Shown here: positions 1 through 64,000 of the stretch, one piece after another
Layout of the letters: each line of letters begins with the position of its first letter
Numbering within the stretch: position 1 is the stretch's first letter
Source of the DNA: Candidatus Vallotiella sp. (ex Adelges kitamiensis)
Lineage (GTDB): Bacteria; Pseudomonadota; Gammaproteobacteria; Burkholderiales; Burkholderiaceae
Direction of reading: 5' to 3'
Length of the DNA stretch: 64,000 nt
Assembly (NCBI RefSeq): GCF_020342435.1
Contig: NZ_CP080504.1
Location: forward strand, 87,698 to 151,697
Made by a program: the position numbers and the translations under genes
Notes under the pieces: generated by a model
The model's database searches: none
Seen by the model: only the letters and a program-made list of their open reading frames with translations
What the model was told of the DNA's origin: nothing

Positions 1-151
1 ACAGCTTCTTTATAAAGCGCTTTTATAAAAGTTATTAATACAATAGTAGTTTAAAAGTTACTTAGATAAATAAGGATAGTAAGGAGGGTCGCTTTTGACG
101 AAGTTTGATGTTGATTTAGATGCGCTAATTAAAAAATTAATGGGGCGTTAA

Positions 152-600
152 ATATTACTTGACGAGTTAATAAGGGAGTGTAAAGCATAGTTTGTACAGG
201 AGTTAGAATGGGTTGCCCGCTTCTGAAATCTAATGTAATAGTAGCCAAGAAAAGTTATGCGGCGGTACTAATTAAATTACGCGGTAAAGTCTGTGCGCAA
301 GCGTTTTAGAGAGTTAGTATTCTTAGAATTAACGGCCGGATAATTTGATGTCTTAATATCGATTAAGTGACTTTATAGACTTTAAATCTACTTGTATAAG
401 GCTGTTATAGTTCTATAAATTAAGAGTCTATCTAGTAATCTACATCTTGAAATATATCAAAAGTCTTTTTGAGTAAATTTGTGTATAAATAGCGGGTGCG
501 GCTTTGACTTCCCTGCTAGGCGTTTCTCTAGTAAAAGATATTCTTATATATCGATATGAATTTTAAATTTTTATGGAATAGTTATTGCGATATAGTAGAT
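152..600 (+). pseudogene. coq7: Decayed coq7 (ubiquinone hydroxylase)
   Basis: Fossil of the di-iron 2-polyprenyl-3-methyl-6-methoxy-1,4-benzoquinol hydroxylase of ubiquinone synthesis. No frame is open. Pieces recognisable by translation are ILLDELIRE just after position 151 (family start M-x-DELI-x-E, with ATG now ATA), an AxxxYAAVLIK segment at 241-280 leading into GKVCAQAF at 283-306 (family GEVCAQAL, whose Glu is an iron ligand and is Lys here) followed by TAG at 307, and AGAALTSLLGVSL at 492-530 (family YAGALAxG...VSLGF). Frameshifts separate the pieces and the di-iron ligands are gone. Just upstream, 95-151 is a short frame starting TTG behind AGGAGGG and ending at TAA; I cannot assign it. 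Position ahead of mraZ is as I recall for Burkholderia. The 3' limit is approximate. Confidence 0.72.
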
Positions 601-618
601 TCATATGACGTACACTGT

Positions 619-959
619 AGTATCTTAGTGACATGCGTATTAACACTTATATGAAGTCTCGTATGTCATCTTCAATAGATTTTTTCTAAATTTTTTTAGA
701 TTTAGAACGAGTAATATCGAATCTTAGGACAGAGTCTATTTCTTATACGCAATAGTAAGATTGCATCCTACTATATAACGCCTTAGATATCGTTATGAAT
801 CTGCAGGTTAGTGTTTGTCTCGCTTAAGCTATATATGATGTAAATCTAGAGGAAAAGCATAAAGTAATTCTGTTTAAAATAGGTAGTAAAATAGGTAGTA
901 AAATAGGTAGTAAAATAGGTAGTAACTTTGTGTTAGGAGCGTGCAAATTACACTCCTAA
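619..959 (+). pseudogene. mraZ: Decayed mraZ (dcw cluster regulator)
   Basis: Fossil of MraZ, the DNA-binding regulator that normally opens the dcw cluster. Readable pieces are CVLTL at about 634-648 (family ASALTLD), KSRMSSS at about 653-673 after a frameshift (family KGRMSVP), NALDIVMNL at about 778-804 (family GNAMDVDLD), and LEEKHKVILFKIGS ending at 887 (family LEKEVMLLGMGS), then NFVLG and a stop at 957-959. An internal TAA and loss of roughly 20 codons rule out function. The GMGS segment has been expanded into four KIGS units by a tandem repeat, described separately. The gene sits directly before rsmH, as expected. The 5' limit is approximate. Confidence 0.75.
876..923 (+). repeat. 12-bp tandem repeat, four perfect copies
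   Basis: Four identical copies of AAAATAGGTAGT occupy 876-923. They lie in phase with the mraZ fossil and would add Lys-Ile-Gly-Ser per unit. Perfect identity in an otherwise heavily mutated spacer says the expansion is recent compared with the death of the gene. Confidence 0.95.
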
Positions 960-1029
960 AAGCATATTTTAATGATAAAAATTACTTAATACACTCGAAA
1001 ACCTTACTTTTTATAGTCCAGAGTAGAGG

Positions 1030-1983
1030 ATGACTTCAGCAATAAAAGGACTAGGATGGCATCAAACAGTCCTATTAGAGGAAGCTGTCAGTGCACTGAT
1101 TACACGTACTGATGGAATTTATGTTGATGGTACATTTGGCCGAGGGCACCATACTCGCTTGATACTTGCGAGACTTACACCTAACGCGCGATTGATTGTC
1201 TTTGATAAAGATCCGCAGGCGATCGAGGTGGCACGCCAGATCTCTGATCCACGCCTAGATGTCGTACATAGTGGCTTTTCGCAATTACGTAAAGTGCTAG
1301 TATCGCGTGGCAATATCCGCATGTCTGGAATATTACTAGATTTAGGTGTATCGTCGCCACAAATTAATGATCCAGCTCGAGGTTTTAGCTTTCGCTATGA
1401 TGGTCCGTTAGATATGCGTATGAATCCGATGTGTGGTGAGTCCGCCGCACAATGGCTAGCTCGCGTAGATGAGCGAGAATTAATCAGGATAATACGAGAT
1501 TATGGAGAAGAGCGGTTTGCTGTGCGAATTGCAAGGGCAATTTCTGTACGCCGATCAAAATCCGGGCATCTTGGTCCTTTAGAAAGCACAAGTGAGCTTG
1601 CTAAGATTGTAGGGCGTGCCGTCAAAACTCGCGAAAAAGGTCAGGATCCCGCTACTCGTACCTTCCAAGCTATACGGATTCATATTAATCAAGAGCTTTT
1701 AGAGCTTTCAATAGTTCTGGAAACTGCATTGCAATCATTAGAGCCAGGAGGGCGTTTAGTAGTTATCAGCTTTCATTCTCTAGAAGATCGTATTGTTAAG
1801 CGATTTCTACAATCGCACGCCCGTGCTCCAGCTGTAGAACGTCATCTTCCAATTCGTGTAGCGGACTCACCTACTCCGCCGTTACGCATTCTTGGGCGTA
1901 TGTTTTCAAGTGCGGAGGAAGTAATAGCTAACCCGCGTGCCCGATCTGCCGTAATGCGTATCGCTGAACGAGTATTAAAATGA
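1030..1983 (+). CDS. rsmH: 16S rRNA (cytosine-1402-N4)-methyltransferase RsmH (MraW)
   Basis: SAM-dependent enzyme that N4-methylates C1402 of 16S rRNA in the P site; first intact gene of the dcw cluster. 317 residues, full length for the family. The SAM-binding loop is at residues 33-42, reading [10 protein letters not shown]; the usual form is GTFGRGGHS, so the second glycine is His40, an unusual change. Later family blocks are present: [22 protein letters not shown] and [13 protein letters not shown]. Start is the ATG after a purine-rich AGAGG. The last codons overlap ftsL by ATGA, indicating translational coupling. Confidence 0.97.
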
Positions 1984-2333
1984 TCCGGCTTAATTTTTTT
2001 CTGCTTATTATTATGCTTACCTTTGAGGTAGGTTGTGCATTGTCAGTTGTTAGCGCGACGAATTGTTATCGCGAGCTGTTTGTCGATCTGCAATATGCTC
2101 AGTCGAAAGAGTATGAGCTGCGCTTGAATAATGTATGGTTGCAATACCAAAGAAGTGCATTATCTAAGACCTCACGCATTGCGCATATCGCCGCAGTTTA
2201 TTTAAAGATGCACCCGATAGTACTAAGTTGCACTCAATATTTGAATATTAATTCGGACAGAATGCAGTCTGACATACTACCGTCGAACAAAACAGGGCCG
2301 GTCGCATCTAATTTAAAAGAGCCGGGCCGTTAG
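1980..2333 (+). CDS. ftsL: Cell division protein FtsL
   Basis: Small bitopic membrane protein of the FtsQLB divisome subcomplex, acting at the septum. 117 residues: a very short cytoplasmic N-terminus, one membrane span at about residues 4-25, then a periplasmic leucine-zipper-like stretch beginning around residue 35 with the sequence [17 protein letters not shown]. The start ATG overlaps the rsmH stop (ATGA). Identification rests on position between rsmH and ftsI, topology and length, as the family is weakly conserved. Confidence 0.9.
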
Positions 2334-2376
2334 GGTAAAAACAGTCCAATGAATCTCTCAGTCTATTATTGTCGTT

Positions 2377-4173
2377 GTGCACTGCTATCGTCGACTTCCA
2401 CGTTTATGCTCTATGTACTTACCGATGTGGCGCTCTAGGCTTGTTGTATTTCTTCTGTTTATTGCATTTATTATTCTAGTAGGACGTGCGTTCTGGATTC
2501 AGGGACCCGGCAACGCATTTTATCAAAAACAGGGTGAAAGCCGCTACTGCCGTACCATTGAGTTGCCGGCCACACGCGGTAAGATTTTGGATCGAAATGG
2601 ACTAGTATTAGCTATAAGTGTGCCAGTGCGCGCGATCTGGGCTATTCCTGAATCAGTACCTCATAATTTGAGCCCCGATAAGTGGGCCGATCTCTCGAAG
2701 TTATTATCGATAAGCGAGAAAGAGTTACGCGCAAAATTGTCAAGGGATAAAACCTTTGTCTATATAAAACGTCAAATACCATTGCAGGTAGCTCAGAAAG
2801 TTATTTCACTAGACATTCCTGGCATATACGCGCGCGCCGAATATAAGCGATTTTATCCGGAGGGTGAGATTATCGCACATATGATCGGTTTCACTAACAT
2901 TGAAGACGAAGGGCAAGAAGGCATCGAGCTAGCAGACCAGAAAGAATTAGCTGGCACTCCAGGAAGCCGTCACGTGATTAAAGATCGAATTGGACGTATC
3001 ATCGAGGATGTTGATAAGTTAGTCAAGCCGCGTAATGGTTCAGATATTGAACTGTCGCTAGATAGAAAGATCCAGTATATCGCGTTTTCTAGTCTGAAAG
3101 CGGCAGTTAATCAGTTCAAGGCCAAGGCCGGAGCTGCGATCGTGATTGATGTAAAAACGGGTGAAGTACTCGCGCTAGCTAACTACCCGACATACAACCC
3201 GAATAACCGATCACATATCACTAGCCAACAGTTGCGCAATCGTGCGTTGACTGACGTATCTGAGCCTGGCTCAATTATGAAGCCGTTTACTGTGTCGCTC
3301 GCGCTAGATCTACACCGCGTGTCGCCCACAACGTTAGTTGATACCGGCAGTAGGCACTTTATATTAGATGGAGCGACGATTACGGATGGGGCGGACTTTG
3401 GCGTTTTAACCGTTGGGGGTATTCTTCAGAAGTCCAGCAACATCGGTGCAATAAAAATTGCCATGCGGTTACGGCCTGAGGAAATGTGGAGGATGTATAC
3501 AAGTATCGGACTTGGACAAGCGCCGAAGGTAGCCTTCCCTGGCGCGGCATCTGGACTATTACATCCTTGGAAGAACTGGCGTCGTATCGAGCAGGCAACC
3601 ATGTCATATGGATACGGCTTATCTGCGTCACTGTTCCAGTTGAGTCGTGCCTATACTACAATCGCACATGACGGATGTATCATTCCGCTTACCCTGATCA
3701 AGAGTAATAACGGTGACGAGCCTAAAGGAGAACGAGTCTTTTCAGTTACCACGGCGCGGCAGGTTCAATCGATGCTAGAGACTGTCACGCAATCAGGCGG
3801 TACATCGCCTCAGGCAGCGGTACCGGGCTATCGCGTCGGAGGAAAAAGCGGGACTACATATAAACATATGGGACGGGGCTATGACTATACTAAGTATAGG
3901 GCATCATTTATCGGTATGGCACCGATTCCAAATCCACGTATCGTCGTAGCAGTGTCCGTTGATGAACCGACATCTGGTAGTCATTTCGGGGGGCGGGTCT
4001 CTGGTCCCGTCTTTTCAGAGATTGTTGGCGACACCCTGCGCTTGCTGAATGTGCCACCTGAAATGCCTAAAAATCAGCTTATAGGCAAAAGCAATCCTAG
4101 GTGCATAATCAATGTAAGCGAAACGAAAAAACTGTGCGATGAGCGGCTCCCTACTAATGCACGAACAAATTGA
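2377..4173 (+). CDS. ftsI: Septal peptidoglycan transpeptidase FtsI (PBP3)
   Basis: Class B penicillin-binding protein that cross-links septal peptidoglycan with FtsW. 598 residues from the GTG at 2377; ATG at 2413 (MYLPMWRSR) is an alternative and fits the cytoplasmic N-terminus. Membrane anchor is at about residues 22-38, followed by the dimerisation domain (RGKILDRNG) and the transpeptidase domain with all three active-site motifs: S299-IMK302, S353-S-N355 and K490-SGT493. The 3' end overlaps murE by 35 nt. Sequence is very close to what I know of Burkholderia PBP3. Confidence 0.97.
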   Translation: MHCYRRLPRLCSMYLPMWRSRLVVFLLFIAFIILVGRAFWIQGPGNAFYQKQGESRYCRTIELPATRGKILDRNGLVLAISVPVRAIWAIPESVPHNLSPDKWADLSKLLSISEKELRAKLSRDKTFVYIKRQIPLQVAQKVISLDIPGIYARAEYKRFYPEGEIIAHMIGFTNIEDEGQEGIELADQKELAGTPGSRHVIKDRIGRIIEDVDKLVKPRNGSDIELSLDRKIQYIAFSSLKAAVNQFKAKAGAAIVIDVKTGEVLALANYPTYNPNNRSHITSQQLRNRALTDVSEPGSIMKPFTVSLALDLHRVSPTTLVDTGSRHFILDGATITDGADFGVLTVGGILQKSSNIGAIKIAMRLRPEEMWRMYTSIGLGQAPKVAFPGAASGLLHPWKNWRRIEQATMSYGYGLSASLFQLSRAYTTIAHDGCIIPLTLIKSNNGDEPKGERVFSVTTARQVQSMLETVTQSGGTSPQAAVPGYRVGGKSGTTYKHMGRGYDYTKYRASFIGMAPIPNPRIVVAVSVDEPTSGSHFGGRVSGPVFSEIVGDTLRLLNVPPEMPKNQLIGKSNPRCIINVSETKKLCDERLPTNARTN

Positions 4174-5644
4174 GAAAGCACGCGCCAATATACTTGTATG
4201 GTTGCGCACCTGGCTTACCCCGCATGCACAACTCCAGGTAGATAGTCGTGAAGTGCGTACCGGCGATGCATTCCTCTCGTACACGCTGGACGAGGAGAGT
4301 AGTCGTCTATATATCGCTGATGCATTACAGCGAGGCGCCGCAGCGGTTCTAGTACAGGCTGGTAGTGGTCCGATCTCAGATATCAGCGTGCCAGTGCTTG
4401 AAGTCTTTGAACTCAAACAACTTTCTGGTTATATTTCTAGTGCGTGGTATGGTGAGCCAAGTCGCGACTTGCTAATGATCGGTATCACAGGCACTAATGG
4501 AAAGACTACAACTAATCACTGGATCGCAGGCGCGTTAAGCAGCAGTGGTACTCCTTGCGCGATTATTGGTACCTTAGGAACCGGACTGCTGGGGCAACTT
4601 TCCAATACTGGGTTTACAACTCCTGATGCACCACAGATACACCGTAGTCTCGCAGCACTACGCGCGTGCAGTGCGCGTGCAGTATCTATGGAAGTATCTT
4701 CTCATGCTTTGCATCAAGGTCGTGTGAACGGAGTCGCCCTAGACATCGCCGTGTTTACTAACCTAACACAAGATCATTTCGATTATCATAAGGATCTTGC
4801 ATCGTATGAATCCGCTAAAATACGACTATTCGACTGGCCGGGCTTGCGTGCGGCGGTTATCAATCGCGACGACGAGGCTGGACGACGGCTAATAGAGCAT
4901 TTAGTCACACGGGTACATGTAATCTCTTACGGCATTGCTTCAACCTTACCACGCGGAGACGCTTCGCTGCATGCAGTGGCAATTCGCGCGATCGCTAGTG
5001 GCACTGTCTTTACCGTTCTATCTGACTGGGGACGGGCTGAACTTAAAGTGAATACCCTAGGCACGTTCAATGTCGCTAATCTACTTGCCGTCCTTGGTGT
5101 ACTGCTGGCTGCTGACGTACCATTCGATGTAGCGGTATCTCAAATCGCCCAACTAGAACCGGTTAATGGCCGGATGCAGCAATTCGGGGGGCGCGTAAAA
5201 AGGGGGGAGCCATTAGTAATTGTTGATTATGCACATACACCAGATGCGTTAGAAAAAGCGCTCGTTGCACTACGACAAGTCTCTACGCAACGGGGTGGCA
5301 AGCTTGTTTGTGTCTTCGGCTGTGGGGGTGAGCGCGACACAGCAAAACGACCTCTAATGGGGACAATTGCCGAGAGACTTACCGATAGCGTTATTGTAAC
5401 GAGTGACAATCCGCGTAGCGAGCCGCCATTATCGATCATTGAACAAATTATTAGCGCAATGCGTGAACCTAAACACGCACGAATTATTGAGTGTCGCGCT
5501 TGTGCGATACTACACGCGGTACGCGCTGCTGCCGCTGCCGATGTTGTTTTAATCGCCGGTAAAGGACATGAAACAACACAGGAAGTGATGGGGAAAAAGC
5601 GACCCTTTTCTGATCAAGATTATGTACATCTTGCGCTTGCGTGA
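4139..5644 (+). CDS. murE: UDP-MurNAc-tripeptide synthetase MurE (meso-DAP adding)
   Basis: Cytoplasmic ligase adding meso-diaminopimelate to UDP-MurNAc-L-Ala-D-Glu. 501 residues with the three Mur ligase domains: N-terminal UDP-binding, central ATPase with TGTNGKTT at about 117-124, and C-terminal ligase domain carrying D423-NPR426, the signature of meso-DAP specificity. Start ATG 4139 lies inside the ftsI tail; ATG 4157 is a possible alternative. Two G6 tracts at 5186-5191 and 5202-5207 lie in the coding sequence. Confidence 0.97.
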   Translation: MSGSLLMHEQIEKARANILVWLRTWLTPHAQLQVDSREVRTGDAFLSYTLDEESSRLYIADALQRGAAAVLVQAGSGPISDISVPVLEVFELKQLSGYISSAWYGEPSRDLLMIGITGTNGKTTTNHWIAGALSSSGTPCAIIGTLGTGLLGQLSNTGFTTPDAPQIHRSLAALRACSARAVSMEVSSHALHQGRVNGVALDIAVFTNLTQDHFDYHKDLASYESAKIRLFDWPGLRAAVINRDDEAGRRLIEHLVTRVHVISYGIASTLPRGDASLHAVAIRAIASGTVFTVLSDWGRAELKVNTLGTFNVANLLAVLGVLLAADVPFDVAVSQIAQLEPVNGRMQQFGGRVKRGEPLVIVDYAHTPDALEKALVALRQVSTQRGGKLVCVFGCGGERDTAKRPLMGTIAERLTDSVIVTSDNPRSEPPLSIIEQIISAMREPKHARIIECRACAILHAVRAAAAADVVLIAGKGHETTQEVMGKKRPFSDQDYVHLALA

Positions 5645-5673
5645 TATGCCGCGCAATTCCATGAAAAATCTGA

Positions 5674-7098
5674 GTGACTATGTTGACCCTGCGTGAAGCA
5701 GCCGCACTGATCGATGGTGCTGTAATATTAGGTGGCGATGATACGATCGCTTTTGACCAAATTTCAATCGATAGTCGAAAGTGCAGTCCGACAAGTTTAT
5801 TTGTCGCGCTTAAGGGGCGTCGTTTCGACGGGCACGATTTTTTGCCAGAGCTTTCTCAACGCAGAGTAGCCGCCGTGTTAGTGTCACATAGTTCCAACAG
5901 CTGGCGTATTCCAGCAATCTGTGTAGATAATACACGGGCAGCGCTTGGCGCGCTGGCAGCTGGTTGGCGGCGGAGGTTCACGTTACCACTTATTGTTGTG
6001 ACCGGCAGTAACGGGAAGACGACGGTGAAAGAAATGATCGCGTCAATTTTCTCCGCTGCGCTCGATAATACACAGTGGCTTTCAACACAGGGCAATCTGA
6101 ATAACGATATTGGCTTACCGCTCACGTTGTTGCGGCTTAGGGCGCAGCATCGTCTTGCTGTTGTCGAGCTTGGCATGAACCATCCCGGCGAAACGCAACA
6201 GCTAGCGCGAATTTCTAGACCTACGATCGCGCTAGTAAACAATGCTCAGCGGGAGCATCAAGAGTTCATGTTTACTGTTGAGGGTGTGGCCATGGAACAC
6301 GCCAGTGTGCTACATGCACTGACGCCGGATGGCACGGCAGTGTTTCCTGCTGATGATCCGTTTTCCAGAATCTGGCGGGTAGCAGCTACTCGTAATATTA
6401 TTGCAGACTTCGCGTTGTGTCGGCCTAGTTCTAATAGCGATGCAGAAGTTCAGGGCATGATCACAGACACTGGAGCACTACGGATTCAGACTCGAACTGG
6501 TGTGTTCGAGGTCTCATTACGCATGCCCAGTGTGCATAATGCGCTCGCCGCCACTGCGGCCACGCTTGCTGCTGGTGTTGGGCTGGATGCGATACAACGC
6601 GGTCTTGAGGCTTTCAAACCGGTCAATGGACGGATGCAGACCAAGATTGCCCAAGCAATGCCATGGGCTGGCGCAATGGTAATTGATGATACCTATAATG
6701 CGAATCCAGATTCGATGCGCTTAGCAATAGATTTTTTGGCTATGCATCCGGCACCACGCGTATTCATAATGGGCGATATGGGAGAAGTCGGCGACAACGG
6801 GCCTATGTTTCATCGCGAAGTTGGCGCCTATGCGCGCGATTGCGGGCTCAATGTAATGTACGCGCTTGGTGAGGCAAGTCGCGATGCGTGCGCAGCATTC
6901 GGCCGGAATGCTTATCATTTTGATTCAGCTGAGGCACTTATTTCTGCGCTGCTACATAAGAATGCCATTCTATCGCATCGCGCTGCTAACACAACAATCC
7001 TTGTTAAAGGTTCGCGTTTTATGTATATGGAACGCGTTGTCCAAGCTTTAAGCATTCCAATTACAACCGATGCGCCAGTTAATACCGGCGCGCATTGA
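5674..7098 (+). CDS. murF: UDP-MurNAc-tripeptide:D-Ala-D-Ala ligase MurF
   Basis: Adds D-Ala-D-Ala to UDP-MurNAc-tripeptide, the last cytoplasmic step in peptidoglycan precursor synthesis. 474 residues from GTG 5674; the ATG two codons later ([11 protein letters not shown]) is equally good. The ATPase P-loop GSNGKTT is at 111-117 and the ligase domain has [12 protein letters not shown] (here [12 protein letters not shown]) and MGDMGEVG. The stop codon overlaps a TTG that could be mistaken for the mraY start. Confidence 0.97.
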
Positions 7099-7109
7099 AA
7101 GGATTTCGA

Positions 7110-8279
7110 ATGCTATTAGCATTAGCGCAATGGCTGCAAAGCGATGCAAGCTACTTACGTATAATCAACTATCTGACGTTTCGCGCAGTGATGGCGACTA
7201 TCACTGCGCTATTACTTGGACTTTTTTGTGGTCCCGTAGTGATCTACAGGCTTTCCACTCTAGATATAGGCCAGGCTGTACGCAAGGATGGACCGAAGAC
7301 ACATTTAATTAAGTCTGGTACGCCGACGATGGGAGGTGTTCTGATTTTGATTAGTATTGCTACATCGACCCTGCTATGGGGTGACATAACAAATCGCTTC
7401 ATCTGGATTGTGATGCTGGTCATGTTTAGCTTTGGTATGATCGGATTCGATGATGATTATCGAAAAGTTGTCTATAGAGATACACGCGGTATGTCCTCAC
7501 GCGAAAAGTACTTCTGGCAATCTATAATTGGGTTATTCGCCGCCGTATATCTCGCGTTTTCGGTATCCAAGTCGGATAATGCACGCGTGTTAGATATATT
7601 TATAGCATGGGTGCGCAGCGGATTCACAATTGGATTGCCAGCTACGGCGGATTTGACCTTCCCCTTCTTGAAGGGGATTAGCTACCCCCTTAGCTTCTGG
7701 GGCTTTATTGCATTAACCTATTTTGTGATTGTTGGTTCAAGCAATGCGGTAAATTTGACAGATGGGTTAGATGGGCTAGTGATCATGCCTATCGTGCTAG
7801 TTGCTGCAGTGCTTGGCATATTCGCTTATGTTATTGGTAGCGCGGTCTATTCAAAGTACTTACTGTTTCCTCATATCCCTGGCGTGGGTGAATTACTCAT
7901 CCTTTGTGCAGCGATAGGCGGCGCAGGACTTGCCTTTCTTTGGTACAACACATACCCCGCTCAGGTATTTATGGGAGACGTTGGTGCGCTTTCACTTGGT
8001 AGCGCGCTTGGCACAATCTCGGTGATTGAGCGGCAAGAAATTGTGTTGCTTATTATAGGTGGCGTATTCGTTGCCGAGACCGTCTCAGTAATATTACAAG
8101 TTATATGGTTTCGCTATACAAAGCACCGTTATGGTGAGGGTAAACGCATCTTCAAGATGGCTCCATTACATCATCATTTTGAGTTATCCGGATGGAAAGA
8201 GAGCCAGATAGTTGTTCGTTTTTGGATCATCACGTTGATACTATGTCTATTTGGTCTATCTACACTGAAATTGCGATAA
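7110..8279 (+). CDS. mraY: Phospho-MurNAc-pentapeptide transferase MraY
   Basis: Polytopic membrane enzyme that moves phospho-MurNAc-pentapeptide onto undecaprenyl phosphate to make lipid I. The start is placed at ATG 7110, giving 389 residues and the family N-terminus [10 protein letters not shown]; the AAAGGA at 7098-7103 is a Shine-Dalgarno six bases upstream. The TTG at 7095 overlapping murF would give 394 residues. About ten membrane spans are visible, with the catalytic acidic motifs [15 protein letters not shown] and FMGDVGAL and the terminal PLHHHFE block. Confidence 0.97.
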
Positions 8280-8302
8280 CCAGAAATTAAGGGAAAGAAA
8301 CG

Positions 8303-9835
8303 ATGTTCAGTGAGAAGTTCAAAGAACGAAAGTCTCCAACGACACTCGTACTAGGGCTTGGCGAATCAGGGTTGGCAATGGCGCGCTGGTGTGCGCGCTA
8401 TGGCTGTCGCTTACGTGTGGCCGACACTCGTGCAGTGCCACCGAATCTTTCGCGATTAGTAGCGTTAGGTATCGATGCTCAATTCGTCGGCGGTGCATTT
8501 AGTCCATCTTTACTTAAAGATGATGTGGAATTAGTGGGTATTAGTCCGGGTTTGTCGCCATATAGTACAGATTTAGTCGAATTAATTCGCGTGGCTCGTG
8601 AATATGGTATTGAGGTGTGGGGCGAACTCGAATTTTTTGCACAGTCGTTGTGCGTGCTAGCAAAAAACGGTTACCAGCCTAAGGTACTCGCGATTACCGG
8701 AACGAATGGTAAAACTATGACTACAGTGCTAACCGGGCTGTTATGCGAACGTGCTGGAAAGAGCGTCGCGGTGGCCGGGAATATCGGTCCATCAATACTA
8801 GATAAAATGGCCGAGGTTATCGACGCAGGAAAACTACCTGATGTCTGGGTGCTCGAGCTCTCTAGTTTTCAACTAGAGACATCATACACGTTTGAACCTA
8901 ATACAGCGATTATCCTCAATATTACACAGGACCACCTGGACTGGCATAAGGAATTAAATACCTACGCTATAGCAAAAGGCAGGATTTTTGGGGCGCGTAC
9001 GGTGCGTGTCTTGAATCGTGACGATGCGCGAGTGATGAAATTTGTACCGGCTAATAGTACGACTATTCCATGCTGGACTTTCGGACTTAACATGCCCCAG
9101 AGTGTTGGCGACTACGGTATCCAATATAACAGAGGCATCGCTTGGCTTGTAGAGGCATGTAAGGGCGATAATATATCAGAATATTGTATACAGCCGCGCC
9201 GAAAAAGTGCTGCAGTCTCGTACGATATCGTGATTAATCGGATTATGCCTGTAGATGCCCTACGCATTCGTGGCTTACATAATGTAGCGAATGTAATGGG
9301 CGCGCTTGCTTTAGTTAAGTCGATCAGTCTACCGGTTGCAGGCTTATTAGATAGCTTACGCGAGTACGGCGGCAAGCCGCATCGTGTTGAGTGGATTAGG
9401 TCTATCGCTGGAGTGGATTACGTTGATGACAGTAAAGGTACTAATGTTAGTGCGACTATAGCTGCGCTAGAAAGTCTTTCGGAGCCGATTATATTGATCG
9501 CCGGTGGTGATGGAAAAGGGCAGGATTTTTCGGCGCTGGCGCCGACAGTAACCCGCTACTGTCGGGCTGTAATGTTAATTGGCCGGGACGCGCCTATGAT
9601 GCACGAAGCACTAGCTGATGCTGGCGTAAAACTATCTCTACATCGAAGTCTTCAGGACGCGACACGTGCTGCAGCATCTGTTGCCCAGTTTGGGGATACA
9701 GTGCTGCTATCTCCTGCATGCGCAAGTCTCGATATGTTTTCCGGATATGTACAGCGCGCACAAGTATTCCGTAGCGAAATAGAGAACATCGCCTCTGAAA
9801 GGGGGGGGAGTAGAAAGAGGGGGGGGGTAGTATGA
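8303..9835 (+). CDS. murD: UDP-MurNAc-L-alanine:D-glutamate ligase MurD
   Basis: Adds D-glutamate to UDP-MurNAc-L-Ala. 510 residues, ATG with AAGGGAAAG just upstream. An N-terminal Rossmann-like motif ([10 protein letters not shown]), the ATPase loop [10 protein letters not shown] and the ligase-domain YVDDSKGTN are present. The C-terminal tail is encoded by two long G tracts, G8 at 9801-9808 and G9 at 9819-9827, giving a Gly-rich and Arg/Lys-rich end ([12 protein letters not shown]). The stop is embedded in the ftsW start (ATGA at 9832), so slippage in either tract would disturb coupling. Confidence 0.96.
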
Positions 9836-11127
9836 GCCGTGTTCGTTGGAACGTAGTAAGGCTCGTAGGACGATGTATGATGCCGTATAGCGCTTCTATC
9901 ACAGCTTTGTCGCGCCCATTAGGGATAGCCGCCGGTAATAATGTCAGAAACGGCTACGCGTTAAGCTCGTGTGTTCGAGATCACGACTACACTCTACTCT
10001 GGTCAACAATCGCATTGTTGTCACTCGGACTTATCATGGTGTATTCAGCTTCAATTGCTCTACCCAACTCGCCTAAATACTCGACCTATACACCATACCA
10101 CTTTCTTGTTCGGCACGTTGCATCCTTGATAAGTGGTATTCTCGGAGCATTAGTGGCATTCCGAATTCCAGTTAAGATCTGGGACAGGTACGCATTGCGG
10201 ATTTTTCTTATCGCGTTACTATTATTGGTGCTCGTATTAATACCTTACTTTGGAAAGGGCGTGAATGGTGCACGCCGCTGGATTCCTCTAGTTATCACCA
10301 ATATACAGCCGTCGGAAATTATGAAGCTAGCAGTAACGATTTATACTGCTAATTATACTGTTCGAAAACAGGAGTACATGCGCCAATTTATAAAAGGATT
10401 TCTACCAATGGCGCTCGCAGTTGGAGTAGTCGGCGCACTGCTATTGCTCGAGCCTGATATGGGAGCTTTTATAGTAATTGTAAGCATCTCGATGGGTGTA
10501 TTGTTCTTAGGGGGGGTATGTGCACGCTTATTCGGCGGTCTAACACTGACGATTATTGGTACATTTAGTATTTTAGTTTGGGTTTCTCCCTGGCGGCGCG
10601 AGCGTATCTTTGCGTACTTAAATCCATGGGATGATCGCTATTCGCAAGGTAAATCATATCAGCTCACTCATTCGCTTATCGCATTTGGAAGAGGTGAATG
10701 GTTTGGGGTTGGTCTAGGAGGTGGCCTTGAGAAGCTCAATTATTTGCCTGAAGCACATACTGACTTTATTCTTGCAGTAATTGGCGAAGAGCTTGGTTTT
10801 ATGGGCGTAGTCGTCATAATTCTGCTGTTTTATTGGATTATACGGCGAGCAGTAGAAATTGGCCGCCAAGCGCTTGCACTTGATCATACTTTTTCGGGAT
10901 TAGTCGCAAAAGGAATCGGCCTATGGATTGGTATACAAACGTTTATAAATATAAGCGTGAACCTTGGTCTTCTGCCAACTAAAGGATTAACACTGCCGCT
11001 AGTCAGCTATGGTGGCTCCGGAATTTTGCTCAACTGCATGGCAGTGGGACTCCTAATGCGTATAGATTATGAGAATCGAGTACTGATGCGCGGAGGGCAA
11101 GCATGTGCGCCCATACGCTGCTTGTGA
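9832..11127 (+). CDS. ftsW: Septal peptidoglycan glycosyltransferase FtsW
   Basis: SEDS-family integral membrane polymerase that extends glycan strands at the septum with FtsI. 431 residues: a long hydrophilic N-terminus of about 55 residues, as in Burkholderia, then about ten membrane spans. The SEDS motifs [35 protein letters not shown] and PLVSYGGSG are all present. The start ATG overlaps the murD stop. The C-terminus runs 25 nt into murG. A G7 tract is at 10510-10516. Confidence 0.97.
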
Positions 11128-12212
11128 TGGCAGGCGGTACCGGCGGCCATATTTTCCCGGGACTAGTGGTAGCGCAGCATATGCGCGCAAAAGGTTGGCG
11201 AGTCGTATGGCTCGGCAATCCAGATGGAATGGAAGCAGTGCTGGTACCTAAGTATGGCAACATTCCAGTTGAGTTTGTCCATTTTGGCGGCGTACGTGGC
11301 AAAGGTATTTCCAAAAATATATGCTTGCCATTGAACCTACTGCGTGCATGCTTAGAAAGTCGAGCGGTGCTTAGCCGAGTACGGCCTGATGTTGTGCTCG
11401 GTATGGGGGGGCATATCACGTTTCCAGCTGGTTTAATATCGGTACTCACTCGTATTCCGATAGTGCTGCATGAGCAAAATTCAGTTACAGGCTTAGCTAA
11501 TAAACTGTTAGCTAATTTTACCCGCCATGTGCTAGTTGCTTTTCCAAATGCGCTGCCTGATGCACGCTGGGTCGGAAACCCAATCCGCCCGGAGTTAGCT
11601 TTGGCGTCGCCGCCCGAAGTGCGATACACAGAGCGCACTGGTCCATTACGTATTCTGGTAATCGGTGGTAGCCTTGGTGCCGCAGCACTTAATAAAATAG
11701 TGCCAGGCGCCTTAGCGTTATTTGATCCATCTCAGCGTCCTCATGTTGTACATCAGTCCGGCATTAAGCACATCGAAGTATTACGTGCGCATTACGCGGA
11801 GGTGGGACTAGTACAAGGTAACGGTATTGAGCTGGTTGCATTTATCGAGAACATGGCGCATGCCTATGCTGAAGCTGACCTTGTAATTTGTCGCTCCGGT
11901 GCGATGACCGTATCAGAAATCGCCGCTGTAGGTGTCGCAGCGCTGTTCGTACCATTTCCGTTCGCTGTAGACAATCATCAGACTTCGAATGCGGAATTTC
12001 TTGTTGCGCATCATGCGGCGTGTGTAATGCAACAAAATGAATTATCGGTTGAGAAACTTGCAAACTGGATCGGAAAGCAAACGCGCGGGTCGCTTGCGCG
12101 GGTCGCAATCTGCGCAAAGGGACTAGCTAAATTCGGAGCTGCCGAGTCCATCGCACAAGTATGTGCATCGCTTATCACTCGCAATATAGCATCTAAATCG
12201 GATAATGCGTGA
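11103..12212 (+). CDS. murG: Lipid II synthase MurG
   Basis: Peripheral membrane glycosyltransferase that adds GlcNAc to lipid I. 369 residues. The GT-B fold signature GGTGGH is near the N-terminus (residues 11-16), a second loop GGSLGA lies mid-protein, and the donor-binding [15 protein letters not shown] and DNHQTSNAE blocks follow. The start lies inside ftsW, so translation is probably coupled. A G7 tract is at 11405-11411. Confidence 0.97.
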
Positions 12213-12232
12213 TCCAGTTTATAGGGAAAGCA

Positions 12233-13624
12233 ATGAAACATATTGTCAAGCATATTCACTTTGTTGGGATTGGTGGTTCTGGGATGAGCGGAATCGCTGA
12301 AGTGCTGCTTAACTTAGGTTATCGGGTTAGTGGCTCGGATATAAATAGATCGGTTATCACTGAGCGATTGAGCGGGCTCAGCGCCCATATTAAGTGCGGT
12401 CACAACGCGCGATATATTGACGGCGCGGATGCAGTTGTTATCTCCGCAGCAGTATGCTCTGACAACCCAGAAGTGTTAGAAGCACGTCGCAGGCATATTC
12501 CAGTCGTGCCGCGCGGCGCTATGCTCGCTGAGCTGATGCGACTTAAGCAGGGTATAGCGATTTCTGGAACACATGGCAAAACTACAACTACTGGTCTTGT
12601 GGCAAGCGTGCTAGCGGCCGGTGGACTAGATCCAACTTTTGTGATCGGGGGACATTTAATCAGTGCGGAGGCAAATGCACGAGTCGGTACGGGTGATTTC
12701 ATCGTAGCTGAGGCTGATGAGTCAGATGCATCATTTCTTAACTTATTTCCGGTAATTGAAGTCATTACAAGCATCGATGCTGACCATATGCATACTTATG
12801 GCTATGACTTCACTCGGCTCAAACAGGCGTTTATTGAATTTACTTATCATCTACCATTTTATGGTATCGCAGTTTTATGTATAGATGACCCGAATGTGCG
12901 CGATATTTTACCGTTCGTATCTAAGCCAATCATCCGTTATGGATTTGCACAGGAATCGGATGTACGCGCAACACAAGTTTGCCCTAGAGAGGGACGAATG
13001 CATTTTACGGTTCATCGTGTTGATGCGCAACCATTAGATATCCTTCTGAATTTGCCTGGCATGCACAATGTGCAAAATGCGCTTGCGGCTATTGCGATTG
13101 CTACTAAGCTAGAGGTAGCTGATGTCGATATCCAGTCGGCGCTAGCTGAATTCAACGGTGTGAGCCGGCGTTTCCAGTGCTATGGTGAAATAACACTCAC
13201 GCATGGCGGTACTTATTTACTGATCGATGATTATGGCCATCATCCTGCTGAGATGGCAGCCACAATCGACGCTGCGCGAAGTGCATTTCCAGATCGGCGG
13301 TTGATTCTCGTATTTCAGCTACACCGTTACACACGTACGCGTGATTGTTTCGAGGACTTTGTTAGGGTACTTTCTACGGTTGACACACTCGTTTTAACTG
13401 AAGTTTATGCTGCTGGTGAAACACCTATTATAGCCGCAGACGGGCGCACGCTAGCGCGCGCTATTCGCCTAGCCGGTAAGATTAAGCCAATGTTTGTCGA
13501 CAGCATTAAAGAAATTCCGGAGATATTAGAAGAAGTGGTCTCTGACGGCGACATCGTTATGACAATGGGCGCAGGCTCAATTGAAGAAGTACCTATGCAG
13601 CTTATACAAGCGCAAAAGGTGTGA
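12233..13624 (+). CDS. murC: UDP-MurNAc:L-alanine ligase MurC
   Basis: First amino-acid ligase of the peptidoglycan pathway. I place the start at ATG 12233 ([15 protein letters not shown]), which matches the family start, has AGGGAAAG just upstream, and gives 463 residues; GTG 12209, overlapping the murG stop, would add eight residues. UDP-binding GIGGSGMSG, ATPase [10 protein letters not shown] and EADESDASF are present, and [10 protein letters not shown] lies in the ligase domain. It abuts ddlB. Confidence 0.97.
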
Positions 13625-13626
13625 TA

Positions 13627-14568
13627 ATGCCCGTGATCGATCCCAAAAAATTCGGTAAGGTAGCAGTTCTCTATGGTGGTGAGTCATCAGAGTGCGACGT
13701 ATCACTCGTATCTGGTCTGTTAGTCTACAATAGACTACGTGATATTGGTGTAGAGGCACACTTATTCGATCCAAAAAATCGGCCTTTATCGGCTCTTATA
13801 GATGAACGATTCGTGCGTGCATTTATTGCATTACATGGCGGATATGGTGAAAATGGCCAGATTCAGGCAGCCCTTGATTTTTACGGGATCCAATATACTG
13901 GTCCAGGTGTTCTCGGATCGGCTCTGGGTATGGATAAGTTCCGCACCAAATTGATTTGGCAACAGGTTGGAATTCCAACGCCGCCATTCGATATGGTATT
14001 GCGAGGTGATGATTATAATACGCGGGCAGGGCAGATTATCTCAAAACTCGGGTTACCATTGTTTGTTAAGCCAGCTACTGAAGGATCAAGTATTTCGGTA
14101 ATCAAGGTTAGAGCGACCGATAACTTGCCGTACGCACTGGCACAGGCCGCGCAGCATGATCCGGTTGTATTGGTAGAAAAGAGTATCGAGGGTGGTGGTG
14201 AATATACCGCGTGCGTTGCCGGCTCCCTTCAGTTGCCACTGATTCGGATCGTGCCGGCTGGTGAGTTCTACGATTACCATGCGAAATACATTTCTAACGA
14301 TACCCAGTACCGAATCCCATGTGGATTGAGTGATGCAAAAGAGCGGTGGCTGACGAAGCTCGCCCGGCGTGCGTTCGAAATCCTAGCTTGCCCCCAATGG
14401 GGACGTGCTGACTTTATGCTTGATAGCGATGGAAACCCATATTTTTTAGAAATTAATACTGCACCTGGTATGACCGATCACTCATTGTTACCGAAGGCCG
14501 CGCATGCAGCTGGCATCACGTATAGTGAACTACTCATGAATGTGCTTACACTTACGCTTAAGGATTAA
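13627..14568 (+). CDS. ddlB: D-alanine:D-alanine ligase DdlB
   Basis: ATP-grasp enzyme making the D-Ala-D-Ala dipeptide used by MurF. 313 residues from ATG 13627, chosen because AAAGG at 13615-13619 is well spaced from it and the start [12 protein letters not shown] aligns with Burkholderia; GTG 13621 is too close. The first substrate loop reads [11 protein letters not shown] where the family has GGxSAEREVSL: the catalytic-site Glu (E15 in E. coli DdlB) is kept but its neighbours Arg and Glu became Cys and Asp. The ATP-grasp blocks [13 protein letters not shown] and [11 protein letters not shown] are intact. Confidence 0.95.
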
Positions 14569-14583
14569 CGTCTAGCCACCGAC

Positions 14584-15339
14584 ATGTGGAATAATCCGCG
14601 CCAGCTCAACATAATTGCGAGCACATTGTATGTTGCACTGCTGGCGATCGCGCTCGCCAGTGCCGGTCTATGGCTGCTGCAAAGGCCGATTTTTGCGTTG
14701 CGTACACTGCTAATCGACGGCGATATTCAGCATATTAACCAACTGATAGTGCGCAAAAGGGTGCTGCATAAGATACGCGGTAACTTCTTCACACTAAACT
14801 TAGACAGTGTACGTGTTGCATTCGAGCAAATCCCATGGGTGCGCTATGTGAGTGTTCGCCGCGTATGGCCAAATGCACTAATAGTCATGCTTGAAGAATA
14901 TAAGCCCTTAGGTACATGGGGAAGAAATCAGTTTGTTAGTATTGATGGCAAAGTCTTTACGGCCAACGAAACCAATGACAAACTGCCTATGTTTTCTGGG
15001 CCGATAGGTTCAGCACCAAATGTTGTAGCCCGATATTACGATTTCCAAAAATGGTTCAGTCCGATAGGTGCAAAACTAGAAAAAGTTACGTTATCTCCAT
15101 GCTACGCTTGGACTATTAAGCTAACTAATGGCATGCAGATAGAACTGGGCCGCGAACATAACAAGGATACGCTATCCAGTCGTGCGAGAAGGCTCTTGGT
15201 AGCATGGCCAATGCTTACACAACACTGGGGTAATAATATTAAATATATAGATCTGCGGTATCCGAACGGGTTTGCAATTCGCGCCATAGGAATGCGCTTT
15301 ATTTCCGACGACCCGAAGGCAAAGAAGCTACACCCATAA
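14584..15339 (+). CDS. ftsQ: Cell division protein FtsQ
   Basis: Bitopic divisome protein that holds FtsL and FtsB. 251 residues: cytoplasmic N-terminus, one membrane span at about 13-33, a POTRA domain starting IFALRTLLIDGD, and the FtsQ/DivIB domain with WVRYVSVRRVWPNALIV and a C-terminal YIDLRYPNGFAIR block. It follows ddlB after 15 nt and precedes ftsA after 35 nt. Confidence 0.95.
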   Translation: MWNNPRQLNIIASTLYVALLAIALASAGLWLLQRPIFALRTLLIDGDIQHINQLIVRKRVLHKIRGNFFTLNLDSVRVAFEQIPWVRYVSVRRVWPNALIVMLEEYKPLGTWGRNQFVSIDGKVFTANETNDKLPMFSGPIGSAPNVVARYYDFQKWFSPIGAKLEKVTLSPCYAWTIKLTNGMQIELGREHNKDTLSSRARRLLVAWPMLTQHWGNNIKYIDLRYPNGFAIRAIGMRFISDDPKAKKLHP

Positions 15340-15374
15340 GGCAATGAACAGAAAACACTCGCAATTGACATGCT

Positions 15375-16610
15375 ATGAGCAAAGACTATAAGGATCTGCT
15401 AGTTGCCCTCGACATCGGGACGTCGAAGGTAGTGGCTGTTGTTACCGAGTTAAATGGCGAGGGCCGCTATGAGGTGATTGGACTCGGGCAAAGCGACTCA
15501 AAAGGTCTAAAGAAGGGAGTGGTTATTAATATTGAGGCGACAGTTCAGTCAATCCGGAACGCACTAGATGAAGCTGAACTAATGGCCGACTGCAAAATTA
15601 CTAATGTGTTTACTGGTATTGCTGGCAGCCATATCCGTAGCTTTAATTCAAGCGGTATAGTAGCAATTAAGGATAAAGAAGTCACACAAGTAGACGTTGC
15701 GCGTGTAATTGAAACGGCGAAGGCGATTAATATTCCAACAGATCAGCAAGTGCTGCACATCCTAACACAGGAATTTATAATCGACGGACAAGAGGACGTG
15801 CGCGAGCCAATTAGCATGAGCGGCACTCGTTTAGAAGTGAAAGTGCACATCGTAACAGGCGCTATCTCTGCTGCTCAAAATATTGTTAAATGTGTACGTT
15901 GCTGTGGGCTGCGGGTTAATGACCTAATCTTGCAACCGCTAGCGTCGAGTTTGGCCATTCTAACAGAAGATGAGAAAGAGCTAGGTGTTGTGCTGGTTGA
16001 TATAGGCGGTGGAACTACTGATGTCGCAATCTTTAGCAAAGGTGCAATCCGTCATACAGCAGTGATTCCCATCGCAGGCGATCAAATTACTAGTGACATT
16101 GCAATAGCATTGCGCACGCCAACACCTTCTGCGGAAGAGATCAAAGTATCCTACGGAATCGCTAAGCAGGAACTAGCGGATCCGGATGAAATGATCGAGA
16201 TGCCGCCGGGTCTAGGCGATCGAGTCCCACGGGTTCTATCTCGACAAGCTCTAGCAGTAGTAATTGAGGCGCGAATAGAGGAGCTATTTTTATTGGTCCA
16301 GAAAGTTGTGCACGAGTCTGGTTATGAGAATCTAATTAGATCTGGCGTAGTATTAACTGGTGGAGCAGCAATGATGACCGGCATAGTTGAACTTGGAGAG
16401 AATATCTTTCTGAAGCCAGTACGTCTCGGCGTACCCCAATATTCTGGCGGCCTGGCAGACGTAGTGCGTAACCCTCGCTATTCAACTGCGATAGGTCTAG
16501 TGGTAGAAGGGCATTCACAGCTCATGCGCGGGCGCAAGATAGCTGCGCAGTCTGGTTCTGCAGCACAGGTGTGGACCAGGATGAAAGACTGGTTCCTAGG
16601 CAATTTTTAA
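15375..16610 (+). CDS. ftsA: Cell division protein FtsA
   Basis: Actin-like ATPase tethering FtsZ filaments to the membrane. 411 residues. Phosphate-1 loop LVALDIGTSKV at the N-terminus, VLVDIGGGTTDVAIF and the adenosine loop VLTGGAAMM are present, and a C-terminal amphipathic tail (QVWTRMKDWFLGNF) fits the membrane-targeting helix. A 108-nt spacer separates it from ftsZ and contains a GAAATT-cttt-AATTTC hairpin at 16653-16668. Confidence 0.97.
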   Translation: MSKDYKDLLVALDIGTSKVVAVVTELNGEGRYEVIGLGQSDSKGLKKGVVINIEATVQSIRNALDEAELMADCKITNVFTGIAGSHIRSFNSSGIVAIKDKEVTQVDVARVIETAKAINIPTDQQVLHILTQEFIIDGQEDVREPISMSGTRLEVKVHIVTGAISAAQNIVKCVRCCGLRVNDLILQPLASSLAILTEDEKELGVVLVDIGGGTTDVAIFSKGAIRHTAVIPIAGDQITSDIAIALRTPTPSAEEIKVSYGIAKQELADPDEMIEMPPGLGDRVPRVLSRQALAVVIEARIEELFLLVQKVVHESGYENLIRSGVVLTGGAAMMTGIVELGENIFLKPVRLGVPQYSGGLADVVRNPRYSTAIGLVVEGHSQLMRGRKIAAQSGSAAQVWTRMKDWFLGNF

Positions 16611-16718
16611 AGTTATTTCGCAACAGAAAAGAGATAGTCAACGTAGAGTGACGAAATTCTTTAATTTCACTACCGCGTAAAGCAGAGCGAAATAACTTAA
16701 TACTTGACAGAGGCATTA

Positions 16719-17885
16719 ATGAAATTCGAAATGCTAGAAACCGAAACCAACAGCACGATCATCAAGGTCGTTGGGATTGGTGGCGCTGGCGGCAATGCTG
16801 TCCAGCACATGATAAACCGCGGTGTGCAGGGCGTCGATTTCATCGTGATGAATACCGATGCTCAAGCGCTAAGCCGGTCTAAGGCTTCATCTGTAATTCA
16901 ACTTGGCAAGACTGGTTTAGGCGCCGGAGCAAAACCCGACATGGGGCATGCTGCTGCGGAGGAGGCACGCGAGAGAATTTCCGATGTTCTATGTGGCGCA
17001 CATATGGTATTTATTACCGCGGGTATGGGTGGTGGAACAGGCACCGGTGCCGCGCCCGTAGTCGCTCAAATTGCTAAAGAGTTAGGAATTCTAACGGTCG
17101 GCGTTGTCAGTAAGCCATTTGAGTTTGAGGGTAGTAAGCGTATGCGCACTGCTGAGACGGGCGCCCAGGATCTTGAGTCACATGTCGACTCGTTAATTGT
17201 TGTACTTAACGACAAGCTATTCGATGTGATGGGTGATGATGCTGAGATGGACAAGTGTTTTCAGTGCGCGGATGATGTGTTACATAATGCAGTAGCCGGC
17301 ATTGCTGAGATTATTAATGTCGATGGGCTTGTAAACGTAGATTTCGAGGATGTCAAAACCGTAATGGGGGAGCAAGGCAAAGCGATGATGGGCACTGCAA
17401 CGGTCGCTGGCGGCGAGAGAGCGCGGTTAGCAGCTGAACAAGCCGTAGCTAGCCCACTACTCGAGGGCGTAGACTTATCCGGAGCGCGCGGCGTGCTAGT
17501 TAATATTACATCAAGCCGCACGCTACGCCTCTCGGAAACTCGCGAGGTGATGAATACAATCAAGAGTTACGCGGCCGAGGATGCGACAGTGATTTTCGGC
17601 GCAGTATACGATGACACCATGGGCGATGCGTTGCGAGTAACTGTAGTAGCGACGGGTCTTGGCCGCGGCGCCGCTAAACGGCAGCCGTCTGCACCAATGA
17701 CGTTGCTCCGCACTGGCACAGATAATCATCGGATCTCTGCACCGCCAACTGACTATGGTGCACTAGATTCATTAACAGTAAAGCGCAGCTCAAAAGAAAC
17801 CGCTGCGTCACATGTGCAGGCATTACAAGAGAAAGGTGTGGATACTTACGATATACCAGCGTTCTTACGTAAGCAAGCCTGCTGA
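16719..17885 (+). CDS. ftsZ: Cell division GTPase FtsZ
   Basis: Tubulin-like GTPase forming the Z-ring. The start is ATG 16719 ([10 protein letters not shown]), giving 388 residues, with AGAGG at 16709-16713 as Shine-Dalgarno; the TTG at 16704 is upstream of the family start. The nucleotide-binding [11 protein letters not shown], the tubulin signature GGGTGTG and the T7 loop [11 protein letters not shown] are present. The C-terminal peptide [12 protein letters not shown], which binds FtsA, is intact after a shorter than usual linker. Confidence 0.98.
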
Positions 17886-18239
17886 CAGCCTATATGACGT
17901 AGAGATGCTAACTAGACACGTCTACCTAGTATCTGGCAAGATATATGCCACACTACTATCTATCGTAGAGTTTTCAGTCGAAAATACTATACCTAGAATA
18001 GGTTTGTTGTTGAGAAAGACTTACTTTGATGCTAGTACAATATTGTGTACTGCTACTATCACATACCCTAGTGCCTAAACAGCGCTTTCCACCTATCGGA
18101 TGGCTTTGTCATATATTTAATATAGACATTTTAATCATGGTAAATAGCTTCACACTGATTGATAAGACCCAAATTTGTAAGTCGCGTATCATAAGAACCG
18201 TAAGTTTAAAAATTTAAATAACCCTTTAAAGTCAAGACG
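17886..18239 (+). other. Spacer, nothing recognised
   Basis: 354 bases of AT-rich sequence with stops in all frames apart from short chance frames. I could not match either strand to a known gene and see no clear terminator for the dcw operon. Confidence 0.6.
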
Positions 18240-19157
18240 ATGTTAAAGCAGCGGACCATTAAATCGATCGTGAAGGCGGTTGGCATTGGCCTGCACTCCG
18301 GGCGCAAGGTCGAGGTAACGCTTCAGCCTGCTGCTGCTAATACTGGAATTGTGTTTTGTCGCACAGACTTAGCTGTTCCAGTTAATATCCCGACTAGCGT
18401 GACATCCATCAGTGACACACACCTCGCCTCGGTTCTAGAAAAAGATGGTACGAAAATATCAACCGTCGAGCACTTAATGTCTGCTTGCGCGGGGCTTGGA
18501 ATCGATAATCTGTATGTAGGAGTGACGGCTGAAGAAGTTCCAATCATGGATGGTAGCGCATCGTCGTTTGTATTTCTGCTCCAGTCAGCTGGAATTAATG
18601 AACAAGCTGCTGCTAAGCGGTTTATCAAAGTTACGCAGCCCGTTGAGGTGCGTGATGGCGATAAATTAGCTCGGTTAGAGCCACACTTCGGTTTCAAGTT
18701 AAAGTTCACGATTGACTTTCATCACCCGGCAGTAGATAAGACCGGGCAAGAATTAGAGGTAGATTTTGCTGATATATCTTATGTACGCGAGATCGCACGA
18801 GCTCGTACATTCGGCTTCATGCACGAAGTTGAAATGATGCGGGAATTAGGATTAGTTCAAGGTGGAAGCATGGATAACGCGATTGTGCTTGATGAATACC
18901 GCGTGTTAAATAACGATGGCCTACGCTATGATAATGAGTTTGTAAAGCATAAAATGCTAGACGCAATCGGAGACTTGTACGTAGTCGGCCATCCATTGTT
19001 GGCGTCGTATATTGCGTATAAGTCTGGTCACAGCTTGAACAATGCGTTGTTGTATGAATTGCTTGCTCGCAGGGACGCATATGAAGTTGTTACATTTTCG
19101 GACCAGAGAGCAGCCCCACGCGGTTTTACCTATGATCTTCAAACCGAGTTTTCCTAA
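18240..19157 (+). CDS. lpxC: UDP-3-O-acyl-GlcNAc deacetylase LpxC
   Basis: Zinc amidase for the committed step of lipid A synthesis, so the cell probably still makes an outer membrane. 305 residues, family length. Zinc ligands are visible: H78 in [14 protein letters not shown], and H237 and D241 in [10 protein letters not shown]. The catalytic Glu lies in the following EVPIMDGSA and a conserved His in [10 protein letters not shown]. The ATG start follows GTCAAGACG. Confidence 0.97.
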
Positions 19158-19272
19158 TGATGCTTCGCTGTGTGATACAGAATACAGAAGAAAATAGGAT
19201 GAGCACATGCACTAACGACTGGCGCCTTTTTAGAAAACCTGCTTTTCGATCTACTGTAATTAAAAACAGATC

Positions 19273-19710
19273 TCATTGGGGAGGATGCCACGCATGTCGT
19301 CGTGCCATACGATCAATAGCCTGCCGTAGTGGAGAAACCTCTAGTGCGTTGACTAACTGATGCAGACAATACACGCCAGCTGATGAAACCCGAGCCATTT
19401 TAACCTTTACCCCAGAAGCATGTGCCTGGGGGCGAACGCGAATTTTGATCTCCAATAGCTCAAAACCGTGTTGCTGTAGCTTAGCCAGTACCGTTGGCGC
19501 TAGATGACGAAAGCGAGCGGCTAAGGCACTGTGAGCTACAAAAATAGTAAGTACTCGACTTTTAATTGGCGAGGCGTATACATAGCTAACTAAATAACTG
19601 GGTAGCACAGCTCTCAGCGCTGATTCTAGATACGTAACTTGTTGTACGCCAGCTTGAAGTGCCTCTAACTCGGCGCTGGATGTTATTAATTCAGTGAACG
19701 GCTTAAGCAT
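19273..19710 (-). CDS. DciA-like protein (DUF721)
   Basis: 145-residue protein on the minus strand between lpxC and secA, where Burkholderia carries a DUF721 gene. The family includes DciA, which helps load the replicative helicase DnaB. The body VTYLESALRAVLPSYL...ASPIKSRVLTIFVAHSALAARFRHLAPTVL matches the DUF721 core of strands and helices. DciA proper has an N-terminal KH-like domain, so function here is an inference. It converges on lpxC with about 115 nt between stops. Confidence 0.8.
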   Translation of the reverse strand: MLKPFTELITSSAELEALQAGVQQVTYLESALRAVLPSYLVSYVYASPIKSRVLTIFVAHSALAARFRHLAPTVLAKLQQHGFELLEIKIRVRPQAHASGVKVKMARVSSAGVYCLHQLVNALEVSPLRQAIDRMARRHAWHPPQ

Positions 19711-20007
19711 AAACCTCTTACCCGATAAGGGGGTAGCACGAATAGCTGTTTATTATATAGGGGAGTGATAGATCACAACCGTTTAGAAGTTAACGTAACT
19801 ATATTATGGCAGACTTTAGAAGCTAACCTTAGACAATATTGCATTGCTAGTTAATATAGGTTGATAACTAAGCACACTAAGGTCGGTAGTATGTTTTCGG
19901 CATGCTAAGATAATACACTTGAATCTAGTAAACATAGCCGTTAAACCGCCGTGCACTAACGGGCCGCGCCGATCCGGCGCTGCGTATCACCTCGAGATCC
20001 CGATCTG

Positions 20008-22848
20008 ATGACCACCGGTTTTCTGCAAAAAATTTTTGGTAGTCGCAACCAGCGGCTAATCAAACAGTATCAAAAGACCGTCGCAACAATCAATGCGCTA
20101 GAGATGCAGATTGAAAAAATGACGGACGAGCAATTACGAGCGAAAACTCAGGAATTTAGGCAACGTGCAGCAGCTGGAGAGTTGCTTGATAGACTGCTTC
20201 CAGAGGCATTCGCAGTATGTCGAGAAGCAAGCCGGCGTGTACTGAAGATGAGACACTTTGATGTACAGCTCATTGGAGGTATGGCGTTGCACTATGGTAA
20301 AATTGCTGAAATGCGAACAGGTGAAGGCAAAACGCTAGTAGCTACGCTAGCAGCGTATTTGAACGCACTATCAGGGTGTGGTGTGCATATAGTGACGGTC
20401 AATGACTATCTTGCAAAACGCGATGCAGAGTGGATGAGCCGGCTCTATAATTTCCTGGATCTATCTGTTGGCATTAATCTTTTACAAATGGGACACAGAG
20501 AGAAGCAGGAAGCCTACGCGTCAGATATCACATATGGCACAAACAACGAATTCGGATTCGACTACCTACGCGATAATATGGTCTACGAGATCCATGAGCG
20601 TGTACAGCGTGTATTGAATTTTGCAATTGTCGATGAGGTTGATTCGATCTTAATCGACGAGGCGCGTACGCCACTGATTATATCAGGGCAGGCTGAGGAT
20701 CACACTGAGTTATATGTCCGGATGAATTCCTTGCCACCTCTGTTAGAGCGCCAAATCGGTGAAGAAAAGACTGACGGTAGTGGAGTCGAGAGACCAGGTG
20801 ACTATACGCTAGATGAAAAAACACGCTCAGTATTCCTAACTGAATCGGGTCACGAAAAAGCGGAGCAGCTGCTAGCTGAATGGAATCTCATTAGTAATGA
20901 TGAGAGTTTATATGCACCACAGAACATCACGCTGATGCATCATGTGTATGCAGCTCTACGCGCTCATATTCTATTTTTCCGTAATCAGCACTATGTTATA
21001 CAAAACGATGAAGTAATCATCGTTGATGAGTTTACCGGACGCTTGATGCCAGGTCGGCGCTGGTCAGACGGTCTCCACCAGGCTCTAGAAGCAAAAGAGC
21101 ATGTGAAAATCCAGGCAGAGAACCAGACGTTAGCATCGATCACTTTCCAGAATTACTTCCGGATGTACGGAAAGCTATCGGGCATGACTGGCACAGCTGA
21201 TACCGAGGCATACGAGTTCAATGAGATCTATGGACTTGAGACTATTATTGTTCCAACAAACCAGCCGCCCAAGCGTACAGATTATCAGGACCAAATATAT
21301 AAGATATCAAAAGAACGATATGATGCAGTAATCCGCGATATCCAAGACTGTTATGAGCGCGGGCAGCCAGTGCTGGTCGGCACCACATCCATCGAAAATT
21401 CTGAGCTACTATCATGCCTACTCAATAAAATTAGACTACCACACGAGGTGCTAAATGCAAAACAGCATACACGTGAGGCAGCAATTGTTGCTGAGGCTGG
21501 CCGCCCGAGGCGCATTACAATTGCGACTAATATGGCTGGCCGTGGTACTGATATCGTGCTTGGAGGAAATCCAGATAAGCAGGCCTCATTGATTGAAGCT
21601 AATGTGTCAATTAATGACGACGAGAAGCGACGTCGGATCAAGAAAATCTACGCTGAATGGCGGATGCTACATGAACAAGTTAAGGAAGTCGGTGGCCTGC
21701 ATATCATCGGCACAGAACGACACGAATCGCGTCGGATCGACAACCAGTTACGGGGGCGTGCTGGCCGTCAGAGCGATCCGGGCTCATCTCGCTTCTACTT
21801 ATCGCTCGAGGATCCTTTGCTGCGCATTTTTTCTGGCGACCGCGTTCGCGCGATTATGAATAGACTGAGGATGCCGGAAGGTGAGGCAATCGAGGCTGGA
21901 ATTGTGACTCGCGCAATCGAATCAGCGCAACGTAAGGTTGAGGCTCGTAATTTCAATATCCGAAAGCAATTGCTCGAGTATGATGACGTTTCTAACGACC
22001 AACGTAAAGTGATTTATCAGCAGCGTAACGAATTGTTGGAGGCGCAGGAAGTCCATGAGACAATCAGTGCAATGCGGCATAGTGTGCTCACTGAGCTGGT
22101 ACGTACCTATGTGCCGTCTGGTAGCATCGAAGAACAGTGGGATATTCGGGCGTTGGAGGAAGTATTGCGAAACGACTGGGTACCCGATCTTATATTACAA
22201 GAAATACTAAATAAGACGGATGCGATTGAGGCCGACGAGGTGCTTGATTCAGTGCTCTCGGCAAGTGATAAGACGTATGAAACTAAAGTTGCACAAGTCG
22301 GGCGTAAAGCGTTTAGCAGTTTCGAGCGTTCAGTGATCCTGCATACGCTGGACACGCATTGGCGTGAGCATCTAGCTGCGCTCGAGCATCTACGTCAGGG
22401 CATCCACTTACGTGGATACGCGCAGAAAAATCCAAAACAAGAGTATAAGCTTGAGGCATTTAAGCTCTTTGAGGCAATGCTAAATGAAGTTAAGCTTGAT
22501 ATCACACGTACCGTGATAAATATAAAAATTCAAGCAGCGGATCGGTTTGGAGAGACAGTTAAACTATTATATAGAGAGCCACAGATAGACTTTTTAGAGA
22601 AAATTGTATTCAAACAGGAAAATCTTACGCAGATCTCCGGTACAAAATCTACATTCTCTAACATAGAATCCAGTATATCCCCGATAGGACACGTGACTCA
22701 TGTGAGCTCTGAGCTATCACCTAACTTCGCTACTGATGAACCATCAGTATCCAAACGCGATAACTCATACCCGAAGGTCGGCCGTAATGATCAATGCTTG
22801 TGTGGAAGCGGTAAGAAATACAAACAGTGCCATGGTCGGCTTGTGTGA
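20008..22848 (+). CDS. secA: Preprotein translocase ATPase SecA
   Basis: Motor that drives secretory proteins through SecYEG. 946 residues. Walker A M102-RTGEGKT109, DEVD box at 209-212, preprotein cross-linking domain after it, RGTDIVLGG and [14 protein letters not shown] helicase motifs, and a C-terminal SEC-C zinc motif [13 protein letters not shown] near residues 932-944. The linker before the zinc motif is Ser/Thr-rich and shorter than in Burkholderia. ATG start [16 protein letters not shown] agrees with the family. The 297-nt upstream spacer held an M23 peptidase gene in relatives, but nothing is readable. Confidence 0.98.
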
Positions 22849-22881
22849 GATATATCTTTCTCTATCTAGCTAGAACTGACA

Positions 22882-23641
22882 ATTCACCCTATACCTGGTA
22901 TGGAACTTGGCCGGGCTAAGGCTAATCTGTATAAGTCGAATCGCAAAGATGTATTAGTATGCGGTCACACATAGTCATTCTATGAAGATTCGAGCTCTAC
23001 TTGTCAAATCGGTAATACAAATTCTAGGGCGGGAGAAATGATCACACTTTCTTTATATCGACGTGCAACCAGTGCTGCCTTTCTCTACCGGTGTTATTCC
23101 TTGAGCCACTACTAATCGAACGTTTCAAGGCAAGATTGTATCAGGCTGTTGCGCGACTTGCACCAGTGCACCAGTCAGAAGCAATATAGTCAATTATTAC
23201 GACCGATACACAGCCCAAGACTGTCTTTCAGAAAATCACCATTAACGGGCATACATTTACAATAACTAGTATTAGCAAGGGTGCTGGGATGATCAAACCA
23301 AACATAGCTTCAATGCTAGGATTTGTCGCAATTGATGCAGAAATCACTTAGCCCGTGCTGGATATATTAGTCAAAGACGCAGCTAATTACTCATTTAATT
23401 GTATTACTATTGATGGCGATGCGTCGATAAATGACTCTTTATTATTACATCAACTACTTGCTCGACGTTATCGGTCATTATATCTACTCAGAATATCGCG
23501 CGTTACGCGATGCGTTTGCATTGACGCGGCTTGAATAGTGCCTTGCACAAACGCTGAGCGCGCGGTAATGTTCAGGCAACTATTTTGACCCGCGACTTAT
23601 CGCATAAATATGTTTCTATCAATACAGGGTACCGTTCTTGA
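22882..23641 (+). pseudogene. argJ: Decayed argJ (ornithine acetyltransferase)
   Basis: Fossil of the bifunctional glutamate N-acetyltransferase/ornithine acetyltransferase. Readable in order: HPIPGMELGRAKAN and SNRKDVLV (22885-22962), IRALLV then, after a frameshift, GNTNS (22988-23025), VLPFSTGVI then a +1 shift (about 23072-23100), [26 protein letters not shown] ending near 23326 with the nucleophile Thr replaced by Ser, TAG at about 23349, then [10 protein letters not shown] (23392-23421) and the terminal DLSHKYVSIN before TGA at 23639-23641. At least two frameshifts and several stops. It lies between secA and mutT as in Burkholderia. Confidence 0.93.
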
Positions 23642-24101
23642 CTTACGCTATGAGGTACTCCCATTCCTAGGAGGTCAATTCAACTTGATTTGTTTGACTT
23701 GACTTGTTTGAATAATTTTAGCAAAATAAAAGTGCTCTTAAACGCTTAGAAACGTATTTCTGCACTAGTACTTGTAAGCTCCTGATAGAAGTAAAAAGAG
23801 TAATCTACATATTCTTTAATAGCTCGTCTTTCAAGAAAAAAGAATACAGCCATAATTAATATAGGATTTAAAAATGAGATTTATTGAGGTAAAGTAATAT
23901 TCAAGAGAAAAATTGGCTACCCGATTTTTATCCGGCATGCTGAGATTAATGTCGTACTGAGCGCTGCGTTTTTTGGAGACCGTAGCCACATTCGAGTGGA
24001 GTTTACATAATCCTTATTCAAGACTAGATCCAGTCGACCGTTGAAATCTAAATGATTACGAAGACGACATACTATAATCCTGAATATAGTTTAAGTAATA
24101 T
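23642..24101 (+). other. Spacer, nothing recognised
   Basis: 460 bases where relatives carry an ATPase gene (DUF815). I could not read that gene here. A short imperfect direct repeat (ACTTGATTTGTTTG / ACTTGACTTGTTTG) lies near 23691-23712. Confidence 0.55.
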
Positions 24102-24527
24102 ATGTCGCAAGTGTATGCTGCTACCCATACTGTTGATAGGCGAAAAATTATCGAAGTAGCTGTCGGTATTATGCTTCATGAAGATAAGTATTTCTTGCTC
24201 ACACAACGCCCCACCGGAAAGCCCTTCGAAGGATACTGGGAATTTCCGGGTGGTAAGATAGATTCGGGTGAGAGTGTTGAAGACGCATTAGCGCGGGAAT
24301 TATATGAAGAACTAGGTGTCACAATTGTTGATAGCATACGATGGCAGATCATAGAGCATAACTATCCGCACGCTTATGTACGGTTGTTCTTCTATAAAGT
24401 GATCCAGTGGAGCGGTAATTTAAGAGCTCGAGAGGGACAATCATTTATCTGGCAGACGCTACCCGTTAAGGTGGCGCCACTACTGCCTGGGGCATTGACA
24501 ATGATTGATTGGCTCGCTACTCAATAG
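24102..24527 (+). CDS. mutT: Nudix hydrolase, MutT-like 8-oxo-dGTPase
   Basis: Removes oxidised dGTP from the nucleotide pool. 141 residues with a complete Nudix box: GGKIDSGESVEDALARELYE followed by ELGV, matching Gx5Ex7REUxEExGU. The N-terminus has the usual VAVGIMLHEDKYFLLTQRP strand pair. Its stop is only nine bases from the converging yacG stop. The Burkholderia neighbourhood (argJ, ATPase, mutT, yacG) supports MutT rather than another Nudix enzyme. Confidence 0.9.
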   Translation: MSQVYAATHTVDRRKIIEVAVGIMLHEDKYFLLTQRPTGKPFEGYWEFPGGKIDSGESVEDALARELYEELGVTIVDSIRWQIIEHNYPHAYVRLFFYKVIQWSGNLRAREGQSFIWQTLPVKVAPLLPGALTMIDWLATQ

Positions 24528-24536
24528 CGTTAAATT

Positions 24537-24725
24537 TTATTTCATATCGCCTAAATTTTGAGGATCGCTGTCTAATAGATCGTTATTGATAATCATATAT
24601 TTCCCGGTTGCCCACGCGCCGAGATCAATTTTCTTACAGCGTTCGGAACAAAAAGGACGAAACGTTTTTTCTGTTCTCCACTCCACGTTTACACCACAAG
24701 TTGGGCAGTTAACAATAGTTGTCAT
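24537..24725 (-). CDS. yacG: DNA gyrase inhibitor YacG
   Basis: 62-residue zinc-binding protein that inhibits gyrase in E. coli. The four zinc cysteines are present as CPTCG near the N-terminus and CSERCK mid-protein, followed by the signature [12 protein letters not shown]. It is first in the downstream part of a leftward run with zapD and coaE, the usual Burkholderia arrangement. Confidence 0.93.
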
Positions 24726-24749
24726 ACCTAAAATGCTTGATTATTCAAG

Positions 24750-25505
24750 TTATAGGGTACATAGCGCTAGTTGGAATGGCACGTCGATGTCAATAGTCCG
24801 TGGACGTAAGTCTCCCTCCTGCTGAGTAAAGCGCATCCATAACATATACTTATTAGCGCTAGCCTCTGGAATAACGCTGAGATCTGCTGCTATAAGGACT
24901 CGTATCAATTGATAGATTCGTCCCGATAACATTTTCTGATAATTACCACGCAGTGCTATATCTTTTGTAGTTTGCCCTGATTCGCGCGCAATCCGTAATA
25001 CGATTATTATCGCCTCGTGTAGTGGCATTAATGGCATCGCCCATTTTATAATATCCGCTCGACGCGCTTCTGCAGTGCGGCGCTGCCATGCGTAATATGC
25101 CGGTAGATCGAAACGACAGGTTGCACCGGGAATAATAGCCCGGCTTCGGATGCTAGCGAGCCATTCATTATCAGCTAGATACTGCCCTGTTTTTCCTTGC
25201 ATGCGCGCAAGGCTGATCAAAGTTTGTCTAATTTGATTAAGGATTATTTCCAGCGCATCTTGTTTAATCCCGGGGCTGCCTCGAAAAGGTGTCAGAATTT
25301 GGCGTTGGCGCTCAAGCTCTTTTATTAGATCTGATTTCAAGTCGCTTCGGCCCGTCATTTCAGTAATCTCGAACAGAGTAGTTAGAGCGACGTGATGTTC
25401 TCTAGGGTCCTCTTGCGTCATGAAAAACGTAAAGCGATCAAATAGATCCTCAAGGCGTAGTAGCGTGCGGATGCGCTCGTTGAGCGGATACTCGTATAAA
25501 ATCAA
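24750..25505 (-). CDS. zapD: Z-ring-associated protein ZapD
   Basis: Binds the FtsZ C-terminus and bundles filaments. 251 residues starting at TTG, which fits the family start [22 protein letters not shown]. Conserved [29 protein letters not shown] and [12 protein letters not shown] are present, and the C-terminus ends in a beta-strand-rich [11 protein letters not shown]. The TTG start is preceded by AAAGGCG. Confidence 0.95.
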
Positions 25506-25630
25506 ACGTAAGCGCCTTTCACTTTAGAATATAGAAGGGGCGACAATATGCACATTATTCTAATGTGCTCGAATATTTGTAGCAATCGTCCCCAAATTTA
25601 GATCGCATCGATACTACCTGGCATGCTAAT

Positions 25631-26245
25631 TTACGATGGAATCGTATAGCGCGCTAAGCATAAATAGCGCTGATGCAACAATTTTATTTTTAGAAGGAGC
25701 GGGTCAATAATATCGGTCTCATTAACGAGAATATCATCAGCGGCTGCAAGCCTTGTCTGACGCGTGGCTTGATGTGCAATAATGGCTTGTACTTGTTTGC
25801 GTGTGAAGCCATTACGCTGCATCACGTTCTTAATTTGTGTCTGCACAGAACAATCCACCACAAGAAAACGATCGACGCGTTCGCGCCAATTATCTACCTC
25901 AATGAGCAACGGTACCACACAGATCGCATATGGGCTACTCCCCGCCTGTATTGCACGGTCCGTTTCTATGCGGATTAATGGATGCATAATAGCTTCAAGC
26001 TGCCTCTTCGCTTCTGTATTCCTAAACACTAATTCTCGCATCCGTGCGCGATCTAGTGTACCTTCTGCTGTGATGAAGGTGCTACCAAATCGTCTTTGAA
26101 TTCTAGGTATTGCTGCGCCACCCGACGCAGTCATGCGATGCGCTATTAGATCGGTATCTACAATCGGCACGCCATAGGCGGCGAAAGCATTAGCGACTGT
26201 TGTTTTTCCACTGCCAATTCCGCCAGTAAGTCCCACTGTAAACAT
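25631..26245 (-). CDS. coaE: Dephospho-CoA kinase
   Basis: Last step of coenzyme A synthesis. 204 residues from the ATG whose first base is 26245 (MFTVGLTGGIGSGKTT), with GGAAG seven bases upstream; a TTG two codons earlier also exists. The P-loop GGIGSGKTT is at residues 8-16, followed by VDTDLIAH and HPLIR. The start lies two bases after the pilD stop. Confidence 0.95.
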   Translation of the reverse strand: MFTVGLTGGIGSGKTTVANAFAAYGVPIVDTDLIAHRMTASGGAAIPRIQRRFGSTFITAEGTLDRARMRELVFRNTEAKRQLEAIMHPLIRIETDRAIQAGSSPYAICVVPLLIEVDNWRERVDRFLVVDCSVQTQIKNVMQRNGFTRKQVQAIIAHQATRQTRLAAADDILVNETDIIDPLLLKIKLLHQRYLCLARYTIPS

Positions 26246-26247
26246 CG

Positions 26248-26946
26248 TCAACTTCCAATAAGCGGATAGAGAGACGCGACCCCGAAAAGCTTAAGTACTG
26301 CCGATCCCGATAGAAATGGACCAAATGGTAATGGATCTTCCAGGCGCATGCGCTTGGAAAGGATAGCTTCCAGACCAATAATCGAACTACAGAGCGTCGC
26401 GACCAGTATTACCTGAAACAGTGAGCTCCAACCAAACCATGCACCAATAGCAGAAAATAACTTCAAATCGCCGTAACCAATTCCTTCCACACCGCGCACC
26501 AGCTTAAACAGCTTCTGAACGATCCATAGCAATATATAGCCAGCTGCCGCTCCAATCACAGCTGCGTTCAATGGCGAGAATACTGCATGTAGATTAACCA
26601 GCAAACCGGCCCAGAGTAGCGGTAACGTCAGCATATCGGGTAGCAGCTTGCTTTTAAGATCAATAGCGCTTATCGCAAGTAGCGCAGTACAGAAAGCAAA
26701 TGCAGCAAGCGCTGCAGGCGTAGGGCCAAACGTTGCAAGAGAAAAAGCTGCGAGCAGCGTACATGCATATTCGATTAATAGATAGCGAAAACAGGGTAGT
26801 ATACTCCACGCTGAGTGCAGTATCCACGGGTAATAGCTTTGGAAAAAGACAGAGCTATGCTCAACCTCCAAATTTAATTTGGAATTTTTCTTATTACCTC
26901 TAGCGCTCAAGGTGTGTCCAATATTTTTCTGTGCATAATTGGTCAA
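26248..26946 (-). CDS. pilD: Degenerate type 4 prepilin peptidase PilD
   Basis: Membrane aspartyl protease normally cleaving and N-methylating prepilins. The peptidase part is intact: both catalytic Asp motifs are seen, AIDLKSKLLPD and GYGDLKLFSAIGAW, among about six membrane spans. The N-terminal part is damaged: the four-Cys cytoplasmic loop is missing, and the first membrane span (LLGLVIG then IFFVV, family GLVIGSFLNVV) lies upstream in the same open frame, to about 27140, with no ATG, GTG or TTG before a TTG at 26946. No pilin, pilB or pilC is visible beside it. Probably a decaying orphan; a non-canonical start is the alternative. Confidence 0.75.
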   Translation of the reverse strand: MTNYAQKNIGHTLSARGNKKNSKLNLEVEHSSVFFQSYYPWILHSAWSILPCFRYLLIEYACTLLAAFSLATFGPTPAALAAFAFCTALLAISAIDLKSKLLPDMLTLPLLWAGLLVNLHAVFSPLNAAVIGAAAGYILLWIVQKLFKLVRGVEGIGYGDLKLFSAIGAWFGWSSLFQVILVATLCSSIIGLEAILSKRMRLEDPLPFGPFLSGSAVLKLFGVASLYPLIGS

Positions 26947-27140
26947 TCTTTTCTGCCATGTAGGTCTAAGAAGTGGGAGTACACCGTATACTATAACAAC
27001 GAAGAAAATACCGATAACTAATCCAAGTAGGCGGGCGAAAGCGTACTGCCAAGCAACCGACAGCCTTAGCTTTGAGAAATCGCTAGTTAAACTAGCAATC
27101 CAGCAGATAAGATTATATAAAGCGATAATAAAAATGAATA

Positions 27141-27872
27141 CATGTCAATGGATACTAAAAATAGTCTGTTACGCTACCCAATCTCCATTGTATTAGGTTC
27201 TCTATTTAATATAGGCATCACAATGCTCCGATCTCCCCAATGTGGTTCTTACAGCCACCAAAGACCGTTACCACACTGGGTTGTACTCCAAGCACATATT
27301 AGAAGACAAGACATATACAGCCAGAAATACACCGGTAGAATCGGCGTTATAAACACGGTACTGCCCCGCCATATTTCTTAGAACGGGTATTTTAATCGGA
27401 AGGCATAAATGCTATATACTACTAACGCTAATTCGGTTTACAGAGCTGCTTAATATCGCAACAGCTTAGCGCAGTGTCGCGTTGCTTATGCATCAGGTGA
27501 ATATAACAATTCATAGACTTTATCGTGGCGTACCTAGATGATTTCAACCAACTAAACTAATTCTGTCACGTTAAGTATCTGATCTAGTGATAACGGTTAG
27601 CTCTTTTATTTTTACAGTGTGAGCTAATTATCGCGATTTGAATCTTTTTCGATTTACATAAAATCTTGTAGGAAGATATTTCTGTGCGATATGATTGTCA
27701 ACGCCGCGATGATGTGAACTGCTCTGTAAAACAGATTTTTGTAGGCGCATGAACTATGTTTCTACATTATAGAACAGTTGTAGTATACGGGATTATTTAG
27801 TCGAACAATGTAGCGCGTCGGCGTACAGTTTTGCACGCCAAGCTAGAAAGCGGATGGCTACGCTGCTGTCGC
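27141..27872 (-). other. Spacer where pilC and pilB stood in relatives
   Basis: About 730 AT-rich bases between the CorC-like gene and pilD. In Burkholderia pilB and pilC are here. I could not convincingly read either; their combined length has largely been deleted. Confidence 0.5.
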
Positions 27873-29189
27873 TCATACGGTGTCTAACTGAGTTGGTCGG
27901 AATAATTTTACTGTGCGAATAGCTTGGTTGTCAATCTGCATAACCTGGATACGTGTGCCGTTGATTACCATGCTTACATCGGCCTCCGGGATGGTTTCTA
28001 GTAGTTCTAGGATTAGTCCATTTAACGTTTTAGGGCCATCGAGCGGTAACCGTAAGCTAAGTCGACGATTAAGCTCTCGTAAGGAAATACCTCCCGTTAC
28101 TATACATTCCCCTTGTGCGTTCCAGCCGTCTACTGCACCACTCGCCATGCGAGGTAATGTTATTGTGAACTCACCGATTAACTCGTCAATTATGTCTTTC
28201 AGTGTCACAAGTCCTTGAACTTCGCCATATTCATTAACGACCAGCGCTATTCGATTCTGATTCTCTTGAAAGTACTGTAGCTGTTGGAAAACAGGCGTGC
28301 CGCTCGGAACGAAATAAGGTTCCACAAGTAATTCTCGTAATTTTTCGCGTCCGAATTTTTGGTTCTGTAGCGCAGCAAGGGTCTTGCGCACATGAAGCAT
28401 ACCAAGAACACGATCAATGTCGCCTTGATAGACAATTAACTGATTATGGTAGCAAGTTTCTAACTGCTTGACTAACTGATCGAATGGCACATCAAGGTCT
28501 AGTGACTCTATACGCTGACGAGGGGTCATAACATCATCGACCGAGATGCTCTCCAGATTAAACAGGTTTAGCAGAATACTACGGTGCTTACTGGGTATAA
28601 AGTTACTCGACTCTAATATAACACTACGCCATTCTTCGTTAGACATACGTAAATCCCGGCCCCTATTCATATTGATGTGCAAAATAAACAGGATGCTGTT
28701 AACTAGTATATTTATGAACCAGACTAAAGGTCGAGCTATCGTGATCAGGGGCTTGATAATAAGACTAGCCGGCAATGCTATTTTTTCAGGATAGGTTGCG
28801 CCGACAATCTTCGGTGTGATTTCGGCGAACACGATGATCAAGAAGGCGACGATCCCGGTGGTGATAGAGAGCACTGCACTATGATTATGGAACGCGCGCA
28901 GTGCGATTGATGTCGTAAGAACCGGGATGATAACGTTCATTAGATTGTTACCAATTAAAATCACACATAGTAACTGGTTGGTATGTGCAAGCAAATATTG
29001 TGTTGTTTTCGCACCTATCACCCCCTTAATTACTAGGTCCTTGAGCCGATGACGATTCAGCGCCATCATTGCGGTTTCTGAGATTGAAAAAAAGCCTGAT
29101 ATGAGTAACAACACAACTACAGCGCCAATTTGCGCCCAAAGAGAGAGAATTTCCACACAGAAAAGCCAAATACCGGCTAAAAAATGCAT
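27873..29189 (-). CDS. CorC/HlyC-type membrane protein (DUF21 and CBS domains)
   Basis: 438 residues. N-terminal DUF21/CNNM domain with four membrane spans and the signature GFFSISETAMMALNRHRL, then a CBS pair (VDDVMTPRQRIESLD and LLVEPYFVPSG...IALVVNEYGEVQGLVTLKDIIDELIGEF), then a C-terminal CorC/HlyC domain. Such proteins are linked to magnesium or cobalt efflux and resistance; the substrate here is not shown by sequence. Family order CorC-pilB-pilC-pilD is that of Burkholderia. Confidence 0.9.
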   Translation of the reverse strand: MHFLAGIWLFCVEILSLWAQIGAVVVLLLISGFFSISETAMMALNRHRLKDLVIKGVIGAKTTQYLLAHTNQLLCVILIGNNLMNVIIPVLTTSIALRAFHNHSAVLSITTGIVAFLIIVFAEITPKIVGATYPEKIALPASLIIKPLITIARPLVWFINILVNSILFILHINMNRGRDLRMSNEEWRSVILESSNFIPSKHRSILLNLFNLESISVDDVMTPRQRIESLDLDVPFDQLVKQLETCYHNQLIVYQGDIDRVLGMLHVRKTLAALQNQKFGREKLRELLVEPYFVPSGTPVFQQLQYFQENQNRIALVVNEYGEVQGLVTLKDIIDELIGEFTITLPRMASGAVDGWNAQGECIVTGGISLRELNRRLSLRLPLDGPKTLNGLILELLETIPEADVSMVINGTRIQVMQIDNQAIRTVKLFRPTQLDTV

Positions 29190-29882
29190 TCAAACTATAT
29201 TAGAATACCGTCAGCAGGTCAGTACGCTGGCCTAACGGCGACTATTGCTGCGAGCATTCTGTCGTTTTTCCTCTAATATATTAAAGCTTAGTACGTGCCC
29301 GCCCCAAGCTTTCTTTTGAGAAAGAAGGTACTTATAAGGATAGTGAAGTATTAATCAGTGTCATGCATAACCTAATGTACAGCGCGTATACGCTAATGCT
29401 ATACACCAAAATTTTATTTGTACGCAGATTATCATTATCTATCTTTCGAGCACATAAACAGCGATGGATTTTGTAGTTTCCAAACGCTAATTATTTGTTT
29501 TTGAAGATGCTTAAGCAAGCGCCAAGCAGCTAGGAAAGAAGGTTCTGAACCGCTATATCTCGCATTAATCTAGGCGAAAACCGCCTCATCGTTACCACGT
29601 ACAGCGCTGTCTATCAGTTATATAAAGTATTGGTTAAGGATTTTATATCTGTCGTGCAAATCATGTTTAATCTCTCAATGTTTCAGCCTGATAGAAAAGA
29701 GTCTACAGTGAATTCTAAGTTCTTGGTCATAACATTATCAGATATAGGTACTACCGAAATTCAAGATAGTCAAAAAAGCAAAAAGCATCCAGCTAGATTG
29801 GGGAGTTTTTTATAAAAAACTGAGAAAAATTTATCTTATATCAGCATACGACATATGCGATAAACTAATAATATCTGAATTA
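29190..29882 (-). other. Spacer with an 18-bp palindrome
   Basis: No gene recognised on either strand. A perfect 18-bp palindrome, AGTTTTTTATAAAAAACT, is at 29804-29821, about 60 bases downstream of the tRNA-Pro 3' end; on the minus strand it could act as a weak terminator for the tRNA. Confidence 0.5.
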
Positions 29883-29959
29883 TGGTCGGGATGAGAGGAT
29901 TTGAACCTCTGGCTTCTACGTCCCGAACGTAGCGCTCTACCAGGCTGAGCTACATCCCG
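29883..29959 (-). tRNA. tRNA-Pro (anticodon CGG)
   Basis: Reverse strand folds into a full cloverleaf: acceptor stem CGGGATG/CATCCCG, D-arm with AGCTCAGCCTGGTAGAGC, anticodon stem CTACG/CGTAG around loop TTCGGGA (anticodon CGG), T-arm AGAGG-TTCAAAT-CCTCT, discriminator A and encoded CCA at 29883-29885. Length 77 including CCA. It decodes CCG; a UGG-anticodon tRNA must exist elsewhere. Confidence 0.97.
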
Positions 29960-30079
29960 AGTTAAATTAATTTAATATTTTTAGAACTGGTGCGACGCTG
30001 AATAAACCGCATAATCTTAGCAGCGATTCTTTAAATTTAGAATCTAGAAACAAAAAATAGTGACCACTGCAGTCTGTTC

Positions 30080-30900
30080 GAACCCTGCCTGACTAAGTGA
30101 TAGCGGCAAACGGGTCGAACCGGTCTGTTCAGCTGTGTTTAATAGTCTCTTAAGCTATCCGGGCTTGCTTAGCTGGTTCGCTCCGTACTTAATCAAATAG
30201 ATCGGAGGTAGTATCCGCTTACCTTTGCGTAAGTCATCACTAGCATTTCCTCTATTGACTCTGGCGTATCAACATAGTCGAGCCAGTCGTCCATGCTTTA
30301 GAAAGCAGTGCCAATCGTGAAGCCAAATTCAGACGCGTCGGACTCCATAGCTAACTAAGCTGCCGTATTAAACACTTAGTGTTTAATAGCGTATTACCTG
30401 CATGTATTATGCTTGATTTATATTCAGGGCATATATGTTTAATAGTTGTAACACTTCACTCTCTTCTATTACATTAGTAGCATCAAAAAAAATCTACATC
30501 ATGTGTAAGTGATTGCATGCGACTATCATCTAGATCTGAATCTGAAACGATTAAAAATATAGAAGATCTCCGGCGAGTGCATCGGCAGTTTGCTTACCAC
30601 ACCTTAATTTTAATTCGCACTACATTGTCATAGAACGGCGTCACTGTATCGATAAATCTATGCACGCGGCTAACTCATACTGATGACCTTTAGTCTCTTA
30701 GCATTTATGGTAAGCAATAGTAGAGCAGGTCGTATGCGTTTTCCGCCTGCGTTAATAATGTATTTAGTAATCTGATTGATAAGAACAAGATAAGACGTGA
30801 GCTACGTGGGGATCATGTGATTAACTTGTTGCATATCGTCTTCGATTAGCTCTAGTATAGCGCTCGTAAACGGGAGGTAGCTGTCAACAATGTAATCTCA
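30080..30900 (-). pseudogene. ispB: Decayed ispB (octaprenyl diphosphate synthase)
   Basis: Fossil of the trans-prenyltransferase that makes the ubiquinone side chain. Reading the minus strand: LELIEDDMQQVNHMI (30812-30856), AGGKRIRPAL about 30721-30750, FYDNVV where the first Asp-rich motif HDDVVD should be, KQTADAL, GDLLYF, DATNVIEESEVLQLLN (30437-30484), IGTAF-stop-SMDDWLDY near 30275-30312 (second Asp motif), and after a frameshift GDDLRKGKRILPPIYLI at about 30190-30240. Several stops and at least three frameshifts. Divergent from rplU, as in Burkholderia. Ends are approximate. Confidence 0.92.
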
Positions 30901-31115
30901 AAAGAGTAGGCCGGAAATATAAACACTAGGGCAGCTGCCCGTTTTTGTAACTAGTTTGTTGTCATGCTAGAATAACTTAGCGCTCCTACCCGTCAAGATC
31001 TCCCAGGAATTTTCCTTTCCTTAGAAATCCATATAAGTTAAGTGCTTCTGTACATGGTGTGCAGGTATTTACAAAGTAAAGTAGATGGGAATACGTATTT
31101 AAAATAAATATAAAT

Positions 31116-31150
31116 GCGGTTCAAATGTAAACCGCTTTTTAAGCGAGGTT
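31116..31150 (+). promoter_or_regulatory. rplU leader with two alternative hairpins
   Basis: GCGGTT (31116-31121) pairs with AACCGC (31130-31135) and is followed by five T, a compact intrinsic-terminator-like hairpin 16 bases before the rplU start. The same AACCGCTT (31130-31137) can instead pair with AAGC (31141-31144) and GGTT (31147-31150), which covers part of the GAGG Shine-Dalgarno at 31145-31148. The two folds exclude each other. Regulatory role is inferred from the geometry only. Confidence 0.5.
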
Positions 31151-31155
31151 CAGTG

Positions 31156-31470
31156 ATGTACGCGGTTATAAAAACTGGCGGCAAGCAGTATAAAGTTGCT
31201 TCCGGCGAAAAATTGAAAATAGAGCAGATACCAGCAGACATTGGCGCTAAGATCACCCTCGACCAGGTTCTTGCAATAGGTAAAGGCGAATCAATTAGGG
31301 TCGGTATGCCTCTTGTTCATGGGGCTTTCGTTGAAGCTACCGTAGTAGTGCACGGACGATATTCGAAAGTTACAATTTTTAAAATGCGTCGCAGGAAGCA
31401 TTACCAAAAGCATAGCGGCCATCGCCAGAATTACACTGAATTACACATAGACGCGATCAAAGTACAATAA
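31156..31470 (+). CDS. rplU: 50S ribosomal protein L21
   Basis: 104 residues from ATG 31156 ([20 protein letters not shown]), the family start, with GAGG eight bases upstream. An in-frame ATG at 31114 lies inside the leader hairpin and would add 14 unrelated residues, so I reject it. The C-terminal [20 protein letters not shown]-binding stretch is intact. Pairs with rpmA 19 bases downstream. Confidence 0.97.
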
Positions 31471-31489
31471 ACAGCGAGGCTGTATATAA

Positions 31490-31750
31490 ATGGCACATAA
31501 AAAAGCAGGTGGCTCTTCTCGGAATGGCCGCGATTCTCAAAGTAAACGTCTTGGTGTCAAGATATTCGGGGGACAAGAAATTAATTCTGGTAGCATCATT
31601 GTGCGTCAACGCGGCACGCGGATGCATGCTGGTGATAATGTCGGGATCGGAAAAGATCATACGCTATTCGCATTGATAGACGGCCATGTCTGCTTTACGA
31701 TCAAAGGCCCGACGAAAAAACATATCGTTAGCGTAAGCCCAGCTATTTGA
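31490..31750 (+). CDS. rpmA: 50S ribosomal protein L27
   Basis: 86 residues, [20 protein letters not shown] at the start with the conserved N-terminal tail that reaches the peptidyl transferase centre, then [22 protein letters not shown]. Cotranscribed with rplU and followed by a very strong hairpin. Confidence 0.98.
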
Positions 31751-31801
31751 ATACCTAAGCTCAGCAAACGGAGAACAGTCTAATTAAGCGCTCTTGTTGT
31801 G

Positions 31802-31864
31802 CTAGTCACCACTCACCCAAAGGCCCCGAGAAAGTTTCGGGGCCTTTGGGTGAGTGGTGACTAG
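31802..31864. terminator. Perfect 28-bp inverted repeat after rpmA
   Basis: Arms 31802-31829 and 31837-31864 are perfect reverse complements, with a 7-base loop. The inner part, AAAGGCCCCG...CGGGGCCTTT, resembles the rho-independent terminators common in Burkholderia. The outer arms, CTAGTCACCACTCACCC and its complement, are an unusual extension, and no T run follows the full stem. Probably terminates rplU-rpmA before obgE. Confidence 0.8.
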
Positions 31865-31908
31865 AGCCAATAAAACTTCTAATTTTGGCATTAAAAATAG
31901 AACAATGA

Positions 31909-32994
<1,086 letters not shown>

Positions 32995-33021
32995 ACAACA
33001 AACAGCTTTAGGAGGCGAAAG

Positions 33022-33063
33022 ATGTGCGACGATAGGCCGCACCGTAACACGGATACACAGTAA
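33022..33063 (+). CDS. Possible 13-residue leader peptide
   Basis: A perfect AGGAGG at 33010-33015 sits six bases before ATG 33022, opening a frame MCDDRPHRNTDTQ that ends at 33063, 54 bases before proB. Strong Shine-Dalgarno sequences are uncommon in this window outside real genes, so translation is plausible. It has no proline or glutamate run that would suggest attenuation, and may be a relic. Confidence 0.25.
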   Translation: MCDDRPHRNTDTQ

Positions 33064-33117
33064 CTATGAATATAAGCATGACATATACCAAAGTGAAATC
33101 ATAAGGATGATGGAACA

Positions 33118-34236
33118 ATGTATTCAATCATTGCTAATGCAAAACGGCTAGTTGTAAAAGTAGGCTCAAGCTTAGTTACTAATAATGGACGTGGTCTAGA
33201 TCATAACGCAATCGGGCAGTGGGTCTTACAAATCGCTGAATTGCGCCAACAAGGAAGGGAGGTAGTGTTAGTCAGCTCTGGCGCAATTGCAGAGGGTATG
33301 TGCCGCCTGGGCTGGAGTCGTCGTCCACGTGAGATCGCTAAACAGCAGGCTGCAGCCGCAATCGGACAAATGGGGTTGGTGCAAGTCTATGAAAGCTGCT
33401 TTTCAGAGCATTCGATCCACACGGCGCAGATCCTGCTTACACACTCAGACCTTTCTGATCGCGAGCGTTACCTGAATGCAAGCTCGACACTGCTGACATT
33501 ACTTGGGCTTGGCGTGGTACCGATTATCAATGAGAATGATACCGTTGTTACTGATGAAATTAAGTTTGGAGATAATGATACTTTAGCCGCGTTAGTGACG
33601 AATTTGATTGAAGGGGATGCCCTGATTATTCTTACTGATCAGCGTGGTTTGTACACAGCTGACCCTCGAAAAGATCCTACTGCAACACTAGTTCAAGAAG
33701 CTGATGCTAACGATCCGGCGCTAGAGACAATGGCGGGTAGTACTAGTACAACAATTGGCCAAGGTGGAATGTTAACTAAGATTCTAGCTGCTAAGCGCGC
33801 CGCACGTAGTGGTGCAAATACGATTATTGCAAGTGGCCGAGAACCGAGTATATTAATCCGGTTAGCGGCAGCAGAACAGATTGGTACCCAACTTATTGCG
33901 GGGACTGCCTGCTTAGCTGCACGCAAGCAGTGGATAGCAAACCATCTGAAAGTACGAGGTCACGTAGTTCTCGATGCAGGTGCGGTTGAGAAGTTAATTT
34001 TTAGTGGAAAGAGCCTGTTGCCAGTCGGCATTATCGATGTACAGGGTATTTTTACTCGTGGTGAGGTGATCTCGTGTTTAGACGAAGCGCACCGCGAGAT
34101 AGCGCGCGGGTTAACAAACTACGGTAGCGCGGAAGCTCGGATGATTAGCCGCCATCCTAGTTCGGAAATTGATTTTATTCTTGGTTATATGCTTGAACCA
34201 GAAGTAATCCACCGAAATAATCTAGTAATGCTGTAG
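33118..34236 (+). CDS. proB: Glutamate 5-kinase
   Basis: First step of proline synthesis. 372 residues: amino acid kinase domain with [10 protein letters not shown] at the start, [17 protein letters not shown] and [13 protein letters not shown], then a C-terminal PUA domain from about residue 280. The start [18 protein letters not shown] agrees with Burkholderia. proA is not in the window. Retention of proB beside a dead argJ shows that glutamate-derived pathways were lost selectively. Confidence 0.96.
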
Positions 34237-34656
34237 GTATAGGCGAAGTATACGTGCTCGCGTGTAGGCTCTCATATATAAATATGAGTGAATGATAATT
34301 CGTGCTTTACTCACATGTAGGGTATATAAGTCTTACTTGATACATATCAGTTTCCTATTCTAGATGAGTCGCCAACCGTTTGTAGCGTTTTTAACCTAGA
34401 GTTCTTGCTGCTGCCAGCAGTTGCATAAACGGTTTATTCATAGGATCTATAGCACTTAGCTAGACATATATGTGCTATGCAAGCCTATCATTATGAGCCT
34501 AGATGGGACCTACTACAGCGCTAGCGTTACCTACAGAAAATTAGGTAAATACATTCCAAGAGAAACAGCTGGAAATTAGTAAAATTAGATCTTTAAAGCA
34601 TAGCTCTTAGTTATTTTCTGCGGCAGTTTTTTATGCCTATAAAACTTTAGGGGTAG
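34237..34656. other. Spacer, possible relic of a secreted protein gene
   Basis: 420 bases between convergent proB and rppH. On the minus strand near 34390-34450 a stretch MNKPFMQLLAAARTLG then stop looks like a signal-peptide start, where relatives have a small secreted CNP1-like protein. The match is too short to name. Confidence 0.3.
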
Positions 34657-35319
34657 TCATAGTTTTAGATTAATGTTGGCCGAATCAATGGCGGATATAC
34701 GCAGCATTGTGGTAGTCGCGTGTCCCGGATCAGATTCGACGTTTAAGCATTCCCTCTCGATTGATACTGTTATTCCTCCTGTACGTTTTGTATGCGTCTT
34801 TAAATACTGGCTTCCATAGGGAAAGTTAGAACGACGGTGTACAGGCTTATTTTGTAGAAAGCGAGAGAGCTCAGTTAAAGCCATCTGATATACATCTCTT
34901 TTAAACTCGATGACAGTATCTAGCGAAACCCAGTAATTATTCCAGCGCCACGCGTCAAACTCTGGATGATGGGTTGCGCGTAGGCAGATATCGCAGTCGC
35001 GTCCGTTCATGCGCAACAGAAACCATAGCTGCTTCTGCCCACGATAGCGCCCTCGAACTTCTCGTCCGATGTATTTATCAGGTACCTTGTAACGCAACCA
35101 GTCTCGAGTGCGGCCAATAACTTTGACATGCTCGGATTTTAAACCAGTTTCTTCATGCAACTCCCGAAACATCGCTTGCAGAGGTGTTTCGCCATACTTA
35201 ATACCTCCTTGCGGAAACTGCCAAGAATGCTCATGCAGCCGTTTACCCCAAAACACCTCGTTACGCGTGTTCAAAAGGAGGATGCCGACGTTCGGGCGAA
35301 AGCCTTCACAATCCAGCAT
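34657..35319 (-). CDS. rppH: RNA pyrophosphohydrolase RppH
   Basis: Nudix enzyme that strips pyrophosphate from mRNA 5' ends and starts RNase E-dependent decay. 220 residues; [17 protein letters not shown] at the start, Nudix box [20 protein letters not shown] followed by TGL, and [12 protein letters not shown]. The C-terminal 60 residues are poorly conserved, as in the family. Divergent from proS. Confidence 0.95.
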
Positions 35320-35433
35320 ACAATCACCTTAAAATCCTTTAAAATTGTCTTAATTATAAACAGTTCATAGGCACTGTGCGACCTAACATAAAAATGGGTG
35401 TGCCTGAGCCCTCGTTTTGGAAATCCATCAAGA

Positions 35434-37170
35434 ATGAAAGCTTCGCGTTTTTTTATCAGCACTCTGAAAGAAGCGCCGGCTGATGCCGATATCATCAGTC
35501 ACCAATTGATGGTTAGGGCAGGAATAATTCGCCGCATCGCTAGTGGTATCTACAGCTATATGCCGATCGGTCTGCGCTCTATTCGCAAGGTGGAAGCAAT
35601 TGTACGTGAAGAGATGAACCGTACGGGTGCGATCGAGTTGTTGATGCCAGCGGTGCAGCCCGCTGAGCTGTGGCAGGAATCTAGTCGATGGGAGGAATAT
35701 GGTCCAGAACTACTACGCATGAAAGATCGACATAACCGAAACTTCGTTATCGGACCGACACATGAGGAAGTGGTTACGGATATTGCTCGAAGAGAAATTA
35801 AGAGCCACCGCCAGCTGCCTATAAATTTTTATCAGGTACAGACTAAGTTCCGAGACGAAATTCGCCCCAGGTTCGGAGTAATCCGAGGGCGAGAGTTCAT
35901 CATGAAAGATGCATATTCGTTTGATCGCGATCATGCTGGTCTACAAATCTCCTACCAGAAGATGTACGACGCGTATGTAAAAATTTTCACACACCTTGGG
36001 CTGGAATTCCGAGTGGTATCAGCCGATAATGGCTCGATCGGGGGCACTAAATCTCACGAATTCCATGCGATCGCCGAAACCGGTGAGGATGTCATCGCGT
36101 ATTGCCCCAGCTCAGACTATGCCGCTAACATTGAGGCGGCCGAAGCTGTATCGTTGATAGAGTCTCGAGAACCTCCAAGCGAGCTGCTAACTAAAAGAGC
36201 CACGCCAGGCAAAGTAAAATGCGAGCAAGTGGCCGATTATCTTGGTATTGCATTAGAACGGATAATTAAGTCGATCGTCCTAGCCGTAGATACGGCAAAT
36301 ACCGATCCAACAATTTGGTTGCTGCTACTGCACGCCCCCCATGAACTGAACAAAATCAAGGTTAGCAAGGTACCGGGGCTAGATGGCTATCGCTTTGCTA
36401 CTGAGCAGGAAATCGTCGATTGGTTTGGCGCGCCGCCCGGCTATTTGGGCCCTCTTAACACACGAAAGCCGGTGAAAGTAATAGCCGATCGCACCGTAGC
36501 AAATATGAGCGACTTTGTAGTCGGTTCGAACGAGATGAATTATCACACGACGGGAGTTAATTGGGGGCGAGACTTGCCAGTACCGGAAGTGGCAGACTTG
36601 AGAAATGTGCGAAAAGGTGATCCATCGCCAGATGGCTGTGGCAATCTAGATCTATGCCGAGGCATTGAGGTTGGGCATGTATTTCAACTTGGCACCAAGT
36701 ACTCGGAATCTATGGGGGCGATTTTCCTAAATGAAAATGGCAAGCCGACACCGATAACAATGGGTTCTTACGGTATTGGTATCACGAGGATTCTTAGTGC
36801 TGCAATTGAGCAGAACTTTGACGGGCGCGGCATTATTTGGCCTGAAGCCATTGCGCCATTTCATCTAGTGCTATGCCCTATAGGTTATGAGCGTAGCGAC
36901 GCAGTACGTGAGCAGACGGACAAGCTCTATAACGAACTGCTCAGTGCGGGTATTGACGTGATCTTAGACGACCGTGGCGAGCGTCCGGGTGTGATGCTGA
37001 GAGACTGGGAATTAATCGGTGTACCTCACCGGCTTGTAATTAGGGAGCGCTGTCTCAAGGACGGCAAGATCGAATATCAGAGCCGACGCGATGCAGAGCC
37101 GACTCTGTTGCTGCTTGAACGGGCGGCACTTTGGGTAATCGAGCGGGTATGTGCGGCACTGGTACATTGA
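35434..37170 (+). CDS. proS: Prolyl-tRNA synthetase
   Basis: Class II synthetase with an inserted editing domain. 578 residues from ATG 35434 ([18 protein letters not shown]), the family start; GTG 35398 would add 12 unrelated residues. Motif 2 region [25 protein letters not shown], editing domain about 225-400 and the C-terminal anticodon-binding domain [14 protein letters not shown] are intact. No strong Shine-Dalgarno is seen before either start. Confidence 0.96.
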
Positions 37171-37181
37171 CGGAACACGCC

Positions 37182-37778
37182 ATGCAATACACATTCCTAT
37201 CTGCGACAGTCCTGCTGATCCTAATTACGGATCCGTTAGGTAATATTCCATTATTTATTAGTGTACTGCGCAATGTTGCTTTCAATCGGCGCTCCCAGGT
37301 GATCTTGCGTGAAGTAGCGATTGCGTTTGTCATTCTGCTGGTATTCATGATCGCTGGCCACACGTTTTTGCGCATGATGCATCTAACAGATCTTTCATTA
37401 CGGTTAGCCGGTGGGATAGTACTATTTCTAATTGCGCTTCGGATGATCTTTCCACATGCGGAAGGTCCGCTTGGTGGTGAGCCGCTGGGCGAGCCACTAA
37501 TTGTACCGCTTGCAATTCCGGCACTAGCCGGACCCTCAGCCATCGCGACTGTCATGTTGCTGACGTCACAGGCGCCAGGTAAGATGCTTGAATGGATTAG
37601 TGCGCTTACTGTGACAATGGCTGTGTGTGCAATTGTTCTGTTACTAGCTGATAAAATACAGAGGTGGCTCGGAACGCCTACCGTTGCTGCGTTCGAGCGG
37701 TTAATGGGACTTGTATTGGTTGGGATTTCAGTGGAAATGGTTCTAGAGGGTATTCGAATTTTTATGCGACAGCTTTAG
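37182..37778 (+). CDS. MarC family integral membrane protein
   Basis: 198 residues from ATG 37182 (MQYTFLSATVLLILITDPLGN), 11 bases after proS. Six membrane spans; LITDPLGNIPLF and LIVPLAIPALAGPSAIATVMLL are MarC/YchE signatures. The biochemical role of the family is not known; the old link to multiple antibiotic resistance is weak. Burkholderia has a lytic transglycosylase gene between proS and marC that is absent here. Confidence 0.9.
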   Translation: MQYTFLSATVLLILITDPLGNIPLFISVLRNVAFNRRSQVILREVAIAFVILLVFMIAGHTFLRMMHLTDLSLRLAGGIVLFLIALRMIFPHAEGPLGGEPLGEPLIVPLAIPALAGPSAIATVMLLTSQAPGKMLEWISALTVTMAVCAIVLLLADKIQRWLGTPTVAAFERLMGLVLVGISVEMVLEGIRIFMRQL

Positions 37779-38289
37779 CGCGAAATATGGAGAATAACAA
37801 CAGGTTTGGTTATCGCTTTGTACAAAGATAAGATCATAAACTTATTTCGCTAATCTTCTAAGAATTTATATAGAATTTAGCCATATAGTATTTTAACACT
37901 TAAGCACACCCGAAATTAGAATACGGCTAATTAGTTATCAAATAATCTTTTCGGTGCGTGGCGCTGTGTTAAAAACAATGATGCACTTCCTTTCTAAACC
38001 TCGGGTATTATTTTTCTTATTTCTAAAATATTATTAAGTGTTAGCTTAATAGAGTTTTCGGCTGATTCGATTAATCCGCGTTGTTAGTCTTTTTTATAGA
38101 CACATGTCGTAGTATGGGGTTACATAAATAAATATAGTCGCACTCAATTAAAAAATAAAGATCGGCGTGAATAGTGAAGGCGACAGACTGCTATTAAGCA
38201 ATAATATAAGAAAATGACATTTATCCGTATTGTCTAATACTAGACGCACATATAAAATATACACAGAAGCTTGCCTGTAGTATCTTCAT
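37779..38289. other. Spacer, nothing recognised
   Basis: 511 AT-rich bases between convergent marC and ffh with no readable gene or clear terminator. Confidence 0.6.
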
Positions 38290-39657
38290 TCAGCGCTGCG
38301 TAGGCGACACGCTTATAATGCTTCGAATTATCTTGGGCAAGCCCCCCCCTTGTAGCCTTCTCATCATGCTGCGCATCTGCTCAAACTGGTTTAGCATTCT
38401 ATTTACTTCTTGTATCTTCACTCCGGCGCCGGTCGCAATACGGCGTTTCCGGCTTGCTTTGATTAGTTCAGGTTTTGCGCGCTCAGCTGGTGTCATCGAC
38501 GTGATCATGCCCTCCATGCGGCGTATATGTTTTTCAACTTGAGATATGTCTGCGTTACCAGCAGATTGCTGAAATTGTGCCGGAAGCTTCTTCATCAGAG
38601 TAGATAATCCTCCTATTTTCTTCATTTGCGACAGTTGAGAGCGAAAGTCATTTAAATCAAAGACACCCCCTTTTTTCACTTTTTCAGCAAGCTTTTGTGC
38701 GGCATGTACGTCTACGCTACGTTGCGCCTCTTCAACTATCCCCAGGATATCTCCCATACCTAGGATCCGATTAGCCATGCGTTCAGGGTAGAATATTTCC
38801 AGATCGTCAAGCTTCTCACCGACGCCGATAAACTTAATTGGCTGTCCGGTTACGTATCGTGCCGACAACGCTGCGCCGCCCCGCGAGTCACTATCGAGCT
38901 TAGTTAGCACAATACCCGTTAGAGGTAACGTGTCATTAAAAGATTTTGCGGTATTAATCGAATCTTGCCCAAGCATTGCATCAATAACGAATAGTGCTTC
39001 TGCTGGCTTAAGTTGCGTGTGCAACTTAGAGATTTCCTGCATCATTCTATGGTCAATGCCGAGTCGGCCTGCCGTGTCTACAATCAATATGTCATGGTAG
39101 TGACACCTAGCCCAATTCAATGCATCTCGCGCAATATCTAGTGGATTTTGATCTTGTTGGGATGGAAAAAAATCTGCACCGACCTGCTCAGTGACTATCT
39201 GTAGCTGCGATATTGCCGCGGGCCTGTATACGTCACACGATACAGTAAGGACTTTCTTTTTCTGCTTCTCACGTAGAAGTTTAGCTAACTTGCCGACTGT
39301 GGTAGTCTTGCCGGCCCCCTGAAGACCCACGACTAAAATCACAGCTGGTGGCGTAACCGCTAGATTCAGCTCAGCTGCTTTACCATCGTAGTGACCACCA
39401 ATCAGAGCGGTTAGTTCGCGTTGTACAATGCTCACTAGCATCTGGCCAGGAGTAAAGCTGTTCACTACTTCCTCGCCTAGTGCTTTTTCGCGAACTTTTG
39501 TAACAAATTCTCGTACCACTGGCAAGGCGACATCTGCCTCAAGCAGTGCTAGTTGCACTGTACGTAGCATCTCTTGCGTATTAGCCTCGGTAAGTCGGGC
39601 TTCACCGCGTAGCGTCTTTATGACGCGAGCCATACGTTGTGTCAGGTCGTTAAGCAT
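38290..39657 (-). CDS. ffh: Signal recognition particle protein Ffh
   Basis: GTPase of the SRP that delivers membrane proteins to SecYEG with FtsY. 455 residues: N domain, G domain with GLQGAGKTT, DTAGRLG and TKLDSDSRGGAALS, and the methionine-rich M domain from about residue 330. The C-terminal MRRLQGGGLPK is encoded over a G8 tract (C8 on the plus strand at 38342-38349). The 4.5S RNA gene is not visible nearby. Confidence 0.97.
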   Translation of the reverse strand: MLNDLTQRMARVIKTLRGEARLTEANTQEMLRTVQLALLEADVALPVVREFVTKVREKALGEEVVNSFTPGQMLVSIVQRELTALIGGHYDGKAAELNLAVTPPAVILVVGLQGAGKTTTVGKLAKLLREKQKKKVLTVSCDVYRPAAISQLQIVTEQVGADFFPSQQDQNPLDIARDALNWARCHYHDILIVDTAGRLGIDHRMMQEISKLHTQLKPAEALFVIDAMLGQDSINTAKSFNDTLPLTGIVLTKLDSDSRGGAALSARYVTGQPIKFIGVGEKLDDLEIFYPERMANRILGMGDILGIVEEAQRSVDVHAAQKLAEKVKKGGVFDLNDFRSQLSQMKKIGGLSTLMKKLPAQFQQSAGNADISQVEKHIRRMEGMITSMTPAERAKPELIKASRKRRIATGAGVKIQEVNRMLNQFEQMRSMMRRLQGGGLPKIIRSIISVSPTQR

Positions 39658-39939
39658 AAGTATTGCGTGTGGTTTGCTATGGGCCGATACGAAATCGGGC
39701 CGGCATTGCAGTCGCGTTGTACATTAAAACTATATGGGGCAGAAATTAGGGCTAGCGTCAAGGTGGCTGTGTAGACTACATGACAACATGTATTGTAATG
39801 CATATAATCGCTGTCTTTTATAGAAGTCTTAGCAGCGTTGCCTAGTAACTTTATCCATGAGCGTGTGATCTATACGGCCCGATGCTAGCAGCAGGTTAGT
39901 GTGCCGTATTATTTACCTTATCGTCAATTCCATAATTCA

Positions 39940-40370
39940 TTGTGGTTATCTATAACATAAAATTTTTCCACTAATTGCCTACATCGCAGCACTGATAGGA
40001 TGGTATAAGTGACTGATGTAATGCCCCTCACTGTTTATAATTTACTTCATATTAATGAATATCGCGTATAGATTTCTGGCTATTGCTGTATTGTATAACC
40101 TTAATATTTTTAATTAAACAGGGGCTACATACGTTGTGAGGCATTGCGGATAGAGTAGGACTGAGACATCCGCGCACGACTGCTTATTAAATAGTGCAAT
40201 AGGTTGAAACCGTTGTTGATATTAAACAAATTCTATTTTGTTTACCTGCCTCAGGTTTTATATTGCACGACTGTATTTATCAGTAACGTCTAGTTTAGAG
40301 AGAAATTGGTAATTCAGGTCGTTAAACTGAATCACGAAACGGTATTCTCTTCATCTTTAAGGTTGAATTC
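39940..40370 (+). pseudogene. ypjD: Decayed ypjD (CcsA-like membrane protein)
   Basis: Divergent from ffh, where Burkholderia has a cytochrome c assembly-like inner membrane protein. Readable pieces: LLHI then NIAYRFLAIAVLY at 40058-40096 (family KLHFLIANIAYGLFAIAALH), LKPLLILNKFYFVYL at about 40204-40248 (family LPPLLTLEKLLFRL), and VVKLNHETVFSS at 40318-40353 (family LRFDHKTVFAIL). The pieces lie in different frames, with stops between. The 5' part is unreadable. Confidence 0.7.
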
Positions 40371-40659
40371 AGAATATTGCTGATATGTTCTCTATTACCG
40401 ATACAGTTAGTGTGAACTTGTATTTTCATCTAAATAGTCTGCTTTTTGTGCTTATTTATTTATCATAGCCTATTTTTTGGGTCTTTTGTCTCGCTATTTA
40501 ATTTTTATAAAGTTAAGGTATGCATCGTGATCTATGCGCTAAGGTAGAGTGGCCCAATATAGTATCAATTCAAAAATCTCGGTTTTCTTTTTGAGAAAGT
40601 TGAGCGAATAGTATCCATAAAATAACTTAATTGCGCTGTATATACCGACTCTACATCTA

Positions 40660-40920
40660 TCGATCCACCTTGCGTAGCGGGTGGAATTGTTGAAATTTGT
40701 CTCTTACAATGAGCAAGAATAGCGTGCTAGCAAATCTAGTTTCGTTAATTTCAAGGCGCTACGACGATTCTTTAAATAGTATTAAACTAGACAGTTTAAA
40801 GAATTAATTATCTACGGCACCCCAATACAATACATTAGCGCGATTACACGTATTCGGTAACTATCAGTTAGCTATTCGGATATTAGAGCTACATTTCAAT
40901 TAGCATCAGTTGTGAGATGG
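40660..40920 (+). pseudogene. ampD: Decayed ampD (anhydro-muramyl amidase)
   Basis: Follows the ypjD fossil, as ampD does in relatives. Pieces: GIVEICLLQ then stop and ARIAC at 40683-40727 (family G-x-VQFV...ARAWHAG), RRYDDSLNSIKLDS at 40754-40795 (family ERCNDFSIGIELEG), and APQYNTLARL at 40817-40846 (family AAQYDALARL). Several stops and frameshifts; the catalytic GHSDIAPGRK block was not found. Individually weak, but order and spacing agree. Confidence 0.58.
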
Positions 40921-41086
40921 AGCTTCTAGCATTATTTTTATAAATGTGTTTCGCGTGGGATATACGCAAGTGATACTTAGTTGTGTAGCATCGCAAAAGT
41001 TGCGTATCGAAGAGCTTGCAGTCAATCGTACATATCTGACCTTGGTTGCTAGCCGCGAATTTATTCATAGAACCTGGGGTAAATTT

Positions 41087-41133
41087 ACACTATAGTTAGT
41101 GTGCATTAGTATCTAATGCACTATATATTGTGT
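41087..41133 (+). promoter_or_regulatory. Tandem NrdR boxes upstream of nrdA
   Basis: Two 16-bp sites match the NrdR consensus acaCwAtATaTwGtgt. Box 1, 41087-41102, is ACACTATAGTTAGTGT (two mismatches); box 2, 41118-41133, is GCACTATATATTGTGT (one). Centres are 31 bp apart, the three-turn spacing typical of NrdR pairs. Between them, GTGCATTAG-TAT-CTAATGCAC (41101-41121) is a perfect dyad. NrdR represses ribonucleotide reductase genes when bound to (d)ATP. The sites are 155-200 bases before the nrdA start. Confidence 0.85.
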
Positions 41134-41288
41134 ATTTTGTGATGCTGTGTGTACGGTTATTTCGCCTTATTACCTTCTATCAATATCATTTTTTGGGATG
41201 GTACTACGGCAATATGCCGGATCCACGCCTGTATTCATTACGAGAATACGGATTCTGCCGCACGAGATAAGATTAGGAGGTTTTTCCC

Positions 41289-44219
41289 ATGCAACCCATC
41301 GAGAACGCTATGTCCCATCAGCCTGATGCCGCAGCACGCTTGCCGTATAGCGGTAACACTGCATATGAGTCGCGAACATTAGCACCTCAGGCGGAGTTTA
41401 CCGACTATAAAGTTATTCTCCGAAACGGGAGCGTGATGTCGTTCGAGCCATCTAAGATTACGATAGCAATAAGCAAGGCTTTTCTTGCTGTCAATGGCAA
41501 CCATGGCGCCATGTCGGCACGCGTGCGCGAATTGATTGAGACGATAACGAATAGGCTTGTACATGCGCTTATTCGCAGCCGCCCGCATGGTGGCACGTTC
41601 CATATAGAAGATATTCAAGATCAGGTCGAACTCGCGCTGATGCGGGCTGGCGAACATAATGTTGCTCGTGCCTACGTACTATATCGTGAGAAACGCGCTG
41701 CGGAGCGCATGTATAAAGTGGAACATAGGCCGGTGCAGGGAGAGCTGAGTGTCAGCGACAACGGTATTATGCGTCCACTGGATCTTACTGTTTTATGCAG
41801 CGTAATCACAGCAGCCTGCGAAGGATTCAATGATATAGTTAGTGTAGAGTCAGTCCTTGCTGAAACAATCAAAAATCTCTATGACGGTGTCCCCTTATTA
41901 AGGGTCTACGACTCGGCAATCCTTGCCGCACGCACAATGATTGAGAGAGAGCCGGCTTACAGCCAAGTTACTGCAAGGCTGCTATTACACGTGATCCGTC
42001 GCGAGGTTCTTGGTGAAGAGGTACTGCAGTCCGAGATGGAGGGGCGGTATGCAAAATACTTCGAGCAGTTCTTGAGACGAGGTGTCGAGGCTGAGTTACT
42101 CGATGAAAAGTTGCTGCAATTCGATCTTAAAAAGCTAGCTGATGCACTAGATGCATCGCGCGATCTAAAATTCAGCTACCTCGGACTACAGACGCTATAT
42201 GACCGTTATTTCTTACATATAGACGGGGAGCGCATTGAAATGCCGCAGGCTTTCTTTATGCGGGTAGCCATGGGTCTCGCGCTTAATGAAAGCGACCGAG
42301 AAACGCAGGCAATTTCATTCTACAATGTACTATCGACATTTGATTTCATGAGCTCGACACCGACGCTATTTAATTCTGGTACGCGCCGCTCACAGATGTC
42401 ATCGTGTTACTTAACTACTGTCTCAGATGATTTAGATGGTATATATGAAGCTCTAAAAGAAAACGCACTATTATCTAAATTTGCTGGCGGGCTTGGAAAC
42501 GACTGGACCCGCGTGCGTGCACTTGGCTCCCATATCAAGGGCACTAACGGAAAGTCACAGGGCGTAGTTCCGTTTCTAAAGGTTGTTAACGATACGGCAG
42601 TTGCGGTTAATCAAGGCGGCAAGCGAAAAGGTGCAGTGTGTACATATCTTGAAACTTGGCATCTGGATATCGAGGAGTTTCTAGAACTTCGAAAGAATAC
42701 TGGAGACGATCGACGACGTACACACGATATGAACACCGCAAACTGGATCCCAGATCTTTTCATGAAGCGGGTGATCGAGGGAGGCGACTGGACATTGTTT
42801 TCGCCGTCAACCTGCTCAGATCTGCATGAGAAATTTGGTACTGAGTTTGAAGAAGCATATGTCAAGTACGAAGAGAAGGCAGAATGTGGCGAACTAAAGT
42901 TGTTCAAGAAGATTCCAGCTGTGCAACTGTGGCGCAAGATGCTCGGGATGCTATTCGAGACAGGTCACCCATGGATTACATTTAAAGATCCATGCAATAT
43001 ATGCTCGCCGCAGCAGCACGTGGGTATCGTGCATTCCTCGAACCTCTGTACTGAAGTCACATTAAACACCAGCGATAATGAGATCGCGGTTTGCAATCTA
43101 GGTTCAGTTAATCTTGTGGCACATATGAAGCAGGGATTAGATGGAAGCTATGTATTAGACCACGATAAGCTTAAGCACACGATAAGCATCGCAATGCGAA
43201 TGCTCGATAATGTCATCGATATCAACTACTACGCAGTTTCTAAAGCACGCAACTCAAACTTGAGGCATCGGCCGGTCGGTATGGGTATTATGGGATTTCA
43301 GGACTGTTTGTACCTGCTACGTACGCCGTATGCGTCGCAGCAAGCGATAGAGTTTGCTGATCGCTCTATGGAGGCTGTCTGCTATTACTCATATTCAGCA
43401 TCTGTCGAACTAGCAAGCGAGCGTGGTTGCTATTCGTCTTACCATGGTTCATTATGGGATCGTGGAATCCTTCCACAGGATACGCTAAAACTACTTGCCG
43501 ACTCGAGGGGTGGTTATGTTGAAGTCGACTCATCCGAGTCGATGGACTGGGCTGCGTTGCGTGAGCGCATTACTATGCACGGTATACGCAACTCGAACTG
43601 CATTGCAATAGCACCGACCGCAACCATTTCAAATATTGTTGGTGTGTCCGCATGTATAGAGCCGACATTTCAAAATCTATATGTGAAATCGAACTTATCT
43701 GGCGAATTCACGGTCGTCAACGGATACTTAGTGAGAGACTTAAAAGCGTGCGGACTTTGGGACGAAGTAATGGTAGCCGATTTGAAGTATTTTGATGGAT
43801 CGCTAGCGCGCATTGATCGTATTCCCGTTGATTTGCGTGAGACATATGCAACCGCGTTTGAAGTAGATCCGAAATGGCTCGTGGAAGCTGCAGCGCGCAG
43901 ACAGAAATGGATCGATCAAGCGCAATCGTTGAATATCTACATGGCTAGTGCTTCGGGTAAGAAGCTAGAAGAAATATATAAGCTTGCCTGGCTGCGCGGA
44001 CTAAAAACAACGTACTACTTACGCACGCTCGCTGCGACTCATGTTGAGAAATCCACGGTTACGCGCGGTACACTTAATGCGGTGCAATCTAACATGACTG
44101 CATGCTACGACGATATTCGTACCCGTATCGATGCGAAATCACACGATGAAATCGCAGAACCAGTTTGCATGCTGAGTCCTAGTGATACAGGGTTTGATGA
44201 GTGCGAGGCTTGCCAGTAA
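41289..44219 (+). CDS. nrdA: Ribonucleoside-diphosphate reductase large subunit NrdA
   Basis: Class Ia reductase alpha subunit making dNDPs for DNA synthesis. 976 residues; AGGAGG at 41275-41280 sets the ATG. An N-terminal ATP-cone (about residues 45-140: ILRNGSVMSFEPSKI) allows allosteric control. Active-site Cys blocks are seen in MSSCYLTT and SSNLCTE, with the radical-path tyrosines near TTYYLRTLAATHVEKS, and the C-terminal redox pair CEACQ. A glycine-rich linker found in Burkholderia before CEACQ is replaced by a short stretch. Confidence 0.97.
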   Translation: MQPIENAMSHQPDAAARLPYSGNTAYESRTLAPQAEFTDYKVILRNGSVMSFEPSKITIAISKAFLAVNGNHGAMSARVRELIETITNRLVHALIRSRPHGGTFHIEDIQDQVELALMRAGEHNVARAYVLYREKRAAERMYKVEHRPVQGELSVSDNGIMRPLDLTVLCSVITAACEGFNDIVSVESVLAETIKNLYDGVPLLRVYDSAILAARTMIEREPAYSQVTARLLLHVIRREVLGEEVLQSEMEGRYAKYFEQFLRRGVEAELLDEKLLQFDLKKLADALDASRDLKFSYLGLQTLYDRYFLHIDGERIEMPQAFFMRVAMGLALNESDRETQAISFYNVLSTFDFMSSTPTLFNSGTRRSQMSSCYLTTVSDDLDGIYEALKENALLSKFAGGLGNDWTRVRALGSHIKGTNGKSQGVVPFLKVVNDTAVAVNQGGKRKGAVCTYLETWHLDIEEFLELRKNTGDDRRRTHDMNTANWIPDLFMKRVIEGGDWTLFSPSTCSDLHEKFGTEFEEAYVKYEEKAECGELKLFKKIPAVQLWRKMLGMLFETGHPWITFKDPCNICSPQQHVGIVHSSNLCTEVTLNTSDNEIAVCNLGSVNLVAHMKQGLDGSYVLDHDKLKHTISIAMRMLDNVIDINYYAVSKARNSNLRHRPVGMGIMGFQDCLYLLRTPYASQQAIEFADRSMEAVCYYSYSASVELASERGCYSSYHGSLWDRGILPQDTLKLLADSRGGYVEVDSSESMDWAALRERITMHGIRNSNCIAIAPTATISNIVGVSACIEPTFQNLYVKSNLSGEFTVVNGYLVRDLKACGLWDEVMVADLKYFDGSLARIDRIPVDLRETYATAFEVDPKWLVEAAARRQKWIDQAQSLNIYMASASGKKLEEIYKLAWLRGLKTTYYLRTLAATHVEKSTVTRGTLNAVQSNMTACYDDIRTRIDAKSHDEIAEPVCMLSPSDTGFDECEACQ

Positions 44220-44544
44220 GACATTAGTTTGTGAGTATGCGTGAGCATATTATGCATACTCACATAGAGTATGATAATGCACGTAAAGAACGTGTTAAAC
44301 GCTGTTCTACGTATGTATATAGCCTCATAATATCCGATACGTGAAAGTTACGCATATAGAAAGTAGGCGAGCATTGGAATGCGAAAGGTGTACTTTTATA
44401 GATTAAGAGAAGAAACAATATGAAGGCCTTAAAGATTAAGTATTGTATGAAGGTCTTAATACAAGGTTAGGAGCGTTTTTATCAGTGCACTTTTATCTCT
44501 AGTGCAAAGTCGGTACAATCCGATCTAAATTAATAGTGAAACTT
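44220..44544 (+). other. nrdA-nrdB spacer with a 10-bp hairpin
   Basis: GTGAGTATGC (44231-44240) and GCATACTCAC (44254-44263) form a perfect 10-bp stem just after nrdA, without a T run. An imperfect direct repeat, TATGAAGGCCTTAA / TATGAAGGTCTTAA, follows near 44419-44459. The hairpin may terminate or process the transcript; nrdB has no NrdR box of its own here. Confidence 0.55.
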
Positions 44545-45780
44545 ATGCCCAACTGGAACAATCAGATTGCTTCGGAAATTCCCACGAGTGTGACGCAATC
44601 TTCTGCACGAAAAACAATAACCGCTAGAACTATAGTACAGTCCACTGGGTACAAAGAGAAAGCTGCTAGTACGTCCTCTCTGATAACGCCAGATATTTTG
44701 GGAGGTAATATCGCTATCACTCCGGCCCAGAATCTGGACATATCATCTCCAGAGCCTAATGAAGCTCGTATAAATGTAACTGACAAGCGGATTATTAATG
44801 GCAAGACGGATGTAAATCAACTCGTTCCGTTCAAGTATAAATGGGCGTGGGAGAAGTATCTTGCTAGCTGCGCAAACCACTGGATGCCACAGGAAATCGA
44901 TATGTCCCGAGATATTGCGCTCTGGAAGGATTCAAGCGGGTTAACTAACGATGAGCGCCGTATCGTTAAACGTAACTTAGGTTTTTTCGTCACGGCCGAT
45001 TCACTTGCGGCTAACAATATAGTGCTTGGAACGTATCGTCATATTACTGCTCCTGAATGCCGACAGTTCCTGCTGCGACAGGCGTTTGAGGAGGCCATTC
45101 ACACGCATGCATACCAATATATCGTTGAATCGCTTGGATTAGATGAAGGCGAGATCTTTAATGCGTACCGTGAGGTGCCGTCGATCCGTGCGAAGGACGA
45201 ATTTCTGATTCCGTTTATCTATACGCTAACTGACCCATCGTTTAAGACTGGCACGCTTGTAGCAGATCAGCAGCTGCTAGAGTCATTAATCGTCTTCGCA
45301 TGCCTAATGGAGGGGTTATTCTTCTATGTTGGGTTCACGCAAATATTAGGGTTGGGTAGACAGAATAAGATGACTGGTGCTGCCGAGCAGTACCAGTACA
45401 TCCTACGCGATGAGTCGATGCACTGTAATTTTGGGATCGATCTAATTAATCAAATCAAGCTTGAAAATCCAAGTTTGTGGACTCAGACATTCTGCGAAAA
45501 GATTCGTGGATTATTCAAGAACGCAGTTAAACTTGAGTGCCAGTACGCAGAAGACACAATGCCGAATGGCGTGCTAGGATTAAACTCAGGGATGTCTAAA
45601 AGTTATCTTCGCTTTATCTGCAATCGGCGCTGTCAGCAGATCGGATTAGAACCATTGTTCCCGAGTGAGGAAAATCCGTTCCCTTGGATGAGTGAGATGA
45701 TTGACCTGAAGAAAGAGCGCAACTTTTTTGAGACACGAGTGTTTGAGTATCAAACCGGAGGTGCTTTAAGTTGGGAATAA
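44545..45780 (+). CDS. nrdB: Ribonucleoside-diphosphate reductase small subunit NrdB
   Basis: Di-iron radical-generating subunit. 411 residues from ATG 44545 (MPNWNNQ), which aligns with the Burkholderia start; GTG 44536 is an alternative. A poorly conserved N-terminal extension of about 90 residues precedes the core, which starts [19 protein letters not shown]. Metal ligands are in [10 protein letters not shown] and [13 protein letters not shown]. The C-terminus [12 protein letters not shown] docks on NrdA. Confidence 0.97.
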
Positions 45781-46464
45781 TGTGTATTAGTATTTAGGAT
45801 TAATAGGCTAAAGCAGTCAGCGCTCGATTACAAGAATAACACCCTATTACGGGAAATTATATTCCCAATAAATAGTAAATATTACCATATAAACTTTTCG
45901 GTAAAATAGGAAAATAATCCAAAATTTTGCTCCAAGAGTAGCGCACAAGATCGCTTGTATATCACTATTAGTGACGTGTCTTGTTTTAACATACAGGAGC
46001 TGCTGCTATATTAATCTTTATCACTTTTTGGCGTATACTCTATGTGAGATACAGTAAATACGATAAAATAATCCTCCCTACAGCTGCTATGTTTAAAGCA
46101 TTGGCTAGATAATGCGGTGATAAAGATTCTAGTAGCGCTTATCTGAAGATAAAACAGAGGGTGGATAATATCCACCTCAAAAAAATAATGGTTGAAAAAG
46201 TTTAGACTCGGAAAGTTAATATGAAGTAGACCGTTCTAATAGAAAATGCCGATAAAGAAGTTTTGCTCTGTAGGAGTGATATTAGTTGTTTCAGATAACT
46301 AACGGTGAAGGCCTCATTGAATCCGACTGCGGCTTAGCTTCTCCTGACTGGAACTATTTAGAATATACCATCCAAAACAGACAAAATTTGTTACAGCACG
46401 CTAGCGCGCCCCCGGGTATATTTATCTAATGTATTACGAGTATAATCCAGCCTAAGGATAGTGA
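45781..46464. other. Spacer, nothing recognised
   Basis: About 680 bases after nrdB. A hairpin GTGGA-taata-TCCAC with an adjacent GAG/CTC extension lies at 46157-46178. No gene could be read on either strand. Confidence 0.55.
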
Positions 46465-46737
46465 TTAGGTTGTACCTGATTGGTGATTACGTATATGATC
46501 AAGGGCAGGCTGCAGTTTTCGAGCTGTGTCGTAATTTACAAGACTTTCTACTAGACCTACAATGCCAATAATGATGCAGCTTGGAATGCGAAGGCACAGT
46601 AGCTCCAATCGAAGCTTGCTCGCTGTAGTGTTATAGCAGTCAATAAAGAATCTAAAATTTGATAACGCACTACGGTATGCTTCCGGCAGTTTATATGTTT
46701 GAAGTCTACTCAGCTTTGACTTTGATGCATAAATAAA
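46465..46737 (-). other. 90-codon stop-free frame without start, unidentified
   Basis: On the minus strand, downstream of the kinase gene, a frame stays open from after TAA at 46738-46740 to TAA at 46465-46467. It lacks ATG and GTG; the only TTG is late. The translation has a basic N-terminal half (SKLRLELLCLRI), a short hydrophobic segment IIIGIVGLVESLV and a terminal ARKLQPALDHIRNHQ. I do not recognise it. It may be the readable tail of a pseudogene or chance. Confidence 0.3.
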
Positions 46738-46808
46738 TTATAAGAGAAGAGCTAAAAAAAGTTTTAGAATAAAACATCAGGCTATTCTATCAATAGTTTT
46801 CATATTCC

Positions 46809-47747
46809 TTAGGCTATGCGATAGTCGAATGCAGCCTCGAAACGGTCTATAATTTCCGTTCGATTTAATGTGTAGGTCTGTGGTCCCTGATATGCAATCT
46901 TGATTGAACCCATCAGGCTCGCTAAGCGTCCTGTAGTAGACCAATCTAGACCTTTCTCAATACCATAGAGAAGGCCACTTCGAAAAGCGTCACCACAACC
47001 AGTGGGCTCAACAATCCGCTCTGCAGGTACAACTGGAATAGTTTCGACACTATCGCAGTGATAAATTACCGCTCCCTGCGCACCGCGTGTGATAATCATT
47101 GCGTCAACGCGTTGGGCTATGTCAGTTATAGACCAACCCGTCTTTTTACTTAAAAGTTTTGCTTCAAAAGCATTAACTGAAACATAGGTCGCAAGTTCAA
47201 TTATTTGGCATAACTGCGCACAATCTAGGATTGGTAACCCTTGGCTCGGATCAAACATAAACGGAATATTTGCTTGTGCGAATTGCTTCGCATGCTCGTA
47301 CATACCTTGTGCACTATCGGGCGCGACAATACCAAGAGTGACATTTTGAGCGTCGCTAATATGATTGAGGTGACTCAATAGCATAGCTCCGGGATGAAAT
47401 ACGGTGATTTGATTGTTTTCTTGGTCAGTTGTTATCATGGCCTGTGCTGTGTGTGTATCAGGTAGAACGCGCACGCACTCACGGCGTATACTCAGCGAGT
47501 CGAGTCGATCTAGATAGTTCTGAGCGTCGATTGCGCCAACCGTTGCCATGATTAAAGGATCGCTACCCAGTAACTTTAGGCCGTATGCGATATTTCCAGC
47601 GCATCCGCCAAATTCACGGTGCATAGAGGGAACGAGAAAGCTGACATTAAGAATGTGGATTTGGTCTGGCAAAATATGCTCGCGAAAGTGTCCCTCGAAC
47701 GTCATGATATTGTCGTACGCAAGCGAACCACAAATTAGCGTAGCCAC
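46809..47747 (-). CDS. PfkB-family (ribokinase/adenosine kinase-like) sugar kinase
   Basis: 312 residues. Ribokinase-fold features: N-terminal GGCAGNIAYGLKLLG substrate/lid region (about 47-61), GAQGAVIYH and the anion-hole signature PTGCGDAFRSGLLYG near residue 245 with catalytic Asp. In Burkholderia the orthologue at this locus is annotated as adenosine or carbohydrate kinase; the substrate cannot be fixed from sequence. Adenosine salvage is a reasonable guess for a host-dependent cell. Confidence 0.88.
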   Translation of the reverse strand: MATLICGSLAYDNIMTFEGHFREHILPDQIHILNVSFLVPSMHREFGGCAGNIAYGLKLLGSDPLIMATVGAIDAQNYLDRLDSLSIRRECVRVLPDTHTAQAMITTDQENNQITVFHPGAMLLSHLNHISDAQNVTLGIVAPDSAQGMYEHAKQFAQANIPFMFDPSQGLPILDCAQLCQIIELATYVSVNAFEAKLLSKKTGWSITDIAQRVDAMIITRGAQGAVIYHCDSVETIPVVPAERIVEPTGCGDAFRSGLLYGIEKGLDWSTTGRLASLMGSIKIAYQGPQTYTLNRTEIIDRFEAAFDYRIA

Positions 47748-48609
47748 AGTGGGGATTCCTTATGATAGATTCCAGTGTCGGATCGCCGACATACAGATGC
47801 ATACTACCCTCCAAACACGAACGCTTGTTGTTGCATGGCCTCGATTTGAGGCGATATGAAAGTTTATTTCATATGCGGTAAGCGTCGCGTTGTAATCTGG
47901 CCCACCATTTCTGGGGTCGCTTATTATCGCCCTCATTAAGCATAATAATGGCGTACATATCCAGCCGCTCCAGGGAAGTTCCTTGCACACCGCGTTGTCT
48001 AGTGAATTTATAGGCTACGGTACGGAATAGTGGGAATCGTCGTTGCGAACAGGAAATGAGTCTTAATCGTTTTGTTGATCATGTACCTCATAGCGATATC
48101 ACCGCTAGCCACCCAAGAATGCTTGGGATAGGCAGATACATCTCAAATAGTGCTATGGGTTGGTTTACTGTAGAAAGTTTGTTCTATCGCATAACAATGC
48201 TTTTGTAAGCAAGCAGTTTTTTGCTATTGCTGTCAAGTCATCTGCGCGATGAACAACGATTAAGATGAGTGAGGAAAGCTATAAGGAGTACCCGGGAGGT
48301 TGTTATCGATAGGATCCGTTCTTAGTGAACGCGCTCTCAACCTCTCAGAAGTTAGGCTACATGCTACTTGCATACCACCTCTAGTCGGTAACTAGAGCCT
48401 AACTCTCTGGAAAAAAACTATCTAAACATGGCTACGATATACTAAGCGCTAGTGTGATTGATTGAATAAATGTGACTGGGTCTAAACCAGAAAATAGTAC
48501 CGGAGCAAAGTAGGAAAGACCGGTGGTTAGCGCTAGGTTAACAGATTACTTCTAAACTGGCAAACTACATACACCGGTTAATCTATAAGAATGCTAGCCA
48601 TAATTTTAA
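47748..48609 (-). other. Spacer with a 70-codon stop-free relic
   Basis: Relatives carry a zinc-ribbon protein gene (DUF3426) between prmA and the kinase; I cannot read its Cys motif here. On the minus strand 47869-48078 stays open for about 70 codons between two TGA codons. Its end reads coherently (SLERLDMYAIIML, then KRPQKWWARLQRDAYR) but I cannot identify it. Confidence 0.35.
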
Positions 48610-49503
48610 TTAATTTAGGCGCTGCCCGGCTAAGCAAACCCACCCGTCACGCTCGCGCCAAACGGTAAGCTCTATGTAGCCTGAATAGGCTGCTATGACT
48701 TTATTTGCTTGGTGTGTTAGCACCCCAGAAAGTGCAAGTCTTTTCCCTGGCTTTACCCTGAAGGTAAGCATTGGAGCCATTAGCTGAAGCGGATTAGACA
48801 ATATATTAGCGATAACTATATCAAACTTATTTTCGGGGCACTCTTTAGGAAACCCATACATAACTTCGACGTGGTTGCGCTTACTATTGTACTGCGCTAT
48901 CTCAATTGCCCTCCGGTCTATGTCGATGCCAACGACCGGAGAAGCACCGAACTTGCATGCGAGTATTGCCAAGATGCCAGAGCCACATCCATAGTCAAGC
49001 ACGGAATCGCCGGCTCGTACATACTGCTCGATCCATTCCATGCATAAGCATGTAGTTGGATGGCTGCCAGTGCCAAAAGCAAACTCTGGATTAATTTCTA
49101 ATATTATAGCGTCTTGCTCCGGCGCATCGTGCCATGATGGAATAACCCAGATTTTCTGTCCAATATGGATTGGATTGAACTGAGATTGCATAAGCCGAAC
49201 CCAATCCTGATCGTGAACGTCACGGGTAGTAAAGACTGGCAGAGTAGATAGGCCGATCTTATTCGCGGCAGCCGCTAGTAAAATAGTAGGATCCTGTTTC
49301 AAGCTAAGCATCGCAATCACTCTTGATCGCATCCACGCAGTTTGATTTATAAATTCAGGCTCATCAAATAATGCTTCTTCGTGCCTCGCCTCTGTGTTAG
49401 CATTCTCGATACAGACTGATAAAACACCGAGCTCAAGTAATGCGTCTGATAAAAGCTCAGCGCTATGGCGATCAACCTCCATGATAACTTCGCGATAGCT
49501 CAT
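48610..49503 (-). CDS. prmA: Ribosomal protein L11 methyltransferase
   Basis: SAM-dependent trimethylation of L11. 297 residues: N-terminal substrate-binding domain ([22 protein letters not shown]), linker, and Rossmann methyltransferase with [13 protein letters not shown] and [11 protein letters not shown]. The FGTGSHPTT loop is intact. Eleven bases downstream of accC. Confidence 0.96.
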
Positions 49504-49514
49504 ATCTATTACCC

Positions 49515-50876
49515 TTATTTAGGATCGGCCTGATGCCTAGCAGCTAATTTAGCTTCTAGGTAATGTATACCAGTACCCCCCTGGATAAACTTAGCATCTA
49601 AAATCAACTCCCTATGCAACGGAATATTCGTCTGAATACCCTCGACGACTACTTCAGATAACGCAATACGCATCCGGTTGATCGCCTGTTCTCGAGTTGA
49701 GCCGTACGCAATAATTTTTCCGATCATAGAATCATAGTTAGGCGGCACACAATAGCCATGATATGCATGTGAGTCGACCCGAATGCCCGGGCCACCAGGC
49801 ACGTGCCATGATGTGATTCGTCCCGGCGATGGCGTAAACTTAAATGGATCTTCCGCGTTGATCCGACATTCAATCGCATGACCTCGAAATACAATGTCGC
49901 GTGGGCGTATCGATAGTTTCTCACCTGCCGCGATACGGATTTGCTCCTGAATAATATCTACTCCTGTGATTAGCTCAGTTACTGGATGCTCAACCTGGAT
50001 TCGAGTATTCATTTCAATAAAGTGAAATTCTTCATTTTCATATAAAAACTCGAACGTGCCCGCACCTAGATAACCCATTTTTTTACACGCTTCGATGCAG
50101 CGATCGCTAATCCGGTCGATTAATCTGCGCGCAATGTGAGGCGCCGGAGCCTCTTCGATTACTTTTTGATGGCGGCGCTGCATCGAGCAGTCTCGCTCCC
50201 CAAGCCATACTGCGCTTTTAAACGAGTCAGCCAGCACCTGGATCTCGATATGTCGAGGATTTTCCAGAAATTTTTCCATATAGACTTGAGGATTACCGAA
50301 AGCGCGCGCTGCTTCTTCGCGTGTCATATTGACCGCATTGATAAGTGCTGCTTCCGTATGCACAACTCTCATACCGCGCCCGCCGCCACCCCCGGCTGCT
50401 TTGATAATAACCGGATAACCAATCGTGCGAGCGATCTTAACAATTTCTTTCGGGTCGTCTGGTAAAGCGCCATCTGAACCCGGGACACATGGCACGCCTG
50501 CTTTAATCATCGTTTGTTTAGCACTAACCTTATCGCCCATTAGCCGAATAGTCTCCGGTCTCGGACCAATAAATGTAAATCCAGATTGCTCGACCCGCTC
50601 CGCAAAGTCAGCATTCTCGGATAGAAAACCATAGCCCGGATGAATTGCTTCAGCATCGGTTACTTCTGCTGCACTAATAAGCGCTGGCATATTAAGATAG
50701 CTTAAATTCGATGGTGCTGGCCCGATGCAGACTGCTTCGTCAGCAAGGCGTACGTATTTTGCTTCTTTATCAGCCTCTGAATAAATAACAACTGTTTTAA
50801 CACTAAGTTCGCGGCATGCGCGTTGAATGCGTAATGCAATCTCGCCACGATTAGCAATGAGTATTTTTTCAAACAT
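49515..50876 (-). CDS. accC: Acetyl-CoA carboxylase, biotin carboxylase subunit
   Basis: ATP-dependent carboxylation of biotin on AccB, first half of malonyl-CoA synthesis. 453 residues starting [20 protein letters not shown]-grasp glycine loop [12 protein letters not shown], active-site [14 protein letters not shown], and the C-terminal cap domain are present. Operon accB-accC-prmA with 15-nt and 11-nt gaps. Confidence 0.98.
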
Positions 50877-50891
50877 TATCAGAGCGATTTA

Positions 50892-51359
50892 TTAGTCAAT
50901 TATAAACAGCGGTTGGCCATATTCGACAGCCTGGCCGTTTTCAACAAGGATTTCCTTGACTATGCCTATCTTGTCAGATTCGATCTCATTAAGTAGCTTC
51001 ATAGCTTCAATAATGCAGACTATTTGGCCCTCTTTAACTGAGTCACCTACTTGTACGAACGAATCGCTACCTGGAGACGGTGCACGGTAAAACGTGCCAA
51101 CCATCGGTGATGTAACTAGATGACCCTGTGGAAAAGTAATAGTAGTTGAGTGTATATCAGATTTAACCGACGCAGCACTAGCTGGAATGCTGGAAGTCCC
51201 GATGACCTGTGTCGCAGAAGCGTATTGCGCCTGGGGCAGATAGATGGGTGCTGTGTTTTTAACAATCCGGACTCTGCTTTCGCCCTCGGTAACCTCGAGT
51301 TCCGAGATACCAGACTCAGATACCAGGTCGATCAAAGTTTTCAGTTTACGTAGATCCAT
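50892..51359 (-). CDS. accB: Biotin carboxyl carrier protein of acetyl-CoA carboxylase
   Basis: 155 residues from ATG at 51359 ([18 protein letters not shown]), the family start; a TTG four codons earlier also opens the frame. A Pro/Ala-poor linker replaces the long Burkholderia one. The C-terminal biotinyl domain has [16 protein letters not shown] and the biotinylated lysine in [10 protein letters not shown]. Confidence 0.97.
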
Positions 51360-51499
51360 TAGGGTCCCCAAATTTATATGGCGTTCGGACTATGCGCAAA
51401 TAGCAAAAATGTTGTTTTTTGAGAAAAAGATGTCAATACGAGCAATCTAGATGCTCTAGCGTGAAGTCTAGCGTGTAAAAATCTTTATTAGCTAATTTC

Positions 51500-51820
51500 A
51501 AGGCTCACACTTTCCGATCTAATAAGTCTGAGACATACAACGCATAACGGAAAACTTCGCATTAATATACGTTTAAGAAGTGGTATTTTAGTTTTGCCGA
51601 GCGCGGCGTGGATCGTAATACTAGTGTGCTTAATAAAGGCTGCAGGGTTGATTAGTATAAAGCTACTCTTTTATCACTCGCCTAGTAGTGTCCTATAATA
51701 ATTACGATTTCGTAATCGATCCAGAGGCAATTAAGAGCTGCCCCTGTAGGGTTATTTCTACACTAGTCCTATCTCAATCTGAGCGGATGTCGTACTACAA
51801 CAATACAAGTGTGGCTCACG
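51500..51820 (-). pseudogene. aroQ: Decayed aroQ (type II 3-dehydroquinase)
   Basis: Directly upstream of accB, as in Burkholderia. The clearest piece on the minus strand is LINPAAFIKHTSITIHAALG near 51594-51653 (family INPAAYTHTSVALRDAL), continuing KIPLL. Weaker upstream pieces match the substrate loop (VVVRHP for VLHGPNLN), QLLIASG and IGHY-stop. The catalytic His of HLSN is gone. Stops and frameshifts throughout. Ends approximate. Confidence 0.82.
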
Positions 51821-51839
51821 CATGCTGAGAAATTCAGAT

Positions 51840-52400
51840 TAGGGTGTTCGCGAAGCAGATACAAAGACTTATAAGAGTTTGTTTTCTATGGAATTGCGAA
51901 CACTTTATTGCTGATATAAAAAGTGGCAGACTTTTGGCCTGCTCACTCTTAAAAACCGATTTTTTAAAACATAGCGGATAAAATTCGGATAATCAGGCAA
52001 TAAGTTGACCGTTATAGCGGATCTTTGCAAGATACTAATAAATTTTGGTTAACGCGTGCTATTAATAATTAGCACATAGCGTCTGAGCTTGGCATGCTGC
52101 ACGCTCACCCGATTCTAAGTAGCTTACATTCTCATCTTATCTTTTTTTATAATGCACAGTAATCTACTGTTCCAGTTTTTGAATTGATAAACTTAGCCCT
52201 GCTCGCGCTGAAACTGACTACATAGATCGGATAGTGGACTATCTATTTTAACGATAATTGTAATATGATTTAATTTACTCGATTCTAATGCCGTTGAGCG
52301 CTGTTTCTATCTGTGTAATTGTTTTCATCTGGATAGTAATGGCATTCCTTTCTAGGATAGATGATAAACACGACACGCTGAGAAGTTCACCAAGGTAACC
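51840..52400 (-). pseudogene. Decayed tlpA-like thioredoxin gene
   Basis: Relatives have a TlpA-type periplasmic thiol-disulfide protein upstream of aroQ. The C-terminal part is readable on the minus strand: a KIY-stop-YLAKIRY piece (family NI-x-xF-x-AKY) and EQAKSLPLFISAI near 51905-51955 (family NQAGGLPFTVLI, including the cis-Pro). The WCGPC active site could not be found. Ends approximate. Confidence 0.55.
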
Positions 52401-53135
52401 TGTTAAGACCTACTTTATCGGATCGGGTTATAAAATAATGAGTGAACTACTACCGCTGTCTTTTTAGTAGGCATCTGTTGCGTCTGTTTATATCGTATCG
52501 AGTACTAACCCGTCTCGATGCACACGTTTATATATGCTTACTACCCGCCGCTATGAAAGTTACGACATTACCCCATTTTTATTAAAGAAAAAATAAAGAT
52601 TGACTGTTTGCTATCGCAGCTACAGGTATTAAATTTTAATGTATTTTACCGATCTTCGAGAAGCAAATAGTGCGTCCAAGATACGTTGTACTATATGTTA
52701 GGTGCTTAGTTAGCGTCTTGCTGCCTCTTGTAAATTTTTTCAAAAATCTACAGCCAGCTGCTAGCTGCATTTTGCTAAACACTGCGTTTTTATGAATGTT
52801 TCTGATGGAATATTCGATACATTGAAGCCAATGTTCATCTATAACTTCTAGAGAGAAGGTGGGAAATTCGCCGTTAAGAGCAAATATCTATTGCTGCTAG
52901 TTGATAATATAGTTCTGACAGAAGAGCATTTTACGGTGTATTCAAGTATAAACGCTCATCTCGCTTTCGTCTGCTTTTAGAAGAGTACAACCGGATGTCA
53001 TTTAGAAAGTTTTTTAATATAGAACGTTACATAGGCATCGCGAAAGCTCTAATCTTTTCGATGTCCGAGTGGCATTCGAAAGCAATGAAATTCAGTTTGA
53101 TACAGGCGTAGTTTTAAGTTTTAGTGAGTACTAAT
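52401..53135. other. Spacer, nothing securely recognised
   Basis: About 730 AT-rich bases. A minus-strand stretch at about 52670-52870 stays open for some 60 codons (SLEVIDEHWLQCIEYSIR, then a basic tail) but matches nothing I know. Confidence 0.4.
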
Positions 53136-53363
53136 TTAGTGCTTGGCTGTGATGTGTCTTCGAATAAAGACTTGCTCCGGCTTGGAGATAATATACACGC
53201 TTGAGTATTTGAGTTCGGGCTGACTATATGCGAGATGATTAACTAAATCGAGTAATTTGCACATAGCTTTAATAGGCGCATATAGTGGATCACTGTATGT
53301 CGATTGCGCTAATTGACGACTAGATAAATTGAGTTTGCATTGCCTGTACCAGCCTAGAAACAT
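53136..53363 (-). pseudogene. Possible alpha/beta-hydrolase relic
   Basis: A 75-codon minus-strand frame reads SDPLYAPIKAMCKLLDLVN and then ELKYSSVYIISKPEQVF. The pattern DPL-x(10)-LLDL-x(10)-P-x(4)-(V/L)-x-(Y/G)-x(3)-(D/E)Q-V resembles the C-terminal part of lysophospholipase-type hydrolases up to the catalytic-Asp strand. No GxSxG or catalytic His is seen. Could be chance. Confidence 0.3.
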
Positions 53364-53722
53364 CTTTATCTGATAATGTTGCTCAATCTATATTTGATAG
53401 CGTATTGTTATCTATAGGCATATCTAGGTAAACAGAAATAGGCATTGCGGCATAACGAAGGCAACTCGATCGTTTTTAAACTGCATCATTTCTGCAAGAG
53501 TAGTGCATTCTAAATCAATGCGATCAGCTCGACTCGTACGGTATTAATAAATTAGTACTTACTAAAAATTTAATTTCTATCGACTATCTAATCAGTAATT
53601 TTAGGATGCACTTGAATAACGTGCTTGTATTTGTGGTATCCGACTATTGGCCGCTAACCCATCGAGGCCTAGAGCTAGGCCCCATGGTAGCGCATGCAGA
53701 TTTTTTGTTTTGAGAGTACTGA

Positions 53723-55717
53723 GTGAATGTTTTTTTTGAGGAATCTGGTGGTCTGAAGGTTGGCATGGTATTGAATCAGCAGGGTGACACCTTTCTAGTC
53801 GAGTTACCAACCGGCCGTCGCGCCAAGGCTCGTAGTAAGGACGTGCTTATTAGGTTTCATAGCCCGAGCGCCTCTGACCTAATGCAGCAGGCTGATGTAG
53901 CATCAAAAGAAATCGACCTAGATTTCTTGTGGGAAATCTCCCCGATAGACAAGTTCTGCTTTATTGACCTAGCCCATGAATATTTCGGTGGTGCACCAGA
54001 TCCTGTGCAACAAAGCGCACTAGTACTTTGCATACACAGCGCACCGGTCTATTTCCGACGAAAAGGACGAGGACAGTACCAGCGTGCGCCCGAAGAGCAG
54101 TTGAAAATGGCGATAAAAGCACTTGAGCGTCGGCGACATCAGGCACTGATCCAGCATCAGTACGTAGATGAGCTTAAAGCTGGTAGATTACCTGCCGCTT
54201 TTAATGGGAAAGTGCTTAGTTTGCTCACGCGTGCAGATAAGAATTCTGTAGAATACAAGGTATTAGAAGCCGCCGCTCTCGCACTAGGTAAGTCAGCAGC
54301 ACAGTTAATGCTGGACGTCGGCGGAATCTCATCGGCACGTGCATTTCATGAAGCGCGATTTTTATACGAGTACTTCCCACATGGTACTGATTTTCCTGAG
54401 TTGAATTCTGATCTATTGCTGGAGGGCCTAAGTGAAGCGATCGGTGTGCAGGCGTTTTCCATCGACGACGTGACTACTACCGAGATAGACGACGCTTTTT
54501 CAGTGCAACGTCTATCAAATGAACGCGCTAGAATTGGTATTCATATCGCGGCACCTGCGCTAGGGATAGAGAGCGGCGACGCTGTTGATATGATTGCGCG
54601 CTCTCGCCTGTCAACCGTCTACATGCCTGGAAATAAAATTACAATGTTGCCAGATAATTTTGTCGGCGTGTTTACATTAAAGGAAGGTGGATTTCGTCCA
54701 GTAGTGTCACTATACCTAATTATTGATACCTCTACACAGGACATCATAATGTCTGAGACAGTTGTCGAGCAAGTATATGTTCTTAGTAATCTTCGGCATA
54801 ACGTGTTAGACGAAATTATTACTGAGCAGAGGCTTCAGTCAGGTACCGGGGACTATCCACATAAGAATGAGATCGCGGTGCTCTGGCCTTTCGCTAGGTC
54901 GCTTTACGAGCGACGTCAGCAAGCCCGTATCGGCTACGGTCTCAGGCGCGAGATGACAGGCAACCTTGACTACAACTTCTATATACATGATGAGCATGTT
55001 AGAATTACGCCTCGTCGGCGCGGTTCCCCGCTAGACCTAATCGTCTCGGAGCTTGCAATTTTAGCTAATAGCCGCTGGGGGGCGTTCCTGCATGAGCATG
55101 GCGTTCCAGGTATCTATCGTGCACAGCGTGCATTCGGCCCGCATCGAACAAGAATGCAGACTACACCAGCGCCACACGAAGGACTTGGCGTTGTGCAGTA
55201 TGCGTGGAGTACATCACCGCTGCGCCGATATGTCGACTTAGTTAATCAGTGGCAACTATTAGCGTGTGTCCGACACGGTATCACAGCGAAGCTAGCTGCA
55301 CCTTTCAAGCCAAAAGATGCAGAGCTATACGCCATAGTGCAGAATTTTAACGAGACTTATACAGCCTATTCAGACCATCAGAAGTGTATGGAACATTTCT
55401 GGTGCCTTCGCTGGTTAAAACAAGAACAGCGTAACCAGGTGACGGCCACTATTGTCAAGGACAATGTCGTACGACTTGAGGAAGTACCACTACTATTATA
55501 CGTGCCAGGATTAGGCGTGCATGCGCGAGGAGTGCGTGTATTAATCGAGGTTATGTCGATAGATGAATTGCGTGTGGAGGCGTTATGCCGGTTCATCAAA
55601 GTTCTAGATGTTCCGCAAGTAACATCCGGTGCCGAGACACATAAAAATGCGGATGACAAGCTGGATATACATAGCGAAACGGACATAGAAGCTAGAGTAG
55701 GAATGATATATAAATAA
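53723..55717 (+). CDS. RNase II family exoribonuclease
   Basis: 3'-5' exoribonuclease of the RNB family. 664 residues from GTG 53723 (MNVFFEESGGLKVGMVL), the family start in Burkholderia. The RNB catalytic domain starts near residue 250 with SIDDVTTTEIDDAFSV, whose Asp residues bind Mg2+, and RNB features such as STVYMPGNKITMLP and STSPLRRYVDLVNQWQL follow. The N-terminal cold-shock domain is divergent, as is typical of this subgroup. The acidic C-terminal tail is short. Confidence 0.92.
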   Translation: MNVFFEESGGLKVGMVLNQQGDTFLVELPTGRRAKARSKDVLIRFHSPSASDLMQQADVASKEIDLDFLWEISPIDKFCFIDLAHEYFGGAPDPVQQSALVLCIHSAPVYFRRKGRGQYQRAPEEQLKMAIKALERRRHQALIQHQYVDELKAGRLPAAFNGKVLSLLTRADKNSVEYKVLEAAALALGKSAAQLMLDVGGISSARAFHEARFLYEYFPHGTDFPELNSDLLLEGLSEAIGVQAFSIDDVTTTEIDDAFSVQRLSNERARIGIHIAAPALGIESGDAVDMIARSRLSTVYMPGNKITMLPDNFVGVFTLKEGGFRPVVSLYLIIDTSTQDIIMSETVVEQVYVLSNLRHNVLDEIITEQRLQSGTGDYPHKNEIAVLWPFARSLYERRQQARIGYGLRREMTGNLDYNFYIHDEHVRITPRRRGSPLDLIVSELAILANSRWGAFLHEHGVPGIYRAQRAFGPHRTRMQTTPAPHEGLGVVQYAWSTSPLRRYVDLVNQWQLLACVRHGITAKLAAPFKPKDAELYAIVQNFNETYTAYSDHQKCMEHFWCLRWLKQEQRNQVTATIVKDNVVRLEEVPLLLYVPGLGVHARGVRVLIEVMSIDELRVEALCRFIKVLDVPQVTSGAETHKNADDKLDIHSETDIEARVGMIYK

Positions 55718-56683
55718 TAGGGGGAGACTCTTTCCGCGTCTACCTCCCTGGCGCGACTAAACCTGGTTGAGCACATCAAGTCACTGAAATTCATACATAC
55801 TTGGTCTTGAAATATGCCCCTATCGAGATTCTTTCTCCTTGAACGCTGGTTTGCACTCTAGCAATAGTCAGGCAGGATGAGTACGCGTACTAGTGACCTG
55901 ACCGAATTCTTTACACTAATAGCTTAGGAGGTAGCTCGAATATTAGACATTAACTCACTGCATCGCTTTTTTAAAGAAAGAGTCTATCTTCGACTCAGCT
56001 TCTGAATTCTTATGCAGTACTGTACACACATATGGCTTCTATAAATCTACTGTACTATCTTAATTAGTACTCAGAGCTACTCTTTTTAATCGATAGGGAC
56101 TAAGCTTTTTAAGCAAGCACCCCCCACAAAAGAATTACGCAAAACTTTAAACGAGCTATCCTCGAATACACATTCCCCTAGAAATAATAGTTATGGTCTA
56201 ATTTCTACTATCGACTTAATAACTACTTAGGGGTTAGCAATATTTTTCTGTCTGCGATTCTTAATAAACGCTATATTCATCAAAATCAAGAGTTCGCTAT
56301 TTATTGACGCTTGAGTTATCTGCAGTTGAGTAAAGCAATAACGTTTATATATAGATAGTTATACTATACACCCCTCACGAGGAACTAAATTTACACGATA
56401 TCTGTGTCAATATATTGATGCTAAAACAAGTGATAACAGACAAAAATAGAGCGTGTAGTCGGGCATAATGGATACTGTCCAGTTTAGTGGGGACCCGTGA
56501 TTAGATTACGTTTTATTACTAGGAGTATTAGTTCGCTATAAAACTATTGCTGCGTAAAAAAAGAGAGAACGATGAGTACCGAACGCAGTAGTTCTAGAAA
56601 TAAAAACTAGGCAAGAAGATCTCGGGGAACTTTCTATATAAATAAATCTTCTACATGCTCTCAACGCCTTTTAAGATCTAATC
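55718..56683. other. Spacer, nothing recognised
   Basis: 966 AT-rich bases with stops in all frames. Relatives carry aroE and mtgA after the RNase gene; I looked for their motifs on both strands without success. Confidence 0.55.
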
Positions 56684-57496
56684 ATGTCTTTTATTTCTCT
56701 CCTAGAGAATTCTTGGCGGCGTAAACAATCATTGCTATGCGTTGGGCTCGACCCTGAACCATCGCGCTTTCCACGACATCTAGCTGGTCGTAGTGATGCT
56801 ATATTCACATTCTGCCGCGATATCGTCGACGCTACTGCGCCCTATGCTAGCTCATTTAAGCCACAAATCGCCTATTTTTCCGCATATAGAGCGGAAGAGC
56901 AACTTGAAGCACTGATCGATCACGTTCATTTGTCTCATCCAGGGATACCAGTAGTGCTCGATGCTAAGCGTGGCGATATCGGTAGTACTGCCGAGCAGTA
57001 TGCACGCGAAGTATTTGAGCGCTATCGTGCGGATGCAGTAACGGTTAATCCCTATCTAGGGTTCGACTCAATTCAACCGTATCTCGCTTATCAGGATAAG
57101 GGTGTGATTGTGCTATGCCGGACGTCGAATCAGGGTGGTTCGGATTTGCAATTTCTTAGTATTAAAGGGCGACCACTCTATCAGCATATCGCGGTGCTTG
57201 CTGCCGAGAAATGGAATACTAGCGGGCAGCTCGGGCTCGTGGTGGGTGCGACTTTCGCAGATGAAATTTATGCCGTACGTCGGCTAGTCACTACAATGCC
57301 ATTCCTGATCCCAGGAATTGGCGTGCAAGGCGGTGATATTAAGAAAACAGTTCATGCAGGTCGTACAGTCAATGGTACCGGTATGATCATTAATTCATCT
57401 CGCGCGATTCTATATGCAAGTAGTGGTGAAGATTTTGCATTTTCGGCGGCCGACTCTGCACGTGATACACGCGACGCTATCAACGCTTACCGCTAA
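56684..57496 (+). CDS. pyrF: Orotidine 5'-phosphate decarboxylase
   Basis: Last step of UMP synthesis. 270 residues, the long proteobacterial type II form. [13 protein letters not shown] at the start, FKPQIAYF, the catalytic [18 protein letters not shown] and the phosphate-binding [11 protein letters not shown] are intact. No clear Shine-Dalgarno. Converges with pgpA. Confidence 0.97.
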
Positions 57497-57652
57497 CTAG
57501 GCTGACAACTTGCCCAGTATTCTTGTGATGAGATAATTAGATGCTATCAGTTATGAATTGACGACTATGTTCGGTACATAATGACTATTACCTACACGTC
57601 ACTTAAATAGTGAATAGTATTATTTGGTCTGTTAAAAGAGGGTTTACTAAAG

Positions 57653-58213
57653 TTAGAGAAAGTGTAGAAGCGTGATGACAATCAATGTGAAAAATGCCGC
57701 GATAATATCATCAAACATGATGCCAAAACTGCCTGATAACTTGCTGTTAAGATAGCAGATCGGTGGCGGTTTTACTATATCGAAGAAGCGAAATGTCATA
57801 AATGCACAAAACTGACAAGTAAAGCTCGCCGGCATGATAAAGAGCATGACTAGCCAAATTGCAACGATTTCGTCCCAAACTACCGCACCCGGATCTTTTG
57901 CTCCCATGTGTTGGGCCGTAAAGCCGGTAAAGCCGCACCCAGAGACAAAGCTGATGGCAATGAGTATCCACCACTGCATAACGCTTAGGTGGGGATTCAA
58001 TACTAGAAACAACAACCATCCGAACAGGGTCCCAACTGTGCCCGGTATCACTGGTGACAAACCACTGCCCCCGCCAAGTGATAACAAGTGTAGAGGATGA
58101 AATAGCATGGAGCGTATAACGGCGCTCGAGTGTAGTTTTGAATCGAATCCTGGCTTAGTTACCAGTGCGATATGCATTTGATGCGAATCAGAGTGGGAGG
58201 GGTCATTTTTCAT
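57653..58213 (-). CDS. pgpA: Phosphatidylglycerophosphatase A
   Basis: Membrane phosphatase making phosphatidylglycerol. 186 residues from ATG at 58213, which overlaps the thiL stop by 11 bases (coupled translation). An N-terminal extension of about 40 residues precedes GSGLSPVIPGTVGTLFGW; VVWDEIVAIW and the terminal GIMFDDIIAAFFT are family motifs, with about four membrane spans. Confidence 0.94.
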   Translation of the reverse strand: MKNDPSHSDSHQMHIALVTKPGFDSKLHSSAVIRSMLFHPLHLLSLGGGSGLSPVIPGTVGTLFGWLLFLVLNPHLSVMQWWILIAISFVSGCGFTGFTAQHMGAKDPGAVVWDEIVAIWLVMLFIMPASFTCQFCAFMTFRFFDIVKPPPICYLNSKLSGSFGIMFDDIIAAFFTLIVITLLHFL

Positions 58214-59228
58214 AGAAATGGTCAAAACTGCGCCAGGTTGTATCAATCGGAGAGCCGGAACTATCATACCAATGCGCTTTGTATAGGTTAGTCACGCTGG
58301 TATTTCCTTTATCTAGATCAGAAAGGGTGTCTATTGTACCTATTCGTGTAAGTGATATACCAATACGGGGGATAAGTGCAAGTAGCGTGTCACGCTGGCT
58401 AGACGGCGCGGTGAAACACAACTCGTAATCGTCGCCGCCTTCAATTGCGCACCGGTATTGAATTGACAGAGGTTGTTCGCGTAGAGCAGCTGAACGTGGC
58501 AGTGCATCGACGTCGACGTGTGCCGTTACGTTAGAACGTCTAAGAATATGCGATAAATCTCCAGCCAAACCATCAGATAAGTCGAGCGCTGCATGTGCAA
58601 TACCTCTTAGCGCGATGCCAAGCGCGATGCGCGGCTCGGGCATTTGTAAGGCATGACGTAACGCAGGTAACTGATCTATGGTGAGAGGCCATTCATTCCG
58701 CAACGCACCCAGTGCTAGACGTGCATCCCCTAACGCGCCAGACACCCAGATATCATCGCCAGGCTGGGCGCCATCGCGTCGCAGTGCTTGGCCACAGGGC
58801 ACATCCCCAAATACAGTGATGCAAATATTCAGTGGTCCCGCAGTAGTATCCCCGCCCACCAACTCGCAGCTATAACGATCCGCTAGCGAGAACAATCCGT
58901 GCGAAAATGCGTCGAGCCAGTCCTGGCGTGAAGTACCTGTATCCGGTAGGGCTAGCGCTAGTGTGAATGCTCGTGGTTCGGCGCCCATTGCTGCTAGATC
59001 TGACAAGTTAACCGCTAATGCTTTGTGCCCTAGTGTAACTGGCGGCACGTCAGCGAAAAAGTGGCATCCTTCGAGGAGCATATCAGTAGATACTGCTAAT
59101 TCGTGCCCTGGACGTGCAGCAAGCAGAGCACAATCATCACCAATTCCTAAAATTGCACTATGATGTGGTTGTCTACGCTGAGAAGAATAGCGGTCAATAA
59201 GGCTAAATTCGGATAAGAATGTCAGCAT
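58203..59228 (-). CDS. thiL: Thiamine-monophosphate kinase
   Basis: Final phosphorylation to thiamine diphosphate, cofactor of transketolase encoded nearby. 341 residues from ATG at 59228 (MLTFLSEFSLIDRY); the frame opens further upstream (59288) but that extension is not family-like. GIGDDCALL, VSTDMLLEGCHFF, LVGGDTT and DLSDGLAGDL are the ATP/Mg2+ and substrate motifs of the AIR-synthase-like fold. Confidence 0.95.
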   Translation of the reverse strand: MLTFLSEFSLIDRYSSQRRQPHHSAILGIGDDCALLAARPGHELAVSTDMLLEGCHFFADVPPVTLGHKALAVNLSDLAAMGAEPRAFTLALALPDTGTSRQDWLDAFSHGLFSLADRYSCELVGGDTTAGPLNICITVFGDVPCGQALRRDGAQPGDDIWVSGALGDARLALGALRNEWPLTIDQLPALRHALQMPEPRIALGIALRGIAHAALDLSDGLAGDLSHILRRSNVTAHVDVDALPRSAALREQPLSIQYRCAIEGGDDYELCFTAPSSQRDTLLALIPRIGISLTRIGTIDTLSDLDKGNTSVTNLYKAHWYDSSGSPIDTTWRSFDHFYEK

Positions 59229-59392
59229 GATGCGAGACAAAGCTTGCATAATAAGATACGCACTACGTTGTGCGCGCTGTGGCTGCATAGTACCATTACC
59301 GTAGCGATAAGCAGAAAGTACCCGTTTAGAGTTAGCTAGTGACGTTACAATGCGGCTAAAACATGCATTTTAATCCGCACTGACAGGCTATT

Positions 59393-61714
59393 ATGTCGAC
59401 ATCAACTAACAGTAAGTTTAAGCTGCGCAAAGCTGCGCTTGATTATCACGAATTCCCAATGCCAGGAAAAGTCGCCATCGCGCCGACTAAACAGATTATT
59501 AATCAGCGTGATCTTGCTCTGGCCTATTCGCCCGGCGTTGCAGCTGCGTGTGAAGAAATCGTCTCCAACCCTCTCAACGCGGCTCGCTTCACTGCGCGTA
59601 GTAATTTAGTGGGCGTAGTGTCGAATGGTACGGCTGTTCTCGGTCTAGGCGATATCGGACCACTTGCAGCTAAGCCGGTCATGGAAGGAAAAGCTGTTCT
59701 CTTCAAGAAGTTTGCAGGCATTGATGTATTTGATATTGAACTCAACGAGAAGGACCCGCAAAAGCTGATCGAGGTAATCGCTTCATTAGAGCCGACATTC
59801 GGGGGCATTAATCTAGAAGACATTAAGGCACCTGATTGCTTTATGGTCGAGCGTGAGTGCCGCAAGAGAATGAAGATACCAGTATTCCATGATGACCAGC
59901 ATGGCACCGCGATTGTAGTAGCTGCAGCCGTGAATAACGGCTTGAAGGTTGTCGGAAAATTGCTCAGTGAGGTGAAATTTGTTGTTTCCGGAGCTGGTGC
60001 TGCGGCGCTAGCATGCTTGAACCTACTGCTAGATATAGGGCTAAAACGTGAAAATATATTTGTTACAGATCTAGCTGGGGTTGTCTATAAAGGCCGCACA
60101 GAGCTTATGGATTCAGATAAAGCACTATTCGAGCAGGTTACTGATGCGCGCACGTTATCTGATGTAATTGGTGGTGCTGACGTGTTTCTTGGTTTGTCTG
60201 CTGCCGACGTGCTAAAGCCAGATATGGTTAAGCGGATGGCCGCTCGGCCACTAATCCTAGCTCTAGCTAATCCGACGCCTGAAATCTTACCAGAGGTTGC
60301 GCTGCAAGTACGTCCAGACGCAATTTTGGCAACTGGACGAGCTGATTATCCAAACCAGGTCAATAATGTTCTATGTTTTCCTTTTATTTTTCGCGGCGCG
60401 CTGGATTCTGGTGCGACTACAATAACTAAGGAGATGGAAATAGCTGCGGTTAACGCAATTGCTGAACTAACGCGCCAAGAGCAAAGCGACATCGTAGCGA
60501 CAGCGTATGGAGTACAAGATGTGACGTTCGGTCCTAACTACCTAATTCCAAAACCGTTCGATCCGCGACTGATTGTAAAAGTTGCATCGGCGGTAGCGCA
60601 GGCTGCAATGGATTGCCACGTCGCTACGCAGCCAATCGAAGATATAGAGGCTTATAAGCAAAATCTTCAGAAATTTGTATATCACAGCGGCACAGCAATG
60701 AAGCCAGTTTTCCACATTGCACGCGGAACTCAAGCAAATAAGAAGTGTGTCGTATTCGCTGAGGGCGAAGAGGAGCGTATTCTAAGGGCGGTGCAAATTG
60801 TGGTCGACGAGCGGCTAGCTAAACCTATCTTAATCGGACGACCAGCTATAATCGAGCAGCGTATCGCACGCTATGGGCTGCGTCTTACTGTTGGAGAAGA
60901 TTTCACGATTGTTAATACTGATCACGATGAGCGCTATCGAGATTTCTGGCAGACGTACTTTAAGATAATGGCGCGCAAGGGCATTACGCAGCAGCTAGCG
61001 AAAGTCGAAATGCGGCGGCGTACTACGCTAATCGGCTCGATGCTGGTGCTCAAAGGCGAGGCTGATGGTATGATCTGTGGAACAATCTCAACCACGCACC
61101 GACACTTGCATTTTATAGATCAGGTTATTGGAAAGCGAGCCGGATGCTCAGTCTACGCGGCAATGAATTGCCTGGTATTGCCGAATAGACAGATATTCTT
61201 AGTTGACACGCATGTGAACGTTGATCCAACTTCAGAGGAACTAGCTGAAATCACGTTAATGGCCGCGGACGAGGTGCGTCGTTTTGGTATCGAACCGAAG
61301 ATTGCTTTGTTATCCCATTCTAATTTTGGTTCGAGTAACGCCCCAAGTGCTCAGAAGATGCGTAACACGCTCGCGTTACTACAAAAATATGCACCAAAAC
61401 TTCAGATCGACGGTGAAATGCATGGAGATATTGCTCTCAATGCGAACCAAAACAGAGGCGTTCTACCAGAAAAAATGTTTGATGGTGAAGCAAATTTATT
61501 AGTTCTACCTAATATCGATGCAGCCAATATTTCATACAATTTACTTAAAACCGCGGCAGGGAATAATATTGCGATCGGGCCGATTCTACTAGGTTCAGCA
61601 AAACCAGTGCATATACTAACCGAGTCCGCGACTGTGCGCCGTATTGTTAACATGACAGCGTTATTAGTCGCCGATGCGGCTGCGGTCATGCAACAGTTTA
61701 GTAGAGAGCAGTAA
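59393..61714 (+). CDS. maeB: NADP-dependent malic enzyme with phosphotransacetylase-like domain
   Basis: Oxidative decarboxylation of malate to pyruvate with NADPH production. 773 residues. Malic domain residues 1-430 with LAYSPGVAAACEEI, NLEDIKAPDCF, HDDQHGTAIV and the dinucleotide loop VVSGAGAAALACL; the C-terminal half is a phosphotransacetylase-like regulatory domain (VVFAEGEEERILRAVQI). May be a main NADPH source in a reduced metabolism. Confidence 0.97.
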   Translation: MSTSTNSKFKLRKAALDYHEFPMPGKVAIAPTKQIINQRDLALAYSPGVAAACEEIVSNPLNAARFTARSNLVGVVSNGTAVLGLGDIGPLAAKPVMEGKAVLFKKFAGIDVFDIELNEKDPQKLIEVIASLEPTFGGINLEDIKAPDCFMVERECRKRMKIPVFHDDQHGTAIVVAAAVNNGLKVVGKLLSEVKFVVSGAGAAALACLNLLLDIGLKRENIFVTDLAGVVYKGRTELMDSDKALFEQVTDARTLSDVIGGADVFLGLSAADVLKPDMVKRMAARPLILALANPTPEILPEVALQVRPDAILATGRADYPNQVNNVLCFPFIFRGALDSGATTITKEMEIAAVNAIAELTRQEQSDIVATAYGVQDVTFGPNYLIPKPFDPRLIVKVASAVAQAAMDCHVATQPIEDIEAYKQNLQKFVYHSGTAMKPVFHIARGTQANKKCVVFAEGEEERILRAVQIVVDERLAKPILIGRPAIIEQRIARYGLRLTVGEDFTIVNTDHDERYRDFWQTYFKIMARKGITQQLAKVEMRRRTTLIGSMLVLKGEADGMICGTISTTHRHLHFIDQVIGKRAGCSVYAAMNCLVLPNRQIFLVDTHVNVDPTSEELAEITLMAADEVRRFGIEPKIALLSHSNFGSSNAPSAQKMRNTLALLQKYAPKLQIDGEMHGDIALNANQNRGVLPEKMFDGEANLLVLPNIDAANISYNLLKTAAGNNIAIGPILLGSAKPVHILTESATVRRIVNMTALLVADAAAVMQQFSREQ

Positions 61715-62563
61715 ACCATGGCTGTTAAACAACGGCTCTCCCACCGCAGTACAGCGCGTGATACATAGAGGTGTATGCATCACGTCTGATGAGTAACAGA
61801 ATATTATTGGTAAATGGAGTGTATTAGCCTGAAGCTAGGAGGTAATCATGTGACAATCAGAAGCGCTACTATAATTGTATATGGAGCAAAAATTCTCTAC
61901 CGCTCTAACTCGAATTTCTGCTCGTGATATCAAAAACAAGGTGTACTTTTATATGTTTGATCTTTAGCATCCGCATATTGTGAGGTAAAAATTTAGAATG
62001 TAAGCTAATCTATAGAAAATAACCTTGCAATTGTCTAACATCGTTAATAATCAAGGTAATTAAAAATAATATTTTATGATTAATGGCTATGCACAGGTTT
62101 GCCCCTTGAAATAGGATACAGAATTAACAAACAGCACTATTACGACACACTTAGGCGACTATGTTTACTATCCGATACCGGGCTTAATTTCCATAGCGTG
62201 GGTGCGATACCTATCTCTATCAGATTTCTTACTGACTTTAGACTAATAGTATTTTGTAATTTCGAGTCGCGTGATATCTAATTTGTTAGCGCTATTGCGC
62301 TAGCTTACACGGCGAAACGCTGTACGAAATATCGGGGCCAGGAAGACAATCGTCTTTGAAAGAGGCGCCGCTTTATACTAGTGAATGTTATTGTAATGTG
62401 ACTACTATGCATTCTTACAATGGATTTCAGAATGATTGCGGTAATAAGAAATATATTTATGCTGAACAATAGAAGATTGTTTTGGCAGCATGCTACGCTA
62501 AAAAAGCGTCGAACGTGAGCAGCGCCGTGGTGTGTCGGTGCGCTGCTGTCTAATAGAGGGAAC
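61715..62563 (+). other. Spacer, possible RNase (barnase-type) relic
   Basis: 849 bases between maeB and barstar, where relatives carry a secreted guanyl-specific RNase. The only hint is HYYDTLRRL at about 62132-62158, like the end of such RNases (HYxTFRRI). Also present: AGGAGG at 61837-61842 before ATGTGA and an overlapping GTG frame of 25 codons (61850-61927), and a bulged hairpin at 61757-61784. Confidence 0.3.
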
Positions 62564-62963
62564 ATGAGTCTTTTCAAGACGGTGCACACAAACATCGTGC
62601 AATCGATTCGTGCATTCCGTGTGCCGGAGTTAGTCGACGAAGCGGTTCGGCTAGGTCACCATTTTCTGTATGCAAATTGTGCGGCTTCCCAGACAAAAGC
62701 AGAGGTGCTTGAGTCAATTTCGACATCGTTTCTTTTCCCAAAGCAGTTCGGTAAGAACTACGATTGGCTGTATGACTGTTTGACAGATACTATGCATAAG
62801 TCAGAGGCGCAACCTGGTTTCGTAATTGCGCTTGAAGGTTTGCCTGAAACGCAGAAGTTCGACAAAGAAGCGCGGGAAACTCTGCTTGACGTGTTTCAAG
62901 AAGCCGCTGAATTTTTGGGGGGAACGGAAAGTTAATTTCCGCGTGTTTTATTCGTTTGTCTAA
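62564..62963 (+). pseudogene. Barstar family inhibitor, frameshifted in a G6 tract
   Basis: Small cytoplasmic inhibitor that binds barnase-type RNases. The first 116 residues are open and family-like (NIVQSIRAFRVPELVDEA, FGKNYDWLYDCLTD, FVIALEGLP). At G6, 62917-62922, the frame shifts: as sequenced it ends EFLGGTES at 62935, but with one G fewer it continues EFLGERKVNFRVFYSFV and stops at 62963, exactly the conserved barstar C-terminus. So either a recent one-base insertion, a slippage site, or a sequencing error. Confidence 0.88.
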
Positions 62964-62982
62964 TTCAATTTAGCTTGTCTGC

Positions 62983-63076
62983 GAGAGATTATGAGCCACT
63001 CATACTGAGTGTCTCTCATCTCTCGTCTAGCATAGTAGTACGCCTTGCATAGAAAGCGACTACTATGCTAGCTTTC
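62983..63076 (+). terminator. Hairpin cluster after barstar
   Basis: First hairpin: CACTCA-TAC-TGAGTG (62997-63011) nested inside GAGAGA/TCTCTC (62983-62988, 63012-63017). Second: perfect 13-bp arms CTAGCATAGTAGT (63027-63039) and ACTACTATGCTAG (63059-63071) with a 19-base loop; GAAAGC (63052-63057) could instead pair with GCTTTC (63071-63076). No T run, so terminator function is tentative. Confidence 0.5.
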
Positions 63077-63666
63077 TTATTGCATAGCACGCGGAGCCTA
63101 CGCTGATCTTTATAAATATAGTAAGGTGATTATATTTAGTGGGTTGCAAACCCCCTTTTCCGGTTTGATTATACGCTATGATAAATCTGTTTTTGGCTCT
63201 TCAAGCAATACTTGCACTACTACAATATGATAAAGAAGTTCACTGCTTACCGAGTGTCGAATCCAGAGAATTGGATGTATCTAAGTTAGACGCATCTACA
63301 TCGTAGTACTTTTGTATATATCTCAGAAACTGTAATGCCTCATTTAGTAAAGCTTTATATACTCTATAAGTAATAGCGTGTTACTAAAAAGATTGTGGAA
63401 TTAAGCTTTTTAATGAGACTGTGCTACAGTACATTGCATTTTCAGTTCAGTCTCCCTGAAGAATAAATTCGCGCGCAGAGTACTGCTTCTGAAAAATCTC
63501 GTTAGTATGCTGTTGTCTGTAGCTGTGCAGATGGATATCGTGGATAGGCTTCGGTGGGTCTGTCTGTTAAAATGCCGCCCTCTTCGAGTCTTCTCTCACA
63601 GGCGTATGCTTGTACGTCATGCCCTCAGCTCTGCGCAGCGTTATTTTTCCTGAGTCTAGATCCAAC
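63077..63666 (+). other. Spacer before transketolase, nothing recognised
   Basis: About 590 AT-rich bases. No gene read. The tkt promoter should lie near its 3' end but no clear -35/-10 pair was seen. Confidence 0.5.
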
Positions 63667-64000
63667 ATGACAACCCAGCTATTCACACAGACTAGCATGA
63701 TGGCTAACGCAATCCGTGCGTTAACTATGGATGCTATTCAGCAGGCAAATTCCGGCCATCCTGGAATGCCTATGGGCATGGCGGAAATCGCTGTAGCACT
63801 ATGGCAACGTCATTTGCGACATAATCCCGTTAACCCACATTGGGCGGACCGGGATCGCTTCGTTCTATCTAATGGGCATGGGTCGATGCTGCTATATGCG
63901 TTGCTACACCTAAGCGGTTATGATTTGCCAATGAACGAGTTGAAACGTTTCCGACAACTGCATTCGAGAACACCGGGCCATCCAGAGGTTGGTATTACAC
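63667..64000 (+). CDS. tkt: Transketolase, 5' part (cut by window end)
   Basis: Thiamine diphosphate-dependent two-carbon transfer in the pentose phosphate pathway. 111 codons are visible from ATG 63667 ([20 protein letters not shown]). [11 protein letters not shown] at residues 29-39 holds the conserved His of the active site, and [20 protein letters not shown] (from about residue 58) the family signature block. Frame is open to the window end. Confidence 0.96.

Follow-up and report, generated by a model that had tools for sequence, protein, structure and literature searches.

A pair of tandem 16-bp boxes upstream of nrdA is almost certainly an NrdR operator of nrdAB, to which NrdR is predicted to bind. 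The site belongs to a known and widely conserved kind, retained here in a reduced genome.

The box pair and its locus

Box 1, ACACTATAGTTAGTGT, occupies positions 41087-41102 on the forward strand of the window (the whole stretch of DNA that was analysed, 64,000 nucleotides long). Box 2, GCACTATATATTGTGT, lies on the same strand at 41118-41133, and the two are separated by a 15-bp linker, GCATTAGTATCTAAT (41103-41117, also forward strand). Scoring was performed against ACACWATATATWGTGT, which we take to be the NrdR-box consensus. Box 1 has 2 mismatches to this sequence and box 2 has 1, which gives 3 mismatches in 32 bases. For comparison, 20 windows of 64 kb were simulated with a first-order Markov model, and the closest pair in each has 10-12 mismatches. 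At other positions of the window, the closest pair has 11, and the same site read 2 bases out of register has 10. A genome-wide search, which covered pairs with a 15-bp linker, finds this one place at 3 or fewer mismatches, and the reversed control finds none. The match greatly exceeds what chance would give, and the tandem NrdR boxes 5' of nrdA that were recognized in a preliminary description of the window are borne out. NrdR boxes in other organisms are described as 16-bp palindromes located 15-16 bp apart (PMC12051234, PMC12176259), and an E. coli reporter could be repressed efficiently with linkers of 15-17 bp, as reported in PMC12051234.

The box pair is located 155 bp upstream of the start of nrdA (41289-44219, forward strand), which encodes a ribonucleotide reductase large chain with an ATP cone (Pfam PF02867, PF00317 and PF03477). 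The enzyme is a class Ia ribonucleotide reductase. The small-chain gene, nrdB (44536-45780, forward strand; PF00268), follows nrdA. A ribosome-binding stretch, AGGAGG, and the nrdA ATG lie within 41271-41291 on the forward strand, where 17 of 21 columns are identical in three symbionts, namely this organism and its two sister symbionts. On the other side of the boxes is a reverse-strand frame that Pfam assigns to SRP54/ffh (38290-39657).

The boxes were previously said to lie in an otherwise decayed spacer of 370 bases. The decay is confirmed by remnants of a gene: two tblastn pieces (E value of 5e-10) fall within 40028-40350, and two large-genome congeners have the counterpart of this remnant as an open frame, likewise located between ffh and nrdA. 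The length, however, is incorrect, as the spacer extends for 1,631 bp from the beginning of ffh at 39657 to that of nrdA at 41289. A search of positions 39600-41400 for known RNA families gave no match up to an E value of 1. The genome carrying the window is 1.17 Mb in two contigs.

Conservation of the boxes and of nrdR

Among the 30 nrdA loci analysed, out of 54 genomes with a match, a pair with 9 or fewer mismatches is present in 27, including the window's own locus, which corresponds to 26 of the 29 relatives. In all 27, the boxes recur with a period of 31 or 32 bp, where 30-33 bp were allowed. For a set of named loci, periods of 31 and 32 bp were allowed, and 79 of 80 loci were examined, with L121 excluded on account of its short upstream region. 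A pair with 10 or fewer mismatches is found in 68 of these 79 loci, versus 1 of 395 Markov-simulated upstream regions. None of the 68 has a third box one step downstream, where the mismatches number at least 7. Judged from these relatives, the box pair is ancestral. The pair in this genome has 3 mismatches to the consensus, versus 8 in four large-genome congeners, but the consensus is AT-rich, so a closer match is partly expected in the AT-shifted symbionts.

In an alignment of the three symbionts, all 16 columns of box 1 are identical, as are 14 of the 16 in box 2. The linker is identical in 11 of 15 columns, the adjoining upstream sequence in 21 of 32, the leader in 79 of 137, the far-upstream DNA in 130 of 442, and the first coding bases in 217 of 297. 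Linker conservation does not exceed that of the coding sequence in this alignment. Selection on the boxes, which the preliminary description had proposed, is well supported by the contrast between box 1 and the far-upstream DNA, with the qualification that a share of this selection may be on the promoter.

The corresponding regulator gene, whose presence was proposed as a check, is intact. The nrdR gene is located at G000:C1:373112-373546, scores 198.3 bits against a cut-off of 124.65, and has no internal stop codon. The encoded protein is 157 residues long and has two CXXC motifs, D15, R17 and a run of arginines; D15, R17 and an RRRR motif are NrdR residues named in PMC9110341. Within the genus, nrdR is kept in 7 of 8 genomes, including 3 of the 4 small ones, and a draw of 398 genomes from the family contains 377 with an nrdR match, of which 375 are above the cut-off. 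NrdR is also reported in PMC4989314 to be conserved across the Chlamydiae studied, except for Parachlamydia acanthamoebae. The earlier statement that such retained control is rare in reduced genomes is thus too strong, given the small congeners and most of the Chlamydiae in that report.

Among the nrdA loci scored, no clean correlation was found between loss of nrdR and loss of the boxes. The pair is kept, and nrdR was not found, in G016 (7 mismatches), G208 (8), G280 (8) and at the first nrdA copy in G052 (9). G208 is assembled in 680 contigs and G280 is 89% complete, and nrdR may merely be missing from these assemblies. In the AT-rich G020, where nrdR was likewise not found, the pair at 9 mismatches is doubtful. 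The pair is not recognizable, and nrdR again was not found, in G014 (15 mismatches), G034 (15), G064 (12) and at the second copy in G052 (14). Genomes with nrdR that were scored alongside have pairs at 6-9 mismatches in 7 of 7 cases. Because boxes persist in genomes without a detected nrdR, their conservation alone is no proof that NrdR is used, and the promoter may contribute to it. Genomes lacking nrdR that were left unscored comprise those whose only ribonucleotide reductase match is distant (G027, G028, G070, G071, G084, G085, G093, G102 and G111), those with no such match (G010, G012 and G033), and one further genome outside this list.

The small-genome congener G005 has no recognizable nrdR, and its box 1 is damaged (11 mismatches in all, with a 17-bp linker; L009, L051 and L085). 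This genome offers a natural case with which to compare the loss of control by NrdR. In two other genomes, G118 (L063) and G327 (L056), two and three weaker nrdR matches occur, respectively, as if the gene were broken, and the box pairs remain, with 8 and 7 mismatches. The 1.2-Mb genome G016 (L025 and L057) has an additional box-like stretch 32 bp upstream of its pair.

Probable promoter overlap and proposed control by NrdR

Box 1 probably contains the -10 hexamer of a promoter. The presumed hexamer, TATAGT, is at 41091-41096 on the forward strand, and the same place is occupied by TATACT in 28 of the 68 named loci with a pair, by TAGAAT in 10 and by TACAAT in 6 (44 of 68 together). The commonest cores of box 2 in these loci do not resemble a -10 hexamer (TAGATA in 12, TATATC in 11 and TAGATG in 9). 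Hexamers similar to TTGACA are enriched 16-18 bp upstream of the box 1 core, with a mean match of 3.5 of 6 versus 2.1-2.4 at four control spacings, and the -35 hexamer is weak by eye in this genus. Transcription would start at about 41102-41105. A simple promoter scan does not list TATAGT as a -10 hexamer, and instead lists TTTACA-17-TAGTAT at 41084-41112. Matches to that scan are at the level of chance (1 found, 1.4 expected), and the -10 of this match reads TTGTAT in both sister symbionts.

Across nrdA promoters of Burkholderiales, the core of box 1 takes the forms TATACT, TAGAAT and TACAAT, and also GC-rich forms such as TACCGG. Because this core varies, the sequences suggest that the position of the promoter relative to the boxes may differ among groups of Burkholderiales.

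In the proposed mechanism, plentiful dATP would lead an NrdR tetramer carrying ATP and dATP to grip both 16-bp boxes and bend the DNA. Since the presumed -10 lies inside box 1, bound NrdR would cover TATAGT and block RNA polymerase from starting. When dATP falls, NrdR would release the DNA, and nrdAB would be transcribed from a start point a few bases past box 1. Nucleotide sensing, tetramer binding and DNA bending are carried over by analogy from other bacteria, and we infer the promoter, its start point and repression for this organism.

Overlap of NrdR boxes with the site of RNA polymerase is described in other systems (PMC2892513, PMC9110341, PMC12176259). The arrangement resembles that of nrdAB, nrdHIEF and nrdDG in E. 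coli and Salmonella, as presented in PMC2892513 and PMC12176259, in that two 16-bp palindromic boxes with a linker of 15-16 bp precede a ribonucleotide reductase operon and overlap the polymerase site, an overlap that is probable here. It differs from E. coli nrdAB, in which the box in the -10 region lies outside the high-affinity pair; the box that seems to hold the -10 hexamer here is one of only two, and its binding is predicted. A pair of E. coli nrdAB boxes that includes the one at -10 is reported to bind NrdR weakly (PMC12176259), which is a warning with respect to box 1. Tandem boxes are also found in the nrdRJ operator of Streptomyces coelicolor, where one bound tetramer turns the DNA sharply (structure 7P3F, described in PMC9110341), although the organism, the class of ribonucleotide reductase and the promoter all differ from those considered here. 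In a comparative-genomics study of Proteobacteria, NrdR is given as the most widespread of the factors analysed, with 186 regulons in 20 regulogs (PMC5343134).

Alternatively, conservation of the boxes could mostly reflect the core promoter, in a symbiont whose NrdR control is by now weak or gone. Consistent with such an explanation, box 1 and the -10 seem to overlap, and box pairs are kept in several genomes in which nrdR was not found. However, the symbiont's nrdR gene is intact and encodes the key residues, and box 2, on the downstream side of the presumed -10, is almost as well conserved as box 1. The pair is also nearer to the consensus than are those of the large-genome congeners, with AT bias as a caveat. 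We therefore consider the core-promoter explanation very unlikely, and favor an operator that would be bound by NrdR.

With an NrdR operator at this location, an insect-symbiont lineage that is poor in regulators appears to have kept its feedback control over the supply of deoxynucleotides. This lineage is reported in PMC8692619 to have only a handful of transcription regulators left; the terms "nrdR" and "nrd" are absent from the main text of that paper. Apart from this setting and the comparison offered by G005, the biology of the site is ordinary.

The inverted repeat and other box-like sites

An inverted repeat with perfect 9-bp arms and a 3-base loop, GTGCATTAG-TAT-CTAATGCAC, lies across the gap between the boxes at 41101-41121 (no strand assigned). 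The perfect 21-bp dyad that was noted in the preliminary description as spanning the gap and overlapping both box ends is thus present. Its proposed role, as the site of a second regulator or an aid to NrdR cooperativity, is unsupported, and the dyad is very probably incidental, the pairing of the linker being perfect by coincidence and in this genome alone. Dyads with arms of at least 9 bp and loops of 0-8 bases occur 7 times in the window, this one included, and 1, 1, 3, 4, 5 and 4 times in six Markov windows, so dyads of this quality are not rare here. The outermost bases of the repeat are bases of the boxes (GT of box 1 and GCAC of box 2), and the remainder is AT-rich linker.

Comparison with relatives, which had been proposed as a check, finds no dyad except for partial forms in the closest of them. 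At the window's register, all 9 pairs form here, 8 form in G002, 6 in G004, and 6 in G005, which has a longer linker. In four large-genome congeners, 4, 4, 4 and 3 pairs form, and the other 22 loci of the 30-locus set have at most 5. For L025, the comparison used a box pair that lies in the expected register and scores the same as the best-scoring pair, which it replaced. No more than 6 of 9 pairs form in the 68 named loci. On the evidence of these relatives, the dyad was rejected as a conserved element.

The possibility that the dyad is a motif recurring at several targets of a second regulator was also considered and rejected: the genome has one perfect place, the other two places have 3 mismatches each, and no regulon is seen. 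Dyad-like places at 3 or fewer mismatches number 3, 2, 2 and 2 in four genomes, versus 0, 0, 0 and 1 for the control, which is a small excess. The only hint of selection on the dyad, and a weak one, is the pair 41104/41118, which reads C-G in this genome but T-A in G002, a difference on both sides. The three symbionts form an unresolved fork, which gives the changes in the dyad no direction.

The dyad might nonetheless be a separate element, either a binding site for a second regulator or a linker shape that helps NrdR bind cooperatively, and this is compatible with a real operator. The center of its perfect 9-bp arms lies 1 bp away from the middle of the box pair. When the linker is randomized while the boxes stay unchanged, an arm of at least 9 bp centered there arises in 0.06% of 40,000 linkers, which would be rare for a place chosen beforehand, although this one was noticed afterwards. 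The near-complete pairing in the sister G002, with its two-sided change, and the slight excess of dyad-like places over the reversed control also point in this direction. However, pairing declines to 6 of 9 in the third symbiont and further in the large-genome congeners and named loci, the genome has a single perfect place and two others at 3 mismatches, and the outer pairs are made of box bases. Moreover, three sequences joined at an unresolved fork cannot show covariation. A separate element is very unlikely on balance.

Alternately, the dyad could act in RNA, also without conflict with a real operator, as a 7-bp 5' stem-loop that shields an nrdA message beginning near 41103, or as a weak terminator. 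A predicted RNA starting at 41103 folds as GCAUUAG-UAU-CUAAUGC with a free energy of -7.2 kcal/mol, and a terminator scan finds one site here where 0.2 would be expected. The fold is not exceptional, however, with a z-score of -0.84 and 36 of 200 shuffled sequences folding equally well; each of the two sister symbionts has another fold for this stretch, the T run in the tail, TATATATTGT, is poor, and the start point near 41103 is itself predicted. A function in RNA is accordingly most improbable. We would give equally little credence to the idea that, in a genome that has lost most of its regulators, a new dyad arose within the linker in this symbiont lineage, at the start of transcription, and serves as a second control element, whether as a 5' stem-loop, a bending aid or a site for a second protein. 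Chance pairing of the linker within an NrdR operator is the preferred explanation.

A wider NrdR regulon in this genome was also considered and rejected, as single boxes with 3 or fewer mismatches are no commoner than matches to a reversed-pattern control (35 versus 39). Two further single boxes with 1 mismatch are found, at G000:C1:253323 and at G000:C1:325399, the latter inside an open frame. The former (G000:C1:253323-253338; L086:1024-1039) is an isolated NrdR-like palindrome within a stretch of approximately 970 bp that has no frame of at least 70 amino acids.
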